This document shows positions 1 to 64,000 of a stretch of DNA of 64,000 nt, one piece after another. A model generated the notes under the pieces. That model worked only from the letters and a program-made list of their open reading frames with translations. It did no database searches and was not told the origin of the DNA. Numbering within the stretch: position 1 is the first letter of the stretch; each line of letters begins with the position of its first letter. Both the position numbers and the translations under genes were made by a program. The DNA is from Burkholderia aenigmatica (GTDB lineage Bacteria > Pseudomonadota > Gammaproteobacteria > Burkholderiales > Burkholderiaceae): positions 1 through 64,000 of the forward strand of contig NZ_CABVQC010000048.1 in NCBI RefSeq assembly GCF_902499175.1. Direction: 5' to 3'.

Positions 1-954
1 CACCGAGCGCGTCGCCGCGAGCGGCGCGACCGTGAAGCGCTCCGTGCGCCGATTCGACGCCGCCGCCGACAACGACGCCACCGGGCGGGCCGCGCATGCG
101 TCGGCCGTCGCGCCGGCGGGCTCGCGATGAAATGCGAATGCCAGCGGCACGCGCGCCGAGCGCATCCCGTGCCGCATCGCAACACCCGTTTCGGCCGGCC
201 CGACGAACAGCATGCCGTCGCCGGCAAGACGCGCGTCGAGCGAGCGGATCACGCGATCCTGCGCATCGCGATCGAAGTAGATCAGCACGTTGCGGCAGAA
301 CACGAAATCGTAGCGAATGCCGGTATCGACGGCCGGTTCGACGAGGTTCGCCTGACTGAACTGAACGCACGCGCGCACGCGCTCGTCGAGCAGCCAGCCA
401 TCGCGGGTCGGCGTGAAGTGCCGCGCACGGAATTCCGTCGCGGTGCCGCGGAACGCATTGCGCCCGTAGCAGCCGAGCCGCGCCTGCTCGATCGCGCGCG
501 CGCTGAGGTCGATCGCGTCGATCGTGAAGCTGGCCGGGTCGAGCCCCGCGTCGAGCAGCGCCATCGCCGCCGAATACGGCTCCTCGCCCGTCGAGCACGG
601 CGCGCTCAGCACGCGGATCACGCGGCCGGGCAGCGCGGCGAGCCGCTCCACCGCGAGCCGCGCGAGCGTCGCGAACGCCTCGCGGTCGCGGAAGAACCAA
701 GTCTCGGGCACGACGAACAGCTCGATCAGCGCACGCCGTTCGTCGGCCGACGCGTTGAGCTGCTGCCAGTAGGCGTCGAGCGCGTCCTGCGTCACGGGCG
801 GCCGCGCCGCCGACGGCAGGCGCTCGCCGTCCGCCTGCAGCGCATGCACGCGTTCCGTCAGCGCGCGGCTCAGGAAATCGTTACCGAGCGAATCGGGGTC
901 GATGCCGGTCTCGCGCAGCAGCCAGCCGCGAAATCGCGATTCGGACTCTTTCAT
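1..954 (-). CDS. wspC: WspC-like CheR methyltransferase (C-terminus outside window)
   Basis: SAM-dependent methyltransferase of the CheR family, expected to methylate glutamates on the neighbouring receptor WspA. The visible 318 residues start with the helical CheR N-domain and contain VPETWFFRD at about 82-90, the SAM-binding motif SAPCSTGEEPYS at about 117-128 and FVFCRNVLIYFD at about 217-228, all typical of CheR. The reading frame is open to the left edge of the window, and a proline/alanine-rich linker begins after the catalytic domain; WspC proteins carry C-terminal TPR repeats there, but that part is not visible. The ATG overlaps the stop of wspB (ATGA), showing translational coupling. 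The family is clear; the Wsp name rests on gene order (MCP, CheW, CheR). Confidence 0.88.
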   Translation of the reverse strand, partial: MKESESRFRGWLLRETGIDPDSLGNDFLSRALTERVHALQADGERLPSAARPPVTQDALDAYWQQLNASADERRALIELFVVPETWFFRDREAFATLARLAVERLAALPGRVIRVLSAPCSTGEEPYSAAMALLDAGLDPASFTIDAIDLSARAIEQARLGCYGRNAFRGTATEFRARHFTPTRDGWLLDERVRACVQFSQANLVEPAVDTGIRYDFVFCRNVLIYFDRDAQDRVIRSLDARLAGDGMLFVGPAETGVAMRHGMRSARVPLAFAFHREPAGATADACAARPVASLSAAASNRRTERFTVAPLAATRSV

Positions 955-1463
955 GCAGACTCTCCCCCGTGGCCCGGCAGGCCGTCGAACAGATACAGGC
1001 GCGCGACGTCGTCGATCAGGTCGGATACCGACACCTGTTGCACGACGCCGTCGGGCGTGTTCGCGACCGGCCCGAGCCAGCGCGTGCGCGCGGTCGAGAT
1101 GCCGCTCGTGCGAAACGCGGCGCGGTCGATCCGCATCGTCTGCGTCGCGCGCTCGACGATCAGCCCGATCGTGCGCTCGCCGCCGGCCTCGTCCGCGCGA
1201 TAGCGAACCATCACGAGCCGCGTCGAACGCAATGCATGCGCGCGGCGCCCGAGCGCCAGCATCGGCACGTCGATCACCGGCACCGGCTGGCCGCCGCGCA
1301 TCAGCAGCCCGGCGATCCAGTCGGGTGCGCCGGGCACGGCCTTCGTGACCGCGAGCGGCAGCACCTCGTCGATGCCGGCCGCGTCGAGCGCATAGCGTTC
1401 GCCGTCGAGCTCGAACATCAGGAACAGCGCGTGGGCGCCGTTCTGCGTGTCGGCGCGCGTCAC
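951..1463 (-). CDS. wspB: WspB-like CheW scaffold protein
   Basis: CheW-like coupling protein of 170 residues, expected to link the receptor WspA to a CheA-type kinase (WspE, outside this window). The sequence begins [15 protein letters not shown] and carries a CheW fold with [18 protein letters not shown] in the middle and a hydrophobic [13 protein letters not shown] stretch. The chosen GTG start overlaps the wspA stop (GTGA), and the stop overlaps the wspC start (ATGA), so three genes are translationally coupled. No ATG in this frame gives a full CheW domain. The end is glycine-rich and probably disordered. Confidence 0.85.
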
Positions 1464-3136
1464 GCGTCGACCTTGAAACGCGACACGCTGGTGCGCAACT
1501 GGTTCGCGACGAGCGTCAGGTCGTCGATCGCCTGCGACGACTGGCGCAGCGACTCGGCCGTCTGCTGCGCGGCCTCCGACAGTTGCGACAGCGCCTGCGT
1601 GATCTGCTCGGCGCCGTTCGCCTGCGTCTGCATCCCTTCGTTGACCATCTGGAAGCGCGGCGCGAGCGTCTGCACCTCGGCAATGATCTGCGACAGCTGC
1701 CCGCCGACCTGCTGCACGTCGAGCATGCCGCGGCGCACTTCCTCGGAGAACTTGTCCATCCCCATCACGCCCGCCGACACCGCCGACTGGATTTCCTTCA
1801 CCGTCTGCTCGATGTCGTAGGTCGCCACCGCCGTCTGGTCGGCAAGGCGGCGAATCTCGGTCGCGACGACCGCGAAGCCGCGGCCGTACTCGCCGGCCTT
1901 CTCGGCCTCGATCGCCGCGTTCAGCGACAGCAGGTTGGTCTGGTCGGCCACCTTGGTGATCGTCGCGACCACCTGGTTGATGTTCAGCGCCTTCTCGTTG
2001 AGGATCGCGAGCTTCGCGTTCACCGAACCGGCCGCGTCCATCACGCTGCGCATCGTCTCGCCCATCCGCGTGAGCCCGCTCTGGCTCACGCCCGCGAGCG
2101 TCGCCGACTGCTCGGCCACGCCGGCCACCTCGTTCATCGTGCGCAGCAGGTCGCGCGACGTTGCGAAGATCTCGCGCGAGGTCGCGCCGATCTCGGTCGT
2201 CGTCGCCGCGGTTTCGTTCGCGGTTGCCTGCTGCTCGCGCGACGTCGCCGCGATCTCGGCCACCGACGTCGTGACCTGAAGCGACGACTGCTGGGCGCGC
2301 GCCACGAGTTCGGTCAGCTCGTCGGCCATCCGGTTGAAACCCGTCTCGAGCGTGCCGAATTCGTCGCGGCGGCGCAGGTCGAGGCGGCGCGTCAGGTTGC
2401 CGGTGCGCATCACGTCGTGCACCTCGACGAGCCGCGCCATCGGTACGGTCACCGAACGGTACAGCACGTAGCCGAGCGCGAGCGCGGACAGCAGCACGAA
2501 CGTCACCGCGACCGCGAGCACGATCTCGGTATCCTGCACGGATTCGCGGATCAGCTTCGCGGATTGCTCGGCGAACTTGCGGTTTTCCTGCACCAGCACG
2601 TTCGCGTTGCGCACGACCTCGGTCCACGCGGGCAGCGTTTTCGCGTACGCGGCGACGGCCTCCTCGCGCGACACGCGGCTCTTCTGCACGGCTTCGTTCA
2701 GCAGCGGCACGTAGTGGTCGTACGCGCCGCGGAACGCCGCGAAGCGCTGCCGGTCGTCGTCGCGGAACGTCGTGCTCTGGTAGTCGGCCGTCAGCGACTC
2801 GATGTCCTTCAGCGCGTCGGAGATCTTCGCGAGATCGCGTTGCACGGTTTCGGGCTCGGTGTCGACGAAGGTCGCCTGCTGCAGCAGCGTGAACGATTCG
2901 TTGACCGAACCACGCAGCGTCGACGCGAGGTAGACGCCGGGCAGCGAGTCGCGCTCGATGCTGATGGCTTCGGTATTGATCGCGCGCAGTCGCTCGTACG
3001 ACACGCCGGCTGTCACCAGCATCAGCACGAACAGTACGCCGAAGCTGAGCAGGATGCGATTGCCGAGCGTCAGCCGGGCAGCGCCGATCGTCGGATGCAG
3101 GCTTTCATTGGTCGCGCGGGGCGTCACGGTGGCCAT
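1460..3136 (-). CDS. wspA: WspA-like methyl-accepting chemotaxis receptor
   Basis: Membrane chemoreceptor of 558 residues. It has a first membrane segment around residues 26-46, a periplasmic four-helix-bundle type domain, a second membrane segment around 205-228, a HAMP domain, and a long cytoplasmic signalling domain. The signalling tip includes the conserved hairpin [20 protein letters not shown], followed by [20 protein letters not shown], a variant typical of WspA rather than of flagellar chemotaxis receptors. In Wsp systems it senses surface contact and drives c-di-GMP signalling. It lies between the hybrid kinase gene (124 bp upstream) and wspB (overlapping). The C-terminus FKVDA is short and has no CheR-docking pentapeptide. 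Confidence 0.88.
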
Positions 3137-3259
3137 GTTCGTTATGGGCTTTCTAAAATCAGCGTTGAAAAAATTCGCGCCCGCCTGTGCGCCGGACGGC
3201 GCGCCACGAGCGCATCGGGGTCTGCGGGCAGCGCGGCGCCGGCAGGCCGCGCCGCGAAA

Positions 3260-4393
3260 TCACCGCTCCGCTTGCGCCGGCAGCCGAAGCGCGACCATGA
3301 AGCCGCGCGCCGTATTGCGCATCAGGATCTGGCCGCGATGCCGCGCCGCCGTCGCGCGGACGAACGCGAGCCCGAGGCCGAAGCCGCTGCGCGCCGCGCC
3401 ATGCACGGATTCGAGCTGCACGAACGACTCGGTCGCGGCCGCGCGCTGCTCCGGTGCGATCCCGGCGCCGGTATCCTCGACGCCGATCAGCCAGGCGCCG
3501 TCCTCGCCGCCCAGCGTGCAGTGCACGTCCGTGCCGGCCGGGCCGTACTTCAGCCCGTTGTCGATCAGGTTCGCGACCGCGCGCGTGAGCATCATGCGGT
3601 CGCCCATCGTCACGCACTCGGTATCGGGCACCTGCGCGGCGACCCGGCTGCCGAGCCCGGCCGCCTTCTCCCACAGCTGGTCGACGGCGTCGAGCACGAT
3701 CTCGTTGAGACTCACGACCTCGTGCGCGCGGCGCTCGGACTGCGCGCGGGTCAGGTGGATGAAACCATCGGCCAACGCGAGCGCGCGCCGGGCATGGCCG
3801 GCAATGCGCTCCATGATCGCCGGCATGTCGCCATGCTCGGCCCGGTAGACGTCGAGCAGCGCAAGGATCGACGTCTGCGGCGAACGCATGTCGTGCGACA
3901 GGAAATCGAGCGCCTCGTCGCGCTGCCGCGACATCAGGTACGAATTCGAGTGATAGCGGATACGGGCGGCCAGCTCCATCGCGTCGGGGAGCTTCACCAG
4001 ATAGTCGTTCGCGCCGGCAATGAACGCCTCGCGCTTGACGATCGGCTCCTCCTTCGCGGACAGCACGATGATCGGCACGCGTGCGGTGCCGGCATCCGCG
4101 CGCCACGCGCGGACGAGATCGAGGCCGTCGATCTCCGGCATCACGAGATCCTGCAGGATGACCGTCGGCTTCACGTCGCGCGCGACCGCCATCGCCCGGT
4201 GCGCGTCAGTGCACACGTGCAGGTCGATGTCGTGTTCGCTGCGCAGCGCGCGGCGGATCACCTCGCCGACGAACGGTTGATCGTCGACGAGAAGGACCGA
4301 TAACCCCGATTCAAGACAATCCGAGGCATTATCACCGCTCGATTCTTTCATAAATACAGTTTCAAACGCCGATTCTCCAATCGATTCTTTCAT
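3260..4393 (-). CDS. Hybrid receiver-histidine kinase with WspR-type receiver (WspHRR-like)
   Basis: Soluble 377-residue protein with an N-terminal receiver domain (about 31-150; phosphoacceptor Asp82 in LQDLVMPEIDG, Lys134 in YLVKLPD) followed by a HisKA domain (His167 in FLSHDMRSP) and a HATPase domain with N-box NLIDNGLKYG and G-boxes VEDTGAGI and GFGLGLAFVR. The receiver, including the downstream stretch IRYHSNSYLMSRQRDEA, closely resembles my recollection of the receiver of the diguanylate cyclase WspR. Here a histidine kinase replaces the GGDEF output. A hybrid of this type has been described in Burkholderia wsp loci as WspHRR. It probably takes phosphate from WspE. The sequence MKES occurs at residues 1 and 15, so the start could also be 4351; neither ATG has a good ribosome site. 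Confidence 0.82.
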   Translation of the reverse strand: MKESIGESAFETVFMKESSGDNASDCLESGLSVLLVDDQPFVGEVIRRALRSEHDIDLHVCTDAHRAMAVARDVKPTVILQDLVMPEIDGLDLVRAWRADAGTARVPIIVLSAKEEPIVKREAFIAGANDYLVKLPDAMELAARIRYHSNSYLMSRQRDEALDFLSHDMRSPQTSILALLDVYRAEHGDMPAIMERIAGHARRALALADGFIHLTRAQSERRAHEVVSLNEIVLDAVDQLWEKAAGLGSRVAAQVPDTECVTMGDRMMLTRAVANLIDNGLKYGPAGTDVHCTLGGEDGAWLIGVEDTGAGIAPEQRAAATESFVQLESVHGAARSGFGLGLAFVRATAARHRGQILMRNTARGFMVALRLPAQAER

Positions 4394-4752
4394 GGGAGTT
4401 GTTTATCCGGCTTGGACGCTATCTTATTTCGGCGGTTGAAAATCCCGCCCGATTCCGCCGATTTGGCCTGTCGGCACTGCCTAGCGGGGCTTCGGACGCC
4501 GATTTCTCCCCGTTGGCGGCCGCATTACCTCCGCATCCTTTCTCTCAATAAACATAACCGGCTGATTCTAAATGAAATTAGAACACAGCATCTATCTCCT
4601 TCCGGTTTAGTTTTGCCAAATATGACGAAGGAGCCGGAAACAGTTAAATCAGATCATTTCCGGATTCGAAAGACGATAACGTTTGCGAGACCGGCGCCAT
4701 AAGGCTTGCATGCGCTGCAAGGCCGGCTGCCCGTCGCATTGGGGGCCGGATG
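4394..4752. other. AT-richer intergenic region upstream of the wsp genes
   Basis: This stretch is clearly less GC-rich than its neighbours and should hold the promoter for the minus-strand hybrid kinase and wsp genes. No convincing -35/-10 pair was identified. A 7-codon reading frame on the minus strand (4591 to 4568, MLCSNFI) is preceded by AAGGAG but is too short to call. Open frames crossing the region on the plus strand have no coding character. Confidence 0.5.
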
Positions 4753-4772
4753 AAAAAGCGCCGAATCGGCGC
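4753..4772 (-). terminator. Rho-independent terminator of the antiporter gene
   Basis: On the minus strand a perfect 6-bp stem GCGCCG/CGGCGC with a 3-nt loop is followed at once by TTTTTC. It lies about 100 bp downstream of the antiporter stop codon. A second GC-rich stem-loop sits closer to the gene at 4820-4850. Confidence 0.75.
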
Positions 4773-4874
4773 GCAGGCGGAAGAAAAAATTGCGCGCCGG
4801 GCAACGATCGGCCCACGCGCGTCGCGCCGGCCGGAGCCGGCCACGCGACGGCGCTATGACGGTGGTGTGCGGCC

Positions 4875-6458
4875 TTACCCGCGCGCGTGCTGCGCGGACA
4901 CTTCCTGTAGATCGAGGTCGCGTTCGAGCGCGTGCAGCATCTCGTCGTGGATGTGCCCCGAACGGTGCAGGCGCAACAGTTCCGCGCGCCCGGCCCGGAT
5001 CGCGGCCAGCACGACGTCGTAGTGCGCGGTACGCACTTCTGCCGGATACGCGGGCTCGTCCTTCGCCCGCTCGGTCAGCTCCGCGCGATACGTGTACTGC
5101 TCGAGCAGGCGCGGATGAATCACGACCCCGTTCTCGTCGCGCACGAGCGGCTGGATCGCCGCGAGCTGGGCAGCCTCGACGTACGCCCATGTCTGCGGCT
5201 CGGTCAGGTGATGTGCCTCTCGCTCTACGCGCTGCGGCAGGCGCAGCAACCGGATCAGCGGCCCGATCGTCGTGCCCTGCAGCAGCACGGTGACGAGGAT
5301 CACCGCGAACGACGCGACCAGGATCACGTCGCGGCCGGGCATCGCCTCGGGCAGCGACAGCGCGATCGCCAGCGTGACGACACCGCGCATCCCGGCCCAG
5401 CTCATGATCGTCGCGGCCTTCCAGTCGGGCGCTTCGCCGCGCCGCGCGATCCCGCGCACGGGCCACTTCAATGCCTCGACCGCGTAGATCCACACGAAAC
5501 GCGACACGATCACTGCCGCCAGCACCGCGAGCATCGGCGGCACCATCGTGGCGAGCACCTGCTCGAAGCCGCCGAGCCGGTGGATCGCGCCGCGCAGCGA
5601 CAGCCCGATCAGCACGAACACCATCGCTTCGAGCAGGAACACGATGACCTGCCAGAATGCGGTGCCGCGCGTGCGCACGGCCGCCGAGAACACCTCGTGC
5701 TGATGCCAGCCGACGATCATGCCGGCCGTGACGGTGGCGATCACGCCGGACACCTCGACCATTTCGCCCGCGATATAGGCGATCCAGCCGGCAATCACCG
5801 CGACGGTGATCACGAGGTAGTCGTCTTCGAGCTGCTTCAGGAACCACACGACGAGCTTGCCGACCGCGAAGCCGATCGCCACGCCGCCGAGCCCGAGCTC
5901 CGCGAAGCGCACGACCGCGTGCTCGAGGCTGAACGCGCCGGTGAGCGCGGCCGCGACCGCGAAGCGGAACAGCACGAGGCCGGCCGCGTCGTTCAGCAGG
6001 CTCTCGCCTTCGAGCAGCACCATCAGCCGGCGCGGCAGCGCGACGCGTTCCAGCACGGCCTTCGCTGCAACGGCGTCGGGCGGCGACACGATCGCACCGA
6101 GCGCGAAGCACGCGGCCCACGGCAGCGACGGCGCCACCCAGTGCACGGCGAAGCCGACCGCAAACGTCGTGAACACGACCGCGCCGATCGCAAGCAGCAG
6201 GATGCCGCCGACATTGCGCTTGAACTCCTCCCACACCGAGAAATACGCACCGTCCATCAGCAGCGGCGGCAGGAACACCAGCAGCACCAGTTCGGGATCG
6301 AGATTGATCGGCGGCAGGCCGGGGATGAACGCGATGCCGATGCCACCGATCAGCAGCGCGGCAGCGGGCGGTAGCCGCAGCCGCTTGGCGATGCATTCGA
6401 GCGCGACGATCGCGAGGAATGACAACAAAACCAGCTTGAATGCCGAGACGGGAGACAT
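4875..6458 (-). CDS. Na+/H+ antiporter, CPA1 family
   Basis: Integral membrane protein of 527 residues with about twelve hydrophobic segments in the first 400 residues and a hydrophilic C-terminal tail of about 120. CPA1 hallmarks are visible: GAIVSPPDAVAA in an early helix, EGESLLNDAAGLV (the ND ion-binding pair is in this helix), and SWAGMRGVVTLAIALSLP near residue 360. It is expected to exchange cytoplasmic Na+ (or K+) for protons in the inner membrane. The ATG follows ACGAGG at proper spacing. It stands alone, with its own terminator. Confidence 0.9.
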   Translation of the reverse strand: MSPVSAFKLVLLSFLAIVALECIAKRLRLPPAAALLIGGIGIAFIPGLPPINLDPELVLLVFLPPLLMDGAYFSVWEEFKRNVGGILLLAIGAVVFTTFAVGFAVHWVAPSLPWAACFALGAIVSPPDAVAAKAVLERVALPRRLMVLLEGESLLNDAAGLVLFRFAVAAALTGAFSLEHAVVRFAELGLGGVAIGFAVGKLVVWFLKQLEDDYLVITVAVIAGWIAYIAGEMVEVSGVIATVTAGMIVGWHQHEVFSAAVRTRGTAFWQVIVFLLEAMVFVLIGLSLRGAIHRLGGFEQVLATMVPPMLAVLAAVIVSRFVWIYAVEALKWPVRGIARRGEAPDWKAATIMSWAGMRGVVTLAIALSLPEAMPGRDVILVASFAVILVTVLLQGTTIGPLIRLLRLPQRVEREAHHLTEPQTWAYVEAAQLAAIQPLVRDENGVVIHPRLLEQYTYRAELTERAKDEPAYPAEVRTAHYDVVLAAIRAGRAELLRLHRSGHIHDEMLHALERDLDLQEVSAQHARG

Positions 6459-6628
6459 GAATCGACCTCGTGAAGAATGAATTGCGCTTTCCGGCGTCGT
6501 ACCCCGGTCGGCAGTTTCGCGCGATTACATCACGAGGCGGGGCCCGCAGTCGAGCGCGGTCGGGCTGCCGACCACGCAGCACGGGCACGGCGCACGTCCG
6601 GTGCCGGCCCGATACGTACACCGCCATG

Positions 6629-6671
6629 AAAAACGGCACGCGGGCCGGCCCGATCGCCCGCCCGCGTGCCG
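6629..6671 (-). terminator. Terminator of the ALS/ALDH operon
   Basis: A perfect 12-bp inverted repeat (CGGCACGCGGGC and its complement, loop 14 nt) is followed on the minus strand by five T residues. It starts about 30 bp after the aldehyde dehydrogenase stop codon. Confidence 0.8.
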
Positions 6672-6698
6672 TCGCGGCACCCTGCTGCTGCCCGCGCG

Positions 6699-8132
6699 TT
6701 ACCGGCGCCGCACGACCATCAGCCGAGGCTCGGTCATGTCCTCGATCGCGTAACGGATCCCTTCGCGGCCGAGGCCCGAATCCTTAACGCCGCCATAGGG
6801 CATGTTGTCGACGCGGAACGATGGCACGTCGTTGATCACGACGCCGCCGACCTCCAGCTCGTCCCACGCGCGCTGTGCGTGCGTCAGCGAATCGGTAAAC
6901 ACACCGGCCTGTAGCCCGAAATCGCTGTCGTTCACGCGCGCGAGCGCATCGTCGAACCGGTCGAACTTCTCGAGGATCGCAACGGGGCCGAACGCCTCCT
7001 TCCGGTACAGGTCCTGCTCATGCCCGACGTTTTCCAGCAGCGTCGCCTCGAACATCGCGCCATCAACCTTGCCCCCCGCGACGATCTTCGCGCCCGCCGC
7101 GACGACTGCATCCATCCAGCCCGACAGCCGGCGCGATTCGGATTCGGAGATCATCGGGCCGACGAACGTCGACGGATCCTTCGGATCGCCCATTTTCAGC
7201 GAACGCGTCTTCGCGATCAGCTTCTCGCGCAGCGCGTCGTAAAGATCGGCATGCACGAGGATCCGCTGCACGCCGATGCAGCTCTGGCCCGACTGGTAGT
7301 ACGCGCCGAACGCCAGACGCTCGACCACGTAGTCGAGCCGGTCGCGCTGATCCGCATCGACGATCGCAGCCGCGTTGCCGCCGAGTTCCAGCACGACTTT
7401 CTTCTTGCCGGCCTTCTCCTTCAGCGCCCAGCCGACGGCCGGCGAACCCGTGAACGACAGCAGCTTGAAACGCTCGTCGGTCGTGAACAGGTCGGCGCCG
7501 TCGCGGTGCGCGGGCAGCACCGAGAACGCCCCCTTCGGCAGATCGGTTTCCGCGAGCACCTCGCCGATGATCAGCGCGCCGATCGGCGTGCGGCTCGCGG
7601 GCTTCAGCACGAACGGACAACCGGCCGCGAGCGCGGGCGCGACCTTGTGCGCGGCGAGGTTCAGCGGAAAATTGAACGGCGAGATGAACGAGCACGGGCC
7701 GACCGGCACGCGCTTCGTGTAGCCCGTATAGCCCTGCGCACGCGCGGAGATTTCGAGGTTGATGATCTCGCCGTCGATTCGCACCGATTCTTCCGACGCC
7801 ACGCGGAACGTGTCGATCAGCCGCGTCACTTCGCCCTTCGAATCGTTGATCGGCTTGCCGGCCTCGATGCACAGCGCCTCGGCCAGCTCGTCGAAGCGCT
7901 CGCGAAAGCGCGCGACGCAATGGTCGAGCACGGCCTGCCGCTTGTAGGCCGGCAACTCGCGCATCGGCTTCGCGGCATCGACCGCCGCGCCGATCGCCGC
8001 GTCGATGGCCTTCGCGTCGGCCAGCGCGACGCGCGTCGCGACCTTGCCGCTGAACTTGTCCGTCACTTCCAGATCGGTGTTCGCGTAGACGGCTTCGTTG
8101 GCGAGGTAGTACGGATAGGTTTCCTTCAACAT
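6699..8132 (-). CDS. NAD(P)-dependent aldehyde dehydrogenase
   Basis: Cytosolic 477-residue enzyme of the aldehyde dehydrogenase superfamily, oxidising an aldehyde (or semialdehyde) to the acid. Visible hallmarks are the cofactor/substrate loop ISPFNFPLNLAAHKVAPALA, FTGSPAVGW, the general base Glu in LELGGNAA, and the catalytic Cys in QSGQSCIGVQR. The motif EAFGPVAILEKF lies near the C-terminus. The ATG is preceded by AGGAAGGAG. It is the second gene of a two-gene operon, 29 bp after the acetolactate synthase-like gene, so it may handle an aldehyde or 2-oxoacid-derived product of that enzyme; the substrate cannot be read from sequence. Confidence 0.9.
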   Translation of the reverse strand: MLKETYPYYLANEAVYANTDLEVTDKFSGKVATRVALADAKAIDAAIGAAVDAAKPMRELPAYKRQAVLDHCVARFRERFDELAEALCIEAGKPINDSKGEVTRLIDTFRVASEESVRIDGEIINLEISARAQGYTGYTKRVPVGPCSFISPFNFPLNLAAHKVAPALAAGCPFVLKPASRTPIGALIIGEVLAETDLPKGAFSVLPAHRDGADLFTTDERFKLLSFTGSPAVGWALKEKAGKKKVVLELGGNAAAIVDADQRDRLDYVVERLAFGAYYQSGQSCIGVQRILVHADLYDALREKLIAKTRSLKMGDPKDPSTFVGPMISESESRRLSGWMDAVVAAGAKIVAGGKVDGAMFEATLLENVGHEQDLYRKEAFGPVAILEKFDRFDDALARVNDSDFGLQAGVFTDSLTHAQRAWDELEVGGVVINDVPSFRVDNMPYGGVKDSGLGREGIRYAIEDMTEPRLMVVRRR

Positions 8133-8161
8133 GGAACGACTCCTTCCTGTGAACGGGACAT

Positions 8162-9802
8162 TCAGAGTTGCGCCGACAGGCGCTTGATCTCGCGGTTCAG
8201 CACGCGCTCGTTGTCCGAGTAGTCGATCGGCACGTCGATCACGTGCACGCCCGGCGACGAGAAGCACTCGCGCAGCAGCGGCTCGAGATCGTCGGCCGAT
8301 TCGACGCGATGCCCGTGCGCGCCGTAGCTTTGCGCATACGACACGAAATCGGGATTCTGCAGCGTCATCGCGAAATCGGGGAAGTTCATGTTCTCCTGCT
8401 TCCAGCGGATCATCCCGAACGCGTCGTCGCGCAGGATCATCACGACGATGTCGAGCTTCAGCCGCACGGCCGTTTCGAGCTCCTGCGAATTCATCATGAA
8501 GCCGCCGTCGCCGCACACGGCGATCACTTTGCGCTGCGGATGCACGATCTTGGTCGCGATCGCCGACGGCAGGCCGGCGCCCATCGACGCGAGCGCGTTG
8601 TCGAGCAGCAGCGAATTCGGCTCGTGCGCGCGCCAGTAGCGCGCGAACCAGATCTTGTACATCCCGTTGTCGAGACAGACGATGCCGTCGACCGGCAATG
8701 CGTTGTACAGATCGTTGACGATCCGCACCGGGTACATCGGGAAGCGCGGATCGTGCTGGCCCTTCTCCAGATGGGCGTCGAAATGCTCCTTGATCATCGC
8801 GAAGCGCGTGAAATCCCAGTGCGGCTGCGGCGCGAGCGCCTCTTTCATTTGCCACACCGCGTTCGCGATGTCGCCGACCACCTCGATCTGCGGAAAGTAG
8901 ACGGGGTCGACCTGCGCGCCGAGGAAGTTCACGTGGATCACGGTCTTGTCGTCGGTACGCATGAAGAACGGCGGCTTCTCGATCACGTCGTGGCCGACGT
9001 TGATGATGCAGTCCGCCTGCTCGATCGCGCGGTGCACGAAATCGCCGTCGGACAGCGTCGCGTTGCCGAGCCACAGCGGGTGCGTCTCGTCGATCACGCC
9101 CTTGCCCATCTGCGTCGTGAAGAACGGGATACCCGTCTTGTCGACGAATTCGAGCAGCATCTTGCAGGTGGTCTTGCGGTTGCCGCCCGCGCCGATCATC
9201 AGCAGCGGATGGCGCGCGGCCTGGATCGCGTCGACCGCATGCGCGACCGCCTTCTCCTCGGCCACCGGCCGGCGGCTGTAGCTGCGCGGAATCGGCTTGC
9301 CGTCGCCCTCCTCGTGTGCGATGTCTTCCGGCAGCTCGAGGTGCGCGGCGCCCGGGCGTTCTTCCTCCGCGCGGCGGAACGCCTCGCGTATGGCCGACGG
9401 GATGTTGCCGATCGACACGATCTGCCGCGTGAACTTCGTGAGCGGCTGCATCATGTCGACCACGTCGACGATCTGGAAGTGGCCCTGCTTGCTGGACTTG
9501 ATCGGCTTCTGCCCGGTGATCATCAGCATCGGCATGCCGCCGAGCTGCGCATACGCGGCGGCCGTCACGAAGTTGGTTGCGCCAGGCCCGAGCGTGGCGA
9601 TACACACGCCGGTGCGGCCCGTCAGGCGGCCGTAGGTGGCGGCCATGAACCCGGCCGCCTGCTCGTGCCGGGTCAGCACGAGCTTGATCTTCGATCGCCG
9701 CAGCGATTCGAGCAGATCGAGGTTTTCTTCGCCGGGAATGCCGAACACGTACTCGACGCCTTCGGCTTCCAGCGCCTTCACGAACAGATCCGATGCTTTC
9801 AT
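8162..9802 (-). CDS. Acetolactate synthase large-subunit-like ThDP enzyme
   Basis: Thiamine-diphosphate enzyme of 546 residues. The N-terminal Pyr domain contains the catalytic Glu in TRHEQAAGFMA; the C-terminal PP domain has the ThDP/Mg motif GDGGFMMNSQELETAV (GDG...N). Family members condense pyruvate or decarboxylate 2-oxoacids. No regulatory small subunit is encoded next to it, so a catabolic or side role is more likely than valine/isoleucine synthesis. It is transcribed with the aldehyde dehydrogenase downstream. Length and motifs are complete; the substrate is inferred only. Confidence 0.85.
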   Translation of the reverse strand: MKASDLFVKALEAEGVEYVFGIPGEENLDLLESLRRSKIKLVLTRHEQAAGFMAATYGRLTGRTGVCIATLGPGATNFVTAAAYAQLGGMPMLMITGQKPIKSSKQGHFQIVDVVDMMQPLTKFTRQIVSIGNIPSAIREAFRRAEEERPGAAHLELPEDIAHEEGDGKPIPRSYSRRPVAEEKAVAHAVDAIQAARHPLLMIGAGGNRKTTCKMLLEFVDKTGIPFFTTQMGKGVIDETHPLWLGNATLSDGDFVHRAIEQADCIINVGHDVIEKPPFFMRTDDKTVIHVNFLGAQVDPVYFPQIEVVGDIANAVWQMKEALAPQPHWDFTRFAMIKEHFDAHLEKGQHDPRFPMYPVRIVNDLYNALPVDGIVCLDNGMYKIWFARYWRAHEPNSLLLDNALASMGAGLPSAIATKIVHPQRKVIAVCGDGGFMMNSQELETAVRLKLDIVVMILRDDAFGMIRWKQENMNFPDFAMTLQNPDFVSYAQSYGAHGHRVESADDLEPLLRECFSSPGVHVIDVPIDYSDNERVLNREIKRLSAQL

Positions 9803-10122
9803 GGGGACTCTCGGTTGATGCCGCCTGCCCGGCCTACGGACACGCAGCGTTCAGAACGCGCGCCGGCCTACGGCACGCGGACGCTTTACCTACTGGACAC
9901 AAACCACGGCACTGCCCGCCGTGCAACACGCGCTGCGCGGCGGCGCCTCCGGATACCGGAGGACAAACGGATCCGCCCGCGCGCGGCAGGCGCGCACGGG
10001 CGGCAAAGACGTTTTTGATTGTAGACGGATTCGGAAGATCCCGACTTCGGCCGAACGGCCATTTAGCCCGCAAACGAAGCGCGCGGCCCTACTGTAGCGG
10101 CAACGCAATCAACCCATCAGAC
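9803..10122. other. Intergenic region between ALS operon and toxin-antitoxin pair
   Basis: About 320 bp with no supported gene. It holds divergent promoter regions for the ALS-like gene (leftward) and the toxin-antitoxin pair (rightward). Several GC-rich imperfect inverted repeats occur (for example around 9950-10000), but none has a T-tract. Confidence 0.4.
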
Positions 10123-10142
10123 ATGTGAACCATGGTTGACAT
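10123..10142. promoter_or_regulatory. Palindromic operator upstream of the toxin-antitoxin pair
   Basis: ATGTGAACCATGGTTGACAT is a 20-bp palindrome apart from one mismatched pair (the two G positions flanking the central AACCATGGTT). Type II antitoxins usually repress their own operon through such sites. It covers an upstream in-frame ATG at 10132, which argues that the toxin starts at 10153. Confidence 0.55.
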
Positions 10143-10152
10143 ACTGGAATCC

Positions 10153-10470
10153 ATGCCCTACAGTGCGCCTACGTTCAGCATCCGGACCACCGACGTCTTC
10201 GACGCCTGGTTTGCCGGCCTGCCGGATCGCGTCGCGAAGCGACGCATCCAGGCACGCATCGACCGCCTCTCGATGGGCAATCCGGGCGACTGGAAGTCCC
10301 CCGGCTCGCCGGTCGTCGAGATGCGGATCGATCATGGCCCCGGCTATCGCGTCTACTACGTCCGGCGCGGAACGATCTGGGTCGTCCTGCTCTGCGGCGG
10401 CGATAAATCGACGCAACAGGCCGACATCCGTGCCGCCCACGCGATGCTCGCGCATCTCGACATGGAGTAA
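10153..10470 (+). CDS. HigB/RelE-superfamily toxin (type II toxin-antitoxin)
   Basis: Small basic protein of 105 residues from the preferred start. The sequence FSIRTTDVFDAWFAGLPDRVAKRRIQ at the N-terminus, MRIDHGPGYRVYYVRRG in the middle and VVLLCGGDKSTQQADI near the end match the addiction-module killer protein group (Gp49/HigB-like) of the RelE superfamily, which cleaves mRNA on the ribosome. The toxin gene comes first and the antitoxin gene follows after 3 bp, the order typical of higBA. An ATG at 10132 in the same frame would add seven residues but lies inside the operator palindrome. Confidence 0.85.
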   Translation: MPYSAPTFSIRTTDVFDAWFAGLPDRVAKRRIQARIDRLSMGNPGDWKSPGSPVVEMRIDHGPGYRVYYVRRGTIWVVLLCGGDKSTQQADIRAAHAMLAHLDME

Positions 10471-10473
10471 TCG

Positions 10474-10773
10474 ATGGACAAGATCAGCACCCGGCCGTGG
10501 GATTCGGCCGACCACCTGAAAACCGAAGACGACATGGCCGACTACTTCGAAGCGTGCCTGCAGGAAGCCGGCGACGATCCGGCCTTCATCGCGCACGCGC
10601 TCGGCGTGATCGCGCGCGCGCGCGGCATGTCGCAGGTCGCACGCGATGCGGGCCTGTCGCGCGAGGGGCTGTACAAGGCGCTGTCGCACGATGGCAATCC
10701 GAGCTTCGGCACGATCCTGAAGGTCATCAAGGCGCTCGGCCTGCAACTGCACGGCGCAAAAGCGCACGCATGA
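10474..10773 (+). CDS. HigA-like HTH antitoxin
   Basis: Protein of 99 residues with a Cro/C1-type helix-turn-helix in ARGMSQVARDAGLSREGLYKALS (about 49-71) and a conserved N-terminal region (LKTEDDMADYFEACLQEAG) typical of the putative addiction-module antidote family. It is expected to bind and neutralise the toxin encoded 3 bp upstream and to repress the operon through the palindrome at 10123-10142. The ATG follows the toxin stop almost directly, so expression is coupled. The pair sits alone between unrelated chromosomal genes. Confidence 0.87.
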   Translation: MDKISTRPWDSADHLKTEDDMADYFEACLQEAGDDPAFIAHALGVIARARGMSQVARDAGLSREGLYKALSHDGNPSFGTILKVIKALGLQLHGAKAHA

Positions 10774-10821
10774 TGCGCGGGCACGGCCCGGCGCGCCCGC
10801 CGCGCGATACCCGTGGCCGCG

Positions 10822-12108
10822 TCAGTGCAGCCAGCCGGCCGCCCAGCGCGGCACCAGCGACACCAGATACAGCCCGAGCCCGATCAGCCCGCCGACCAGC
10901 GTGCCGTTGATGCGGATGTATTGCAGATCCTTGCCGATATTCAGCTCGATCTGCCGCGACATCTCGCGCGCATCCCAGTTGCGCACCGTATCGCGAATGT
11001 GACGCATCAGGAAATCCGCGAAATCCGGCGCCATCTCGTGCACCGCCTTCTCGACGTGCTCGTTCAGCGACGCGCGCAATGCCGGGCTCTCCGCCAGCCG
11101 CGCGCCGAGCCAGCCGCCGAGCGTCGCGGCCTGCCGGTGCAGCGCCGAATCGGGGCGCGCGAGATCGGCCTTCAGCCACGCGCGCAACTGATCCCACAAG
11201 TCGCGCACGTACTCGTTGAACGCAGCGCCGTCGCGGATATAGTGCTTGATCTCCTCGCCCTTCGCGATGAACGCCGGGTCGTGTTTCAACCGCTCGGTCA
11301 GCCGCACGACCGTCCGGTCGAAGCGCTGCCGCAGCTCGTGCTCGGGGTCGGCCGCCACGCCTTCCAGCACGCGACTCACCGCGTTCGCGAGCATCCGCGC
11401 GCCGTTCTCGCCGAACCACTGCGTCGGCATGATCTTCTCGACCTTCGGGTACTGCGTCTTCAGCCATTCGACGATGAAGCCGGCGATCACCTCGCGGTTC
11501 TCCTCCTTGTCGAGCACGTCGACCACCTGCTCGATCGCGTCGTCGAGCAGCGCCTGGTGACGGCCGTCCTTCGTCAGCGTGTCGAGGACCGCGCCGGCCG
11601 ATTGCGACAGGTCGACCCGGTCGATCACCGCGCGAAACGCGTCGTGCACGAACGACTGGATCCGTGCGTCGTCGGTCATGTCGAGCGCGAAGCTCATCAG
11701 CTTCGTCACATAGCCGCCGAGCGCCTCGGTGTTCGCCGGCTCACCGAGCCACGCGCCGAGTTTCTGCGCGGGATCGTGCTGGCGGATCTGCGCGGCAAGC
11801 GCGTCGGGGCCGAGGAACTTCTCGCGCACGAATACCGCGAGGTTGTCGGCGATCTTGTCCTTGTTCTTCGGAATGATCTCGGTATGGCGCGACACGAACG
11901 GGATCGGCACGCGGCGGAACAGCGCGACCACCGCGAACCAGTCGGCGAGCGCGCCGACCATCGCGGCTTCGGCCACGGCCTTGAAGCCGTCGACCCACGG
12001 GCCGCGCGGCAGCAGGATCGTCGTGACGAACACCGCGACGGCGGCCAGCAGCAACCACAGCGCACGGCGCTTGCTGCGTTTCAGTTCGAGGGCTTTGTCT
12101 GGCGTCAT
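10822..12108 (-). CDS. DUF445 family membrane protein
   Basis: 428-residue protein of the DUF445 (YjiN-like) family; function unknown. An N-terminal hydrophobic segment (ALWLLLAAVAVFVTTILLP, about 16-34) is followed by the conserved VGALADWFAVVALFRRVPIPFVSRHTEIIP region. A long helical, hydrophilic middle and a C-terminal hydrophobic hairpin (TLVGGLIGLGLYLVSLVP) follow. Length agrees with the family. The start at 12108 was chosen because residues upstream of it are low-complexity and not conserved in character. It is convergent with the toxin-antitoxin pair and has no operon partner. Confidence 0.85.
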   Translation of the reverse strand: MTPDKALELKRSKRRALWLLLAAVAVFVTTILLPRGPWVDGFKAVAEAAMVGALADWFAVVALFRRVPIPFVSRHTEIIPKNKDKIADNLAVFVREKFLGPDALAAQIRQHDPAQKLGAWLGEPANTEALGGYVTKLMSFALDMTDDARIQSFVHDAFRAVIDRVDLSQSAGAVLDTLTKDGRHQALLDDAIEQVVDVLDKEENREVIAGFIVEWLKTQYPKVEKIMPTQWFGENGARMLANAVSRVLEGVAADPEHELRQRFDRTVVRLTERLKHDPAFIAKGEEIKHYIRDGAAFNEYVRDLWDQLRAWLKADLARPDSALHRQAATLGGWLGARLAESPALRASLNEHVEKAVHEMAPDFADFLMRHIRDTVRNWDAREMSRQIELNIGKDLQYIRINGTLVGGLIGLGLYLVSLVPRWAAGWLH

Positions 12109-12277
12109 GGGCAACGGTCGGGCGAACGATGCCGCTAATATGCACCGGTTGCGGTGTTGCCGACAAACATTGCGACGCGCATCGCTCCGGCAGCAACCCA
12201 CCGGAACGAACCGGCGGGGCGCGCACGATGCCGGCCGGCGCCGTCACCGCCAGCCGGGCCGGATCACCATGCGCGTG

Positions 12278-13498
12278 CTACAGAAACGTCTTCAGGTTCA
12301 CGGCCGGATCGGCGAGCTTCACCGGGTCCGGCACCGCGCTCGCCGCGATCAGCCGGCGCGATGCACCGATGTCGCGCCCCAGGTTCGCCGCGGCCACCGC
12401 GACGATCCTGCCGTCGTCGCCCAGCCCGAACACCGTGAACGGCCCGTTCGCGGGATCGCCGCGCACGACGATCGTAAGTTCGCTGCCGAACAGCCCGAGC
12501 ATCTGCAGGTTGCAGTCGTACTGATCGGACCACAGCCACGGCAACTCGGCATAAGTCTCGTCGGCGCCGAGCAGGTTCGCGGCCGCGACGGCCGGCTGGT
12601 TTTCGGCGACCTGCCACGATTCGATCCGCACGTGACGCCCAAGCAGCGGATTGAAGTGCATCGTCACCTCGCCCGCCGCGAAGATCGCGGGATCGACCGT
12701 GCGGCAGCCTGCGTCGACGCGTATTCCGTTGTCGACCTCGAGCCCCGCCGCCTGTGCCAGCTCGGCATTGGGCACCACACCGATGCCGACCACGACGAGG
12801 TCAGCCGGCACGTCGCCACGATCGGTCTCGACGATCGCGCCGCCGCCCGGTGCGCGACGGATCGCGCTCGGCAGCGTCGCCATCTGGAAGATCACGCCGC
12901 GTGCATCGTGCAACCGATGCGCGTACGCGCCGACCACCTCCGGCAACGCACGCTGCAGCAAGCGCGGCGCCGGATCGATCACCGTCACGTCGCAACCGAG
13001 CTGACGCGCCGCCGCGGCGACCTCGAGGCCGATGAAACCGCCGCCGAGCACCGCCACGCGACGGCCCGGCGAAAGCTGCGCGCGCAACGCACGCGCATCG
13101 TCGATGGAGCGGACGTAATGCGGCTTGACGCCTTCGTCGACCGCCCCGCCGAACGTGCGCACCCGCGAGCCCGTCGCGAGCACGAGCCGCGCATAGGGCA
13201 GCGTCGCGCCGTCGTCGAGCCGCACACGCTGCGCCTCCCGCTCGATCGCATCGACACGCGTGCCGAGCCGCAGCTCGATGCGCTGCGCGTCGTACCACCC
13301 GGCATCGCGCACGAACGCACGCTGCTCGCCGCCGTCGCTCAGCAGTGCATCCTTCGACAACGCGGGCCGGTCGTACGGCAGCTCGCGTTCCGCGCCGATC
13401 ATCACGATGCGCGCCGCGGCGTCGCGTTCGCGCAGCGCTTCGGCCGTGCGCCGCGCCGCATGGCCGGCGCCGACGATCACGAACGGATCAGCCGACAT
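12278..13498 (-). CDS. andAa: Anthranilate 1,2-dioxygenase ferredoxin reductase component
   Basis: FAD- and NADH-binding reductase of 406 residues that passes electrons to the Rieske ferredoxin AndAb. The N-terminal dinucleotide fold VIVGAGHAARRTAEALR, the FAD-contact region YDRPALSKD, the second NAD fold VAVLGGGFIGLEVAAAAR and the FAD motif IFAAGEVT near residue 300 are all visible, as in BphA4/AndAa-type reductases. It is the last gene of the andAcAdAbAa operon and overlaps andAb by 11 bp. The order matches the anthranilate dioxygenase described from Burkholderia cepacia DBO1, which gives the symbol. Confidence 0.87.
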   Translation of the reverse strand: MSADPFVIVGAGHAARRTAEALRERDAAARIVMIGAERELPYDRPALSKDALLSDGGEQRAFVRDAGWYDAQRIELRLGTRVDAIEREAQRVRLDDGATLPYARLVLATGSRVRTFGGAVDEGVKPHYVRSIDDARALRAQLSPGRRVAVLGGGFIGLEVAAAARQLGCDVTVIDPAPRLLQRALPEVVGAYAHRLHDARGVIFQMATLPSAIRRAPGGGAIVETDRGDVPADLVVVGIGVVPNAELAQAAGLEVDNGIRVDAGCRTVDPAIFAAGEVTMHFNPLLGRHVRIESWQVAENQPAVAAANLLGADETYAELPWLWSDQYDCNLQMLGLFGSELTIVVRGDPANGPFTVFGLGDDGRIVAVAAANLGRDIGASRRLIAASAVPDPVKLADPAVNLKTFL

Positions 13499-13814
13499 TG
13501 ACTTCCACCTGCCCGGCGACGATCCGGATCGGATAGGTCCGCACCGGTTCGGTGATCGGCGCGCATTTCGGCGCGCCGGTGCGGATGTCGATCAGCCCCT
13601 GGTGCAGCGGGCATTCGACGCAGCCGTCCTCCACATAGCCTTCGGACAGCCGCGCATGGCCGTGCGTGCAGAGGTCGTGCATCGCGAACAGTTCGTCGCC
13701 GATCCGGAACACGGCGATCGGCTTCTGGCCGGCGACCCGCGCCGCCGGTTCGTCTTCGGAGAATTCGTCGAAAGCGCCGAGCGGATGCCACTCGGCGAGC
13801 GTTGCTTCGGTCAT
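13488..13814 (-). CDS. andAb: Anthranilate 1,2-dioxygenase Rieske ferredoxin
   Basis: 108-residue Rieske [2Fe-2S] ferredoxin that carries electrons from AndAa to the oxygenase. The cluster ligands are visible as CTHGHARL and, 16 residues on, CPLHQG (C-x-H...C-x2-H). Size and fold are those of BphA3-type ferredoxins. Its end overlaps the andAa start, and it begins 20 bp after andAd. Confidence 0.9.
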   Translation of the reverse strand: MTEATLAEWHPLGAFDEFSEDEPAARVAGQKPIAVFRIGDELFAMHDLCTHGHARLSEGYVEDGCVECPLHQGLIDIRTGAPKCAPITEPVRTYPIRIVAGQVEVNVG

Positions 13815-13834
13815 GTCTGTTCCTTGCTTCCGTA

Positions 13835-14323
13835 TCAGATCGGGGTGGCGAGCAGCGTCTGCACGCGCGACGTGTCGTAGATCACCCGCTTGGTCTTGTA
13901 GCGCAGCCCGTCCGGCGTGCGCACGACCGTGTCGTAGTACTTGCCGGCCTGGTACACGTTCGACTCGCCGTTGCTGCGCGTCTGCACGACGACGTAGTTG
14001 CTTTCCGTGTCGATCTCGCCGTCACGTTCCGCAACGATCGTCAGGCCCGACGTCATGTGCCGGTACGTATGCTCTTCGTAGATGTTCGCGTGCCGCAGCG
14101 ACACCACGCGGTCGCGCAGCATCCGCTGGTTCGTGCAGTGGACGATCCCGACCGGCAGCCCGAGGTCGGCGTTTTCCTTCGGCACGATTTCGTACGTGCA
14201 GTCCTCGGTGAACATCGTCGGCCATGCTTCGAGCCGGTTGTTGTCGAGGTGCCCGATATAACGGTTCTGGAGCATGTAAATCTCGAACCACGTCTTCATG
14301 TCTTCCGTCAGGTTTTCCATCAT
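13835..14323 (-). CDS. andAd: Anthranilate 1,2-dioxygenase small (beta) oxygenase subunit
   Basis: 162-residue beta subunit of a ring-hydroxylating dioxygenase (SnoaL/NTF2-like cone fold), structural partner of AndAc. Family features include WFEIYMLQNRYIGHLDNNRLEAW near the N-terminus, FTEDCTYEIVPKEN and the C-terminal YKTKRVIYDTSRVQTLLATPI (the end of the beta-subunit domain). Two adjacent ATGs occur; the first is used. It starts 14 bp after the andAc stop. Confidence 0.88.
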   Translation of the reverse strand: MMENLTEDMKTWFEIYMLQNRYIGHLDNNRLEAWPTMFTEDCTYEIVPKENADLGLPVGIVHCTNQRMLRDRVVSLRHANIYEEHTYRHMTSGLTIVAERDGEIDTESNYVVVQTRSNGESNVYQAGKYYDTVVRTPDGLRYKTKRVIYDTSRVQTLLATPI

Positions 14324-14337
14324 TCCGCGCTCCCGCT

Positions 14338-15609
14338 TCAATAGCCCATCAGCTTCTGGTAGCCGACCCAGAACTTGCGGATCAGGCTTTCGGTGATCAC
14401 CGTGTCCTGCTGGTCCGGATTGCCGCGCGACATCTCGATCACCGACGTCGCGTCGCCGTCGCGCACCGTGCCGCGCTGCACGAGCTCGGTCGCCTCCGTG
14501 TCCTCCATCGAGATATAGCCCGCGGGCCCGACGAGGTTCGCCTGCTTGATGCGCAGCGCGCGCAGCTCGGGCGTATCGTCCGCGTAGCCGAAGAAGTGGA
14601 AGATCAGTTCGAAGTTGTCGGGGCCTTTCGGCAGGATCTGGCGTGCGACCAGCGTGTTGTGAATCTGCTGGATCACGAGCTGCGGGAAGATCGGCTGGAT
14701 ATGGTTCGTGCAGTCCTCGTCGTATTCCGACACGAGATCGAGGATCGATTCGTCCTCCAGATGGAAGCCTTCGTCGAACGAACGGATGTTCTGCTGCTTG
14801 TACGCGGCCGACGTGTCGTCGCCGGTCTTCGTCACCGTGATGATGCTGTGCAGCCCGTGGTTCGCGTCCGGAATCGAGCGCGCCTTCATCCCGACGCGGA
14901 AGATGTTGAAGGTCGTATGGAACAGGTGCAGCATGCTCGCGTGATACGGATCCTTCACGTTCTCCATGTACAGCTTCCAGTTCGACTTCGAATACTGGCG
15001 CGTACAGCCGAGATACTCGATCGGCTTGTGGAAGATCCGGTCGATCCACGGGCGCATCTGCTCGCCGAGATAGTCGGGCAGCGGCATCACGTCGTCGCTG
15101 AAGGTGGCGAACACGAGCCCGCGATAGCTGTCGACGCGCAGCTTGCGCAGCCCGTGCTGCTTCGGGTCGAAGTCGGCCGGCATCCCGGACATCCCCTTCT
15201 GGCCGCGCCGGAACGGCACGCCGAGCAGGTTGCCCGAATTGTCGAAGCTCCACTGGTGATAGACGCACGTGTGCGAGCTCGCGTTGCCGCGCGACTTGCG
15301 GCACACCTGCGCGCCGCGGTGCGCGCAGCGGTTCACCCACGCGGAAAGCGTGCCGTCCTCGGTCCGCGTGACGACCACCGGCGTATCGCCGACGAACGTG
15401 CTCTTGAAGTCGCCGGCGTTCGGGATTTCCGCTTCCAGCGCGACGAAGTTCCACGTCGGGCCGCGGAAGATGCGTTCCTGTTCGCGATCGTAGACCGCGC
15501 GCGAGCTGAACACCTTGTACGGCACGCGCGAGCCGTCGTCGTGCGGAAAGGTCACGTCGGACGCGTCACCGCGCGCGGCGAAAACGACGGGCGATTCTGT
15601 CTGCTCCAT
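14338..15609 (-). CDS. andAc: Anthranilate 1,2-dioxygenase large (alpha) oxygenase subunit
   Basis: 423-residue catalytic subunit that dioxygenates anthranilate, yielding catechol with loss of CO2 and ammonia. The Rieske ligands are CAHRGAQVC (C-x-H) and CVYHQW (C-x2-H); the mononuclear iron site is in NVKDPYHASMLHLFH (two His of the facial triad). The start at 15609 has AGGAG at good spacing; an upstream in-frame ATG at 15645 lacks one. It is the first gene of the and operon, divergent from the AraC-type regulator. Substrate assignment rests on operon order and its position next to the catechol genes. Confidence 0.88.
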   Translation of the reverse strand: MEQTESPVVFAARGDASDVTFPHDDGSRVPYKVFSSRAVYDREQERIFRGPTWNFVALEAEIPNAGDFKSTFVGDTPVVVTRTEDGTLSAWVNRCAHRGAQVCRKSRGNASSHTCVYHQWSFDNSGNLLGVPFRRGQKGMSGMPADFDPKQHGLRKLRVDSYRGLVFATFSDDVMPLPDYLGEQMRPWIDRIFHKPIEYLGCTRQYSKSNWKLYMENVKDPYHASMLHLFHTTFNIFRVGMKARSIPDANHGLHSIITVTKTGDDTSAAYKQQNIRSFDEGFHLEDESILDLVSEYDEDCTNHIQPIFPQLVIQQIHNTLVARQILPKGPDNFELIFHFFGYADDTPELRALRIKQANLVGPAGYISMEDTEATELVQRGTVRDGDATSVIEMSRGNPDQQDTVITESLIRKFWVGYQKLMGY

Positions 15610-15685
15610 GTCGGACTCCTGGTCGATCCGTTTCGTTGAATGCATGGAGCAGATTTTTGAAAAGCTAATATTCGCCGTCTATCCG

Positions 15686-15720
15686 GAAAGTGCGATTGCG
15701 GCGGCGCAATATCCACTTTC
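15686..15720. promoter_or_regulatory. Inverted repeat in the andAc-andR divergent promoter
   Basis: GAAAGTG (15686-15692) and CACTTTC (15714-15720) form an inverted pair around a GC-rich centre, with partial extension of the arms on both sides. It lies in the 213-bp gap between the divergent dioxygenase operon and its AraC-type regulator gene, where an AndR site is expected. Binding is inferred. Confidence 0.4.
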
Positions 15721-15822
15721 GGCGGATTTCTGCGCTAGCATGACGGCACACGCGACCCGGCGCGCGATCGCGACCCATTCGTCGGATCGAAGCGCACGTC
15801 GCTCATACCAAGGCTGAGGCCC

Positions 15823-16782
15823 ATGTCCCCAACGTCGTTCGAGCCGCTCGCGCTGCGCGCGCACCGGCTGTTCGAATCCCGCGATCTCGACGAGACGCGC
15901 GAGCGGATCTCGCGCGTGATGCAGCCGCATGCGCTGCTGCCGAGCGGCCGCACGCATGGTGCGTCGCACATGGATTTCGTCAAGCTGGGCGGGCTCGGGA
16001 TCGGCACGATCGCGTTCGGCGACGCGATGCGCGTGCAGGTCGACGCGGTCGACGGCTATTACCTGCTGATGTTCTGCCTGTCCGGCCAGGCCGAGGTGCG
16101 TGCGATGGGCCGGCAACTCGGCGTCGACGGCCAGACGGGCGTGCTGTGCGCACCCGGCGAGCGCTTCGACGCGGTGCTGTCCGCCGATTGCGAGCAGTTC
16201 GTGCTGCGCATCGACGCGGCGACCGTCGGCTCGCTGACGGGCGACCCGCGCGCAACGCTCGATCCGGTGCTGCATGTCAGCGATGCCGCGCTCGCCGCAT
16301 GGCGCCAGCAGCTGATGCTCGTCGCGCGCTCGCCCGAACTGCTCGAACGCGCGAACGCGAACCCGCGCGTCGCATCGCAGCTCGAACACCTGCTGATCGA
16401 CCTGCTGATCGAAGGCCACCCGCCGTCCGTGCTGCAGGCGTCGCACCGCGACCCGGTGCCGGGTTTCGTCCGGCGCGCGCAGGAATTCGTGAACGCGCAC
16501 TACGCGCAGCCGCTGCAGCTCGCCGATATCGTCCAGGCCGCCAACGTGCCGGAACGAACGCTGCGCGACGCGTTCCTGCAGTTCCGCGGGATGAGCCCGA
16601 TGCAATACCTGCGTGCGACGCGGCTCGACCATGCGCGCGAGCTGCTGCGCGGTGCGGTGTCCGACCGGCGGATCGCCGATGTCGCGCTCGATTGCGGGTT
16701 TACACACCTTGGGCGGTTCGCAATCGCGTATCGGGAAAAGTTCGGGGAATCGCCGTCGGAAACGCTCGACGGGAAGCGCTAG
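15823..16782 (+). CDS. andR: AraC/XylS-family regulator of anthranilate degradation
   Basis: 319-residue transcription factor with an N-terminal effector domain of the AraC-binding-like type found in NahR/XylS-like activators (cupin-like region about 50-190) and a C-terminal double helix-turn-helix (about 215-315). The HTH region contains [21 protein letters not shown], then [20 protein letters not shown] and [20 protein letters not shown], the AraC signature. It is transcribed divergently from andAcAdAbAa, the arrangement known for andR in B. cepacia DBO1, where the protein activates the operon. GAGG precedes the ATG. Confidence 0.85.
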
Positions 16783-16928
16783 CGCCGCGTATGCTCGCGC
16801 GCCCGGCGGCTTGCCTGGCCGGTCGCGACGTTGCACGGCACGACCTGAAACCGTGACGCCCTCCCCGCATTTGCCTGTGCCTGCCGAGACAGACCGTTAG
16901 TTGCGATTTGCAGAAACAATGACGATCG

Positions 16929-17819
16929 CTACGCCACCGGCACGATCATCTCCCGCGCAATCGCGCAAAACGCCGCCGTGGCGGCGCTTTCGCCGTGCAG
17001 CCGGCGGCTCATGATGATCGGCGACGTCGCGGCCGGCTCCGGCAACCGCCGGTAGACCACGCCCTTCACACGCACCCCCTCCACACTCTCCGGCACCAGC
17101 GACACGCCGACCTGCGCGGCCACGAGCCCGAGCGCCGTCTGCAGCTCGCGCACCTCGTGAACGGCCGTCGGCACCAGCGCGCCGTCGCGCAGCGCGGACA
17201 GCTGCTGATCGGCAAAGCTCGGCCGCGGCGTGCTCGGATAGACGATCAGCGTCTCGTTCGCGATATCCGAGAGCGTCAGCGGCCGGGCCGGATCGGCGAG
17301 CGGATGCCCGACCGGCAGCGCCGCGATCAGCTTTTCCTCGATCAGCGCCTCGCGCACCAGCTGATCGTCGTCGAACCGCAACCGGCCGAACCCCACATCG
17401 ATCCGCCCGCCCTTCAACGCGCCGAGCTGTTCGAGCGTGAACATTTCGATCAGCGACAGCTCGACGTCCGGCTGCGCCTCGCGAAACGCGCGGATCACGT
17501 CCGGCAGCGCGCCGTACAGCGTCGACGGCACGAAGCCGATCACGATCCGCTCCGACAGCTGCGCGAGCCGCCGCGTCAGCGGGCCGAGCTCGTCGGCCTG
17601 GTCGACGAGGCGCTTCGCCTGCGCGTAAAACACGCGCCCCGCATCCGTCAGTTTCAGCGGCCGCGCACCGCGCTCGAACAGCGGCAACCCGATCTCGTCC
17701 TCGATCGCCTGGAGCTGGCGGCTCAGCGGCGGCTGCGTCATGTGCAGCCGCTCGGCCGCCCGCGTGATGTTCATTTCCTCGGCGACGGCGATGAAGTAGC
17801 GGAGCTGACGCAATTCCAT
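16929..17819 (-). CDS. catR: LysR-type regulator CatR
   Basis: 296-residue LysR-type regulator. The winged HTH is at residues 1-60 (MELRQLRYFIAVAEEMNITR, then AAERLHMTQPPLSRQLQAIE) and is followed by a periplasmic-binding-protein-like effector domain. The N-terminal sequence is typical of the CatR/BenM/CbnR group, whose inducer is cis,cis-muconate. It is divergent from catB with a 91-bp gap between the start codons, as in other catR-catB pairs. The start was set at the MELRQL methionine, where the conserved domain begins; the frame stays open upstream but overlaps the catB start region. Confidence 0.87.
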   Translation of the reverse strand: MELRQLRYFIAVAEEMNITRAAERLHMTQPPLSRQLQAIEDEIGLPLFERGARPLKLTDAGRVFYAQAKRLVDQADELGPLTRRLAQLSERIVIGFVPSTLYGALPDVIRAFREAQPDVELSLIEMFTLEQLGALKGGRIDVGFGRLRFDDDQLVREALIEEKLIAALPVGHPLADPARPLTLSDIANETLIVYPSTPRPSFADQQLSALRDGALVPTAVHEVRELQTALGLVAAQVGVSLVPESVEGVRVKGVVYRRLPEPAATSPIIMSRRLHGESAATAAFCAIAREMIVPVA

Positions 17820-17910
17820 TTCATGCCTCAAAGGTATGGAAGTAGTCGGAAAGAGTGTTGGACGACGCGGGGCGGGAATTCCTACCATGTGCACCAACAG
17901 GAGGAATCGC
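17820..17910. promoter_or_regulatory. catR-catB divergent promoter region
   Basis: The short gap contains an inverted pair TTCCAT (17814-17819, touching the catR start) and ATGGAA (17836-17841), and further AT-richer stretches suited to a LysR T-N11-A site. Strong AGGAGG precedes the catB ATG. No -35/-10 pair stands out. Confidence 0.4.
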
Positions 17911-19044
17911 ATGATAGCAACTGCCGCCACCATCGAATGCATCGAGACGCTGCTCGTCGACGTGCCGACGATTCGGCCCCACAAATTGTCGGTCGCCACG
18001 ATGAATTGCCAGACCCTCGTGCTGGTGCGTGTTCGATGCACGGACGGTATCGAAGGCGTCGGCGAGGCAACGACCATCGGCGGTCTCGCGTATGGCGAGG
18101 AGAGCCCCGAAAGCATCAAGGTCAACATCGACACCTACTTTGCACCGCTGCTGCAGGGCATGGACGCGACGCGTCCGGGAGCCGCGCTGGCGCGCGCCCG
18201 CAAGCTGTTCCAGGGCAACCGCTTCGCAAAATGCGCGATCGAGACCGCGCTGTTCGACGCGCAGGCGCGCCGCCTCGGCGTGCCGCTGTCCGAGCTGTTC
18301 GGCGGCCGCCGGACCGATGCGGTGGACGTCGCATGGACGCTGGCGAGCGGCGACACGCAGCGCGACATCGCGGAAGCCGAAGCGATGCTCGACGCCCGTC
18401 GCCACCGCGCGTTCAAGCTGAAGATCGGCTCGAACGCCGTGGCCGACGACGTCGCGCATGTGATCGCGATCAAGCGCGCGCTCGGCGAGCGTGGCGACGT
18501 GCGCGTCGACGTAAACCAGGCATGGAGCGAAACCGATGCGATCTGGGCCGGCGCACGGCTTGCGGAAGCCGGCGTGAGCCTCGTCGAGCAGCCGATCGCC
18601 GCGACCAACCGCGCGGGGCTGAAACGCCTCACGCAACTTGCGCAGGTGCCGATCATGGCCGACGAGGCGCTGCACGGCCCCGTCGATGCGTTCGCGCTCG
18701 CGCAGGACCGCGCGGCCGACGTGTTCGCGGTGAAGATCGCGCAATCGGGCGGCCTGCAGGGCGCGGCGAGCGTCGCGTCGATCGCCGCGGCGGCCGGTAT
18801 CGAACTGTACGGCGGCACGATGCTCGAGGGCGCGGCCGGCACGATGGCGTCCGCGCAACTGTTCAGCACGTTCGACTCGCTGAAATGGGGCACCGAACTG
18901 TTCGGCCCGCTGCTGCTCACCGAGGAAATCCTCGTCGAGCCGCTGCGATACGAGGATTTCAAGCTGCACCTGCCGGCAGCGCCCGGCCTCGGCATCACCT
19001 TCGACTGGGCCCGCATCGAACGGATGCGACGCGACGCCCGCTGA
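17911..19044 (+). CDS. catB: Muconate cycloisomerase
   Basis: 377-residue enolase-superfamily enzyme converting cis,cis-muconate to (+)-muconolactone. The catalytic Lys motif FKLKIG is near residue 170; metal ligands appear as RVDVNQAW (Asp), EQPI (Glu) and MADEAL (Asp/Glu), followed by the second Lys in VFAVKIAQSGG. The ATG follows AACAGGAGGAA, which fixes the start although the frame is open upstream. It is the first gene of catBAC. Confidence 0.92.
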   Translation: MIATAATIECIETLLVDVPTIRPHKLSVATMNCQTLVLVRVRCTDGIEGVGEATTIGGLAYGEESPESIKVNIDTYFAPLLQGMDATRPGAALARARKLFQGNRFAKCAIETALFDAQARRLGVPLSELFGGRRTDAVDVAWTLASGDTQRDIAEAEAMLDARRHRAFKLKIGSNAVADDVAHVIAIKRALGERGDVRVDVNQAWSETDAIWAGARLAEAGVSLVEQPIAATNRAGLKRLTQLAQVPIMADEALHGPVDAFALAQDRAADVFAVKIAQSGGLQGAASVASIAAAAGIELYGGTMLEGAAGTMASAQLFSTFDSLKWGTELFGPLLLTEEILVEPLRYEDFKLHLPAAPGLGITFDWARIERMRRDAR

Positions 19045-19075
19045 CCCCACACGACAACCGAAACCGGAGACACAG

Positions 19076-19978
19076 ATGAACAAGCAAGCCATCGACGCAC
19101 TGCTGAAGACCTTCGACGACGCCGCAGAAAAGCCGGGCAACCCGCGCGTGCGCGCGATCGTCAACCGGATCGTGCAGGACATCTGCTACACGATCGAGGA
19201 CTTCGACGTGCAGCCGAGCGAATTCTGGACGGCGCTGAACTACCTGAATGAAGCCGGCCGCGAATTCGGGCTGATCGCCGCGGGCCTCGGCCTCGAGCGC
19301 TTCCTCGACGTGCGCATGGACGAAGCCGAGGAAAAGGCCGGCATCCAGGGCGGCACGCCGCGCACGATCGAAGGGCCGCTGTACGTCGCCGGTGCGCCGG
19401 AATCGGTCGGCCATGCGCGTCTGGACGACGGCACCGATCCGGGCCAGACGCTCATCATGCGCGGCCAGGTGCTCGGCCAGGACGGCGCGCCGCTCGCGAA
19501 CGCGCTGGTCGAGGTGTGGCACGCGAACCATCTCGGCAACTACTCGTACTTCGATCAGTCGCAGCCCGCGTTCAACCTGCGTCGCTCGATCCGCACCGAT
19601 GCCGACGGCCGATACAGCTTCCGCAGCGTGCTGCCGGTCGGCTACAGCGTGCCGCCGGGAAGCAAGACCGAGCAACTGCTCGACCAGCTCGGCCGCCACG
19701 GCCATCGTCCGGCGCACATTCACTTCTTCGTTTCGGCGGACGGTTATCGTAAGCTGACGACGCAGATCAACATCGATGGCGATCCGCATCTGTGGGACGA
19801 CTTCGCCTTCGCGACGCGCGACGGGTTGATCCCGCCGGTGAAGCAGGCCGAAGGCGCGGAAGGCAAGCCGTATGGCGTCGACGGGCAGTTCGCGCTGATC
19901 GACTTCGATTTCTCGCTGCTCAAGGAAAAGCAGGACGTGCCGGGCAGCGAAGTCGAGCGGGCCCGCGCGCAGGCGTGA
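19076..19978 (+). CDS. catA: Catechol 1,2-dioxygenase
   Basis: 300-residue intradiol ring-cleaving dioxygenase that opens catechol to cis,cis-muconate using non-haem Fe(III). An N-terminal helical dimerisation/linker domain is followed by the beta-sandwich core. The iron ligands can be placed: Tyr in GNYSYFDQSQ, Tyr in VGYSVPPG, and two His in RHGHRPAHIHFF (about 206-217). QINIDGDPHLWDDFAFATRDGL near the end is a family hallmark. It receives catechol from AndA. It lies 31 bp after catB and carries its own GGAGA site. Confidence 0.93.
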   Translation: MNKQAIDALLKTFDDAAEKPGNPRVRAIVNRIVQDICYTIEDFDVQPSEFWTALNYLNEAGREFGLIAAGLGLERFLDVRMDEAEEKAGIQGGTPRTIEGPLYVAGAPESVGHARLDDGTDPGQTLIMRGQVLGQDGAPLANALVEVWHANHLGNYSYFDQSQPAFNLRRSIRTDADGRYSFRSVLPVGYSVPPGSKTEQLLDQLGRHGHRPAHIHFFVSADGYRKLTTQINIDGDPHLWDDFAFATRDGLIPPVKQAEGAEGKPYGVDGQFALIDFDFSLLKEKQDVPGSEVERARAQA

Positions 19979-20021
19979 GCGGCCTTCCGATTCGACGAAC
20001 CGATAACGCAAGGAGTGCAGG

Positions 20022-20312
20022 ATGCTGTTTCATGTGGAAATGACCGTCCGTCTGCCGACGGACATGGATCCGGTCAAGGCGGCCACGCTGAAGGCGGAAG
20101 AAAAGGCGATGTGCCAGCGGTTGATGAACGAAGGGACCTGGCGGCATCTGTGGCGGATCGCCGGGCAGTATGCGAACGTCAGCATCTTCGACGTCGAAAG
20201 CGTGCAGCAACTGCATGACCTGCTGAGCCAGCTGCCGCTGTTCCCGTATATGGAAATGGAAGTGCGGGCGCTGTGCCGGCATCCGTCTTCGGTACGGGAA
20301 GACGATCGCTAA
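20022..20312 (+). CDS. catC: Muconolactone delta-isomerase
   Basis: 96-residue enzyme that converts muconolactone to 3-oxoadipate enol-lactone. The sequence begins MLFHVEMTVRLP and contains GTWRHLWRIAGQYANVSIFDV and LPLFPYMEMEVRAL, typical of the small decameric CatC family. AAGGAG precedes the ATG. It is the last gene of catBAC and is followed by a strong terminator; the 3-oxoadipate pathway genes that come next are not in this window. Confidence 0.93.
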   Translation: MLFHVEMTVRLPTDMDPVKAATLKAEEKAMCQRLMNEGTWRHLWRIAGQYANVSIFDVESVQQLHDLLSQLPLFPYMEMEVRALCRHPSSVREDDR

Positions 20313-20342
20313 ACAAGCGGCCGAGCACTGACAAGGAAGACG

Positions 20343-20377
20343 GGCGGCCTGCGATTGCCTCGCAGGCCGCCTGTTTC
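20343..20377 (+). terminator. Terminator of catBAC
   Basis: A perfect 12-bp stem (GGCGGCCTGCGA with its complement at 20360-20371, loop TTGCC) is followed by TGTTTCATT. It lies 31 bp after the catC stop and before a convergent gene. Confidence 0.8.
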
Positions 20378-20417
20378 ATTGCGTCATCCACAGCGGTGAA
20401 TCGAGTTGCCGCGCGGC

Positions 20418-21602
20418 TTACTTCTGCGCATCCATCTTGTCGGCGGCTTCATCGCCGTACACCTTCGCGACGCGTCGCGCGACGATCGCCTCCATCAGCG
20501 TCTTGTCGAAATCGTCGGCGGTTTTCCAGCCGCTGCCGTCCTTGACGAACGTGAAATCGCCCTTCAACTGCAGCATCGACGGCGCGCCGATCGCGCCGAG
20601 CAGCCGGTCGCGATAATCGATCAGCAGCGGACACGACACGTGGTCGCCGTCGATCTGCCGGCAGTCGGCGGCCGGCATGACGCCCAGCACGTTGCTCGTC
20701 AGCGTCGTCGGTTTGTCGTCGCCGAACATCGGCTTGCCGTAGCTCGGCATCCGCGCCGACACCGCCTTGTCGAATTGCGCGACGCCCGCCATGAAAGCCG
20801 TGCTGATGACGTCGCGGCCGAGCGGTGCGCCGAGCTTCGGATTGAGGCCCTGCGCACTGTAGCGAACCGTCACGTATTCGGGCGGGAACATCTGCACGAC
20901 AAAGGCGCTCTTGTCCTTGTCGTCGTGCCGGACCACATAGCCGATCGTCGCTTGCTCGTCGGCGATACTCACATCCACCAGGCAGCCGCGCGCGCGATTG
21001 GCCTCGTCGTAGCCGACTTCACGCGGGTTGCTGACGTGCGGAAACGACTTGCTGCCCTGGTTGAGCATCTGCATCGGGTTCTTGAGCATCATGTCCCTGC
21101 GCGCGTCGAACAACAGCGAATTCAGCGCCTTGGTCGTGCTCGATGCGCCGCACGCGGGCGCCGATGCGGGCCACAACAGGTAGGCGCCCACCGCGAGCGC
21201 GGCAGCCAGGCCGCCGAAGCCGATCAGCATCTGCTTCTTTTTTTGCTCACGCTGCATCGATGCGACCGTTTCGTTCCGACGCTGTTCGAAGCGGGGCGGA
21301 TCGATCTCCTCCAGCACCGTCATCAGGATGAGTTTCGCGTTGCCGGTCGCATAGTGGCCGTCCAGCAGCTCATGCGTCGCTTTCGCCTCGGCGTCCGCCG
21401 TCGTGTAGCCCTCGGCGATCAGCCAGTCGAGCATGACACGCACGGAATCGGTATCGGGAAGCTCGGCCGGTGCGTCCCGCAGACGCTGGGTGACGCGTGC
21501 CGCCTGCTCCTCCGTCAGATAGCCGCCGGCTTCGAGTGCGATCAGCAGCGGCGCGCGCGGGTCATCGATCGGTTCTGCCTGGCCCGGTTGTTCGAAAGAC
21601 AT
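20418..21602 (-). CDS. Hypothetical membrane-anchored protein
   Basis: 394-residue protein that I do not recognise. The first 120 residues are soluble and acidic/helical, followed by one clear membrane segment (LIGFGGLAAALAVGAYLLW, about 124-143). A probable periplasmic domain with several cysteines (CGASS, GCLVDV, DCRQIDGDHVSC) comes next. QREQKKKQ just before the membrane segment suggests N-in orientation. The C-terminal part (TFVKDGSGWKTADDFDKTLM) looks like a folded extracytoplasmic domain. It is convergent with catC and monocistronic. GGAGA lies upstream of the ATG. Confidence 0.75.
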   Translation of the reverse strand: MSFEQPGQAEPIDDPRAPLLIALEAGGYLTEEQAARVTQRLRDAPAELPDTDSVRVMLDWLIAEGYTTADAEAKATHELLDGHYATGNAKLILMTVLEEIDPPRFEQRRNETVASMQREQKKKQMLIGFGGLAAALAVGAYLLWPASAPACGASSTTKALNSLLFDARRDMMLKNPMQMLNQGSKSFPHVSNPREVGYDEANRARGCLVDVSIADEQATIGYVVRHDDKDKSAFVVQMFPPEYVTVRYSAQGLNPKLGAPLGRDVISTAFMAGVAQFDKAVSARMPSYGKPMFGDDKPTTLTSNVLGVMPAADCRQIDGDHVSCPLLIDYRDRLLGAIGAPSMLQLKGDFTFVKDGSGWKTADDFDKTLMEAIVARRVAKVYGDEAADKMDAQK

Positions 21603-21754
21603 GGTTGTAGTTCTCCGTCGAGACCGATTCGCTGCGCGGGCCACGCCGGCCTATTGTGCAGACGAATCGCGTCGATCCCCGGAAACTACTTGATTCGAGC
21701 GCATGTGTCGATATGCCCGCGCGTCGCGTGCGCGCGCGGGCCTGCCATCCGACA

Positions 21755-22540
21755 TCAAGCCTCGTGTATCAGATGCGCCGCATACCCCACCTTCCCCGGT
21801 GCGATTTCGTCCTTCAGCGTCAACGCCGGGATCTCGTAATCGCCCATGTTCTGGCGCCGGAACGGGATCGGCTGCGTGGTCCAAAGCTCATCCAGACGCT
21901 GGCCGAGCGCCGCACGCGTTTCGTCGAAGCGTGCTTCGTTCATCTTCCCCGACCGGTAGATCACGAACGGCGGCAGCACGGAGAAGCCCGGGTAATACAG
22001 CATCCCGTGCTGGATCGGGAACAGCACGTCGTCGATCGGTCCGTTGATGCCACGCGGGCTGTAATGCGACTGCCATCCGCCTGCCGCGACGATCACCATC
22101 GCGCGCTTGCCGACGAACGAACCCTCGCCATAACGATTGCCCCAATGCGTGTCGGAATGCTCGCCCACCCCGTAGGCAAAGCCGCACGCATACACGCGCT
22201 CGAACCAGCCCTTCATGATCGCCGGCATCGAGAACCACCACAGCGGGAACTGCAGGATCACCGCATCGGCCCACCTCAGCTTGTCCTGCTCGCGCACGAT
22301 GTCGTCGCGCTGCGTGCCGGTTGCGAACGCGTGCTTCGAGTCGTTCGACGGATCGAAACGCGCGTCCGGCTCACGCCCGGTCATGTCGTCCGCGTCGAAT
22401 GCCGCCTTCCAGTTCATCGCATACAGGTCGCTCACCTGCACCGTATGGCCGGCCGCTTCGAGATGCTCGACGGTGAAGTCGCGCAACGATCCGGTCAGCG
22501 AACGCGGTTCGGGATGGGCATAGACGATCAGCGCATTCAT
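21755..22540 (-). CDS. NAD(P)H:quinone oxidoreductase, flavodoxin-like fold
   Basis: 261-residue FMN/FAD-dependent oxidoreductase of the NQO1/KefG-like family (flavodoxin_2). It opens with MNALIVYAHPEPRSLTGSLRD, the flavin phosphate-binding loop, and contains WADAVILQFPLWWFSMPAIMKGWFERVYACGFAYG, a strong family marker. It probably reduces quinones or other electrophiles by two-electron transfer in the cytosol. It is divergently transcribed from a LysR regulator 86 bp away, which probably controls it. Confidence 0.88.
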   Translation of the reverse strand: MNALIVYAHPEPRSLTGSLRDFTVEHLEAAGHTVQVSDLYAMNWKAAFDADDMTGREPDARFDPSNDSKHAFATGTQRDDIVREQDKLRWADAVILQFPLWWFSMPAIMKGWFERVYACGFAYGVGEHSDTHWGNRYGEGSFVGKRAMVIVAAGGWQSHYSPRGINGPIDDVLFPIQHGMLYYPGFSVLPPFVIYRSGKMNEARFDETRAALGQRLDELWTTQPIPFRRQNMGDYEIPALTLKDEIAPGKVGYAAHLIHEA

Positions 22541-22626
22541 GTTCGGTACTCCGTTGATTGAATGACTGCAGGATGCCGCGATCGAAGGTATATTTGAAAT
22601 GAATTCCTGATATTCCAGGTATATCC
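22541..22626. promoter_or_regulatory. Divergent promoter of oxidoreductase and LysR genes
   Basis: AT-richer 86-bp gap. It contains two direct copies of GGTATAT about 33 bp apart and GAATTC between them, a likely site for the LysR regulator and for one or both promoters. The assignment is by position. Confidence 0.4.
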
Positions 22627-23520
22627 ATGAATAATCTCAGGCGACTCGATCTCAATCTGCTCGTCACGCTGGACGTGCTGCTCGCCGAGCACAACGTCAC
22701 GCGCACGGCCGAGAAGCTGAACATGTCGCAGCCGTCGGTAAGCGTGCAGTTGCAGAAGCTGCGCGACCTGTTCGGCGATCCGCTGCTGCTGCCGGGGCCG
22801 CGCGGGATGCGGCCGACTGCGCGCGCGGAGGCGCTGCGCGAGCCGTTGCGGGACGCCATCGAAGCGATCGAACGCGCGGTGATCCCCGCCACGCCGTTCG
22901 ATCCCGCCACCGCGCAGAACACGTGGCGCGTGGCGGCGACCGACTACGGCGAATCAACGATCGTCCTGCCCGCGCTGAACGCGCTGCGTTCGACCGCCCC
23001 CGGTACGCGGCTCGCGATCGTCGAGCTCGTCCCGCCGAGAATCGAGCAGGATACCGAACGAAACGGCATCGACCTCGCCTTTCACACGACCGACGAATCG
23101 CCGGCCGGCATGCGGCGGCTGCCGCTGTTCGTCGAGCGTTATGTGCTCATCGGCCGCGCCGGTCACCCGAAGCTGAAGCGGCGCCCCACGCTCGCGCAGT
23201 TCGGTACGCTCGAGCACGTGATCACGTCGCCCGACGGCGCCGGCTTCTTCGGCGTGACGGACGAAGCGCTCGCGAAGGTGGGTGCCACGCGGCGCGTCGT
23301 GCTGTCGGTGCCACACTTCCTGTTCGTGATGTCGGCCGTCGCCAGCACCGATCTCGTCGCGATGGTGCCCGAGCGGCTGGTGCGCGGCGTGCCCGCGTTG
23401 CGGGTCGTGGAAGCGCCCGTCGACGTGCCCGGCTACGAAATGTCGATGCTGTGGCACGAACGCGTGCATCGCGATCCGGCCCACCGGTGGTTGCGGGAGA
23501 CGATCGCGGCAGCGGTGTAG
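22627..23520 (+). CDS. LysR-family transcriptional regulator
   Basis: 297-residue LysR regulator of the NodD/LinR-like subgroup: the N-terminus MNNLRRLDLNLLVTLDVLLAEHNVTRTAEKLNMSQPSVSVQLQKL is the winged HTH, followed by an effector domain with DLAFHTTDESPAGMRRLPLF and DLVAMVPERLVRG. It probably controls the divergent quinone oxidoreductase gene. The inducer is unknown. Confidence 0.87.
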   Translation: MNNLRRLDLNLLVTLDVLLAEHNVTRTAEKLNMSQPSVSVQLQKLRDLFGDPLLLPGPRGMRPTARAEALREPLRDAIEAIERAVIPATPFDPATAQNTWRVAATDYGESTIVLPALNALRSTAPGTRLAIVELVPPRIEQDTERNGIDLAFHTTDESPAGMRRLPLFVERYVLIGRAGHPKLKRRPTLAQFGTLEHVITSPDGAGFFGVTDEALAKVGATRRVVLSVPHFLFVMSAVASTDLVAMVPERLVRGVPALRVVEAPVDVPGYEMSMLWHERVHRDPAHRWLRETIAAAV

Positions 23521-23586
23521 ATCGTTCGCCCGCCCGGTGCGGCCGCCCGCGTCGATGGCCATCGCACAAAATCCTTCATCCGGGGC

Positions 23587-23622
23587 TTGAAACCGCGCCA
23601 AACACTGTATATATTTACAGTG
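23587..23622 (+). promoter_or_regulatory. LexA-controlled sigma-70 promoter (SOS box)
   Basis: TTGAAA (23587-23592) and TATATT (23610-23615) are spaced by 17 bp, a near-ideal sigma-70 promoter. The -10 element lies inside CTGTATATATTTACAG (23605-23620), which matches the proteobacterial LexA consensus CTGT-N8-ACAG and extends to CACTGTA/TACAGTG, a perfect 7-bp inverted repeat. Repressor binding would block the promoter directly. The gene 62 bp downstream is therefore very likely SOS-induced. Confidence 0.85.
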
Positions 23623-23683
23623 CTTTTGCACCATTTGACCCGAATTCCGTCATCACAGACGGACGGACCTTTGTGAGGCGACC

Positions 23684-24088
23684 ATGTTCCAGGCATCCGC
23701 ATTCGATCCCGAGCAACCCGGCTTCAACCCCGTCCACTTCGAACGCGCCGCACAGCGGGCGGTCGTCGATCTGCAGCGTGTCGCCGGCGGCCCCGCGCAG
23801 CGGGCGCTCGGCCTGCGGCGCCGCACCCATCCTGCGGCCGTCCGCACGATGAGCTGGCAGGCGCTGCTGAACGTCGAAGAGCTGGCATTCTCGAATGCCG
23901 GCTTCCTGAACCGCAACGAGCCGGCCGTCGTCGACGCGTTCATCCGGCTGCGCGACAGCCGCCTGGTCGCCGCGGACGTCGAGGAGCCGGTCGATTGGCG
24001 CCGCGACGATGACGACCTGCCGGCCATCTACCTGATCGTCAAGGCAATGCTCGACGCGGAAGAGGAAGAACGGGCCGAAGCGGCCTGA
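23684..24088 (+). CDS. Hypothetical protein under LexA control
   Basis: Acidic-ended 134-residue cytosolic protein with no domain I recognise. The first half is basic (ALGLRRRTHPAAVRT); the second half reads as amphipathic helices (MSWQALLNVEELAFSNAGFLNRNEPAVVDAFIRLRDSRL) and it ends with DAEEEERAEAA. No signal peptide, membrane segment or cysteine cluster is present. It is monocistronic. A strong promoter overlapped by a textbook LexA box lies 62 bp upstream, so a role in the DNA-damage response is likely, for example in division control or DNA repair, but the function is unknown. GTGAGG lies before the ATG. Confidence 0.8.
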   Translation: MFQASAFDPEQPGFNPVHFERAAQRAVVDLQRVAGGPAQRALGLRRRTHPAAVRTMSWQALLNVEELAFSNAGFLNRNEPAVVDAFIRLRDSRLVAADVEEPVDWRRDDDDLPAIYLIVKAMLDAEEEERAEAA

Positions 24089-24183
24089 ACGGCGCCGACG
24101 CCGGCCGCTCGCGCTTGCCGGGATCGTGCCGCCACGCTGCGTGGTGGCGCGGGACACCCGCTACATTGGCCACATGCGCGCGC

Positions 24184-24255
24184 GTATCGGCGTATCGGCG
24201 TATCGGCGTATCGGCGTATCGGCGTATCGGCGTATCGGCGTATCGGCGTATCGGC
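24184..24255 (+). repeat. Nine tandem copies of an 8-bp repeat (GTATCGGC)
   Basis: Nine exact, uninterrupted copies of GTATCGGC, followed by degenerate versions (GGACCGGC, GGATCAG). It lies in the 250-bp gap between the SOS-controlled gene and the 3' end of fadH, outside any supported gene. An octamer repeat of this length is expected to vary in copy number by slippage. Confidence 0.95.
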
Positions 24256-24338
24256 GGACCGGCGGATCAGATGGCAAATTGTGGTTCGTCGCGCCGTCAA
24301 GCGACGAACATCGTCACGAACGCCGCAGCAGCCACCCG

Positions 24339-27540
<3,202 letters not shown>

Positions 27541-27638
27541 TGGGGAAACCGCGAACGGCACGACGCCCCCGCCCGCGATTTCATCAGTATGATCATTCCC
27601 ACGCCAAAGCGGCGCCCACCGGCGCACTCTCCCGCCCC

Positions 27639-28184
27639 ATGCCCAATCACACCACCCTGATCGAAGCGACGATCGACCGTATCGATGCGAATCTCGTCCG
27701 TGTCGCGGCCGATATCGAGAAGGTGCCGCTTTATCGCCTGACGATGCAGGACGTCTGCTACTTCATCGCCGCCGACGATATCGATGCAGAGGCGTTCAAG
27801 AAAATCGATCAGTTGAAGCCCGGAATGGCAGTGCGCGCATGCACCTTCGACGATCGCGGTCGCCACCGCATCGCGTGGATCAGAAGCAACGACGTCGCAC
27901 TCGCGCCTTACGATGCATTCCGCCAAAAGAGCAGCAACGTGTCACTGCTCACCTGGGCGTCCTGCATCTTCATGCTGAGCCTGCTGATCGCTGCGGCCGC
28001 CTTCAAATCGGGCTGGACGTTCGTCAGCGCAGCAAGCGTGGTCGTCAGCATCATCAGCCTGCTGGGCGCCCTGCTCGCGATCGCCGGCCTGTCCGAACGG
28101 GCCTTCCGGCCCCAGCGGCGCGAAGCCCAGGAAAAGTGGCAATGCGAACCCGCCAGTTTCGCGGTGGAACGGATCAACGCATGA
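27639..28184 (+). CDS. Hypothetical membrane protein, first of a coupled pair
   Basis: 181-residue protein without a recognised family. The first 95 residues are soluble (IDRIDANLVRVAADIEKVPLYRLTMQDVCYFIAADDIDAEAF), followed by two hydrophobic segments (LTWASCIFMLSLLIAAAAF and AASVVVSIISLLGALLAIAGL) and a charged C-terminal tail. The next gene starts inside its stop codon (ATGA), so the two are translationally coupled and probably act together at the inner membrane. Confidence 0.7.
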   Translation: MPNHTTLIEATIDRIDANLVRVAADIEKVPLYRLTMQDVCYFIAADDIDAEAFKKIDQLKPGMAVRACTFDDRGRHRIAWIRSNDVALAPYDAFRQKSSNVSLLTWASCIFMLSLLIAAAAFKSGWTFVSAASVVVSIISLLGALLAIAGLSERAFRPQRREAQEKWQCEPASFAVERINA

Positions 28185-28783
28185 GCGATCGCACCATGCA
28201 GATCGCATCCGGCTGCGTGACGTCCGTGAGCCAGAAGAGGATCGGTACGAAGTTCTGGAGCGTCAACCTGGGCCCGTCCACGCAAAGCATCCAGGAAATC
28301 ACGCTGCAGCTCGACACGTTCGACGCGCCGCTCACGCTCAGGACGAACAGCACGCACAGCCTGTTCGTCGTCGCGTGCGACCGGCTGGATGTCGCGTACG
28401 CCCAAAGTCAGGATCGCCGTGCCATCTTCGGTATCCGGAACGTAACCAACGGCTCGGTGTATCTCGTTCGCACAGCGAAAGTTGCCGCAGCCCGCATCGA
28501 TGTCGTCTCGATGATCGGCCTGATGGTCGCCATGCCCCTCACGATCGTCATGGTGTCCGCGTTGAGACGTAGCACGGAGGGGGCGCTGGACGCGTCCGTG
28601 TGGTTCGGTGTGGCCGGGGTCAGTTTCTTCGCGCTGAGCACGATCCTGCGTACCGTGTTCGGCATCATCATATGGCCCGAGATCCGGCGACTCAGGCAGC
28701 CCGGCGGCAAGCGCGAAATGAATGCCGCAAGACACGCGCTGTCGCTCGCGAACGAAGATACACCGCACGTTCAAATCATCTGA
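28181..28783 (+). CDS. Hypothetical membrane protein, second of a coupled pair
   Basis: 200-residue protein with the same plan as the gene before it: a soluble beta-rich N-terminal part (TSVSQKRIGTKFWSVNLGPSTQSIQEITLQL) and two hydrophobic segments (VVSMIGLMVAMPLTIVMVSAL and FGVAGVSFFALSTILRTVFGI), then a basic tail. The soluble parts of both proteins have OB/SH3-like strand patterns around a conserved DRLDVAYA/DDRGRHRIAW position, so distant homology between the two is possible. It overlaps the upstream gene by 4 bp. Function unknown. Confidence 0.72.
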   Translation: MSDRTMQIASGCVTSVSQKRIGTKFWSVNLGPSTQSIQEITLQLDTFDAPLTLRTNSTHSLFVVACDRLDVAYAQSQDRRAIFGIRNVTNGSVYLVRTAKVAAARIDVVSMIGLMVAMPLTIVMVSALRRSTEGALDASVWFGVAGVSFFALSTILRTVFGIIIWPEIRRLRQPGGKREMNAARHALSLANEDTPHVQII

Positions 28784-28803
28784 CTCGACAAGCACGCAAC
28801 GCG

Positions 28804-29253
28804 TCAGTGGCCGACGCAAATCCTCGCACCGCCGTCACCCTCGGCCGCTTCGATCCGCACGTCACCGGCCGCGGCCACGATCGCGTCGTACACGTCATCG
28901 GTCACGCACACCACCGGCACCGCGATCGCATACAGTTCGGCGGCCACGATCGCGCCGATCGAGATGATCAGGTCGCGCTCCTTCAGCACGATCCCGACCG
29001 GCCCCGTGCCGTTGCGCACGGCTTCCGCAAGCACGCTGCTGCTCGAGCTCGAGCCCTTCGCGTGCGGCATCACCATCACCTTGCCGGCGAGGCTCGCGCC
29101 GGCCTGCGGATGTCCGCGATCGACGATCTTTCCCGCGCCGGAGTCGTAACCGCCCCAGAAGCTGAGCGGCTTGTCGAGCACGAACGGCCGCGCGCATGCG
29201 CTGCCCGGCACGAGCGTATCGCCCGTCAACAGCTTGCCCGTCGCTTCAGTCAT
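28804..29253 (-). CDS. Aconitase X small (swivel) subunit
   Basis: 149-residue DUF126/aconitase X swivelling-domain protein: GDTLVPGSACARPFVLDKPLSFWGGYDSGAGKIVDRGHPQAG, KVMVMPHAKGSSSSSSVLAEAVRNGTGP and LKERDLIISIGAIVAAELYAIAVPVV are family hallmarks; the serine run corresponds to the conserved GSSS phosphate/carboxylate loop. It pairs with the catalytic subunit, whose stop it overlaps by 8 bp. Bacterial members of this two-subunit type dehydrate cis-3-hydroxy-L-proline; archaeal relatives act on mevalonate 5-phosphate. Confidence 0.82.
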   Translation of the reverse strand: MTEATGKLLTGDTLVPGSACARPFVLDKPLSFWGGYDSGAGKIVDRGHPQAGASLAGKVMVMPHAKGSSSSSSVLAEAVRNGTGPVGIVLKERDLIISIGAIVAAELYAIAVPVVCVTDDVYDAIVAAAGDVRIEAAEGDGGARICVGH

Positions 29254-30493
29254 CGAATCGCACCTTTCCTTCATATGCCGAACGCACGCATTCGCGCATG
29301 CTGCCGTACGCGACCGTCACGCCGATGTTCGCGGGCGCATACGACGCCCATTTCCCCGAATTGGTCATCACGAGCCCCGACAGTTGCTTCATCACCGGCG
29401 TGATGTACGTACAGGTATCGACGACGATCTGAATGCCGCGCGCAGCGAATTTCTCCGCGAGGCCGGCCTCCTCCAGTTCCCACAGGATGAACCGGCTCGT
29501 GTTCACGTAGAAATCGCAGGCCGGCTTGCCGTCGAATGCATCGAGCAAGGTATCGAGCGTGCGAAATTCGGCCAGCGAGAAATGCGGCGTGCCGAGCGCC
29601 ACCGCGACGAGCGCGTCGCCGGCCGCGCCGTGGTTCAGCGTGTGACGAATCGCATCGAGATCGCCCATCGTGACGTCGACCGTGCGTTGCGCCGCTTGCC
29701 CGTGCAACGCGGCATCGAGCGTCGGCGCCTCGGGGGTCACGCCGACCGCATGGAACAGCGCGACGGCACCGCTCGACGCGGCAGCCGCACCGAGCGCCTT
29801 GAGTTCGTCCTCGGTGGTGTCCGCCGGCAGCCCGACGATCGCCGGCACGACCGCGCCCGCGATCCTGCCGATCAGCAGCCCAAGCGCGGCGAAATAGATG
29901 TCGCGCGACGGCAGGTGGCTGAAGTCCGGCGCGTTGAACACGATCCGTGCGGCACGGTTCGCTTCGACATGCAGCCCCGCATACGGCGCACGTCCGGTGA
30001 TCGCGGCGGCCAGGTCAAGAAAATCGCCGTACCGGCTCGTCCGCGCGCCGAGCACCGAGTTCGCGAACACGATCGCGTTCGATTCGGCCCAGGCGATCTG
30101 CTCGCCTTTCGCGGGACGGTTCTTCAACTGGTACGGCGCGCACGTGAAGCTCGATTCGCAGCCGAGCTGCAGATGCGCATCCATCAGGCGCTGCGCGTCG
30201 CGCTGGATCGTGCGGTCGCCGTGGTACAGCTCGGGATGGATCAGGTCGAGCGACCCGACGTTCAGCGTGGTCGGTACCGCGACCTTCGCGCCGGTGTCGA
30301 CGAAATACTCGACGAAGTCGAGGCTGGTCTGGCCGTGGTACAGACAGCCGTCGATATGCGCGGACGTGATGTCGATCAGGTGCGGCGCGGACATCACTTG
30401 CGCCGTGCGCGCGACGATCCGCATCGCGCGCGCGACGCCCTCGCCGAAATCCCCGCGCAGCATCGCGCTGTCGCGGTCACTCAACTGCAGCAT
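29246..30493 (-). CDS. Aconitase X large (catalytic) subunit
   Basis: 415-residue aconitase X (DUF521) catalytic subunit. Conserved blocks are visible: DGCLYHGQTSLDFVEYF, CESSFTCAPYQ, AWAESNAIVFANSVLGARTSRYGDF, VDTCTYITPVM and TNSGKWASYAPANIG. The cysteines are candidate iron-sulphur ligands. With the small subunit it forms a hydro-lyase, most likely cis-3-hydroxy-L-proline dehydratase in bacteria. No proline racemase or reductase gene lies beside it, so the pathway assignment is inferred from family only. Confidence 0.83.
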   Translation of the reverse strand: MLQLSDRDSAMLRGDFGEGVARAMRIVARTAQVMSAPHLIDITSAHIDGCLYHGQTSLDFVEYFVDTGAKVAVPTTLNVGSLDLIHPELYHGDRTIQRDAQRLMDAHLQLGCESSFTCAPYQLKNRPAKGEQIAWAESNAIVFANSVLGARTSRYGDFLDLAAAITGRAPYAGLHVEANRAARIVFNAPDFSHLPSRDIYFAALGLLIGRIAGAVVPAIVGLPADTTEDELKALGAAAASSGAVALFHAVGVTPEAPTLDAALHGQAAQRTVDVTMGDLDAIRHTLNHGAAGDALVAVALGTPHFSLAEFRTLDTLLDAFDGKPACDFYVNTSRFILWELEEAGLAEKFAARGIQIVVDTCTYITPVMKQLSGLVMTNSGKWASYAPANIGVTVAYGSMRECVRSAYEGKVRFDD

Positions 30494-30560
30494 CGGTGGC
30501 TCCTCTGACGCGTGCCGGCGGCGCCGGCCCGTGAAATCCGTCAGGGGACTCTACAACTGG

Positions 30561-30595
30561 AAATAAAAACTGTCCAGATCGCCATCGATCCGGAC
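30561..30595 (-). terminator. Terminator after the first MarR gene
   Basis: On the minus strand the stem TGTCCGGATCG/CGATCTGGACA (one mismatch, 4-nt loop) is followed by GTTTTTATTT. It lies between the MarR stop and the start of the aconitase X large subunit, so the two genes are probably separate units. Confidence 0.75.
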
Positions 30596-30678
30596 ATTTT
30601 CAAAAACCAATTTCCGCTCTTGAGCGCCACCGAAGTGGGCAATGGCTCGAATTCTGCTCCAGTTTGCCGCCGCGCCGT

Positions 30679-31107
30679 CTAGCGTTCCGCGGTCACACTG
30701 AACAGTTCGTCGCGCAGCGCCTTCGCGCGGTCGCGGCCGAACTGCGTCTCGAATTCGTCCTGCGCGGCCTGCCATGCGACCAACGCCTGCGCGAACGTGC
30801 GCTCGCCCAGCTTCGTGAGGCTCAGCGCATGCGCGCGCGCATCGTGCTCGGACGCGGCCGTCGCGACGAAGCCGTCGCGCTGCAGCGGCTTCAGTGCGCG
30901 CAGCAGCGTCGTGCGATCCATCACGAGCGCATCGGCGAGTTCGCTCATCAGCAGGCCGGGCGTGCGCGTCAGGTTCGCCATGATCGAGAACTGGGCGGGC
31001 GTGACGCCAACCGGGGCCAGATGGCGCTCGTACAGTTGCGTGACGAAGCGCGCCGCCTGACGCAGCGCGAGGCAGTTGCACGCCTGGGCAATCGAGGTGT
31101 CGTTCAT
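30679..31107 (-). CDS. MarR-family regulator (first of two paralogues)
   Basis: 142-residue winged-helix MarR regulator. The HTH lies in LLMSELADALVMDRTTLLRALKPLQRDGFVAT, with the wing around ASEHDARAHALSLT. It resembles the second MarR protein at 32201-32632 over most of its length (QAARF.TQLYERHL..VGVTPAQFSIM and TTLLRALKPL are shared in pattern). The start codon sits next to a palindrome, TATGTGCATATGCATA, and is divergent from a LysR gene. It probably represses itself and may take part in control of the efflux operon downstream. Confidence 0.85.
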   Translation of the reverse strand: MNDTSIAQACNCLALRQAARFVTQLYERHLAPVGVTPAQFSIMANLTRTPGLLMSELADALVMDRTTLLRALKPLQRDGFVATAASEHDARAHALSLTKLGERTFAQALVAWQAAQDEFETQFGRDRAKALRDELFSVTAER

Positions 31108-31120
31108 GCTTGGCAATTTA

Positions 31121-31136
31121 TATGTGCATATGCATA
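31121..31136. promoter_or_regulatory. MarR operator candidate, site 1
   Basis: TATGTGCATATGCATA is a palindrome centred on GCATATGC, flanked by TTTA...AAA. It lies 14 bp upstream of the first MarR start and in the leader of the divergent LysR gene. A closely related sequence occurs at 32672-32687 upstream of the efflux genes. Confidence 0.6.
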
Positions 31137-31198
31137 AAGTCAATGTACACTCCGCCGTAACAAGGCCGGTGGCCGGCCCTCGCGTCAAGGAGACGGAC

Positions 31199-32119
31199 AT
31201 GGACTACATCGACAAGCTGCGGATTTTCCGGTCGGTGGTGGAGATGCGCAGCTTCACGCGCGCCGCCGACATGCACGGCCTCGCGCGGCCTGTCGTGTCG
31301 CGTGCGGTCGCGGATCTGGAAGCGCGTTTCGGCAGCCGGCTGCTGCACCGGACCACGCGCCAGGTGTCGTTGACCGAAACGGCCGAGCGCATCTACGAGC
31401 GCTGCGCGGCCGTGCTCGACGAACTCGACTCGCTCGAAGCGGAAGCGCAGGCGCCGACACGCGAGCCCGAAGGCCTGCTGCGGCTCGTCGCGCACACGAC
31501 GGCCACGCTGAACCGGCTGGTGCCGCTGATCGCCGGCTTCAAGGCCGCGCACCCGAAGGTGCGCCTCGACGTGACGCTGACCGAGCGGCCCATCGATCTC
31601 GTCGGCGAAGGCTACGACATCGCCATCGTCGTGCCGTACATGCTGACGAACGAATCGACCGTCGTGCGGCTGGTCGAGCGGATTCCGCTCGTGATCGTCG
31701 CGACGCCCGCCTACCTGCGCGCCCATCCGCACCCGGCCGCGCCGGCCGATCTCGCCGACCATCCGTTCGTGCCGATGTCGCCGTCGCTGCGCCGGCCCGC
31801 GCTGTCGTTCCGCGTCGATGGCGACCTGCTGACCGTGCCGTTTCGCTTCGACATCTCGTCGAACAGCCCCGTCTTCAATCGCGAGATGGTGATGCACGAC
31901 TTCGGGATCGGCGTCGTGCCGAAAACGCTCGTTCAGGCCGAACTCGCATCGGGCGCGCTCGTGCAGTTGCTGCCGAACGCCGATCTCGTCGACGCGTTCG
32001 TCGAGATCAAGCTCGCCTACGCGAGCCGCGCGCTGCTGCCCGCGAAGGTCAAGGCGTTCATCGACTACACGGCCGCCTACTGCGACCGCGAAGGCTGGAT
32101 CGTGCCGGCGGCGGCCTGA
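31199..32119 (+). CDS. LysR-family transcriptional regulator (CrgA/DmlR-like)
   Basis: 306-residue LysR regulator. The HTH spans MDYIDKLRIFRSVVEMRSFTRAADMHGLARPVVSRAVADLEARFGSRLLHRTTRQVSLTE-type sequence (residues 1-60), followed by the substrate-binding domain (LRLVAHTTATLNRLVPLIAGF, GEGYDIAIVVPYML, MVMHDFGIGVVP). AAGGAG precedes the ATG, which fixes the start. It lies between two MarR genes and upstream of the efflux operon, so it is a likely local regulator. Confidence 0.85.
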   Translation: MDYIDKLRIFRSVVEMRSFTRAADMHGLARPVVSRAVADLEARFGSRLLHRTTRQVSLTETAERIYERCAAVLDELDSLEAEAQAPTREPEGLLRLVAHTTATLNRLVPLIAGFKAAHPKVRLDVTLTERPIDLVGEGYDIAIVVPYMLTNESTVVRLVERIPLVIVATPAYLRAHPHPAAPADLADHPFVPMSPSLRRPALSFRVDGDLLTVPFRFDISSNSPVFNREMVMHDFGIGVVPKTLVQAELASGALVQLLPNADLVDAFVEIKLAYASRALLPAKVKAFIDYTAAYCDREGWIVPAAA

Positions 32120-32193
32120 CGCCGATTGGTACAGCCATGACAACAATCTGATCGCGCCCCGCCGCTCGCTTCGCGCCGTATTGCCCCCTAACA

Positions 32194-32207
32194 TGTGTAC
32201 ATGCACA
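32194..32207. promoter_or_regulatory. MarR operator candidate, site 2
   Basis: TGTGTACATGCACA is a 14-bp palindrome with two mismatched pairs, overlapping the start codon of the second MarR gene. Its half-site TGTGCAT is shared with site 1. Confidence 0.4.
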
Positions 32208-32632
32208 AGACGACGCTCATCGATGACGATTGCTTCGCGGTCCGGCAAGCCGCCCGCCGGATCTCGCAGTTCTACGAGCGGTATCTGTCGCGGGCGGGCG
32301 TGACGCCGTCGCAATACAGCATTCTCGCGCTGCTGCGTGACCGGCCGGGCCTGACGATGGCGACGCTGTCGGCCGTGCTGGTGATCGAACGCACCGCGCT
32401 GCTGCGCGCGCTCAAGCCGCTCGTCGGCGCGGCGCTGGTGGCGGGCCGGATCGAGCCGCCGTGCCGCCGCCAGACGTTCGCGCTGACCGCGCACGGTGAA
32501 ACGAAGGTCGCCGACGCGCAGGTGCACTGGCTCGCCGCGCAGGAAGCGTTCGAGCAGCGGTTCGGGCCGACGCAGGCGGCCCGCCTGAGAGACGAATTGT
32601 TCCGGATCACGCACAACCTGCCGGAACGCTAG
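32201..32632 (+). CDS. MarR-family regulator of the efflux operon
   Basis: 143-residue MarR protein: CFAVRQAARRISQFYERYLS, GVTPSQYSILALLRDRPGLTMATLSAVLVIERTALLRALKPLV (winged helix) and a helical C-terminal dimer region. It is a paralogue of the MarR gene at 30679-31107. It is the first gene of a run with the membrane fusion protein, MFS pump and outer membrane factor, a common layout for drug-sensing repressors. A GTG at 32195 is also in frame; neither start has a clear ribosome site, perhaps because the operator overlaps it. Confidence 0.85.
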   Translation: MHKTTLIDDDCFAVRQAARRISQFYERYLSRAGVTPSQYSILALLRDRPGLTMATLSAVLVIERTALLRALKPLVGAALVAGRIEPPCRRQTFALTAHGETKVADAQVHWLAAQEAFEQRFGPTQAARLRDELFRITHNLPER

Positions 32633-32671
32633 CCCCTTCCCCGATCGACGACACTTCGTCGATCGACTTGA

Positions 32672-32687
32672 TAAGTGCATATACATA
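32672..32687. promoter_or_regulatory. MarR operator candidate, site 3
   Basis: TAAGTGCATATACATA differs from site 1 (31121-31136) at only two positions. It lies 10 bp before the start of the membrane fusion protein gene, so the pump genes may have a MarR-controlled promoter of their own. Confidence 0.55.
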
Positions 32688-32696
32688 GGTGAATCG

Positions 32697-33791
32697 ATGG
32701 AAACGACCCAAGCCGCTGCCTCATCCCGTGAAGCAGCCACACTCGACCGGCCCGCGAAGCAACAGCGCCGCGTGCCGTGGATGCGCATCGCGGTGGGTGC
32801 CGTCGTCATCGTCGTTGCCGCCGCCGCGCTCGACTGGCTGTTCGTGCTGCGTTTCCAGGAGAGCACCGACGATGCGTATGTCGGCGGCGACGTGACGGTG
32901 CTTGCGCCGAAGGTCAACGGCTTCGTCGACAAGATCCTCGTGACCGACAACCAGCGCGTGAAGGCCGGCGACGTGCTCGTTCAGCTCGATGCGCGCGACT
33001 ACGACGCGAAGCTCGCGCAGGCCAGCGCCGAAGTCGACAGCGCGCGCTCCGCCGTGACCGAACTCGCGGCGAAGCAGCAACTGCAATACGCGGTGATCGG
33101 CCAGCAGGCAGCCGACAAGAACGCGTCGTCGGCCGAGCTTACGCGTGCCGCATCGGATCGCGTGCGCTACCGCGAGCTCGTGAAATCCGACGCCGTGTCG
33201 AACCAGATCGTCGAACGCGCGGACGCCGACTACTCGAAGGCCGGCGCCGCCGTCGAGCGCAGCGACGCCGCGCTGCTCGCGTCGAAGCGGCAGCTCGACG
33301 TGCTCGGCGCGCAGCTCGTCGATGCGCAAGCTCGCGTGAACACCGCGCTCGCCGCGCAGCGCGTCGCCGCGCTCAACGTCGAATACACGACGATCCGCTC
33401 GCCGGTCGACGGCTACGTCGGCAATCGTACCGGCCGCGTCGGGATGCTCGCGAACGTCGGCGTGCCGCTGCTGACGGTCGTGCCGGCTTCCGGGCTGTGG
33501 ATCGACGCGAACTTCAAGGAAGACCAGTTGCGCAAGATGCACGCGGGCGATCGCGTCGACGTGTCGCTCGATGCGTCGAGCACGCGCCTGCACGGTCGCG
33601 TCGACAGCCTCGCGCCCGCCACGGGCGCGACCTTCAGCGTGCTGCCGCCCGAGAACGCGACCGGCAACTTCACGAAGATCGTCCAGCGCGTGCCCGTGCG
33701 TGTGCATCTCGATCCGCAGCCGGGCCTCGACCATGTGCTGCGCCCCGGCCTGTCCGCGGTCGTGACCGTGCATACCGGCCGCGCGAGCTGA
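32697..33791 (+). CDS. EmrA/HlyD-type membrane fusion protein
   Basis: 364-residue periplasmic adaptor of an EmrAB-type efflux pump. It has a cytoplasmic N-terminus, one membrane helix (MRIAVGAVVIVVAAAALDWLF, about 29-50), a lipoyl/barrel-sandwich half (STDDAYVGGDVTVLAPKVNGFVDKILV), a long coiled-coil hairpin with many Ala/Asp/Ala repeats (about 100-200), and the second half with TTIRSPVDGYVGNRTGRVGML and LWIDANFKEDQL. It connects the MFS pump encoded 13 bp downstream to the outer membrane factor. Confidence 0.9.
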   Translation: METTQAAASSREAATLDRPAKQQRRVPWMRIAVGAVVIVVAAAALDWLFVLRFQESTDDAYVGGDVTVLAPKVNGFVDKILVTDNQRVKAGDVLVQLDARDYDAKLAQASAEVDSARSAVTELAAKQQLQYAVIGQQAADKNASSAELTRAASDRVRYRELVKSDAVSNQIVERADADYSKAGAAVERSDAALLASKRQLDVLGAQLVDAQARVNTALAAQRVAALNVEYTTIRSPVDGYVGNRTGRVGMLANVGVPLLTVVPASGLWIDANFKEDQLRKMHAGDRVDVSLDASSTRLHGRVDSLAPATGATFSVLPPENATGNFTKIVQRVPVRVHLDPQPGLDHVLRPGLSAVVTVHTGRAS

Positions 33792-33804
33792 ACGGGAGAC
33801 GACG

Positions 33805-35379
33805 ATGACCACCGCGTTTTCCGGCGACCCGGCGTCGCAACCGACCAAGCAGCGCGTATTCGCGTTCGCGCTGATGTGCGTCGGCTTCTTCATGGCGACG
33901 CTCGACATCCAGATCGTCGCGTCGTCGCTGCGCGACATCGGCGGCGGCCTCTCTGCCAGCCAGGATGAATTGTCGTGGGTGCAGACCGCCTACCTGATCG
34001 CCGAGATCATCGTGATCCCGATGTCCGGCTGGCTGTCGAAGGTGATGTCGACGCGCTGGCTGTTCGTCGCGTCGGCCGTCGGCTTCACGATCACGAGCAT
34101 GCTGTGCGGGCTCGCGTGGGACATCAACTCGATGATCCTGTTTCGCGGGCTGCAGGGCGCGCTCGGCGCCGCGATGATCCCGACCGTGTTCACCACCGCG
34201 TTCGTGCTGTTCCCCGGCAAGCAGCGGCTGATCGCGTCGACGACCATCGGCGCGCTCGCATCGCTCGCGCCGGCGATCGGCCCCGTGATCGGCGGCTGGA
34301 TCACCGATCAATGGTCGTGGCACTGGCTGTTCTACCTGAACCTCGTGCCGGGCATCGCGGTGGCCGCACTCGTGCCGCGCTACGTGCACATCGACGAACC
34401 CGATCTCAGCCTCATCAAGCGCGGCGACTATCTCGGCATCATGCTGATGTCGGGCTTCCTCGGCTGCCTCGAATACGTGCTGGAAGAAGGCCCGCGCAAG
34501 AACTGGTTCGGCGACGACGTGATCGTGATCTGCGCATGGATCTCCGGCATCTGCGGTTTCCTGTTCATCGTGCATGCGCTGACCGCGAAGGATCCGGTCG
34601 TCGACCTGCGCGCGCTCGCCGTGCGCAACTTCGGGATCGGCAGCCTGCTGTCGTTCGTGACCGGCATCGGGATCTTCGTGACCGTGTTCCTGACGCCGCT
34701 GTTTCTTGCGCAGGTGCGCGCGTTCAGCTCGCTGCAGATCGGCATGGCGCTGCTGTCGGTCGGCGCGTTCCAGCTGGTCGCGCTCGGTGCGTATGCGTTC
34801 GCCGCGCGCTATTTCAGCCTGCGCGCGCTGCTCGTGTTCGGGCTGATCTGCTTCGGCCTCGGCTGCTACCTGTACACGCCCATCACGCACGACTGGGGCT
34901 GGCGCGAACTGCTGCTGCCGCAGGCGCTGCGTGGCATCGGCCAGCAGTTCAGCGTGCCGCCGATCGTGACGATGGCGCTCGGCTCGCTGCCGCAGTCGCG
35001 CCTGAAATCGGCCAGCGGCCTGTTCAACCTGATGCGCAATCTCGGCGGGGCAATCGGCATCGCGGTGAGCGCGACGATGCTCAACGACCGGCTGAATTTT
35101 CATTACCTGCGTCTGAACGAGCACGTGAGCGCCGGCCAGCCGCAGATCGCATCGCTGCTCGATCGCCAGGCCGCGTACTGGTCGTCGGTGGCCGGCAATA
35201 CGCTGGATACCGCGCAAGCCGGGCTCGCGAACCTGCACCACCTGATCTATCGCGAAGCGTTGACGCTTACCTATGCGGATGCGTACTACGCGTTGTCGCT
35301 GTGCTTCGTCGTCGCGCTGCTCGCTGTCGTCTTCTCCAAACCCATTTCCCTGAACGCGCCGCCGCCGGACGCGCACTGA
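33805..35379 (+). CDS. EmrB/QacA-family MFS drug transporter (DHA2)
   Basis: 524-residue inner-membrane drug:H+ antiporter with 14 predicted helices. Visible features are MATLDIQIVASSL in helix 1, DELSWVQTAYLIAEIIVIPMSGWLSKVMSTRWLF (motif A region), FRGLQGALGAAMIPT and ALASLAPAIGPVIGGWI (motif C, typical of antiporters). The membrane fusion protein lies just upstream and the outer membrane lipoprotein 19 bp downstream, so this is a complete tripartite pump. The substrates cannot be predicted. Confidence 0.92.
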   Translation: MTTAFSGDPASQPTKQRVFAFALMCVGFFMATLDIQIVASSLRDIGGGLSASQDELSWVQTAYLIAEIIVIPMSGWLSKVMSTRWLFVASAVGFTITSMLCGLAWDINSMILFRGLQGALGAAMIPTVFTTAFVLFPGKQRLIASTTIGALASLAPAIGPVIGGWITDQWSWHWLFYLNLVPGIAVAALVPRYVHIDEPDLSLIKRGDYLGIMLMSGFLGCLEYVLEEGPRKNWFGDDVIVICAWISGICGFLFIVHALTAKDPVVDLRALAVRNFGIGSLLSFVTGIGIFVTVFLTPLFLAQVRAFSSLQIGMALLSVGAFQLVALGAYAFAARYFSLRALLVFGLICFGLGCYLYTPITHDWGWRELLLPQALRGIGQQFSVPPIVTMALGSLPQSRLKSASGLFNLMRNLGGAIGIAVSATMLNDRLNFHYLRLNEHVSAGQPQIASLLDRQAAYWSSVAGNTLDTAQAGLANLHHLIYREALTLTYADAYYALSLCFVVALLAVVFSKPISLNAPPPDAH

Positions 35380-35398
35380 GGTTGAGGTCATCGCCATC

Positions 35399-36835
35399 AT
35401 GAAAAAATTTCTCGTCGCCCTCGCCGTCAGCGCACTCGCCGCAGGATGCGCGGTGCAGCCCGCGCAGCATCCGGCGCTTCAGGATTCGGTTCGCACGCTC
35501 GCGCCGGATGGTTGGGATACCGATGTGCCGCGCGCGGACATCGACGCCGCCGCGTGGTGGGCGCAATTCCACGATCCCGTGCTCGACCGGCTGATCGCCA
35601 CCGTGCTCGACGGCAACCTCGATCTGCAGGCAGCCGCCGAACGCGTGAAGCAGGCGCAGGCGTTGACCGTGCAGAAGCGCGCGGTGCTGTTGCCCGAACT
35701 CGATGCGACCGCGCATGCGGCCGACGCGCGGCAGAACACACCGCCGCCGCTTGGCTATGTGCGACAGGCCGGTGCGGGACTCGCGCTGAGCTGGTCGCCC
35801 GACGTGTTCGGCGGCGAACGGCTCGATCTGCTCGCCGCGCAGGCCAAGCTCGTCGGGCAGAAGCATGCGGAAGATGCGATGCGGCTCGCGCTCGCGGCGG
35901 ATGCGGCTTCCGCGTATGTCGATCTGCGCTGGGCGCAGCAGGAATTGAAGATCCTGCAGGACAACGCCAAGATCCGGCAGCATGCGCTCGAACTCACGCG
36001 CAAGCGGCAGGCGTTCGGGCTGTCGACTGAGCTTGACGTCACGCGTGCGCAGAACCAGCTCGACGCGCTCGAAGCGCGGATTCCGCCGACGCAGGCGCAG
36101 ATCTCGCATCAGCTCAACCTGATTGCCGTGTATTCAGGGCGCACGCCGGAATCGGTCGATCGGCTCGTGCTGGCGCAGGCCGGGGAGATTCCGGCGCCGC
36201 CGGTTGGCGCGCCGGGAACACTGCCCTCGCAGGCGTTGTTACGGCGGCCCGATGTGCTGACGGCTTATGCGCAAGTCGAGCGGCGTGCGGCGCAAGTGGG
36301 CGTGGCGAAGGCCGAGCGGTATCCGAAGTTCTCGTTGAACCTGACGGACGGGATTCTGGCGGCTTCGTATCTTGGGTTGCCGACGTTGACCGATAACCTG
36401 TTCAGCGCGGCGTTGAGTGCGACGAGCCCGATCTTCAACGCGGGGCGAATTACCGCCGACATCTCGCAGAGCGAAAGCCGGATGCGGGAGTCGGAACTCG
36501 GGTTACGGCAGACGATGCTGCAAGCGCTGCGCGAAGTCGAGGACGCGCGCGCGAATCTCGTCAGTTCCGATGAGGCGACGCGGAAGCTGGGTAGCGCGCT
36601 TGCTGCGTCGGACAAGGCGCTCGGGTTGGCGAATCAGCTCTACAAGGGTGGCGCGACCGATTTTCTGGATGTGCTGTCCGCGCAGGAGGTGTATCTGCGG
36701 GACTCGGATTCGCTCAATCAGGTCAAGCGCGAGCATGCGCTGGCGGCGGTGGCGCTGTATCGGTCGCTTGGGGGTGGGTGGAGCAGGAATGAGGCGGCGG
36801 GTGGGCCGGAGGTGGAGGCTGTGGCGAAGAACTGA
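35399..36835 (+). CDS. RND/MFS-type outer membrane factor lipoprotein (OprM/NodT family)
   Basis: 478-residue TolC-like outer membrane channel. The N-terminus MKKFLVALAVSALAAGCAVQ is a lipoprotein signal with lipobox LAAGC. DAAAWWAQFHDPVLDRLI and two repeats of the efflux-protein domain follow, with AGAGLALSWSPDVFGGERL, LLRRPDVLTAYAQVERRAAQVGVAKAERYPKFSLN and LYKGGATDFLDVLSAQEVYL as NodT hallmarks. It is the last gene of the tripartite pump operon. Confidence 0.92.
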   Translation: MKKFLVALAVSALAAGCAVQPAQHPALQDSVRTLAPDGWDTDVPRADIDAAAWWAQFHDPVLDRLIATVLDGNLDLQAAAERVKQAQALTVQKRAVLLPELDATAHAADARQNTPPPLGYVRQAGAGLALSWSPDVFGGERLDLLAAQAKLVGQKHAEDAMRLALAADAASAYVDLRWAQQELKILQDNAKIRQHALELTRKRQAFGLSTELDVTRAQNQLDALEARIPPTQAQISHQLNLIAVYSGRTPESVDRLVLAQAGEIPAPPVGAPGTLPSQALLRRPDVLTAYAQVERRAAQVGVAKAERYPKFSLNLTDGILAASYLGLPTLTDNLFSAALSATSPIFNAGRITADISQSESRMRESELGLRQTMLQALREVEDARANLVSSDEATRKLGSALAASDKALGLANQLYKGGATDFLDVLSAQEVYLRDSDSLNQVKREHALAAVALYRSLGGGWSRNEAAGGPEVEAVAKN

Positions 36836-36890
36836 GCGGGATCACGATATGGCGCCGGCCGGGCTGTTGCAGGCGATGCGGTAAAGTATC

Positions 36891-36946
36891 GCGTTCGCGA
36901 GGGGCACACGCTGAGAGAGCAGCGCCCTTGCCGGATCAGGAGAACA
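36891..36946 (+). promoter_or_regulatory. TPP riboswitch-like fragment (incomplete)
   Basis: The stretch GGGGCACACGCTGAGAGAG, followed by CAGCGCCCTTG, resembles the 5' half of a THI-box (GGGG.GC...CTGAGA...CCCTT). The 3' half with the conserved ACCTGATCTGG...TAAT.CCAGCG part is missing; instead CCGGATCAGGAGAACA runs straight into a ribosome site and an ATG. It may be a truncated riboswitch leader, now in front of a broken gene, or a chance match. Confidence 0.4.
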
Positions 36947-36950
36947 ATGA

Positions 36951-37382
36951 ATGAGTGAAAACCGGTACACCTACGGCACTTAGCAGAATCTACGGCCCGT
37001 CGACGTCTTTGCCCTGGTGGCGTTCGACGAGACGCGCAAGCAGCTGGGCCTGGACGATCTGGCAGCCGCGTCGGCAATGCTGCTCGGTCAGGCTGACGTC
37101 CCTGTCCCCGGCAAGTTCGCAGGGGCTACACCGGGCACCTCCGTCGCCTTGCTTGCTGCCCGCAAGCTGTTCCCGCAGACACTACCGTTTCGCCTGCCGA
37201 TGATCATGGGCGTGGGGTTGTCCGGTATTCGGATCGCCTTCACCTCCGCCTCGGCGCATGGGTCGGCCGGACGATTCCCGTCGTAGGCGAGGTGTTTCTG
37301 GCTCGCGATGCCTTCCTGATCATGCGCAACACCGTGACGACCTGCAACCGACTCGTGAAGCCCGAAGATCGAATGCTCTGAG
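36951..37382 (+). pseudogene. Broken gene with early stop and frameshift
   Basis: From ATG 36951 (AGGAG before it) the frame reads MSENRYTYGT, then TAG at 36981, then continues in frame as QNLRPVDVFALVAFDETRKQ...GATPGTSVALLAARKLFPQTL to about 37250. There the sense reading shifts by one base to GRTIPVVGEVFLARDAFLIM and ends at TGA 37382. A single TTG-to-TAG change plus a one-base shift would restore one protein of about 143 residues. I recall enterobacterial small proteins with the same TYGT...LRPVDV...GATPGTS...GRTVPVVGEV plan, but I cannot name the family. It directly precedes the DUF1493 gene. Confidence 0.6.
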
Positions 37383-37384
37383 CC

Positions 37385-37750
37385 ATGAAAGACGATACCT
37401 GGGAACGTTTCGAAGCCTTCACCCGTCAGGAGCTTGGCCGGCCGTTGTTCGGCGGCAAGCTGAACCTTCAGCCCGAATCACGGCTTGAGGAAGATCTCGG
37501 CGTCACTGGCCTCGACGGGGTCGAGTTCATCGACAAGTGGGCCGAGACATTCAACGTCGACGCCGAAGGGTTCCCGTACCGACGCTACTTTGGCCCGGAA
37601 GGTCAGGAACTGCTGTCGCCACTCATTGGGCTATTCGTGAAGCGGCTCCGACCGCCAAAGCGCTACCCGCTGACGCTGGGTATGCTGGCCGAGGCAACGC
37701 GACGCGGGCAGTGGGACACGGACGCGATCGAGGCAGCTGCTGGGGAGTGA
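37385..37750 (+). CDS. DUF1493 family protein
   Basis: 121-residue acidic protein of the DUF1493 type, whose members resemble acyl carrier proteins in size and helical pattern. The conserved core is LNLQPESRLEEDLGVTGLDGVEFIDKWAETFNVDAEGFPYRRYF. The DLGV.GLDG stretch recalls the carrier-protein DSL site, but the serine is replaced by Gly/Asp, so phosphopantetheine attachment is not expected. The ATG follows the stop of the broken upstream gene by 2 bp, suggesting the two were once coupled. Confidence 0.72.
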   Translation: MKDDTWERFEAFTRQELGRPLFGGKLNLQPESRLEEDLGVTGLDGVEFIDKWAETFNVDAEGFPYRRYFGPEGQELLSPLIGLFVKRLRPPKRYPLTLGMLAEATRRGQWDTDAIEAAAGE

Positions 37751-37801
37751 TCGTCATTGGCTGGGCCGGTCGGCTGTTCACACTTGCCGGCGCCCCGCTC
37801 T

Positions 37802-37984
37802 TCACCCACACGATCCCAGACATTGAACCGACGACAACGCGATCAGATAAACCGCCGCCCACGCAATGCCCAGCCCTGCGATAACGGTGGCGATACGCGT
37901 GATCGGCTTGTGCCAGAACCGGATCGAAACGAACACGCCGGCAGCCAGCAGGAGCCCGATGAGGATCGGGCCAAGCACATTCAT
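37802..37984 (-). CDS. Small two-helix membrane protein
   Basis: 60-residue reading frame with two hydrophobic segments (MNVLGPILIGLLLAAGVFVSI and ATVIAGLGIAWAAVYLIALSS) separated by a basic turn (RFWHKPITR) and ending with CLGSCG. It begins 7 bp after the stop of the LysE-type exporter gene on the same strand, so it may be its operon partner. No clear ribosome site is seen. Function unknown. Confidence 0.5.
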   Translation of the reverse strand: MNVLGPILIGLLLAAGVFVSIRFWHKPITRIATVIAGLGIAWAAVYLIALSSVQCLGSCG

Positions 37985-37991
37985 TACAGCG

Positions 37992-38615
37992 TTATCGGTC
38001 GAGTGCCAGCTTTGCGCCGAGCCCCAGCAGGATCGTCCCCATCACCGCGTCGATCGGCTTGCGCAGTTTCGCGTAGCCCGTCTGCACACGGTTCGTCGAG
38101 AACAGCACGGCGATCGTGCAGAACCACGTCACCGATACCGCGACGACCACGGTCAGCGTCGCGCCATGCACCCATGCCGGCGCATGCGCGGGCAGCAGCG
38201 TGACGAACAGGCTGCCGAAGAACGCCGCGGCTTTCGGGTTGGTCAGGCCGACCAGCAGCCCTTTCCGGTAGGCGTGCACGCCGCCGCGAATGACCGGCTG
38301 GCTCGCGGCTTCAGCCTGCTGTGCCGACTGGCGCAGGCCCGACAGCGTCTTGATGCCCAGATAGATCAGGTACGCGGCACCGGCGATGCGAATCGCCTCG
38401 TACAGCCACGCAAGCTTCGCGACGATCAGCCCGAGCCCGAAAATCGCCATCGCTGCCCAGACCGCATGCGACGACGCGATGCCCAGCGCGGCCAGTAGGC
38501 CCGCTCGGCGATTGCCGAGCGCGTGGGATGAAACGGCGATCAGGTCGGGGCCGGGGCTGACGCACGCCAGCAACATCACGCCGCCGACTGCGGCGAGTTG
38601 GGGAAGATAGCTCAT
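37992..38615 (-). CDS. LysE/RhtB-family amino-acid exporter
   Basis: 207-residue inner-membrane exporter with about six hydrophobic segments. The family signature VSPGPDLIAVSSHALGNRRAGLLAALGIASSHAVW is at residues 19-53, and GLLVGLTNPKAAAFFGSLFVTLLP lies in the middle. RhtB-type proteins export homoserine, threonine or similar amino acids; the substrate here is unknown. Confidence 0.88.
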   Translation of the reverse strand: MSYLPQLAAVGGVMLLACVSPGPDLIAVSSHALGNRRAGLLAALGIASSHAVWAAMAIFGLGLIVAKLAWLYEAIRIAGAAYLIYLGIKTLSGLRQSAQQAEAASQPVIRGGVHAYRKGLLVGLTNPKAAAFFGSLFVTLLPAHAPAWVHGATLTVVVAVSVTWFCTIAVLFSTNRVQTGYAKLRKPIDAVMGTILLGLGAKLALDR

Positions 38616-38697
38616 GGCGGTTCGAGAGGATTTGGGTAAAGGGGGAAAGCCGATCTACTCTAGCATGCCAATTATGGGTGCATGCGGAATGGCACGC

Positions 38698-39357
38698 TCA
38701 TGGGCGATCGATCAACTGTGAACACGCTTCAATTGGAGCAATTTTTCCATTTCGCCCGTCATAAAGGACACATAACGGCCTATTTTCGCTGGCGTGCATC
38801 GCCTTCCCCTTACACTCCGCTCCATCCATTACGCCTCCTGCTTTGTCAACACACACCCCACCAGACTGCACAAGCCAGATTTCTTTCGACAAGCGGATTT
38901 TTCCGTCAGACACCTCATAAAAATCCCGCCACCGACCATCTGCCTGGTCAAAATCGTAGGAATACCGACTCCCTCCCACATAATCTGCTCCCACCGGCAA
39001 ATACCCTGAAAACTTCACGTCCCCGCCTCGAACCGCATAAACGTTCATTTGGGCGTTAACCCCCGACCTACCGGGATTTACCATGACCAACTTCGTATCA
39101 GTGCCGGTTAGCTCGTTCACAAGCCACAGACCACCACTGCAACTATCCGAATCATCCAATTTTTGATTCGCTACCAAATCGCTCGCCTTTCCCGCTCCAT
39201 CACCATCAAACACCATGATTTCCGATCGTGCACGATCACAAACAAAGACAAGCGTCTTTCCGCCCGACACAACCGATAGAGACTGGGAAGACGACTTATC
39301 CTCTGCAAAAACCTTTCCAATCCCGAAGAAAAGAACAAAAACAATCAAAAACCTCAT
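38698..39357 (-). CDS. AT-rich exported hypothetical protein
   Basis: 219-residue protein with an N-terminal signal peptide (MRFLIVFVLFFGIGKVFA, cleavage expected before EDKSS). GGAGGAG lies just before the ATG, which fixes the start. The mature part has paired cysteines (FVCDR, DSCSGG, GGVCVD, AECKG, RPLCVL, EACSQL) that suggest disulphides in the periplasm or outside. Base composition is clearly more AT-rich than flanking genes, a sign of transfer. It lies 25 bp downstream of another exported protein gene. I do not recognise a family; an immunity or inhibitor role would fit the setting but is speculative. Confidence 0.72.
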   Translation of the reverse strand: MRFLIVFVLFFGIGKVFAEDKSSSQSLSVVSGGKTLVFVCDRARSEIMVFDGDGAGKASDLVANQKLDDSDSCSGGLWLVNELTGTDTKLVMVNPGRSGVNAQMNVYAVRGGDVKFSGYLPVGADYVGGSRYSYDFDQADGRWRDFYEVSDGKIRLSKEIWLVQSGGVCVDKAGGVMDGAECKGKAMHASENRPLCVLYDGRNGKIAPIEACSQLIDRP

Positions 39358-39382
39358 CTCTCCTCCAAGGAAAATACAAAAA

Positions 39383-39889
39383 TTACCCATCCACATTGCG
39401 AACAAAGAAATACAACACTCTACTCACCGAATCCAGGAGATATCCACCACGAACATTCTGGAATGACCCACTTCTCCCAAGCCCGTCAAAATTGAAGCTC
39501 ACACATAGATAACGCTGACGGCCTTCTCTTGCGATGCTCCACTCTGCCAGCGCGGGATTGAATGCCGTCGGCTTGATTCCGCCATTATTTCCAATGGGCA
39601 TGGCGGTGGGCAATCGGTAGAGTTTTCCAGAATAGATCAACGCCTGCGTCGACTTCCCTTCCGCGTAGCCGACGTCGACACGGTCATGTTTGACGAGATA
39701 GCTTGCGTTATAGCCGGCTGCGTAGGCGTCCTCTTGTGACACCTCGTGCGTGTTGATGCCCTCGATCGCGACGGACTGAGAAACGGACTGCGCCAGAAGG
39801 CAGCTTTTAACCAAGCCCTCACCCGGAGATGCCGCCCATCCGATGCTGTAAGCGGCCATGACCACGACAGTCAAACAAATTTTCTTCAT
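39383..39889 (-). CDS. Exported hypothetical protein
   Basis: 168-residue protein with a signal peptide (MKKICLTVVVMAAYSIGWAA, cleavage likely before SPGEG). The mature part has two cysteines (KSCLLAQ and YLCVSF), AYAAGYNASYLVKHDRVDVGYAEG and a C-terminal GGYLLDSVSRVLYFFVRNVDG. It forms an operon with the AT-rich exported protein downstream. No family recognised. Its 3' half shares the lower GC content of that gene. Confidence 0.7.
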   Translation of the reverse strand: MKKICLTVVVMAAYSIGWAASPGEGLVKSCLLAQSVSQSVAIEGINTHEVSQEDAYAAGYNASYLVKHDRVDVGYAEGKSTQALIYSGKLYRLPTAMPIGNNGGIKPTAFNPALAEWSIAREGRQRYLCVSFNFDGLGRSGSFQNVRGGYLLDSVSRVLYFFVRNVDG

Positions 39890-40031
39890 CGGGAATCACT
39901 CCCACTCAGAGTCGGTGGGCGGAATGACATCACGCGGGCATGCTACCTCCCGACGTGGGCTGGGCGGACCGTGATACGACGTATCGGCGTGCGGCGCAAA
40001 CGACCGCGCCGCCGCCCCCTGCCCCCGCGAT

Positions 40032-40724
<693 letters not shown>

Positions 40725-40780
40725 TTAGCAGCGGCTGGTTTCGTCATGTTTGTGGTTTTGCGTGTGCTGTTGCTACGTGG

Positions 40781-40882
40781 TCATGCGGCGTCGGGCCAAC
40801 GATAGCCGATCACTTCGTTCAACGGGTAGCCGAGTTCGCGTATTTCTTCCCGTTGATTGCCACCGAGGCGATACACCTGCTC
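40781..40882 (-). pseudogene. Decayed 3' fragment of the hydrolase gene at 42072-42533
   Basis: In the minus frame ending at TGA 40781 the residues EQVYRLGGNQREEIRELGYP, continuing LNEVIGYRWPDAA, match the last 33 residues of the intact hydrolase (EQVYLFGGNQLEEVRELAYP...) with few changes. Upstream of this the similarity stops. Beyond the stop codon the DNA similarity continues into the start of the partner gene, but with ATGACCACGTAG, i.e. an early stop. This is a remnant of a second hydrolase-partner unit. Confidence 0.8.
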
Positions 40883-40974
40883 ACGAAACTGCTCAATGCT
40901 CCAACCCGTTCGAAATTTCACTTCGACAGTCTTGAATGAAACTCATATTCTCGAGCGGGGCGTGGCAACTTGCA

Positions 40975-42075
40975 TCATTCATTGATCGAGATCTGGTCGG
41001 CTTTGATCCAACGAAGCACATGCTTACCGGATGCGCTAACGTAGTCCACATAGGCCCACCCAGCCGGAGATTGCTTCAGTACGGTTACGACATCATTCTG
41101 GACGAGATAGGTTCGACTGGCGGTCGCGTCGTCGGGGGCTGTGAACAGAGTCGCTTTTGCGACCGATACGATAGCGGTCCGGCGTTCGGCATCCGCGTCT
41201 TTCGACTCTCGCGTATCAAGAGAGCCGCCGAGGCCTTTCGAAAGCGCCGCTTCGATCAAACGTGCATCACTCGTTGCACTTTTCGTGCGCAAAGCTGCTG
41301 CTATCTTTCGATAGGATGCACGGTTACCCGACGATAACGGGTCACAACGAAGCACATTGTCGGCCCCAGAATCGTCGCGAAGAACCCAATCCGCCGGATG
41401 CCCTGCTTCGATGTAGCGGAGGACGTTACTTGCCGATGGACGATCGCTCTTCAGCATCGTGGAAGTTTGCTCGTCCGTTCCCCATTGAGCAGGCTGACCA
41501 GCAGTCCAACCTTGCCCGCAAATTTCACCCGTTTGATCTGAGGTAATGCACCCTGTGCGTACCTCGACGACTGGGCAATATTCCCGGCTCAGGACAGATT
41601 CGGGTTTCCCTTGCCCTTGCCATACTGTTCCAGTCTCCACTCGCCCGATGACAACATATTGCCCGGACGGCGAAATGTCAGCGGTTTTCGGCGGCTCAAT
41701 CTCGGTACCTTCCGTATTCGTTTGGCCGGTACGCGGCAACAGACCGAACGTCGTTCCATCCGGGAACACAAATACCGCGCGCTTCCAAGATCGGTTGGAC
41801 AAAGGTGCCTGAGGGTTCGCAGCATTGCTATAGATCACTGCTGCTCCCCCAGGCAATGCAAGGCGTAGAGTGGACTGCGGTGCTGCGCTTGCAAGACCTG
41901 ACCAAAACATGGTCATCGCGAGCATCGTTCCGACATGCGTGACAAGCGAGCACGGGGTAACCTCCCGAAACAACGGAACACGTGGCTTCGTGAGTTTTAG
42001 CGCCGAGTCTTTCAAGATGGCATTGCCAAATGCTTGGACCCAATGTTGTTGGGTGTGCTGCAGCGATGTGATCAT
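40975..42075 (-). CDS. Exported protein with SH3-like C-terminus, partner of the hydrolase
   Basis: 366-residue protein whose ATG overlaps the stop of the hydrolase gene (ATGA). A hydrophobic export signal (THVGTMLAMTMFWSGLASA) ends near residue 64, after an unusually long hydrophilic leader; an internal start nearer the signal is possible. The mature part includes cysteines (REYCPVVEVRTGCIT, GEICGQGW) and a C-terminal bacterial-SH3-like segment (VSVAKATLFTAPDDATASRTYLVQNDVVTVLKQSPAGWAYVDYV pattern). The setting, coupled to a peptidoglycan-hydrolase-like gene, is that of an effector and its periplasmic immunity protein. This is an inference; the family itself is not known to me. Confidence 0.7.
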   Translation of the reverse strand: MITSLQHTQQHWVQAFGNAILKDSALKLTKPRVPLFREVTPCSLVTHVGTMLAMTMFWSGLASAAPQSTLRLALPGGAAVIYSNAANPQAPLSNRSWKRAVFVFPDGTTFGLLPRTGQTNTEGTEIEPPKTADISPSGQYVVIGRVETGTVWQGQGKPESVLSREYCPVVEVRTGCITSDQTGEICGQGWTAGQPAQWGTDEQTSTMLKSDRPSASNVLRYIEAGHPADWVLRDDSGADNVLRCDPLSSGNRASYRKIAAALRTKSATSDARLIEAALSKGLGGSLDTRESKDADAERRTAIVSVAKATLFTAPDDATASRTYLVQNDVVTVLKQSPAGWAYVDYVSASGKHVLRWIKADQISINE

Positions 42076-42533
42076 CCGGCGTCGGGCCAGCGGTAGCCGA
42101 TCACTTCGTTCAACGGGTACGCAAGTTCACGGACTTCTTCCAGCTGGTTGCCGCCGAAGAGATACACCTGTTCGTCGTCGTGACGCAGGTAGAACCCGAC
42201 ATGCCCTTTCCAGCTTGCGGGATCGTCGCGCGTCAGAATCGCGATGCAGCCGTAGACCGGGCGATCCAGCGGACGGCCCCATTCGAGCCACGAACGTGCG
42301 AGTGCGGAACCGGTGCCGCGAATGCCGGCGTGCTTCATGCACCAGTTGACGAACGACGAACACCAGGAAATCTTGTCGTCGTAGCCGACCAGGTTCGTCT
42401 GGTTGTTGTATTCGACGATGCGCGGGTTGATGCTGCCGGGTGGGTGGCGGCGGATGCCGAGTTCGGCCATTGCGACGGGCATCCACGGCGGATGGGCGGC
42501 GTCCGGTCTGCTCTCAGGATTGAATAGGGTCAC
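42072..42533 (-). CDS. TIGR02594/NlpC-P60-like peptidoglycan hydrolase
   Basis: 153-residue small cysteine-hydrolase of the TIGR02594 type, related to CHAP/NlpC-P60 amidases. The likely catalytic Cys is in ISWCSSFVNWCMKHAG (about residues 56-71) and the His in WKGHVGFYLRHD (about 108-119). It starts with PPWMPVAMAELGIRRHPPGS, the usual opening of the family. There is no signal peptide, which suits delivery by a type VI or other secretion system rather than Sec. The next gene is translationally coupled and exported, as expected for an immunity partner. No secretion-system gene lies in the window. Confidence 0.78.
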   Translation of the reverse strand: MTLFNPESRPDAAHPPWMPVAMAELGIRRHPPGSINPRIVEYNNQTNLVGYDDKISWCSSFVNWCMKHAGIRGTGSALARSWLEWGRPLDRPVYGCIAILTRDDPASWKGHVGFYLRHDDEQVYLFGGNQLEEVRELAYPLNEVIGYRWPDAG

Positions 42534-42742
42534 GTCGTTCTCGGGCGAGTGTGTTGTGCGGTCAATCTTCGCATGAATACGGCAGCGCGACAGCGCCCTT
42601 TCGGCTTGTGATCGCCTTTCAGTCCGCGCCGGCCGTATCGCTTTTTACCGTCTACCGGCCTCCGGGTAGTGGGCAGACACGCCCGCCAGATCGACTACCA
42701 TATGACAAATCCAACCGGTTTCGACCGCCTCATCCGCGCACC

Positions 42743-43717
42743 ATGACGACACCTTCCGACGACTCCGCCTCGCCCGAACTCGACAGCGCATCGGCTCGAC
42801 CGGATGGGGACGCGGAATCGCAGCCGCGCGTCATCTCGCTGCCGGCGCACCTGCGCAGCATCCCTGCCTGCGAAGGTGTTCCCGACCTGTTCACCACCTA
42901 CCTGATCAATATCGGCCTGACGCTGATGTTCGGCACGATGTTCACGGGGTTGCTCGTCAGTCCGTTTTACGACGGCTCCTTTTTCAACAAAGGCTTCATC
43001 GTGTTCGTCCTGTGGCTCGTGCTGCTGGGCGTGCTCGCGTGGGCCTTGAAGATTTTCATTCGTGGCGCGAGACACGCCGGCGCCTGGTTCGAGGTCGACT
43101 CGACCGGCTTTCGCTATGGCCTCGGCACGCGCCCGGAACCGGCTGCCATCCCGAAAGAACGGTGCGTCGAATGGCGCGAAGCCGTTGCCAACCCCGACCG
43201 ACCCTATGACGTCGAATACAACACGGCGTCCGGCGTCACCAGGAGCCCCGCGAACTTCCAGTTCTGGCGACGCGCCACGCGCGAACCCGTCGCGGCCTAT
43301 ACGCTGCGCATGAACCTCATCCCGACCGACGCCGACGATGCCATTCGCTGCGCGGGCTTCAAGAATCGTCACGACCTGCTCGTCGCCATTCTGTGCGGCC
43401 TCGCGCATCAGGGGCTGCGCTTCAATCGCAATACCTTCATTGCCGCCGGCATTCACCCGGAGACCTGGCAGAAACTCAGAACGCCGTGGCGCAAGGCCGT
43501 CGTCTTTTTCTCCATTCTTACCGCGCTCGGCCTGCTGGCCTTCTTCATCTGGGGGCGCCTCTCCCTGATCTTCTCCTTCGCGATCTGGATCGTTTCGTTT
43601 TTATATTATTGCGGCGAGGGGAAGTACGACTTCTCTCCGGATATCAAGAACTATCCGCGAGGGCCGATCGTTTTTCGCATCGACGATAGCGAGACGCTCG
43701 ACGAAAGCCCGCGTTGA
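42743..43717 (+). CDS. Hypothetical membrane protein
   Basis: 324-residue protein with four hydrophobic segments: LINIGLTLMFGTMFTGLLVSP and IVFVLWLVLLGVLAWALKIFI near residues 54-110, then FFSILTALGLLAFFIWG and LIFSFAIWIVSFLYYCG near 255-290. A cytosolic or periplasmic domain of about 140 residues separates the pairs. The acidic N-terminus is probably disordered. No family recognised; no operon partners. The start was chosen at MTTPSDD because the residues upstream have no coding character. Confidence 0.7.
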   Translation: MTTPSDDSASPELDSASARPDGDAESQPRVISLPAHLRSIPACEGVPDLFTTYLINIGLTLMFGTMFTGLLVSPFYDGSFFNKGFIVFVLWLVLLGVLAWALKIFIRGARHAGAWFEVDSTGFRYGLGTRPEPAAIPKERCVEWREAVANPDRPYDVEYNTASGVTRSPANFQFWRRATREPVAAYTLRMNLIPTDADDAIRCAGFKNRHDLLVAILCGLAHQGLRFNRNTFIAAGIHPETWQKLRTPWRKAVVFFSILTALGLLAFFIWGRLSLIFSFAIWIVSFLYYCGEGKYDFSPDIKNYPRGPIVFRIDDSETLDESPR

Positions 43718-43825
43718 CGCGGCAGGCGACAACCCGAGGGTCGGGCTTTCACCCATGCGCGAGTTTGCGATTACCTCGCGATCCCCGCTTATGATGTCGC
43801 GAGCCACACGACCCTCACGCCCGCC

Positions 43826-44737
43826 ATGCGCATCACGCCCCTGCCGCCCCTCCAGTGCCTCGTCGCGTTCGAAGCCGCGGTGCGGCACGCGAGCTTCACG
43901 CGCGCGGCCGCCGAGTTGCACCTGACCCAAAGCGCGATCAGCCGGCAGATCCAGCAGCTCGAGGAATTCCTCGGCCGCTCGCTGTTCGTGCGCGAACATC
44001 GTTCGCTGCGGCTGACGATCGCCGGCGAGCAATACGCGGCGCAAGTGCACCATCTCCTCACGCAATGCGCGGAAGCCACGCACGACGTGATGAAGCCCTA
44101 CGGCGATCTCGAACTGACGATCGCGTGCTCGTCCGGCGTGGCGCTGCTGTGGCTCACGCCGCGCCTGCCCGCGTTTCGCGCCGCGTATCCGAACATCAAG
44201 CTGCGGCTGATCGTGCGCGACGGGCTCGCGTCGATGTCGCCGGCGGAGTTCGACGTGGGCGTCTACTACGTGCGCCAGCAGGCGCCCGCCGAATACACCG
44301 CGCGCCGTCTGTTCGACGAGGAAGTGTTTCCCGTCTGCGCACCGGGGTACCTGGCCGGCCGCACGCTCGACGCGGCCGATCTCGCGAACGAGACGCTGCT
44401 GCGCCTCGAGGACGGGCAGCGTCAGTGGATGTCGTGGTCCGAATGGTTCGACCAGAACGACATCGACCGGCAAAAGGCGCAGCCGCAGGACATCATGATC
44501 AACTCGTATCCGCAGATCGTGCAGATGACGATTCTCGGCCAGGGCGTGTCGCTCGGCTGGCGCTACATGATCGACGCATGCATCGAGGCCAGGCTGCTCG
44601 TGCGCGTGACCGACGCATCCGCGAGCCACGGCGGCGGCTACTACGTGATCTCGCCCAACGACCGCGCGCAGAACCAGGCCGCACGGCTGTTCTCACGCTG
44701 GCTGTTCGAGCAGGCGGAGCGGCAGACGGCGCCCTGA
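43826..44737 (+). CDS. LysR-family regulator, GcvA-like
   Basis: 303-residue LysR regulator of the GcvA group: ITPLPPLQCLVAFEAAVRHASFTRAAAELHLTQSAISRQIQQLEEFLG-type N-terminus, then RSLFVREHRSLRLT. The effector domain contains SSGVALLWLTPRLPAFR and LGQGVSLGWRYMID. It lies directly upstream of, and on the same strand as, the MHS transporter-amidohydrolase operon, which it probably regulates. Confidence 0.87.
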   Translation: MRITPLPPLQCLVAFEAAVRHASFTRAAAELHLTQSAISRQIQQLEEFLGRSLFVREHRSLRLTIAGEQYAAQVHHLLTQCAEATHDVMKPYGDLELTIACSSGVALLWLTPRLPAFRAAYPNIKLRLIVRDGLASMSPAEFDVGVYYVRQQAPAEYTARRLFDEEVFPVCAPGYLAGRTLDAADLANETLLRLEDGQRQWMSWSEWFDQNDIDRQKAQPQDIMINSYPQIVQMTILGQGVSLGWRYMIDACIEARLLVRVTDASASHGGGYYVISPNDRAQNQAARLFSRWLFEQAERQTAP

Positions 44738-44751
44738 CCTACCCTGAACGC

Positions 44752-44763
44752 GACGCATGCGTC
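44752..44763. promoter_or_regulatory. Perfect palindrome upstream of the transporter operon
   Basis: GACGCATGCGTC is a perfect 12-bp palindrome, followed closely by the similar GCGCATGCGTGCATGC (44766-44781). It lies in the 133-bp gap between the LysR gene and the transporter gene and is a candidate operator. Confidence 0.35.
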
Positions 44764-44870
44764 CAGCGCATGCGTGCATGCAAATCTTTCGTTTCAGAAA
44801 AAAATCGCGCTGTCCTTAGCATGGGGTTCACGCGGGGCGCCCGTCCCGTCTTCTGACCAAGGAAGAGACC

Positions 44871-46187
44871 ATGCAAGGAACGCTTTCCCCGCGCGCCGCG
44901 CCTGCCGTCGATGCGGCAGTGCAGCAGCGTCGCCGCGCCATCGTCGCGACCGTGATCGGCAACGGTCTCGAGTGGTTCGATTTCACCGTCTACAGCTTTT
45001 TCGCGGTCATCATCGCGAAACTGTTCTTTCCGACCGGCAACGAACTGACGTCCGTGCTGCTGACCGTCGCGACGTTCGGCGTCGGCTTCTTCATGCGGCC
45101 CGTCGGCGGCATCGTGCTCGGCATCTACGCCGACAAGGTCGGGCGCAAGGCCGCGCTGTCGCTCACCATCCTCATGATGGCAGCCGGCACCGCGCTCATC
45201 GGGCTCGCGCCGACCTACGAACAGGCCGGTATCGCCGCGCCGCTGCTGATCGTCGTCGCGCGGCTGCTGCAAGGTTTCTCGGCCGGCGGCGAGATGGGTG
45301 GCGCCACCGCGTTCCTCACCGAATACGCGCCGCCGGAGAAGCGCGCGTACTACTCGAGCTGGATCCAGTCGAGCATCGGCTTCGCCGTGCTGCTCGGCGC
45401 CGCGACCGGCACCTTCGTCACGACGTCGCTCGACGCGCAGGCGCTGCATAGCTGGGGCTGGCGACTACCGTTCCTGCTCGGGATCATCGTCGGGCCCGTC
45501 GGCTACTTCATCCGCAGCCATATCGACGAGACGCCCGCATTCAGTGCCGTCGAAGCGCAGGCGAAAGAGAGCTCGCCGCTGAAGGAGGTGCTGTCCACCT
45601 ACCCGCGCGAAACGTTCGCGAGTTTTTCGATGGTCATTCTGTGGACCGTCTGCACCTACGTGCTGCTCTTCTACATGCCGACTTATTCCGTGCGCACGCT
45701 GCATCTGCCGCAATCGACCGGTTTCGCGGCCGGCATGGTCGGCGGGCTGATGATCATGTGCTGCTCACCGATCGTCGGCCGGCTTGCCGACGTGTGGGGA
45801 CGGCGCGTGTTCCTGTCCGGATCGGCGCTGGTCATCCTCGTGCTCGCGTGGCCGATGTTCGCGTGGATCAACCATGCGCCCGGGTTCACGTCGCTGATCG
45901 TGTTCCAGGCCGTGTTCGGCGTGCTGATCGCGACCTACACGGGGCCGATCCTCGCGGCGTTCGCCGAACTGTTCCCGACCAAGGTGCTGTCGACCGGGCT
46001 GTCGGTCGCCTACAACTTCGCGGTCACGATCTTCGGCGGCTTCGCGCCGTTCCTGATCACGTGGCTCATCGCCCGCACCGGCAGCAACATGGCCCCTGCC
46101 TTCTACGTGACCCTCGCGGCGGCCGTCAGCTTCATCGGAACGCGCTTCGTGAAGGACGCAAAGCGGGCCGCTTCCGTCAATCGCTAA
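44871..46187 (+). CDS. MHS-family metabolite:H+ symporter
   Basis: 438-residue inner-membrane transporter of the major facilitator superfamily, MHS (ProP/ShiA/KgtP-like) group, with twelve predicted helices. Hallmarks are GNGLEWFDFTVYSFFAVIIAKLFFP near the N-terminus, VGFFMRPVGGIVLGIYADKVGRKAAL (motif A) and LLQGFSAGGEMGGATAFLTEYAPPEKRAYYSSW. It precedes an amidohydrolase by 12 bp, suggesting that it imports that enzyme's substrate. AAGGAAGAG precedes the ATG. Confidence 0.9.
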   Translation: MQGTLSPRAAPAVDAAVQQRRRAIVATVIGNGLEWFDFTVYSFFAVIIAKLFFPTGNELTSVLLTVATFGVGFFMRPVGGIVLGIYADKVGRKAALSLTILMMAAGTALIGLAPTYEQAGIAAPLLIVVARLLQGFSAGGEMGGATAFLTEYAPPEKRAYYSSWIQSSIGFAVLLGAATGTFVTTSLDAQALHSWGWRLPFLLGIIVGPVGYFIRSHIDETPAFSAVEAQAKESSPLKEVLSTYPRETFASFSMVILWTVCTYVLLFYMPTYSVRTLHLPQSTGFAAGMVGGLMIMCCSPIVGRLADVWGRRVFLSGSALVILVLAWPMFAWINHAPGFTSLIVFQAVFGVLIATYTGPILAAFAELFPTKVLSTGLSVAYNFAVTIFGGFAPFLITWLIARTGSNMAPAFYVTLAAAVSFIGTRFVKDAKRAASVNR

Positions 46188-46199
46188 GGACCTCTCTCC

Positions 46200-47435
46200 A
46201 TGACCATTACCGTGCTTCAAGGCGGCAACGTACTCGATCTCGAACGGGGCGTGCTGCTCGACCATCATCATGTCGTGATCGACGGCGACCGGATTGTCGA
46301 AGTCACCGATCGGCCGGTGGATTTTCCGAATGCACATGTGATTGACGTGCGCGGCAAGACCGTGATGCCGGGGTTCATCGATTGCCATGTGCATGTGCTG
46401 GCTTCGAATGCGAATCTCGGCGCGAATGCGACGCAGCCGAATATTCTTGCGGTGATTCGGTCGTTGCCGATTCTCGATGCGATGTTGTCGCGCGGGTTCA
46501 CCAGCGTGCGCGATGCAGGCGGCGCGGACTGGAGCTTGATGCAGGCGGTCGAAACCGGGCTGGTGTCGGGGCCGCGGATTTTTCCGTCGGGAAAGGCGTT
46601 GTCGCAGACCGGCGGGCATGGGGACTTTCGGCCTCGCGGGGACTTGCTGGAGCCTTGTTCGTGCTGTTTCAGGACAGGGGCGATTGCTCGGGTGGTGGAC
46701 GGGGTCGAAGGTGTGCGGCTTGCGGTGCGTGAAGAGATTCAGAAAGGCGCGACGCAGATCAAGATCATGGCGTCAGGTGGAGTGGCTTCGCCGACCGACC
46801 CGATTGCGAACACGCAGTATTCGGAGGATGAGATTCGGGCGATCGTCGATGAGGCTGTGGCCGCGAATACTTATGTGATGGCGCACGCGTATACAGGGCG
46901 AGCGATTGCGCGGGCGGTGCGCTGTGGGGTGAGGACGATCGAGCATGGGAATCTCGTGGACGAGGCGGCGGCGAGACTGATGCACGAGCATGGCGCGTTT
47001 GTAGTGCCCACGCTTGTCACTTATGACGCGCTTGCCAAACACGGCGCGGAGTTCGGGATGCCCCCCGAATCGGTGGCAAAGGTGGCTTCCGTTCAGCAGA
47101 AGGGGCGAGAGTCGCTGGAAATCTATGCGAACGCCGGCGTGAAGATGGGGTTCGGGTCGGATCTGCTCGGGGAAATGCATACGTTTCAGTCCGGCGAGTT
47201 TCGGATTCGGGCGGAGGTGCTCGGGAATCTGGAAGCGCTCAGGTCGGCGACGACCGTAGCGGCGGAGATCGTCAACATGCAGGGGCAGCTCGGGGTGGTG
47301 GCGGCGGGAGCGATCGCGGATCTGGTCGTGCTCGACGGGAATCCGCTCGAGGATATCGGGGTGGTGGCCGGTCAGGGGGAGCGCGTCGAATATGTGTTGC
47401 AGCGGGGGAAGGTTGTGAAGGCGCGGGGGGGTTAG
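46200..47435 (+). CDS. Metal-dependent amidohydrolase
   Basis: 411-residue amidohydrolase of the imidazolonepropionase/Xaa-Pro (prolidase-like) branch. Metal ligands can be placed: HVH in VMPGFIDCHVHVLAS, Lys in IKIMASGGVASP, His in MAHAYTG, His in RTIEHGNL and Asp in GFGSDLLGEM. The C-terminus GAIADLVVLDGNPLEDI closes the composite beta-sandwich. It probably hydrolyses an N-acyl or peptide-like compound taken up by the MHS symporter encoded just upstream. Confidence 0.88.
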   Translation: MTITVLQGGNVLDLERGVLLDHHHVVIDGDRIVEVTDRPVDFPNAHVIDVRGKTVMPGFIDCHVHVLASNANLGANATQPNILAVIRSLPILDAMLSRGFTSVRDAGGADWSLMQAVETGLVSGPRIFPSGKALSQTGGHGDFRPRGDLLEPCSCCFRTGAIARVVDGVEGVRLAVREEIQKGATQIKIMASGGVASPTDPIANTQYSEDEIRAIVDEAVAANTYVMAHAYTGRAIARAVRCGVRTIEHGNLVDEAAARLMHEHGAFVVPTLVTYDALAKHGAEFGMPPESVAKVASVQQKGRESLEIYANAGVKMGFGSDLLGEMHTFQSGEFRIRAEVLGNLEALRSATTVAAEIVNMQGQLGVVAAGAIADLVVLDGNPLEDIGVVAGQGERVEYVLQRGKVVKARGG

Positions 47436-47519
47436 GGTTCGCGGTTGTGCGGATTCCTTCGTGTACAGCGGTCGTGACAATCGTTCAAGGTGATCATCGA
47501 CACGGACGCGGCGCCCGCG

Positions 47520-47765
47520 TTAACCCCCGCTCTCGGTCGTGTTCACGCGGTAACAGCAATCCAGCAGCAAGGGCCGCGCGAAGCGGCCCTTGCTGCTGGA
47601 TTGCTCCTCTACCTGGGCGGCCGCGCCGTAAGGCTGCTCTCGCCAGCTCATCGCGCTGCGATCAGGTTTGATAGTGATGTGCCGAAGATCGAAATTGAAC
47701 GTGAGATATACGCGATCATCCGGTTCGAATCCCAATAACGTGAAATGCGCGTCGATGGCGCGCAT
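47520..47765 (-). CDS. Doubtful small reading frame, weak SymE-like look
   Basis: 81-residue frame: HFTLLGFEPDDRVYLTFNFDLRHITIKPD has a pattern of strands that weakly recalls SymE-type toxins (GF..G..V.V......I.I). The second half is formed by a perfect hairpin (47555-47605) and is unlikely to be functional protein. It lies at the left edge of the island. It may be a fragment or not a gene. Confidence 0.25.
   Translation of the reverse strand: MRAIDAHFTLLGFEPDDRVYLTFNFDLRHITIKPDRSAMSWREQPYGAAAQVEEQSSSKGRFARPLLLDCCYRVNTTESGG
47555..47605. repeat. Perfect 23-bp inverted repeat with 5-nt loop
   Basis: Arms at 47555-47577 and 47583-47605 are exact complements; the loop is GCGAA. It lies 120 bp after the amidohydrolase and 214 bp before the OLD nuclease gene. 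There is no T-tract on either side, so it is not a standard intrinsic terminator. Confidence 0.9.
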
Positions 47766-47818
47766 CCATGATCGGTTACTATGAGAGAGATAACTAACTG
47801 AGAATCGGGGAACAAGCT

Positions 47819-50146
47819 ATGCGCATCGAATTCATTGAGATCGCAAACTTTAGAAAACTATTATCGGCCCGAGTAGGATTATCAACCGAAAGGACTGTCT
47901 TCGTTGGCGCCAACAATAGCGGAAAGACCTCAGCCATTACAGCGCTGCGCTATTTTCTCGTCGATCGAGAACGATCAAGCTTTTGCTTCAACGATTTCAC
48001 ACTCTCCCACTGGCCGACAATCAACGCAATGGGTGCCTCGTGGGAAGCTGCACATACTGCAAACCAGCCACTGCCCGATCCGACATGGGATAAGGTATTG
48101 CCGTTCCTCGATGTCTGGCTTCACGTTGCCGATGACGAAGTTCACTATGTTCAGAATATCCTGCCCACTCTCGATTGGGACGGGGGGCGACTAGGTGTGC
48201 GCTTGCGCCTCGAACCAAAGGACACTTTAAAACTACAGTACGAATATGTGACTGCACGGTCTCAAGCGCTGGCGCTTCAGTCGTCAGGCGCCGCCTTGGC
48301 CGAAGAGCAAGGTAAGGCTGCAGCTGATTTTCAAGTAGCAATTTGGCCTCAGGACCTTGTGGAGTTCCTGAAACGTCGACTTGCAGCGTTTTTTGTCGTC
48401 AAAGCCTACGTGCTCGACCCGGCTAAGTGCGTCGAGCCGGAGAATGGTCTGGCCAAGCCACAGACACTCAATGGGAGTGAACCAATTGATGGAGATCCGT
48501 TTCGCGGCCTCATTCGTATAGACGAAATCAGTGCTCAGCGCGGATTTGGCGTGGCGGGTGACGACAATACTGAAGACGCAACCGTCACCACGAGCGGGAC
48601 ACGAAAGCTGTCAACTCAACTCCGACAGTACTACACCCGCCATCTCGATCCCTATGAGAATCCGGATGCGCAAGACCTCCTCGCGCTCAAAGCGATCGAA
48701 GAAGCCCAGAAGGCGTTCAACCTAAGGCTTAGCGACGGCTTCAAAAGCCCGCTTAAGGAAATGCACAAGCTTGGCTATCCAGGTGTTACAGACCCCAAGC
48801 TGAACATTTCGACACGGCTACGCCCCGTTGAAGGGCTGAACCACGACGCGGCAGTGCAATTCATCGTACCTATCAATGACGGCGAAAACGCTGCCGATTT
48901 ATATCTACCAGAGGACTCCAACGGACTCGGGTATCAGAATCTCATCTCGATGGTCTTCCGTCTTATGGCCTTTCGAGACAGTTGGATGCGCGTCGGCAAA
49001 GCGAAACATAAAGTTGCTGACGATACAATTATCCCACCCCTGCATTTGGTACTGATCGAAGAGCCCGAGGCCCACCTTCACACCCAAGTTCAACAGGTTT
49101 TCATCCGGCAAGCGCACAAAATTCTGCGTAATCACGTTGACCTCGGCACGAGCAAAAATTTTGTGACTCAAATGTTAGTCAGCACGCACTCGAGTCACAT
49201 TGCTCACGAGTGCGATTTCGACTCCTTACGTTACTTCCGTCGTTTACCGGGTGGAGAAAAGGCGATTCCGACTTCGTGCGTCATCAACCTGGAAAACGCG
49301 TTCGGCAACGACTCAGACACAAAGCGCTTCGCGACCCGTTATTTGCGGGTCACCCACTGTGACCTATTCTTTGCGGATGCTGCAGTGCTGATCGAGGGGC
49401 CCGCCGAACGCATCCTTGTACCAAATTTTGTGAATTGCCATCCAGAGTTCGAGAAATTGTCAGAAAGTTATATCACTTGGCTCGAGATCGGCGGCAGTCA
49501 TGCTCATAAATTGCGCAGCTTAATCGAAAAAATCGGCCTCACAACATTGATTATCACTGACATCGATTCCAATAATGCAGCGGGCGCCAGTGCACCACCG
49601 GTGCGCGGCGCAAACTACACAACCCGCAATACGACTCTGCGAACATGGTGGCCTGTCATCAGTGATCTCGACCTGCTGCTCGATATACCGGAGAACGAGA
49701 AGACCAAAGTCTATGCAGACGAAAATTTCTCAATACGCGTTGCTTACCAATCGCCCGTCCTGGCGACGTTCAAGGGAGTTACTGCCGAGGCACTCTCCTA
49801 TACTCTGGAAGACGCAATTGTAATGGCGAATCTCAGTTTGTTCGAGACATTGCAGGGAACCGGACTCGTCTCCAAGTTCCGAGTTGCCATCACCAGTAGC
49901 GAAGATCTAAATGCTCTAAGCGGGACGCTCAAAAAGGCGCTTGAAGGTGGAGGGAAAGCTGAATTCGCACTGGATCTACTCGAGATTGAAAACCCCCTTT
50001 CGTTGAGCCCCCCTGCCTACATCCGCGAAGGTTTGCTATGGTTGGCAGCTCAACTCGAACGCAAACAGGTCGAACTAGGGCTTACACAAGTAGCAGGAGA
50101 TGGGGACAACAAGGTCGACACCGCACCGGAAGAGGCAGCGGCATGA
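47819..50146 (+). CDS. OLD-family ATPase/TOPRIM endonuclease (GajA-like)
   Basis: 775-residue overcoming-lysogenisation-defect (OLD) nuclease. The ABC-type ATPase has Walker A GANNSGKT (about 30-37), a signature-like NGLGYQNLISMVFRL, Walker B LHLVLIEEPEAHLH (about 408-421) and the H-loop LVSTHSSHIAHE. The TOPRIM nuclease domain follows, with its Glu in VLIEGPAERIL (about 525) and DxD in IITDIDSNN (about 581-583). The adjacent UvrD helicase overlaps it by 4 bp, the layout of class 2 OLD proteins and of Gabija anti-phage loci. It is about 200 residues longer than the GajA prototype (578), with a large insert between Walker A and the signature. GC is lower than in flanking genes. GGGGAA precedes the ATG. 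Confidence 0.88.
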   Translation: MRIEFIEIANFRKLLSARVGLSTERTVFVGANNSGKTSAITALRYFLVDRERSSFCFNDFTLSHWPTINAMGASWEAAHTANQPLPDPTWDKVLPFLDVWLHVADDEVHYVQNILPTLDWDGGRLGVRLRLEPKDTLKLQYEYVTARSQALALQSSGAALAEEQGKAAADFQVAIWPQDLVEFLKRRLAAFFVVKAYVLDPAKCVEPENGLAKPQTLNGSEPIDGDPFRGLIRIDEISAQRGFGVAGDDNTEDATVTTSGTRKLSTQLRQYYTRHLDPYENPDAQDLLALKAIEEAQKAFNLRLSDGFKSPLKEMHKLGYPGVTDPKLNISTRLRPVEGLNHDAAVQFIVPINDGENAADLYLPEDSNGLGYQNLISMVFRLMAFRDSWMRVGKAKHKVADDTIIPPLHLVLIEEPEAHLHTQVQQVFIRQAHKILRNHVDLGTSKNFVTQMLVSTHSSHIAHECDFDSLRYFRRLPGGEKAIPTSCVINLENAFGNDSDTKRFATRYLRVTHCDLFFADAAVLIEGPAERILVPNFVNCHPEFEKLSESYITWLEIGGSHAHKLRSLIEKIGLTTLIITDIDSNNAAGASAPPVRGANYTTRNTTLRTWWPVISDLDLLLDIPENEKTKVYADENFSIRVAYQSPVLATFKGVTAEALSYTLEDAIVMANLSLFETLQGTGLVSKFRVAITSSEDLNALSGTLKKALEGGGKAEFALDLLEIENPLSLSPPAYIREGLLWLAAQLERKQVELGLTQVAGDGDNKVDTAPEEAAA

Positions 50147-52038
50147 CCACCATTGTCCCGTCAACGACAAACATTTTGCTCGACGAGCATATCGAAGAAG
50201 AACTAACTAGACTTTTGAGTCTGGAAAATCCCACAAGCTTCTTTCTGTTCGCGGGTGCCGGTTCGGGCAAAACTCGTTCACTTGTAAACGCACTGAATCA
50301 TTTGGCTAAGACATACCGCGACGCACTCCGTCTACGTGGTCGACAGGTGGCAGTAATAACCTACACCAACGCAGCGTGCGACGAAATTATGCGACGCACC
50401 GAGTACGATCCGCTGTTCGTTGTAAGCACTATTCATAGCTTCGCTTGGTTACGTATCCAAGGATTAAATTCCGATATCAGAGCTTGGCTGAAGGACAACT
50501 TGCTGCGCGAGATTGCCGATCTCCAAGCTGAAGAAAGGAAGGGTCGCGCAGGTACAAAGGCATCGGCCGTACGTCAAAGTCAGATCGAGTCCAAACAACG
50601 CCGACTAGATAGGTTGGCCGACGTTAAGGCATTTACCTACAACCCCAGTGGTGACAACCGAGAACGCAATGCGCTGAACCACAGCGAAGTCATCAAAATA
50701 TTTTCGGCGTTTTTACTTGAGAAGCCGCTTATGCAGCGTATCCTCGTCGAGAAGTTTCCGTTTTTGTTGATCGATGAGAGTCAAGACACTAACCGCACAC
50801 TAGTTGATGCACTGCTCGCAGTACAGAAGAATCATGCCGACCGTTTTTGCCTAGGTCTCATCGGCGATACAATGCAACGCATCTATCCAGACGGCAAAGA
50901 GCGAATCGAACGAGAAATACCTGAAGACTGGGCTACTCCAGAGAAGAAGCTAAACCACCGGTGCCCTCGGCGCATTGTCAAGCTCATAAATCAGATTCGA
51001 AAAAGTACCGATAATCACAAGCAAGAACCGCGCGACGACCAAACCGAGGGTTGGGTGCGGCTCTTTGTCTTTCCAGCCGATGCACCTGACAAACCCGCTC
51101 TAGAGCAGGGAGTCCGAGACTATATGGCGGGACTCACAGGTGACGAAGGTTGGGCGGACACGAATAAATGCAAAATACTGACCTTAGAGCACCACATGGC
51201 GGCTAAGCGAATGGGTTTCTTGCAGATGTTCGAGGCGCTGGCTTCCGTTGATGACTACCGGACAAGCTTCCTCGATGGCAGCTTTGCGCCGACTAAATTC
51301 TTCACCCACTACGTGCTACCGCTTGTAACTGCACAACAAAACGGTGACAAGTTCGCAGTAACCAAGCTGGTACGCGAAAACTCGCCGTTGCTCAGCAAGG
51401 ATACATTGAAGGCGAATGACAAACCGATAGCACAACTCCGCACTGCCAAGGTGGCCATCGACAGCCTAATGGCACTCTGGACCAATGGCGAACCAACCTG
51501 TTCTGCTATTGTCGCGAATATTGCCCAAACCAATCTCTTCGAGATCCCTGACGGCCTGAAAGCCGCTTTGGTAGCCACAAAGGCTGAGCCAGCAGGAACT
51601 TCCGACGAGGAGGCTGACCCTGTCGGCGACCATATCGCTGCACTGGTCGCGTTTCTCGACTGCGCATTCTCGGTAATCGCACCGTATGCCGCTTATATCG
51701 CACACGAGGCCCCATTTGATACCCATCAGGGGGTGAAAGGGTTGGAATTCGATCGTGTCATGGTGCTCATGGACGATGGAGAAGCTCGAGGTTTCCTGTT
51801 CGGCTACGATAAGCTACTAGGCGCCAAGACACCCTCAGCTGCCGATTTCAGGAATATCCAAGAAGGCAAAGAAACCTCCGTGGATCGCACACGACGCCTG
51901 TTCTACGTGACCTGCAGTCGCGCCCGGTCAAGTTTAGCTCTTGTCGCCTATTCCACTGAACCTGCTGCAGTTCGAGCACATGTCATCGCAAATGAGTGGT
52001 TCGGTGCCGACGAGGTTCTATCCAAGCTTCCTCAATGA
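50143..52038 (+). CDS. UvrD/PcrA-like superfamily 1 helicase (GajB-like)
   Basis: 631-residue SF1A helicase. Motifs in order: Walker A AGAGSGKT (about 38-44), Ia AVITYTNAACDEIMRR, Walker B/II LLIDESQD (about 208-215), III LIGDTMQRIY, IV-type LNHRCPRRIVKLIN, V THQGVKGLEFDRVMVL (about 526) and VI RLFYVTCSRARSSLALV (about 585). The ATG lies in the stop of the OLD gene (ATGA), so the two proteins are co-produced. In Gabija the helicase partner and OLD nuclease act together against phage DNA. It is longer than GajB (about 490). The frame is open upstream, but the overlap fixes the start. Confidence 0.88.
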   Translation: MTTIVPSTTNILLDEHIEEELTRLLSLENPTSFFLFAGAGSGKTRSLVNALNHLAKTYRDALRLRGRQVAVITYTNAACDEIMRRTEYDPLFVVSTIHSFAWLRIQGLNSDIRAWLKDNLLREIADLQAEERKGRAGTKASAVRQSQIESKQRRLDRLADVKAFTYNPSGDNRERNALNHSEVIKIFSAFLLEKPLMQRILVEKFPFLLIDESQDTNRTLVDALLAVQKNHADRFCLGLIGDTMQRIYPDGKERIEREIPEDWATPEKKLNHRCPRRIVKLINQIRKSTDNHKQEPRDDQTEGWVRLFVFPADAPDKPALEQGVRDYMAGLTGDEGWADTNKCKILTLEHHMAAKRMGFLQMFEALASVDDYRTSFLDGSFAPTKFFTHYVLPLVTAQQNGDKFAVTKLVRENSPLLSKDTLKANDKPIAQLRTAKVAIDSLMALWTNGEPTCSAIVANIAQTNLFEIPDGLKAALVATKAEPAGTSDEEADPVGDHIAALVAFLDCAFSVIAPYAAYIAHEAPFDTHQGVKGLEFDRVMVLMDDGEARGFLFGYDKLLGAKTPSAADFRNIQEGKETSVDRTRRLFYVTCSRARSSLALVAYSTEPAAVRAHVIANEWFGADEVLSKLPQ

Positions 52039-52104
52039 ACTACATCTAATTGCGAATAGCTACCTTCGACTGCAAACCTCCTAACCCTTGTGATAGCGTC
52101 AAAA

Positions 52105-53103
52105 ATGGCTTCCGAAGATAGATTCAAACAACTCATAATTACAACCCTGGCGAAACGGTCTGCCTACAGATGTGCGAATCCTGATTGCGGGACAATCACA
52201 AGTGGCCCGACCGAAGATCCTAACAATGCGATCAATGTAGGTGAAGCAGCTCACATTTACGGCGCGAATCCGGGCTCCGCTCGCTATGAACCGGCAATGA
52301 CCTCGGCAGAAAGAAGCGCCATCACCAATGCCATTTGGCTATGTAGTAATTGCCATAAAAAGGTCGATGACGATCCACTCAGGTATCCCGCCGGTCTAAT
52401 GTTTGAATGGCAAAGAGCCCACGAAAGCCATATCGCTGAACAAATAGGAAAGTCAGCAGCGGATATTAGGCGTCGATATGAACAGCGGCATCTAGAAGAA
52501 CTCGGACGCTTAAGCTACCTCTCCGAGCGCATTATTCTCGAGAAAGGGGAATTTTGGAAATTCCGTTTGACGGCAGAGATACTTCGCTATGAAATGTTGC
52601 CGATACTGCAACGATGGTCGGCACTTGAGCGAGGTCTTTATATAAAACCCGCAACTCGGATCGCGACGCCCGATATCGCCGCCTGGTTTCTTGATCGAAT
52701 GCACGAGATTAGGCAGCTCGCCGACGCCTTTTCCGCGTTGATGAACACTGAACTTGCTCGAGCCTGGGGTGAACCCGGCGTAGCTGGTTCTGATGTCGAA
52801 ATCATTGGTACATGCAGATTGATTGCCGAGATGTGCAGCAGCGCCCTCGCTTGGGAAGAAAGTGTCCGCTTCTCTCGGGTCGATGAGCCCTTCTCCGAGG
52901 TGCATGGGTTGCTTAGTGGTGCTGCCGCAGACTTCTTCGAGCAAGCCAGAAAGGTACCCGAATTCCTTTCTAGCGTAATTGAACAGAACCCTATCGGCGG
53001 ACACTACGAACTAAATCTAGTGCTTGGTCTTCCAGACGATTTCGCTGAAAACATCCATGCGGCAACTGAAAGGGCGATGGCCATGATGCAGCGTCACCAT
53101 TGA
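52105..53103 (+). CDS. HNH endonuclease with helical C-terminal domain
   Basis: 332-residue protein. The N-terminal 90 residues are an HNH nuclease: zinc-type cysteines C23/C28 (RCANPDCG) and C80/C83 (WLCSNCHKKVDDD), catalytic His50 in GEAAHIYGA, Asn75 in ITNAIWLC and His84. The remaining 240 residues are helical and acidic with no recognised motif (RRRYEQRHLEELGRL, LDRMHEIRQLADAFSALM, EMCSSALAWEESVRF). It starts 66 bp after the helicase gene on the same strand and shares its lower GC, so it is probably the third gene of the defence locus. A GTG at 52090 is in frame; neither start has a clear ribosome site. Standard Gabija has no such gene. Confidence 0.83.
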   Translation: MASEDRFKQLIITTLAKRSAYRCANPDCGTITSGPTEDPNNAINVGEAAHIYGANPGSARYEPAMTSAERSAITNAIWLCSNCHKKVDDDPLRYPAGLMFEWQRAHESHIAEQIGKSAADIRRRYEQRHLEELGRLSYLSERIILEKGEFWKFRLTAEILRYEMLPILQRWSALERGLYIKPATRIATPDIAAWFLDRMHEIRQLADAFSALMNTELARAWGEPGVAGSDVEIIGTCRLIAEMCSSALAWEESVRFSRVDEPFSEVHGLLSGAAADFFEQARKVPEFLSSVIEQNPIGGHYELNLVLGLPDDFAENIHAATERAMAMMQRHH

Positions 53104-53678
53104 ATTTGACTAACGTTCTTAACACTCTGATGCAATTCACATGTCTGGATTGCGTCTAGACAACGCAAAGACCACGTGATCGAGTTTCACCAGATTCTTC
53201 GCAGGATAGTACAGATCGTCGATGATATACCTATGAATAAAAAATAACGTCAATATTTCAGGTAACGATACTAGCGTCGCTGCCTGAACTACCCAAAAAC
53301 CGTCCAGGCCATATCGACTGAAAAGATCACAAAGCGAAAAACGCACAAATCGTCGAGACTTGGGGAAATTTTACGAATAGTCAGACCGCTATCAAGCTGC
53401 GTGGGCTGGCGTTAAAAAATCGCTCCAGCAAGAAATAATACGCAGCCCTCAGCTGGAAATCAATCGATAATCAGCTTTCCACCCGATTTTATAACAGACT
53501 CTCGCAAACATCTAATCACTGAATCGATTAACCATCCCACCCACAAATTCAGACAAACCACCCAATTAAAAATTTCCAGCACCACCCCTTCCTATTCACC
53601 ACCATTCTGTAAAATCAGATAAAATTGATGGCCGACTTTAAATATCAATCCACAAAAAATCACCACCACACTTAAAAT
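53104..53678. other. AT-rich gap inside the island
   Basis: 575 bp of AT-rich sequence with no well-supported gene. A 69-residue minus-strand frame (53137-53346, MRFSLCDLFSRYGLDGFWVV...) has hydrophobic character but no ribosome site, and another minus-strand piece around 53395-53485 reads QLRAAYYFLLERFFNASPRS between stops. These may be remains of a decayed membrane protein gene. The 53590-53678 part is very AT-rich and may carry the promoter of the next gene. Confidence 0.4.
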
Positions 53679-54101
53679 ATGTTCGCCATAAAAGATATCG
53701 AGAGCGTAAAGAACTTAGCGTCCATTCTTGTCATCCCGTTTTTCGCGGCTGCCTTTATCGCAGGTGGAGGCTTGAACACATTCAACGACCCTGTCACAGG
53801 CTGGCTTACGGCGTCCAGTTACCTGCCGTTCAAGATTATCGGTTACTCACTCCTTCTCGCCTCCGTTGTTGCACTGACCACACTAACATTCGCGATTGTT
53901 GACTATTGTGTTATCTGGATTCACGTAACGCTGAACAGTGCATATCCAATGGCAATCTTCGGGTTCACATCATTGACCGCAGGCTTATTCGTACTCTCGT
54001 TCGCCGTGCCAGGATTGCCCAAGAGCCCGCTCAACCCGTTTTGGCACTTTGGATTTCTTTGTTACGGCTTCTCCCTTCTCTCACGGGGAGAAAATCGCTA
54101 A
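53679..54101 (+). CDS. Small multi-pass membrane protein in the island
   Basis: 140-residue hydrophobic protein with three to four membrane segments (ILVIPFFAAAFIAGGGL, IIGYSLLLASVVALTTLTFAI, MAIFGFTSLTAGLFVLSFAV, FWHFGFLCYGFSLLS). The N-terminus MFAIKDIESVKN is cytosolic. No ribosome site is obvious and no family is recognised. Its composition matches the defence genes upstream. It ends at the island's right junction, where a decayed chemoreceptor fragment begins. A membrane effector or an unrelated cargo gene are both possible. Confidence 0.55.
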   Translation: MFAIKDIESVKNLASILVIPFFAAAFIAGGGLNTFNDPVTGWLTASSYLPFKIIGYSLLLASVVALTTLTFAIVDYCVIWIHVTLNSAYPMAIFGFTSLTAGLFVLSFAVPGLPKSPLNPFWHFGFLCYGFSLLSRGENR

Positions 54102-54105
54102 CCCC

Positions 54106-54350
54106 CCACCGTGAAAGCTGACACGCGTATGGTCAATTCCACGGTCACACTTTCATCCGCCCAAGCCGAATCAACTGCATCGTTTGATCGAGCAACTGCG
54201 CCGCATCGCCGATCTGGTCGATGTCGGCGCTCTATTTCAGGCTGATTTCAACAAGCGTGCAGCCCCTGCTCCTGCGAAGCGATATCTCTCGTCGCCCCTT
54301 CTACCTCGCTGACCGGCCGCGGACCCGATATTCACTGCTCCGCGACAACT
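54106..54350 (-). pseudogene. Decayed 3' fragment of a chemoreceptor gene
   Basis: The DNA is similar, with many changes and small gaps, to the 3' end of the intact chemoreceptor gene at 55252-57114. Matching blocks include GTGAAAGCTGACAC (54111) against TTGAAAGCCGACAC, GATCGAGCAACTGCGCCGC against GATCGAGCGACTGCACCGC, and GCCGCGGACCCGATATTCAC against GCCGCGACCCGGTATTCAC. The frame is destroyed. It ends just where the next intact gene stops. Confidence 0.7.
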
Positions 54351-54358
54351 ACTGTTCG

Positions 54359-55147
54359 CTACCGCACCACGGCATCGACCATCAACTGTGCTTGTGCAAC
54401 AAGTCGTGGATAAATCCTCTGCGAAACCACTTGTTTCGCGTAACATGCCTGTCGCGCGCCCTCGGTGACTTGTCCTGCACTGCACGATGCAATTTGCCGA
54501 ACCGTCACATCCCTCCAGACGACATAAACCCGCTCTCCCTGCCTGACCGACACTACCAACGTATTCGGCCCCTCCGGCACGCCATCCTGGCTTTCCCCCA
54601 GCAGCAGCGCCTTCACCACCGCGTCAGTTGGCTTCCGCTTTACCGGCAATTCGGCAAACCGAAATGCAGCAGCGTCATCGCTGAACACGTCGGTATAAAA
54701 CGTCTCGTTGTCGAACACAACGACAACGTCATCCGTTGGGTTGATCCCCGCATCCGCCGTCTTCGTCCACGCCCTCAAAAGCGGAACCGTCGTCACAACG
54801 AGATTCACCTTCCCGTCATTCGACTTCAAGAGCAGTCCATCCGGCCCGGGTGTCATCCCGTTGTCGATGTAGAGGGTGTCCACAGTACTCCCCGCCTTCC
54901 CGGGAAAACCTTTCGCCCTAACAGTCCCAACAAGCTTAACCAACCGCGCATTCACCTCAGCCGTGTATTTCTTGTCCAGATCCGCCTGATCTTCCATCCG
55001 CGCCGCTGTAATCGCGTCGACGGCTTTCTTCCGATAGGCAAGATAAGAATCGGTAGGCGACGCAATCACCTTCGCGCCCACCGCAGCCACCACCGCGACG
55101 AGCACCACCGCCCCCACCCCGATCTTCCACCTGGAAATGCGCTTCAT
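54359..55147 (-). CDS. Hypothetical membrane-anchored or exported protein
   Basis: 262-residue protein with an N-terminal signal anchor (KIGVGAVVLVAVVAAVGAKVI, about 7-27) and a soluble extracytoplasmic part: a helical stretch (YLAYRKKAVDAITAARMEDQADLDKKYTAEVNARL), then beta-rich sequence (LLLKSNDGKVNLVVTTVPLLRAW, DDVVVVFDNETFYTDVFSDD). Two cysteines (ASCSAG and QACYAK) may form a disulphide. Function unknown. It lies between a decayed and an intact chemoreceptor gene on the same strand. Confidence 0.7.
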   Translation of the reverse strand: MKRISRWKIGVGAVVLVAVVAAVGAKVIASPTDSYLAYRKKAVDAITAARMEDQADLDKKYTAEVNARLVKLVGTVRAKGFPGKAGSTVDTLYIDNGMTPGPDGLLLKSNDGKVNLVVTTVPLLRAWTKTADAGINPTDDVVVVFDNETFYTDVFSDDAAAFRFAELPVKRKPTDAVVKALLLGESQDGVPEGPNTLVVSVRQGERVYVVWRDVTVRQIASCSAGQVTEGARQACYAKQVVSQRIYPRLVAQAQLMVDAVVR

Positions 55148-55251
55148 TTTTATGAACGTCACCGAATCCTGCGCCGATATGCAAAACGGCTGCCGTGAAC
55201 CCACGGCAGCCGTCCCTCAGAAACGCCCTATTCTAAATCGCGAATCAGGCT

Positions 55252-57114
55252 TTACTCATCCACCTTGAAAGCCGACACCAGCCGGGTCAATTCCGCCGCC
55301 TGCTGCTTCAAGCTTGCCGCAGCCGCCGCGCTTTCTTCCACCAATGCCGCATTCTGCTGCGTCATCTGATCGAGCGACTGCACCGCGTCCCCGATCTGAT
55401 CGATACCGGCGCTCTGCTCCAGGCTCGCCTCAGCGATCTCGCTCATCATCGCGCTGACACCTTGAACCTGCGAGACAACGTCGCTCATCACCTTCCCGGC
55501 TTCCGTAACCAGCCGCGACCCGGTATTCACCGTCCCCGCGCTATGTTCGATCAGCGCCTTGATCTCCTTCGCCGCCTGCGCGCTGCGTTGCGCCAGATTC
55601 CGCACCTCCGAAGCCACCACAGCAAACCCGCGCCCCTGCTCCCCGGCCCGCGCCGCTTCCACAGCCGCGTTCAACGCCAGAATATTCGTCTGGAACGAGA
55701 TGCTGTCGATCATCACGATGATCTCGGAGATCCGCTGCGACGCGTCGCTGATCTCCTGCATCGTGGTCACGACTTCACCCACCACCTGCCCGCCGCGCGC
55801 CGCCGTATCGGAAGCGCCGTTGATCATCTTCGCGGCCGTCGTCGCCGTTTCGGTGTTGTTCCGCACCACGGCCGTGATCTCTTCCATCGACGAAGCCGTG
55901 CGCTCCAGGTTGCTCGACTGCCCTTCGGTGCGTTCGCTGAGGTCCGCATTCCCCGTCGCAATCTGCGCCGACCCGGTGGCAATCGACGCGGATGCCGCCC
56001 GAATGCTGTGCACCAGCGTCGAAAGCGACGACACGAACCGGTTGAACGCATCCGACAACTGCCCGATCTCGTCCTGGCTCTCGACCGTCATCCGGCGCGT
56101 CAGATCGCCCTGACCGCTGGCGATCTCCGACAGCAGCGTCGCCGCGCGGCGGATCGGCGCGGCGATCGCGCGGCCCACCAGCCAGATCACGAGCAATGCA
56201 ACACCGAGCCCCACCACCGCCGCAACCAGCGCCGCGCTACGAATCGCACGCGTCACCGGCCCGAGCAGCTCCGCCTGCGGCACCTCAACGACAACATACG
56301 CATTCAACTCCGGAATAAACGACGTCGCGATGAAACGCGCGCCGCCATCGCCGTTGTAGCTCAAGTACGCATACGGCTTGCCGCCCAGGAGCGTCGCCGA
56401 CGCATCACCCGGCAGCCCCGGCTCGTCCTTCATGAAATGCTTGCCGTCGATCAGCGAAGAATCGCGATGCATCATGATCGCGCCATCGGGACGCACGAGA
56501 TACGCGAACCCGGTCTCACCGATCCGGTACGCAGCGATACCCTTCGCGAGCGCATCGACGGACAGGCTCATGCAGGCCGCGCCGATCGGCACACCATCGA
56601 GCTCGACGCGGCTGTTGATGAACATCATGTAGCCGCCGACCGTCACCTCGCGGTCCATGTTCACATCGAACGCCTTACCGGACGACAGGAAGCCGGTCAG
56701 CCACTGATCCTTGTCGGTCACCTTCCGCTGCAGGCCGGCTTCGTTGTAGTAGTTGCCGCTCTTCACGGACACCCACTGCACCGACGCGGCCTTCTGCTCG
56801 TCCTTCACGTTCTTCGCGAGCTGGATCCAGTTGCGCGTGCCGGCGTCGGGTTCGCCGTCGGCCTCCCATTGCAGCAGGAACGCATCGCGCGCGAGAATCC
56901 GCGACGCGGCGATCGGCCCGGCCATCTGCCGCTGCACGTCGGCACGGATGCCGTTCACGGCCGTCGGCAGCTCTTCGCGCACGACGCGATCGCGCACCGC
57001 GTTGCCGATCAGACGGAGGCTGAGTCCGCTCGAGATCGCGACGAACACGAGCAGGCAACTCGTCATGCTGAGAATCAGCTTGTTCTGAATGGAAAGCTTG
57101 CGCCAGAAATGCAT
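55252..57114 (-). CDS. Methyl-accepting chemotaxis protein with dCache sensor
   Basis: 620-residue chemoreceptor. It has membrane segment 1 at about 13-33 ([20 protein letters not shown]), a double-Cache periplasmic sensor (about 40-285; [24 protein letters not shown] and [20 protein letters not shown]), membrane segment 2 ([21 protein letters not shown]), HAMP, and a signalling domain. The tip is [20 protein letters not shown], continuing [20 protein letters not shown], the classical form. The end LVSAFKVDE lacks a CheR pentapeptide. The likely ligand is a small organic molecule such as an amino or organic acid. The start at MHFWRKL was chosen over an upstream ATG at 57168 because the membrane segment follows at the usual distance. 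Confidence 0.9.
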
Positions 57115-57283
57115 GGGGAACCCTCGATAGCCGCTCGGTCTGAGCCAGTTTGGGTTATCGGCATGCACGCGCAGAACCGCATCGCTGATTTCAGATGTTC
57201 ATCATGCGAGATTCGTTATGTTGTTGTCAGGCGGGCATAAGCGGCCGCCTATAAGCTCGCAATCGACGAAAATTCAGCGTCAA

Positions 57284-57970
57284 TCAGTATGCAACGAAGA
57301 TCGTCACCCGCCGGTTGCGCGCCCGCGCGGCCGCATCGTCCCCCGCGACGAGCGGCTGCGTATCGGCCCGCCCGATCGCCGCGAGCCGGTGCGGTGCGAT
57401 GCCGCGCTCGGTCAGGTAGCGCACGACGCTCCCCGCGCGCGCCGACGACAGCTCCCAGTTCGATTCGTATTTCGCGTTCGCGATCGGCACGCTGTCGGTA
57501 TGCCCTTCGACGAGAATGTCGCCGGTCGCGTGATCGCTCAGTGCCTGCGCGATCTGGTTCAGCACGGGCGCCGAATCGGGCAGCAGGCGTGCATCGCCGA
57601 CATTGAACAGGATCTTCGCGTCGATCCCGATCTCGACGCCATGCGGCGCTTTCACGAGCGAGATCCGGCCGTTCGACTTCAACGAATCGAGTAATGCGAG
57701 CCAGGGCGGTGAGTGCTCAGGTGTCACGGCAGCGGCAGCGGATGCGCTCGCCGCACTTTCCGCATGCCGTGCGAGCGTCTGGTACCGTGCATCGAGCGCG
57801 TTGTATTTCGCGAGCTGGAGCACATACAGCGCGAGAAACAGCACCATCAGCGTCGTGATGAGATCCGCGTACGAAATCAGCCAGCGGCCGGATTGCGCGC
57901 CTTCGGGTTCGTCGTCGTCGCGATCGGCAGCGGAAGCGCCGTCAGTTCGAGCAGTCATGCGGTTGGACAT
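57284..57970 (-). CDS. MotB/OmpA-type stator protein
   Basis: 228-residue MotB-like protein. A short cytosolic N-terminus, one membrane helix with the ion-channel region GRWLISYADLITTLMVLFLALYVLQLAKY (Asp in SYADL is the proton-carrying residue), a linker, and a C-terminal OmpA-like peptidoglycan-binding domain (ILVEGHTDSVPIANAKYESNWELSSARAGSVVRYL pattern, RRVTIFVAY at the end). It forms a stator with the MotA-like protein encoded 27 bp upstream. It is shorter than flagellar MotB (about 300). Confidence 0.88.
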   Translation of the reverse strand: MSNRMTARTDGASAADRDDDEPEGAQSGRWLISYADLITTLMVLFLALYVLQLAKYNALDARYQTLARHAESAASASAAAAVTPEHSPPWLALLDSLKSNGRISLVKAPHGVEIGIDAKILFNVGDARLLPDSAPVLNQIAQALSDHATGDILVEGHTDSVPIANAKYESNWELSSARAGSVVRYLTERGIAPHRLAAIGRADTQPLVAGDDAAARARNRRVTIFVAY

Positions 57971-57997
57971 CCGGGTTCGTCGTTCGACACACGCCCA

Positions 57998-58762
57998 TCA
58001 CGCGAGCGACTCGGCCGCGCGCCCGCGCACGTCGCCGGTCAGGCGCGTTTCGATCGTATGCGGCGATTCCTTGCGCGATATCGCCAGCAATCCGTCGAGA
58101 TACAGCTTGCGAAACCGCAGCTCGCTGTCGATCTGCGCGCGCAGCTTGCCGTACAGCGGCAGGAACACGAGGTTCGCCAGCGCCAGCCCGTACAGCGTCG
58201 CGATGAACGCGACCGCGATGCCGGGCCCGAGCTGCGCCGGTTCGAGAATATGGCTCGTCACCTGCACGAGCCCGAGCACCGAACCGAGAATGCCGAACGT
58301 CGGCGCATAGCCGCCGGCCTGCTGCCACACGCGTGCGGCGGCCAGGCGGCTGCGTTCGTATGCATCGAGTTCGCGCTGCAAGGCGTCCTCGAGCACGGCG
58401 GTCGATACGCCGTTCGCCAGCAGTTCGAGCCCGCGGCGTGCGAACGGATGGATGCCGCTCACGTCCATCGATTCGAACGCGAGCAGCCCGTCGAGCTTCG
58501 CGCGGTCGCCCCATTCGAGCAGGTCGGACAGGTTCTTGCGATCGACTTCGCGCGCCCGCACGAACGCGAGCCGCAACTGCTTCACCGCGTCGAAGAAGCG
58601 CGCCCAGGTGTTCTGGATCATCACCGCGCCGAGCGTGCCGCCGAGCACGATGACGAGCGCCTCGAACTGGAACAGCATCGAGAAATGCCCGCCTTCCAGC
58701 GCGAAACCGAACACGATCGCCGCACCGCCCAGCACCACGCCGGCCAGGGTCAACAGATCCAT
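57998..58762 (-). CDS. MotA/TolQ/ExbB-type stator protein
   Basis: 254-residue MotA-family protein with four membrane helices: LLTLAGVVLGGAAIVFGFAL, LFQFEALVIVLGGTLGAVMI, GYAPTFGILGSVLGLVQVT (with the conserved PTFGILG signature) and GIAVAFIATLYGLALANLVFLPL. The cytoplasmic loop between helices 2 and 3 has charged residues for rotor contact. Together with MotB-like 57284-57970 it forms a proton-driven motor. It starts 13 bp after the cNMP-FliG-like gene, so the three are one operon. Confidence 0.88.
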   Translation of the reverse strand: MDLLTLAGVVLGGAAIVFGFALEGGHFSMLFQFEALVIVLGGTLGAVMIQNTWARFFDAVKQLRLAFVRAREVDRKNLSDLLEWGDRAKLDGLLAFESMDVSGIHPFARRGLELLANGVSTAVLEDALQRELDAYERSRLAAARVWQQAGGYAPTFGILGSVLGLVQVTSHILEPAQLGPGIAVAFIATLYGLALANLVFLPLYGKLRAQIDSELRFRKLYLDGLLAISRKESPHTIETRLTGDVRGRAAESLA

Positions 58763-58775
58763 GCGTCCCCCCTTT

Positions 58776-60020
58776 TCATGCATCCGATGCCGACGCGACG
58801 GGCGCGGCGCCCGCCGCCGGCGCCTTCGCCGCGCGAACGGCATCCAGTACGCGCCGCTCGATGTCCTCGATCTCGACCGGATCGAGCTTGAGCTCGCGAC
58901 GCATCACCCACGACACCTCGTTGCGCCGTGCCTCGGTCATCACGGAGAACAGCTTGTCGGCCACCGCGCGATCGTCGAGATTCGCGATCAGCTTCGCGAG
59001 ATCGTAGGTATCGAACGCGCTGATGACGTCGAACAGCGTGCGCTGGTCGATCGACACGAGATCCTCCAGCGAGCGCACGTCGCCGCCGCGACGTGCATTG
59101 CGCCGCGAGAAGTACGTAACACCCTTCTGCTCGACGTAGCTGAGCACCTTCGATTTGCGGAACGCGAACAGTTCGTCGGCAATCTCGCCGTTCGACAACT
59201 TGTTGAGCAGCATCGTCCTCTCGACGCCGATCAGCGATTCGAGATCGGCCAGCTCGATGAGCTCGAGTTCGCTGTTGATCGACAGGTCGAGATCGTGATC
59301 GGCAACCTGTTGCGCGCGATCGATCACGCGCGCGGCGTCGAACGTGACGACCTGGCGCGCATCCGACGACGCCGCATAGTCGGTTGCCGCGCCGGTGTGA
59401 TCCGCTTGCGCGGCTTCGATCGTGACGAGATTGAGCTTCTCCATGCGTCGCAGCATCGCGAGCACGTGCGGCCGTGAGTGGCCGGCAATCGCACGGCATT
59501 TGCGGATCACGTCGGCGAGCGGCACCGAGGTTTCGGCCGCATGGGCCTGCATCGGCCGGCGCGTCCACGCGTCGCCACCCTCGCGCGCATCGGCACCCGC
59601 CATCAGCGCCAGCACATGCGCATACGACAGCACGCCGGGCATGAAGTCGGCGTGTGTATAAGTCGCGAGCTGGTCGTCCTTGCGCTTCACGCGACGGATC
59701 ATCGTCCGCACGATGTGACGCAGCAGCGCCGACACGCGCTCGATTTCTTCGTCGAGGGTGCCGGCCGGCACGACCGTGAGCTGACAGAATGAAAGCGCCT
59801 TCGCGGTTTGGGCACGCGGCTCGGCCCCGAGCAGCGCCGACTCACCGAAGAACTCGCCACGTCCGAGCGTCGCGACGACGACACGCTTGTCGTCGCAGCG
59901 CGTGGACAGCTCGACCTTGCCGTCGGTGATCAGAAAGATGACGGGCTCGCCGGCGAACCCCTCGGAATAAATGATTTCTCCGGGCGCCGCCGTACGCGTC
60001 CACGATTGCTGACGATTCAA
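58776..60020 (-). CDS. Cyclic-nucleotide-binding protein with FliG-like C-terminus
   Basis: About 414 residues. The N-terminal domain (about 10-120) is a cNMP-binding fold: GEIIYSEGFAGEPVIFLITDGKVEL, then LGRGEFFGESALLGAEPRAQTAKAL, the phosphate-binding cassette region. A helical middle follows. The C-terminal 120 residues (LEDLVSIDQRTLFDVISAFDTYDLAKLIANLDDRAVADKLFSVMTEARRNEV pattern, ending VEIEDIERRVLDAVRAAK) resemble the FliG middle/C-terminal rotor domain. It heads an operon with MotA- and MotB-like genes, so it may link a nucleotide signal to a stator. TTG at 60020 has AGGGGA six bases before it; a GTG at 60065 without such a site would add 15 residues. Confidence 0.8.
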   Translation of the reverse strand: MNRQQSWTRTAAPGEIIYSEGFAGEPVIFLITDGKVELSTRCDDKRVVVATLGRGEFFGESALLGAEPRAQTAKALSFCQLTVVPAGTLDEEIERVSALLRHIVRTMIRRVKRKDDQLATYTHADFMPGVLSYAHVLALMAGADAREGGDAWTRRPMQAHAAETSVPLADVIRKCRAIAGHSRPHVLAMLRRMEKLNLVTIEAAQADHTGAATDYAASSDARQVVTFDAARVIDRAQQVADHDLDLSINSELELIELADLESLIGVERTMLLNKLSNGEIADELFAFRKSKVLSYVEQKGVTYFSRRNARRGGDVRSLEDLVSIDQRTLFDVISAFDTYDLAKLIANLDDRAVADKLFSVMTEARRNEVSWVMRRELKLDPVEIEDIERRVLDAVRAAKAPAAGAAPVASASDA

Positions 60021-60257
60021 GTCGATTCCCCTGCTGCGCTGAATGTTGCGGACCGCGCGTCGCACGTCGAAAGCATGCGATCACGAGTCATCCCCGTGAC
60101 CCGTTTACGTCATCGGGCTCCACATCCTTTAGGGAATTCGTCCTCGTTTCGATTCGAAATCAAGGTAAAACGTTTGCGGGCCGTGCGGCCACACCAGAAA
60201 GTTCGTTTTTATGCGTGTTCGTGTAGTGCAATTGAAAGCGCCAAGCCACCCCGTTCG

Positions 60258-60920
60258 TCAAAACTCCATGTCGAGTTCGTCGATGTCTTCGTGCTCCGCC
60301 TTCGCCGCCTCGATCCACTCCATGACGAACGGATGCGCGAGCACCCGCATGCAGTACTCGGCCACATCGGGCTCGAGTTTCACGTCGTAGGTCAGGAAGC
60401 GCGTGACGACCGGTGCATACATCGCGTCGGCGATGCCGATCTCCGCGCCGAACAGCCAGGGGCCGCCGTACGCGGCCAGGCACTCGCGCCAGATCGTCAC
60501 GATCCGCTGGATGTCGTGCTGCGCGCGCGACCAGATCCGGAAGCCGGGGAAATGCGCGCGCAGGTTCATCGGCAACGCGGATCGCAATGCGCTGAAACCG
60601 GAATGCATCTCGCCGCAGATCGACCGGCAATGCGCACGGGCTTGCCGGTCTTCGGGCAGCAGCCGCGCCTGTGGCCGGATCTCGTTCAGGTATTCGGCGA
60701 TCGCGAGCGTGTCCCACACCGTGTTGCCGTCGTGCGTCAGGCACGGCACGAGAATCGACGGCGACAGCAGCAGCAACTCCGCGCGCGACGCGGCATCGAT
60801 CGGCACGCTGACCGTCTCGAACACGAGCCCGCTCAGCTTCGCGAGCAGCCAGCCGCGCATCGACCACGACGAGTAATTGCGGCTGCTGATGGTCAGCGTC
60901 GTCTGTCCGGTGACTTCCAT
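60258..60920 (-). CDS. Glutathione S-transferase family protein
   Basis: 220-residue cytosolic GST. The N-terminal thioredoxin-like part has TISSRNYSSWSMRGWLLAKLSG and SPSILVPCLTHDGNTVWDTLAIAEYLNEIRP (the glutathione site, with Asp-Thr in place of the common Glu-Ser). The helical C-terminal half has WLFGAEIGIADAMYAPVVTRFLTY. GGGGAG precedes the ATG. Frames extending upstream of this start are not coding. It ends with an acidic tail (EHEDIDELDMEF). Confidence 0.87.
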   Translation of the reverse strand: MEVTGQTTLTISSRNYSSWSMRGWLLAKLSGLVFETVSVPIDAASRAELLLLSPSILVPCLTHDGNTVWDTLAIAEYLNEIRPQARLLPEDRQARAHCRSICGEMHSGFSALRSALPMNLRAHFPGFRIWSRAQHDIQRIVTIWRECLAAYGGPWLFGAEIGIADAMYAPVVTRFLTYDVKLEPDVAEYCMRVLAHPFVMEWIEAAKAEHEDIDELDMEF

Positions 60921-61157
60921 GTCGCTCCCCTGTCCAAAGCCGTTCGTGCCCCTGCACCGAAAACGGACGCCGCGTGGCGTCACCCGCACCATGCCGGTGC
61001 GGCGCATTCGCCAAACTGGCGCAGCGCCGCACACTGTCGCGGCACGTGCCGCCCGCCAGATCGGCGCGGCCATGCATCGGGTGCGGCTGCCGGTTGTCGC
61101 GTGCCGCCTGCGTCGCCGCGTTCCCGAACCGCGTGCAACGCGCGTGCCAGCCGCGGG

Positions 61158-61173
61158 CTGGCACATCGCTTGC
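61158..61173 (+). promoter_or_regulatory. Sigma-54-type promoter upstream of phaZ
   Basis: CTGGCACATCGCTTGC matches the -24/-12 consensus (TGGCAC-N5-TTGC) with the GG and GC pairs spaced exactly 10 bp apart. It lies 37 bp before the phaZ start codon. The -24 element is also part of a perfect inverted repeat GTGCCAGCC-gcg-GGCTGGCAC (61144-61164). Confidence 0.6.
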
Positions 61174-61209
61174 CTCGTTCCATGCAACGCGGCACAACGA
61201 GCGACGGCC

Positions 61210-62565
61210 ATGAATCTGCTTGCTTACCCGTTCTATCAATGGTCTGCCGAATGCGTGCGCCCGGCGCGCGCATGGGCCGCCGCCGCGCGCGCGACGATGT
61301 CGCTGTGGCCACCCGCCACCGCGACGCCGACCGGCCGCATGCTCGACGCGCTGTGCGAACTGCTCGAATGCTGCGCGTTCTCGCATCGGCGTCCGCCGTT
61401 CGGCATCGCGTCGATCGCCGTCGACGGCGAAACGGTGCCGATCGTCGAGGAAGCCGCCGCGGCGACGCCGTTCGGCACGCTGCTGCATTTCCGCAAGGCG
61501 CTGCCGGTTGCGCGCCAGCCGCGCGTGCTGATCGTCGCGCCAATGTCCGGGCATTTCGCGACGCTGTTGCGCGGCACCGTGCACACGATGCTGGCCGACC
61601 ACGACGTGTACATCACCGACTGGCATAACCCGCGCGACATCCCGCTGATGGCCGGACGATTCGGCTTCGACGAATACGTCGCGCACGTGATCGACTTCAT
61701 CCGCCAGATCGGGCCGGACGCGCATGTGCTCGCGATCTGCCAGCCGACCGTCGCCGCGCTCGCGGCGGTCGCGCTGATGGCCGCCGGCGGCGATCCGGCG
61801 CAGCCCGCGAGCCTGACGCTGATGGCGGGGCCGATCGACTGCCGCGTGAATCCGACGAAGGTCAACGCGCTCGCGACGAGCCAGCCGATCGAATGGTTCG
61901 CGCGCAACCTGATCAGCGTCGTGCCGGCGGGCTTCGTCGGTGCGCAGCGCTGCGTGTATCCGGGCTTCGTGCAAGTCGGCGCGTTCATGTCGATGAATCC
62001 GGATCGCCATGCGGCGTCGTTTGCCGACCTGTATTACGAGCGCGCGAAAGGTGACCCGGCGAAAGCCGACGCGCTGCGGCACTTCTATGACGAATACTTC
62101 GCGACCGCCGATCTCACCGCGGAGTTCTATCTGGAGACGGTCGAGAAAGTGTTCCAGCAATACGCGCTCGCACGCGGCGAGCTGACGGTCGGTGACCGGC
62201 TCGTCGAGCCGGCGGCGATTCATCGCACCGCGCTGCTGACGATCGAAGGCGAGAAAGACGACATCTGCGCGGTCGGCCAGACGGTGGCCGCGCAGGAGCT
62301 GTGTTCGGGGTTGCCGCCGTACCTGAAGACGCACCACGTGCAGACGGGGGCAGGCCACTACGGCGTGTTCAACGGCAGCCGGTGGGAAACGCAGATCTAT
62401 CCGATCGTGCGCGCGACGATCCACGACAACGAGCCGTACGATCGCACCTCGGGTGCGGAAGGCGATGCGGATGGCACGCACTACGTGACGCTGCGCGCGC
62501 TACTCGATGCCCGCGCAGCGGCGCACGAGGCGTCGGCCGACACGCCGACGGATCACGCCCACTGA
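61210..62565 (+). CDS. phaZ: Intracellular polyhydroxybutyrate depolymerase
   Basis: 451-residue intracellular PHB depolymerase (i-PhaZ type), which releases 3-hydroxybutyrate from storage granules. It is an alpha/beta hydrolase whose nucleophile is Cys (about Cys177 in LAICQPTVAAL) in place of the usual Ser, the hallmark of this group. The family block LLHFRKALPVARQPRVLIVAPMSGHFATLLRGTVHTML, then HDVYITDWHNPRDIP, and the late GHYGVFNGSRW (catalytic His) are present. It opens MNLLAYPFYQW. A sigma-54-like promoter precedes it, suggesting control by nitrogen or carbon state. Confidence 0.9.
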   Translation: MNLLAYPFYQWSAECVRPARAWAAAARATMSLWPPATATPTGRMLDALCELLECCAFSHRRPPFGIASIAVDGETVPIVEEAAAATPFGTLLHFRKALPVARQPRVLIVAPMSGHFATLLRGTVHTMLADHDVYITDWHNPRDIPLMAGRFGFDEYVAHVIDFIRQIGPDAHVLAICQPTVAALAAVALMAAGGDPAQPASLTLMAGPIDCRVNPTKVNALATSQPIEWFARNLISVVPAGFVGAQRCVYPGFVQVGAFMSMNPDRHAASFADLYYERAKGDPAKADALRHFYDEYFATADLTAEFYLETVEKVFQQYALARGELTVGDRLVEPAAIHRTALLTIEGEKDDICAVGQTVAAQELCSGLPPYLKTHHVQTGAGHYGVFNGSRWETQIYPIVRATIHDNEPYDRTSGAEGDADGTHYVTLRALLDARAAAHEASADTPTDHAH

Positions 62566-62580
62566 AGCCGGACGGCGCTG

Positions 62581-62613
62581 AAAATGAAACGCCCCGCCGG
62601 GGGTGGCGGGGCG
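62581..62613 (-). terminator. Terminator of the DUF3761-type gene
   Basis: On the minus strand CGCCCCGCC and GGCGGGGCG form a perfect 9-bp stem with a 6-nt loop, followed by TTTCATTTT. It also sits just after the convergent phaZ stop, so it may serve both genes. Confidence 0.75.
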
Positions 62614-62671
62614 TGAGGTGCTGCGGCGTGCGGACGATGCGCGAGGAAGCGGCCTCGCGCGTCAGCCGGTA

Positions 62672-63133
62672 TTACGAACAGGCCTTGCCGTGCGACGCGT
62701 GGTAGCCCTTCGCCTTCGCATCGGCTTCCGACATGTAGCTGCCGTGCTTCGTCTTGCCGTAGTACTTGTCGGTCGAGCAGTGATAGACCTTCGTGCTGTC
62801 GTTGGCCCACACCTTGCCCGCGCCGCCGCCCGGCGCTGCGGTCGTCGCGGCCGCGCTCTTCGCCGGCGCGGTGCCGGATGCCGGAGCAGCGGAAGCCGCC
62901 ATGGCCGGCGCTGCGGCCGGTGCGCTCGCGGCTGCCGCCGACGACGCGCCGTACCAGGTCTTCACACCCTTGTGGCCCGCGCATGCGCCCTTCTTCGACG
63001 CGCCCGAGTAGAACGAGCCGTCCTTGCACAGACCGGTCGTGCCGGCCGGCGCGCTGGCCGGAACCTGCGCGAACGCACCGATCGACACACCCATGCCGGC
63101 GACCAGCGCGGCGATCAACATCGTCTTTTTCAT
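62672..63133 (-). CDS. Exported DUF3761-like protein
   Basis: 153-residue secreted protein with a signal peptide (MKKTMLIAALVAGMGVSIGAFA, cleavage before QVPAS). The mature part has a first cysteine-containing module (GLCKDGSFYSGASKKGACAGHKGVKTWYG), an Ala/Pro-rich low-complexity linker (about 65-105), and a C-terminal YHCSTDKYYGKTKHGSYMSEADAKAKGYHASHGKAC module. The KGACSGHKGV pattern is typical of DUF3761. Function unknown; a periplasmic or surface role is expected. GGAGAGG precedes the ATG. Confidence 0.82.
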   Translation of the reverse strand: MKKTMLIAALVAGMGVSIGAFAQVPASAPAGTTGLCKDGSFYSGASKKGACAGHKGVKTWYGASSAAAASAPAAAPAMAASAAPASGTAPAKSAAATTAAPGGGAGKVWANDSTKVYHCSTDKYYGKTKHGSYMSEADAKAKGYHASHGKACS

Positions 63134-63194
63134 AGTCCTCTCCTGATTTGCCTGAATGAAGAATGCGTTCCGGGTATCCCCGGGAAAGTCACGG

Positions 63195-63332
63195 TTACCG
63201 CACCCAGCGGCACACGCGATGGTGGTGATGATCGACGTGGCACACACGGTGCGAATGCGCTTCGGCCAGTGCCGGAGCAAGAACGGCACATGCGACTGCG
63301 GTGGCCGTCAGGATCTTCGCGATGCGCTTCAT
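63195..63332 (-). CDS. Small exported histidine-rich protein
   Basis: 45-residue protein with a signal peptide (MKRIAKILTATAVACAVLAP, then ALAEA, cleavage likely before HSHRV) leaving a 20-residue mature peptide with six His and two Cys (HSHRVCHVDHHHHRVCRWVR). GGAGAG lies 6 bases before the ATG. The mature peptide could bind a metal ion in the periplasm. It lies upstream of, and on the same strand as, the DUF3761-like gene, 61 bp away, and may share its transcript. Confidence 0.65.
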   Translation of the reverse strand: MKRIAKILTATAVACAVLAPALAEAHSHRVCHVDHHHHRVCRWVR

Positions 63333-63594
63333 GAAACTCTCCCGGGTAGGTCAACCGGTGATCCGGCTGGTACCTCCTTAACGCCGGTCGTCGACAAGCC
63401 GTGCACCGCGTCCACGCGCAATTGACGATCTTTGACATCGCAGCGCGGTCAACGCATCGAAGCTGACGAATGTCTTTCTTTTCTTTCCGGATCTTCAGCT
63501 TCGCGACCATTCGGAATTCGAAAGAATGTGACGATGGGGCAAGCGGATCGCCGGTGCGAGCGGAGCACACGGAAGCTTTCGTGGAACGCGCAAC
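63333..63594. other. Intergenic region
   Basis: No gene seen. It contains the promoter region of the small exported protein (minus strand) and a pyrimidine-rich run (TTTCTTTTCTTTCC around 63474-63487). Confidence 0.4.
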
Positions 63595-63617
63595 AAAAAA
63601 CCGCCCGAAGGCGGTTT
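63595..63617 (-). terminator. Terminator downstream of the ABC transporter gene
   Basis: On the minus strand AAACCGCC/GGCGGTTT with a TTCG loop is followed by TTTTTT partly within the stem end. It lies about 175 bp after the stop of the ATPase gene. The stem and stable tetraloop make it a strong intrinsic terminator. Confidence 0.8.
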
Positions 63618-63791
63618 ATCGCAAGTGGACGGATGACGCCCCTCGGGAAATCGGAGAGCGATGCCCCCGCCTCCCCTCACGGCGTCGGCAGCGGCACGGC
63701 GCACGCTCCTTCGTCGAAAGGATCCCGCGCGACAAGCATTTGGCGTTCCAGTGTGCAGCGTCCCGGGCAGTCCGCGACGCCGCCAGCCGGC

Positions 63792-64000
63792 TTACTTCAA
63801 CCGTCCCGACAGGAACTGCCCGAGCCGTTCGCTCTTCGGATTCACGAGAATGTCCTGCGGATTCCCTTCCTCCTCGATCTTCCCCTGATGCAGGAAGATC
63901 ACGTGATTCGACACGTTGCGCGCGAAGCCCATCTCGTGCGTGACGACGACCATCGTGCGGCCTTCCTCGGCGAGCTTCTGCATCACCTTCAGCACTTCGC
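63792..64000 (-). CDS. Amino-acid ABC transporter ATPase (N-terminus outside window)
   Basis: Only the last 69 codons are visible. The sequence [45 protein letters not shown]-type end, with the H-loop His in [10 protein letters not shown], and [13 protein letters not shown] at the C-terminus are those of polar amino-acid uptake ATPases (GlnQ/HisP/ArtP group). Walker A and B motifs lie beyond the right edge. Confidence 0.88.

Follow-up and report, generated by a model that had tools for sequence, protein, structure and literature searches.

The low-GC genes at positions 47,819 to 53,103 of the window, by which is meant the whole 64,000-nucleotide stretch of Burkholderia aenigmatica DNA analysed here, are best explained as an intact two-gene Gabija system of the long-GajA type followed by a stand-alone HNH nuclease gene with no relation to it, the system and the gene both being cargo of a variable and often defence-related chromosomal site; the probability of this reading is put at roughly 87%. 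GajAB loci occur without the HNH gene and relatives of the HNH gene occur without Gabija, which argues for an ordinary Gabija pair plus an independent gene, and the HNH gene seems to have arrived at the same chromosomal spot with no relation to Gabija.

Regarding the layout of the locus, gajA (47819..50146, plus strand) encodes an intact class 2 OLD nuclease of 775 residues and gajB (50143..52038, plus strand) a UvrD/Rep-like SF1A helicase of 631 residues, the start of gajB overlapping the stop of gajA by 4 bp. The HNH nuclease gene (52105..53103, plus strand) follows 66 bp later, counted from the ATG at 52105; its ORF may also open at a GTG at 52090, but the alignment of the homologues begins at 52105, which is therefore probably the start. 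GC content is 0.52 in gajA, 0.52 in gajB and 0.51 in the HNH gene, against 0.638 in the whole window, so that the earlier note's picture of three same-strand genes of lower GC than their surroundings, with this overlap, these lengths and this gap, holds. The three genes and a 140-aa ORF (53679..54101, plus strand; no Pfam match, hydrophobic as judged by eye) form a cargo segment (47771..54350; GC 0.508) between flanks that are kept in other species of the genus and whose names were given by eye: an amidohydrolase-like gene on the left (46200..47435, plus strand), and a 281-aa ORF with a methyl-accepting chemotaxis protein-like gene on the right (54359..57168, minus strand). An Rfam scan of 46-56 kb gave no match.

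Terminator-like and promoter-like sites were looked for in the 66-bp gap and none was found there; as the genes are also co-directional, a joint transcript is possible, and gajA, gajB and the HNH gene may be transcribed together. This gap counts against the reading preferred here and, with the common strand and the similar low GC, it speaks for the proposal of the earlier note, a distinct three-gene system in which the HNH protein would be a dedicated second nuclease, recruited or activated by GajAB.

As for the first two genes, GajA matched the PADLOC model PDLC00093 with 920.5 bits (residues 1-753, model positions 1-729 of 736) and GajB the model PDLC00111 with 846.4 bits (residues 13-626, model positions 8-622 of 625), and the Pfam matches were AAA_15 and OLD-like_TOPRIM in the former and UvrD-helicase in the latter. 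GajA has the N-terminal ABC ATPase and the C-terminal TOPRIM of a class 2 OLD protein, with Walker A at residues 30-37, Walker B at 410-417, and the catalytic E, G and DxD of the TOPRIM at E526, G558, D581 and D583; in GajB, motifs I, Ia, II, III, V and VI of the helicase are present. The third protein has an HNH site made of C28, C33, H55, N80, C85, C88 and H89. All three sets of motifs, like the Gabija make-up of the first two genes, had been described in the earlier note and were found again. E526, G558, D581 and D583 align with E379, G409, D432 and D434, the TOPRIM active site of Bacillus cereus GajA as given in a passage of PMC10781630; the match between window GajA and the B. cereus GajA structure reaches only 56 bits. 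By every feature that could be tested in its sequence, the pair is Gabija, an already known kind of system. What did not stand is the epithet "enlarged": the proteins are large only against those of B. cereus, and the PADLOC models (736 and 752 positions for GajA, 625 and 632 for GajB), which are matched nearly end to end, are about as long as the window proteins, so that their length is typical of a subfamily already known; tree relatives at least 73% identical to window GajA have ORFs of 773-910 aa.

GajA was searched in one genome per species across 84,980 species, which gave 20 loci of 46-88% identity, each with gajB and none with the HNH gene; loci were added from genomes of the family (20 other genomes matching at E ≤ 1e-50) and from plasmids (8 of 307 records with a match). 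The set searched by tblastn held 46 distinct GajA loci (26 plus 20, the latter L133-L152), with GajA 30-88% identical; L107, the same locus as L002, was counted once, and the GajAB locus on viral contig L122, whose tblastn identities equal those of L009, was left uncounted. gajB lies beside the GajA relative in 45 of the 46, the sole exception being L142, with a 560-aa GajA piece; in L110 just the first part of gajB is present, at the contig end. A relative of the HNH protein is found beside GajA in none of the 46, even at E < 1, and the 16 loci whose GajA is 73-88% identical to that of the window lack it as well; L014 and L110 hold less than 400 bp after gajB, so the downstream side is tested by neither. 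Genes 3′ of gajB vary between the loci of the 26-locus set, gene identities being judged by eye.

The three genes are therefore not a conserved neighbourhood, and a distinct three-gene system becomes very improbable. Both outcomes that the earlier note had named as speaking against its own proposal, the lack of the HNH gene in most genomes with close homologues of the first two genes and a place of the OLD/UvrD pair inside canonical Gabija rather than apart from it, were found, to the extent that sequence alone shows it, with the pair falling squarely within the PADLOC Gabija models. Since gajAB and the HNH gene were seen side by side in one genome only, their association is possibly recent and local, and the neighbours may show functional synergy. 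Among the titles listed from the literature, no report of a Gabija system with an HNH partner or a third gene was found; in the part of PMC8136825 concerned, HNH denotes other nicking enzymes and not a Gabija partner.

Two side observations belong to these loci. Second GajA relatives exist in genomes G000 and G372. In an Agrobacterium plasmid Gabija locus (L151), an annotated HNH endonuclease gene lies some 2.7 kb downstream of gajB, oppositely oriented and with two genes between; it was rejected as a relative of the window HNH protein, having no match to it at E < 1.

In a GajA tree of 42 rows, built from the window protein and the fetched proteins only (B. cereus GajA not among them) and with long branches among the distant rows, window GajA falls in a 15-row clade with support 100/100, whose members come from alpha-, beta- and gammaproteobacteria and one Desulfovibrionaceae genome. 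The tree leaves out L002, L014 and L019, while L020, where the GajA match is split into two pieces in different frames, and L066 were below the 550-aa limit. This position is a sign that a two-gene Gabija unit is, to judge by the sequences compared, widely spread without the HNH gene.

The HNH protein (P0003) has its HNH domain at about residues 12-127. Its N-terminal 110-130 residues or so match the PADLOC models of HNH-SAVED and CBASS endonuclease effectors, the HNH-SAVED match ending at residue 121, and the same part matches HNH and SAVED chains of the PDB weakly. The best PADLOC match is the candidate PDC-M68A (95 bits, 116 of 253 profile positions); membership was rejected, the match being confined to the HNH part. 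The C-terminal 210 residues gave no confident family match in PADLOC, Pfam, PDB or the plasmid and phage searches; the C-terminal domain by itself (P0004) found nothing in plasmids and phages at E 0.1 and just its own copy in 369 genomes of the class. These findings bear on the possibility that the gene is a CBASS effector (Cap5) whose partner genes have been lost. An N-terminal HNH domain like that of Cap5 is present, the resemblance spanning the first 110-120 residues; the matches end by residue ~130, Pfam finds no SAVED domain, the C-terminal feature of Cap5, and no CD-NTase-like gene was recognised among the cargo ORFs (gajA, gajB, the HNH gene and the 140-aa ORF). Moreover, the C-terminal domain is conserved in all four members of the family described below (alignment A2), which points to a separate family rather than to a remnant. 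A CBASS effector proper was rejected for want of the SAVED domain, and a Cap5 remnant is very unlikely. In Cap5, the nuclease stands in front and the rear domain senses the signal; by this analogy, the C-terminal domain of the window protein may be a sensor.

Relatives of the HNH protein are few. At E ≤ 1e-10, matches occur in 23 of 398 family genomes, the own genome included; apart from the own gene they cover the N-terminal HNH domain only, with one weak exception (residues 24-210, 25% identity, E 6e-11). At E ≤ 1e-12, 11 of 398 phylum genomes match, again with the own genome, and one match is full-length (G1117, locus L123; residues 9-298 at 37%). There, the gene is single, has a GC of 0.43 in its kb against ~0.57-0.62 in the neighbouring kb, and adjoins a uvrA-like gene (by eye); neither gajA nor gajB is matched in the locus at E < 1e-10, and the genome has no GajA match at E ≤ 1e-5. 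A profile made of the window protein and the G1117 relative picked up three loci in IMG/VR; the full-length relatives among them are L129 (56%) and L130 (58%), and in neither is gajA or gajB matched at E ≤ 0.01. In L129, the HNH gene and a toxin-antitoxin pair are oriented opposite to the phage tail genes that flank them (PHROG assigns minor tail proteins to one flank and, to the other, a tail assembly protein and the central tail fibre J, the latter in two pieces); in L130, a recombinase-like gene is ~2 kb away and a primase-like gene 3 kb. The profile gave no further full-length relative in 357 genomes of G1117's class (three with any match, G1117 included), the viral scan with the window protein alone gave no confirmed relative, and a scan of Escherichia coli DNA gave none. 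Protein H1 of a B. multivorans plasmid was rejected as a full-length relative: its identity is 21.6%, or 25% pairwise over 20-228, strongest in the HNH part. The family found has four members, two of them on viral contigs.

None of the three full-length relatives (34-58% identical) adjoins Gabija, and this, with the lack of GajA in G1117, is a second argument against the three-gene system. Their occurrence alone, on phage and mobile-looking DNA, would also fit a homing-type, otherwise selfish, or housekeeping nuclease with no role in defence. This alternative is nevertheless rather unlikely: the HNH domain most closely resembles those of HNH-SAVED effectors of CBASS and of further defence candidates, the window gene adjoins Gabija at a site rich in defence-type cargo, and the L129 gene has the place of a moron in a phage tail module. 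The titles listed from the literature on stand-alone HNH defence gave no lead.

The chromosomal site lies between the amidohydrolase-like and chemotaxis-receptor-like genes, and it is there that homology to other species of the genus is lost. The left flank stays homologous up to 47768-47770 in eight of 25 loci, up to 47704-47746 in two and only up to 47419-47455 in the remaining 15; on the right, homology returns no earlier than 54351. Of 60 other genomes in the genus, at least 26 carry the two flanks close together on a single contig, with gaps of 0.3 to 14 kb (1.7 kb in G400, one of the 26). No truly empty site was found among the 26 loci listed; those with the shortest gaps, L105 (0.3 kb) and L083 (1.2 kb), have no DNA match to the right 281-aa gene or contain a small cargo ORF. 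Among the ORFs of 25 site loci, none is related to the HNH protein.

The PADLOC scan of the site (E ≤ 1e-15 or E ≤ 1e-5) covered 52 of 65 ORFs of at least 200 aa, in 19 of the 26 loci, with L092, L094-L097, L105 and L132 outside it. A model was matched by 17 of the 52 proteins; the other 35 matched none at the thresholds used, a point against the reading preferred here. Matches of at least 150 bits occur in 8 of the 26 loci: another Gabija pair in L103 (812 and 728 bits), a GajA-like protein in L089 (703 bits; genome G298, of the same family, with neither a GajB nor an HNH relative among the site ORFs), Old in L085 (191 bits), a dCTPase in L084 (430 bits), a fused AriAB in L099 (678 bits), RT_UG5-nitrilase in L093 (two ORFs, 507 and 476 bits) and L101 (1033 bits), and PDC-S06 in L100 (1278 bits). 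Weaker matches (71-90 bits) were obtained in L081, L083, L086, L087 and L090, and Pfam added a NACHT protein in L081, a ResIII helicase in L102 and, under the curated cut-off, a STAND-like match in L098. To judge by its cargo, the site looks like a defence hotspot. Against a pure defence site count the high-GC genes of the unscanned L092 and L094-L097, several of them common to these loci, a VgrG-like gene in L103 and a ParA/MinD-type gene in L104. Among the titles listed from the literature on Burkholderia defence hotspots, none deals with this site.

As for how the cargo would work, GajA and GajB, which in Gabija form a 4:4 complex, very likely assemble, given their family membership and intact catalytic residues, and the TOPRIM site of GajA would very likely cut or nick invading DNA, helped by the GajB helicase; in a 2025 preprint (PMC12407980), Gabija is proposed to act on linear DNA without RecBCD. 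The HNH protein would most likely be a separate DNase whose N-terminal nuclease is controlled by its own C-terminal domain, on the analogy of Cap5, and its architecture and moron place in a phage suggest that it most likely works by itself, either in defence or in competition between phages. A bolder proposal is offered tentatively, and with less than even confidence: that the window protein founds a family of stand-alone, phage-borne, Cap5-type HNH DNases gated by a C-terminal sensor, each of which would serve as a one-gene weapon against phages or between them, would be carried as a moron and, in this case, would stand behind Gabija by chance. That the family has only four members, with a predicted function, counts against the preferred reading of Gabija plus an independent HNH gene. 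If the bolder proposal is true, a new single-gene weapon would be travelling as a moron and would be dropped into chromosomal defence sites. In any case, a three-gene Gabija is removed as a false lead and two modest leads are gained: a small HNH family with a sensor-like domain, two of its four members viral, and a site of this Burkholderia-type genus where the same core genes enclose anti-phage-type genes that vary by species, which makes it promising for finding new ones.

Compared with known systems, the window pair shares with Gabija the two genes, their order and overlap, the catalytic motifs and the nearly end-to-end PADLOC matches; it differs in that its GajA is of the long-GajA subfamily, distant from the protein of B. 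cereus VD045 (56 bits), and in the HNH gene downstream, present, within the genomes searched, in this genome only. With Cap5 and the CBASS HNH-SAVED effectors, the HNH protein has the N-terminal HNH domain in common; it has a different C-terminal domain in place of SAVED and no CD-NTase recognised nearby. To PDC-M68A, the likeness extends to the HNH part only. As regards the HNH "lysogenic conversion" genes of phages P2-EC46 and vB_YenM_31.17, the match stops before the C-terminal part of the window protein, whereas the HNH domain is 37-41% identical over 106-120 residues and the genes are likewise phage accessory genes.

The cargo carried between the amidohydrolase-like gene and the chemotaxis-receptor-like gene varies across the genus and is mostly of low GC (47771–54350 in the window; loci L081–L105 and L132 in other genomes). 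Strong matches to defence-gene models occurred at 8 of the 26 loci of this site, 19 of which were scanned with PADLOC.

Regarding Gabija, the genome G372 has a different pair at the same chromosomal site (L103:7993–12311; its GajA and GajB are 35% identical to those of the window), and because of this Gabija seems to have arrived at the site on at least two separate occasions. Genome G298 has a GajA-like protein here (L089:6894–8990, 703 bits); no GajB relative was found beside it among the called ORFs of the locus.

As for the other cargo, the site hosts a dCTPase-model protein (L084:1265–2950), a ResIII-type helicase (L102:1502–4453), a NACHT NTPase (L081:7751–10708), and a STAND-like NTPase (L098:638–4105). 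The last three had no match in the PADLOC scan at the threshold used, and they may be unrecognised defence genes. The RT_UG5-nitrilase model is matched by a single ORF of 1012 aa in L101, whereas in L093 (449–3459) two consecutive ORFs match its front and rear halves; the L093 gene appears to be split or broken.

At the left boundary of the window's cargo, a perfect inverted repeat with 23-nt arms and a 5-nt loop (47555–47605) lies directly ahead of the boundary and may serve to terminate transcription of the amidohydrolase operon; L085 and L088 have self-complementary matches at the equivalent position. The boundary also has a small minus-strand ORF (47520–47765), 81 aa in the window; of the site's 25 other loci, 10 have a similar ORF, 98–165 aa long.

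Away from this site, the viral locus L129 has an HNH moron and a toxin–antitoxin pair (5905–8248) amid phage tail genes and on the opposite strand to these; this stretch is an accessory-gene slot within the tail module. A second, more distant GajA relative is encoded on another contig of the window's own genome (G000:C77:1319–3127). Finally, a Gabija pair on a plasmid of Agrobacterium has as neighbours, on the opposite strand, genes for a cyclase-domain protein, a TIR-domain protein, and an HNH endonuclease (L151:12460–15812), after which comes an integrase gene; this may be a second defence module.
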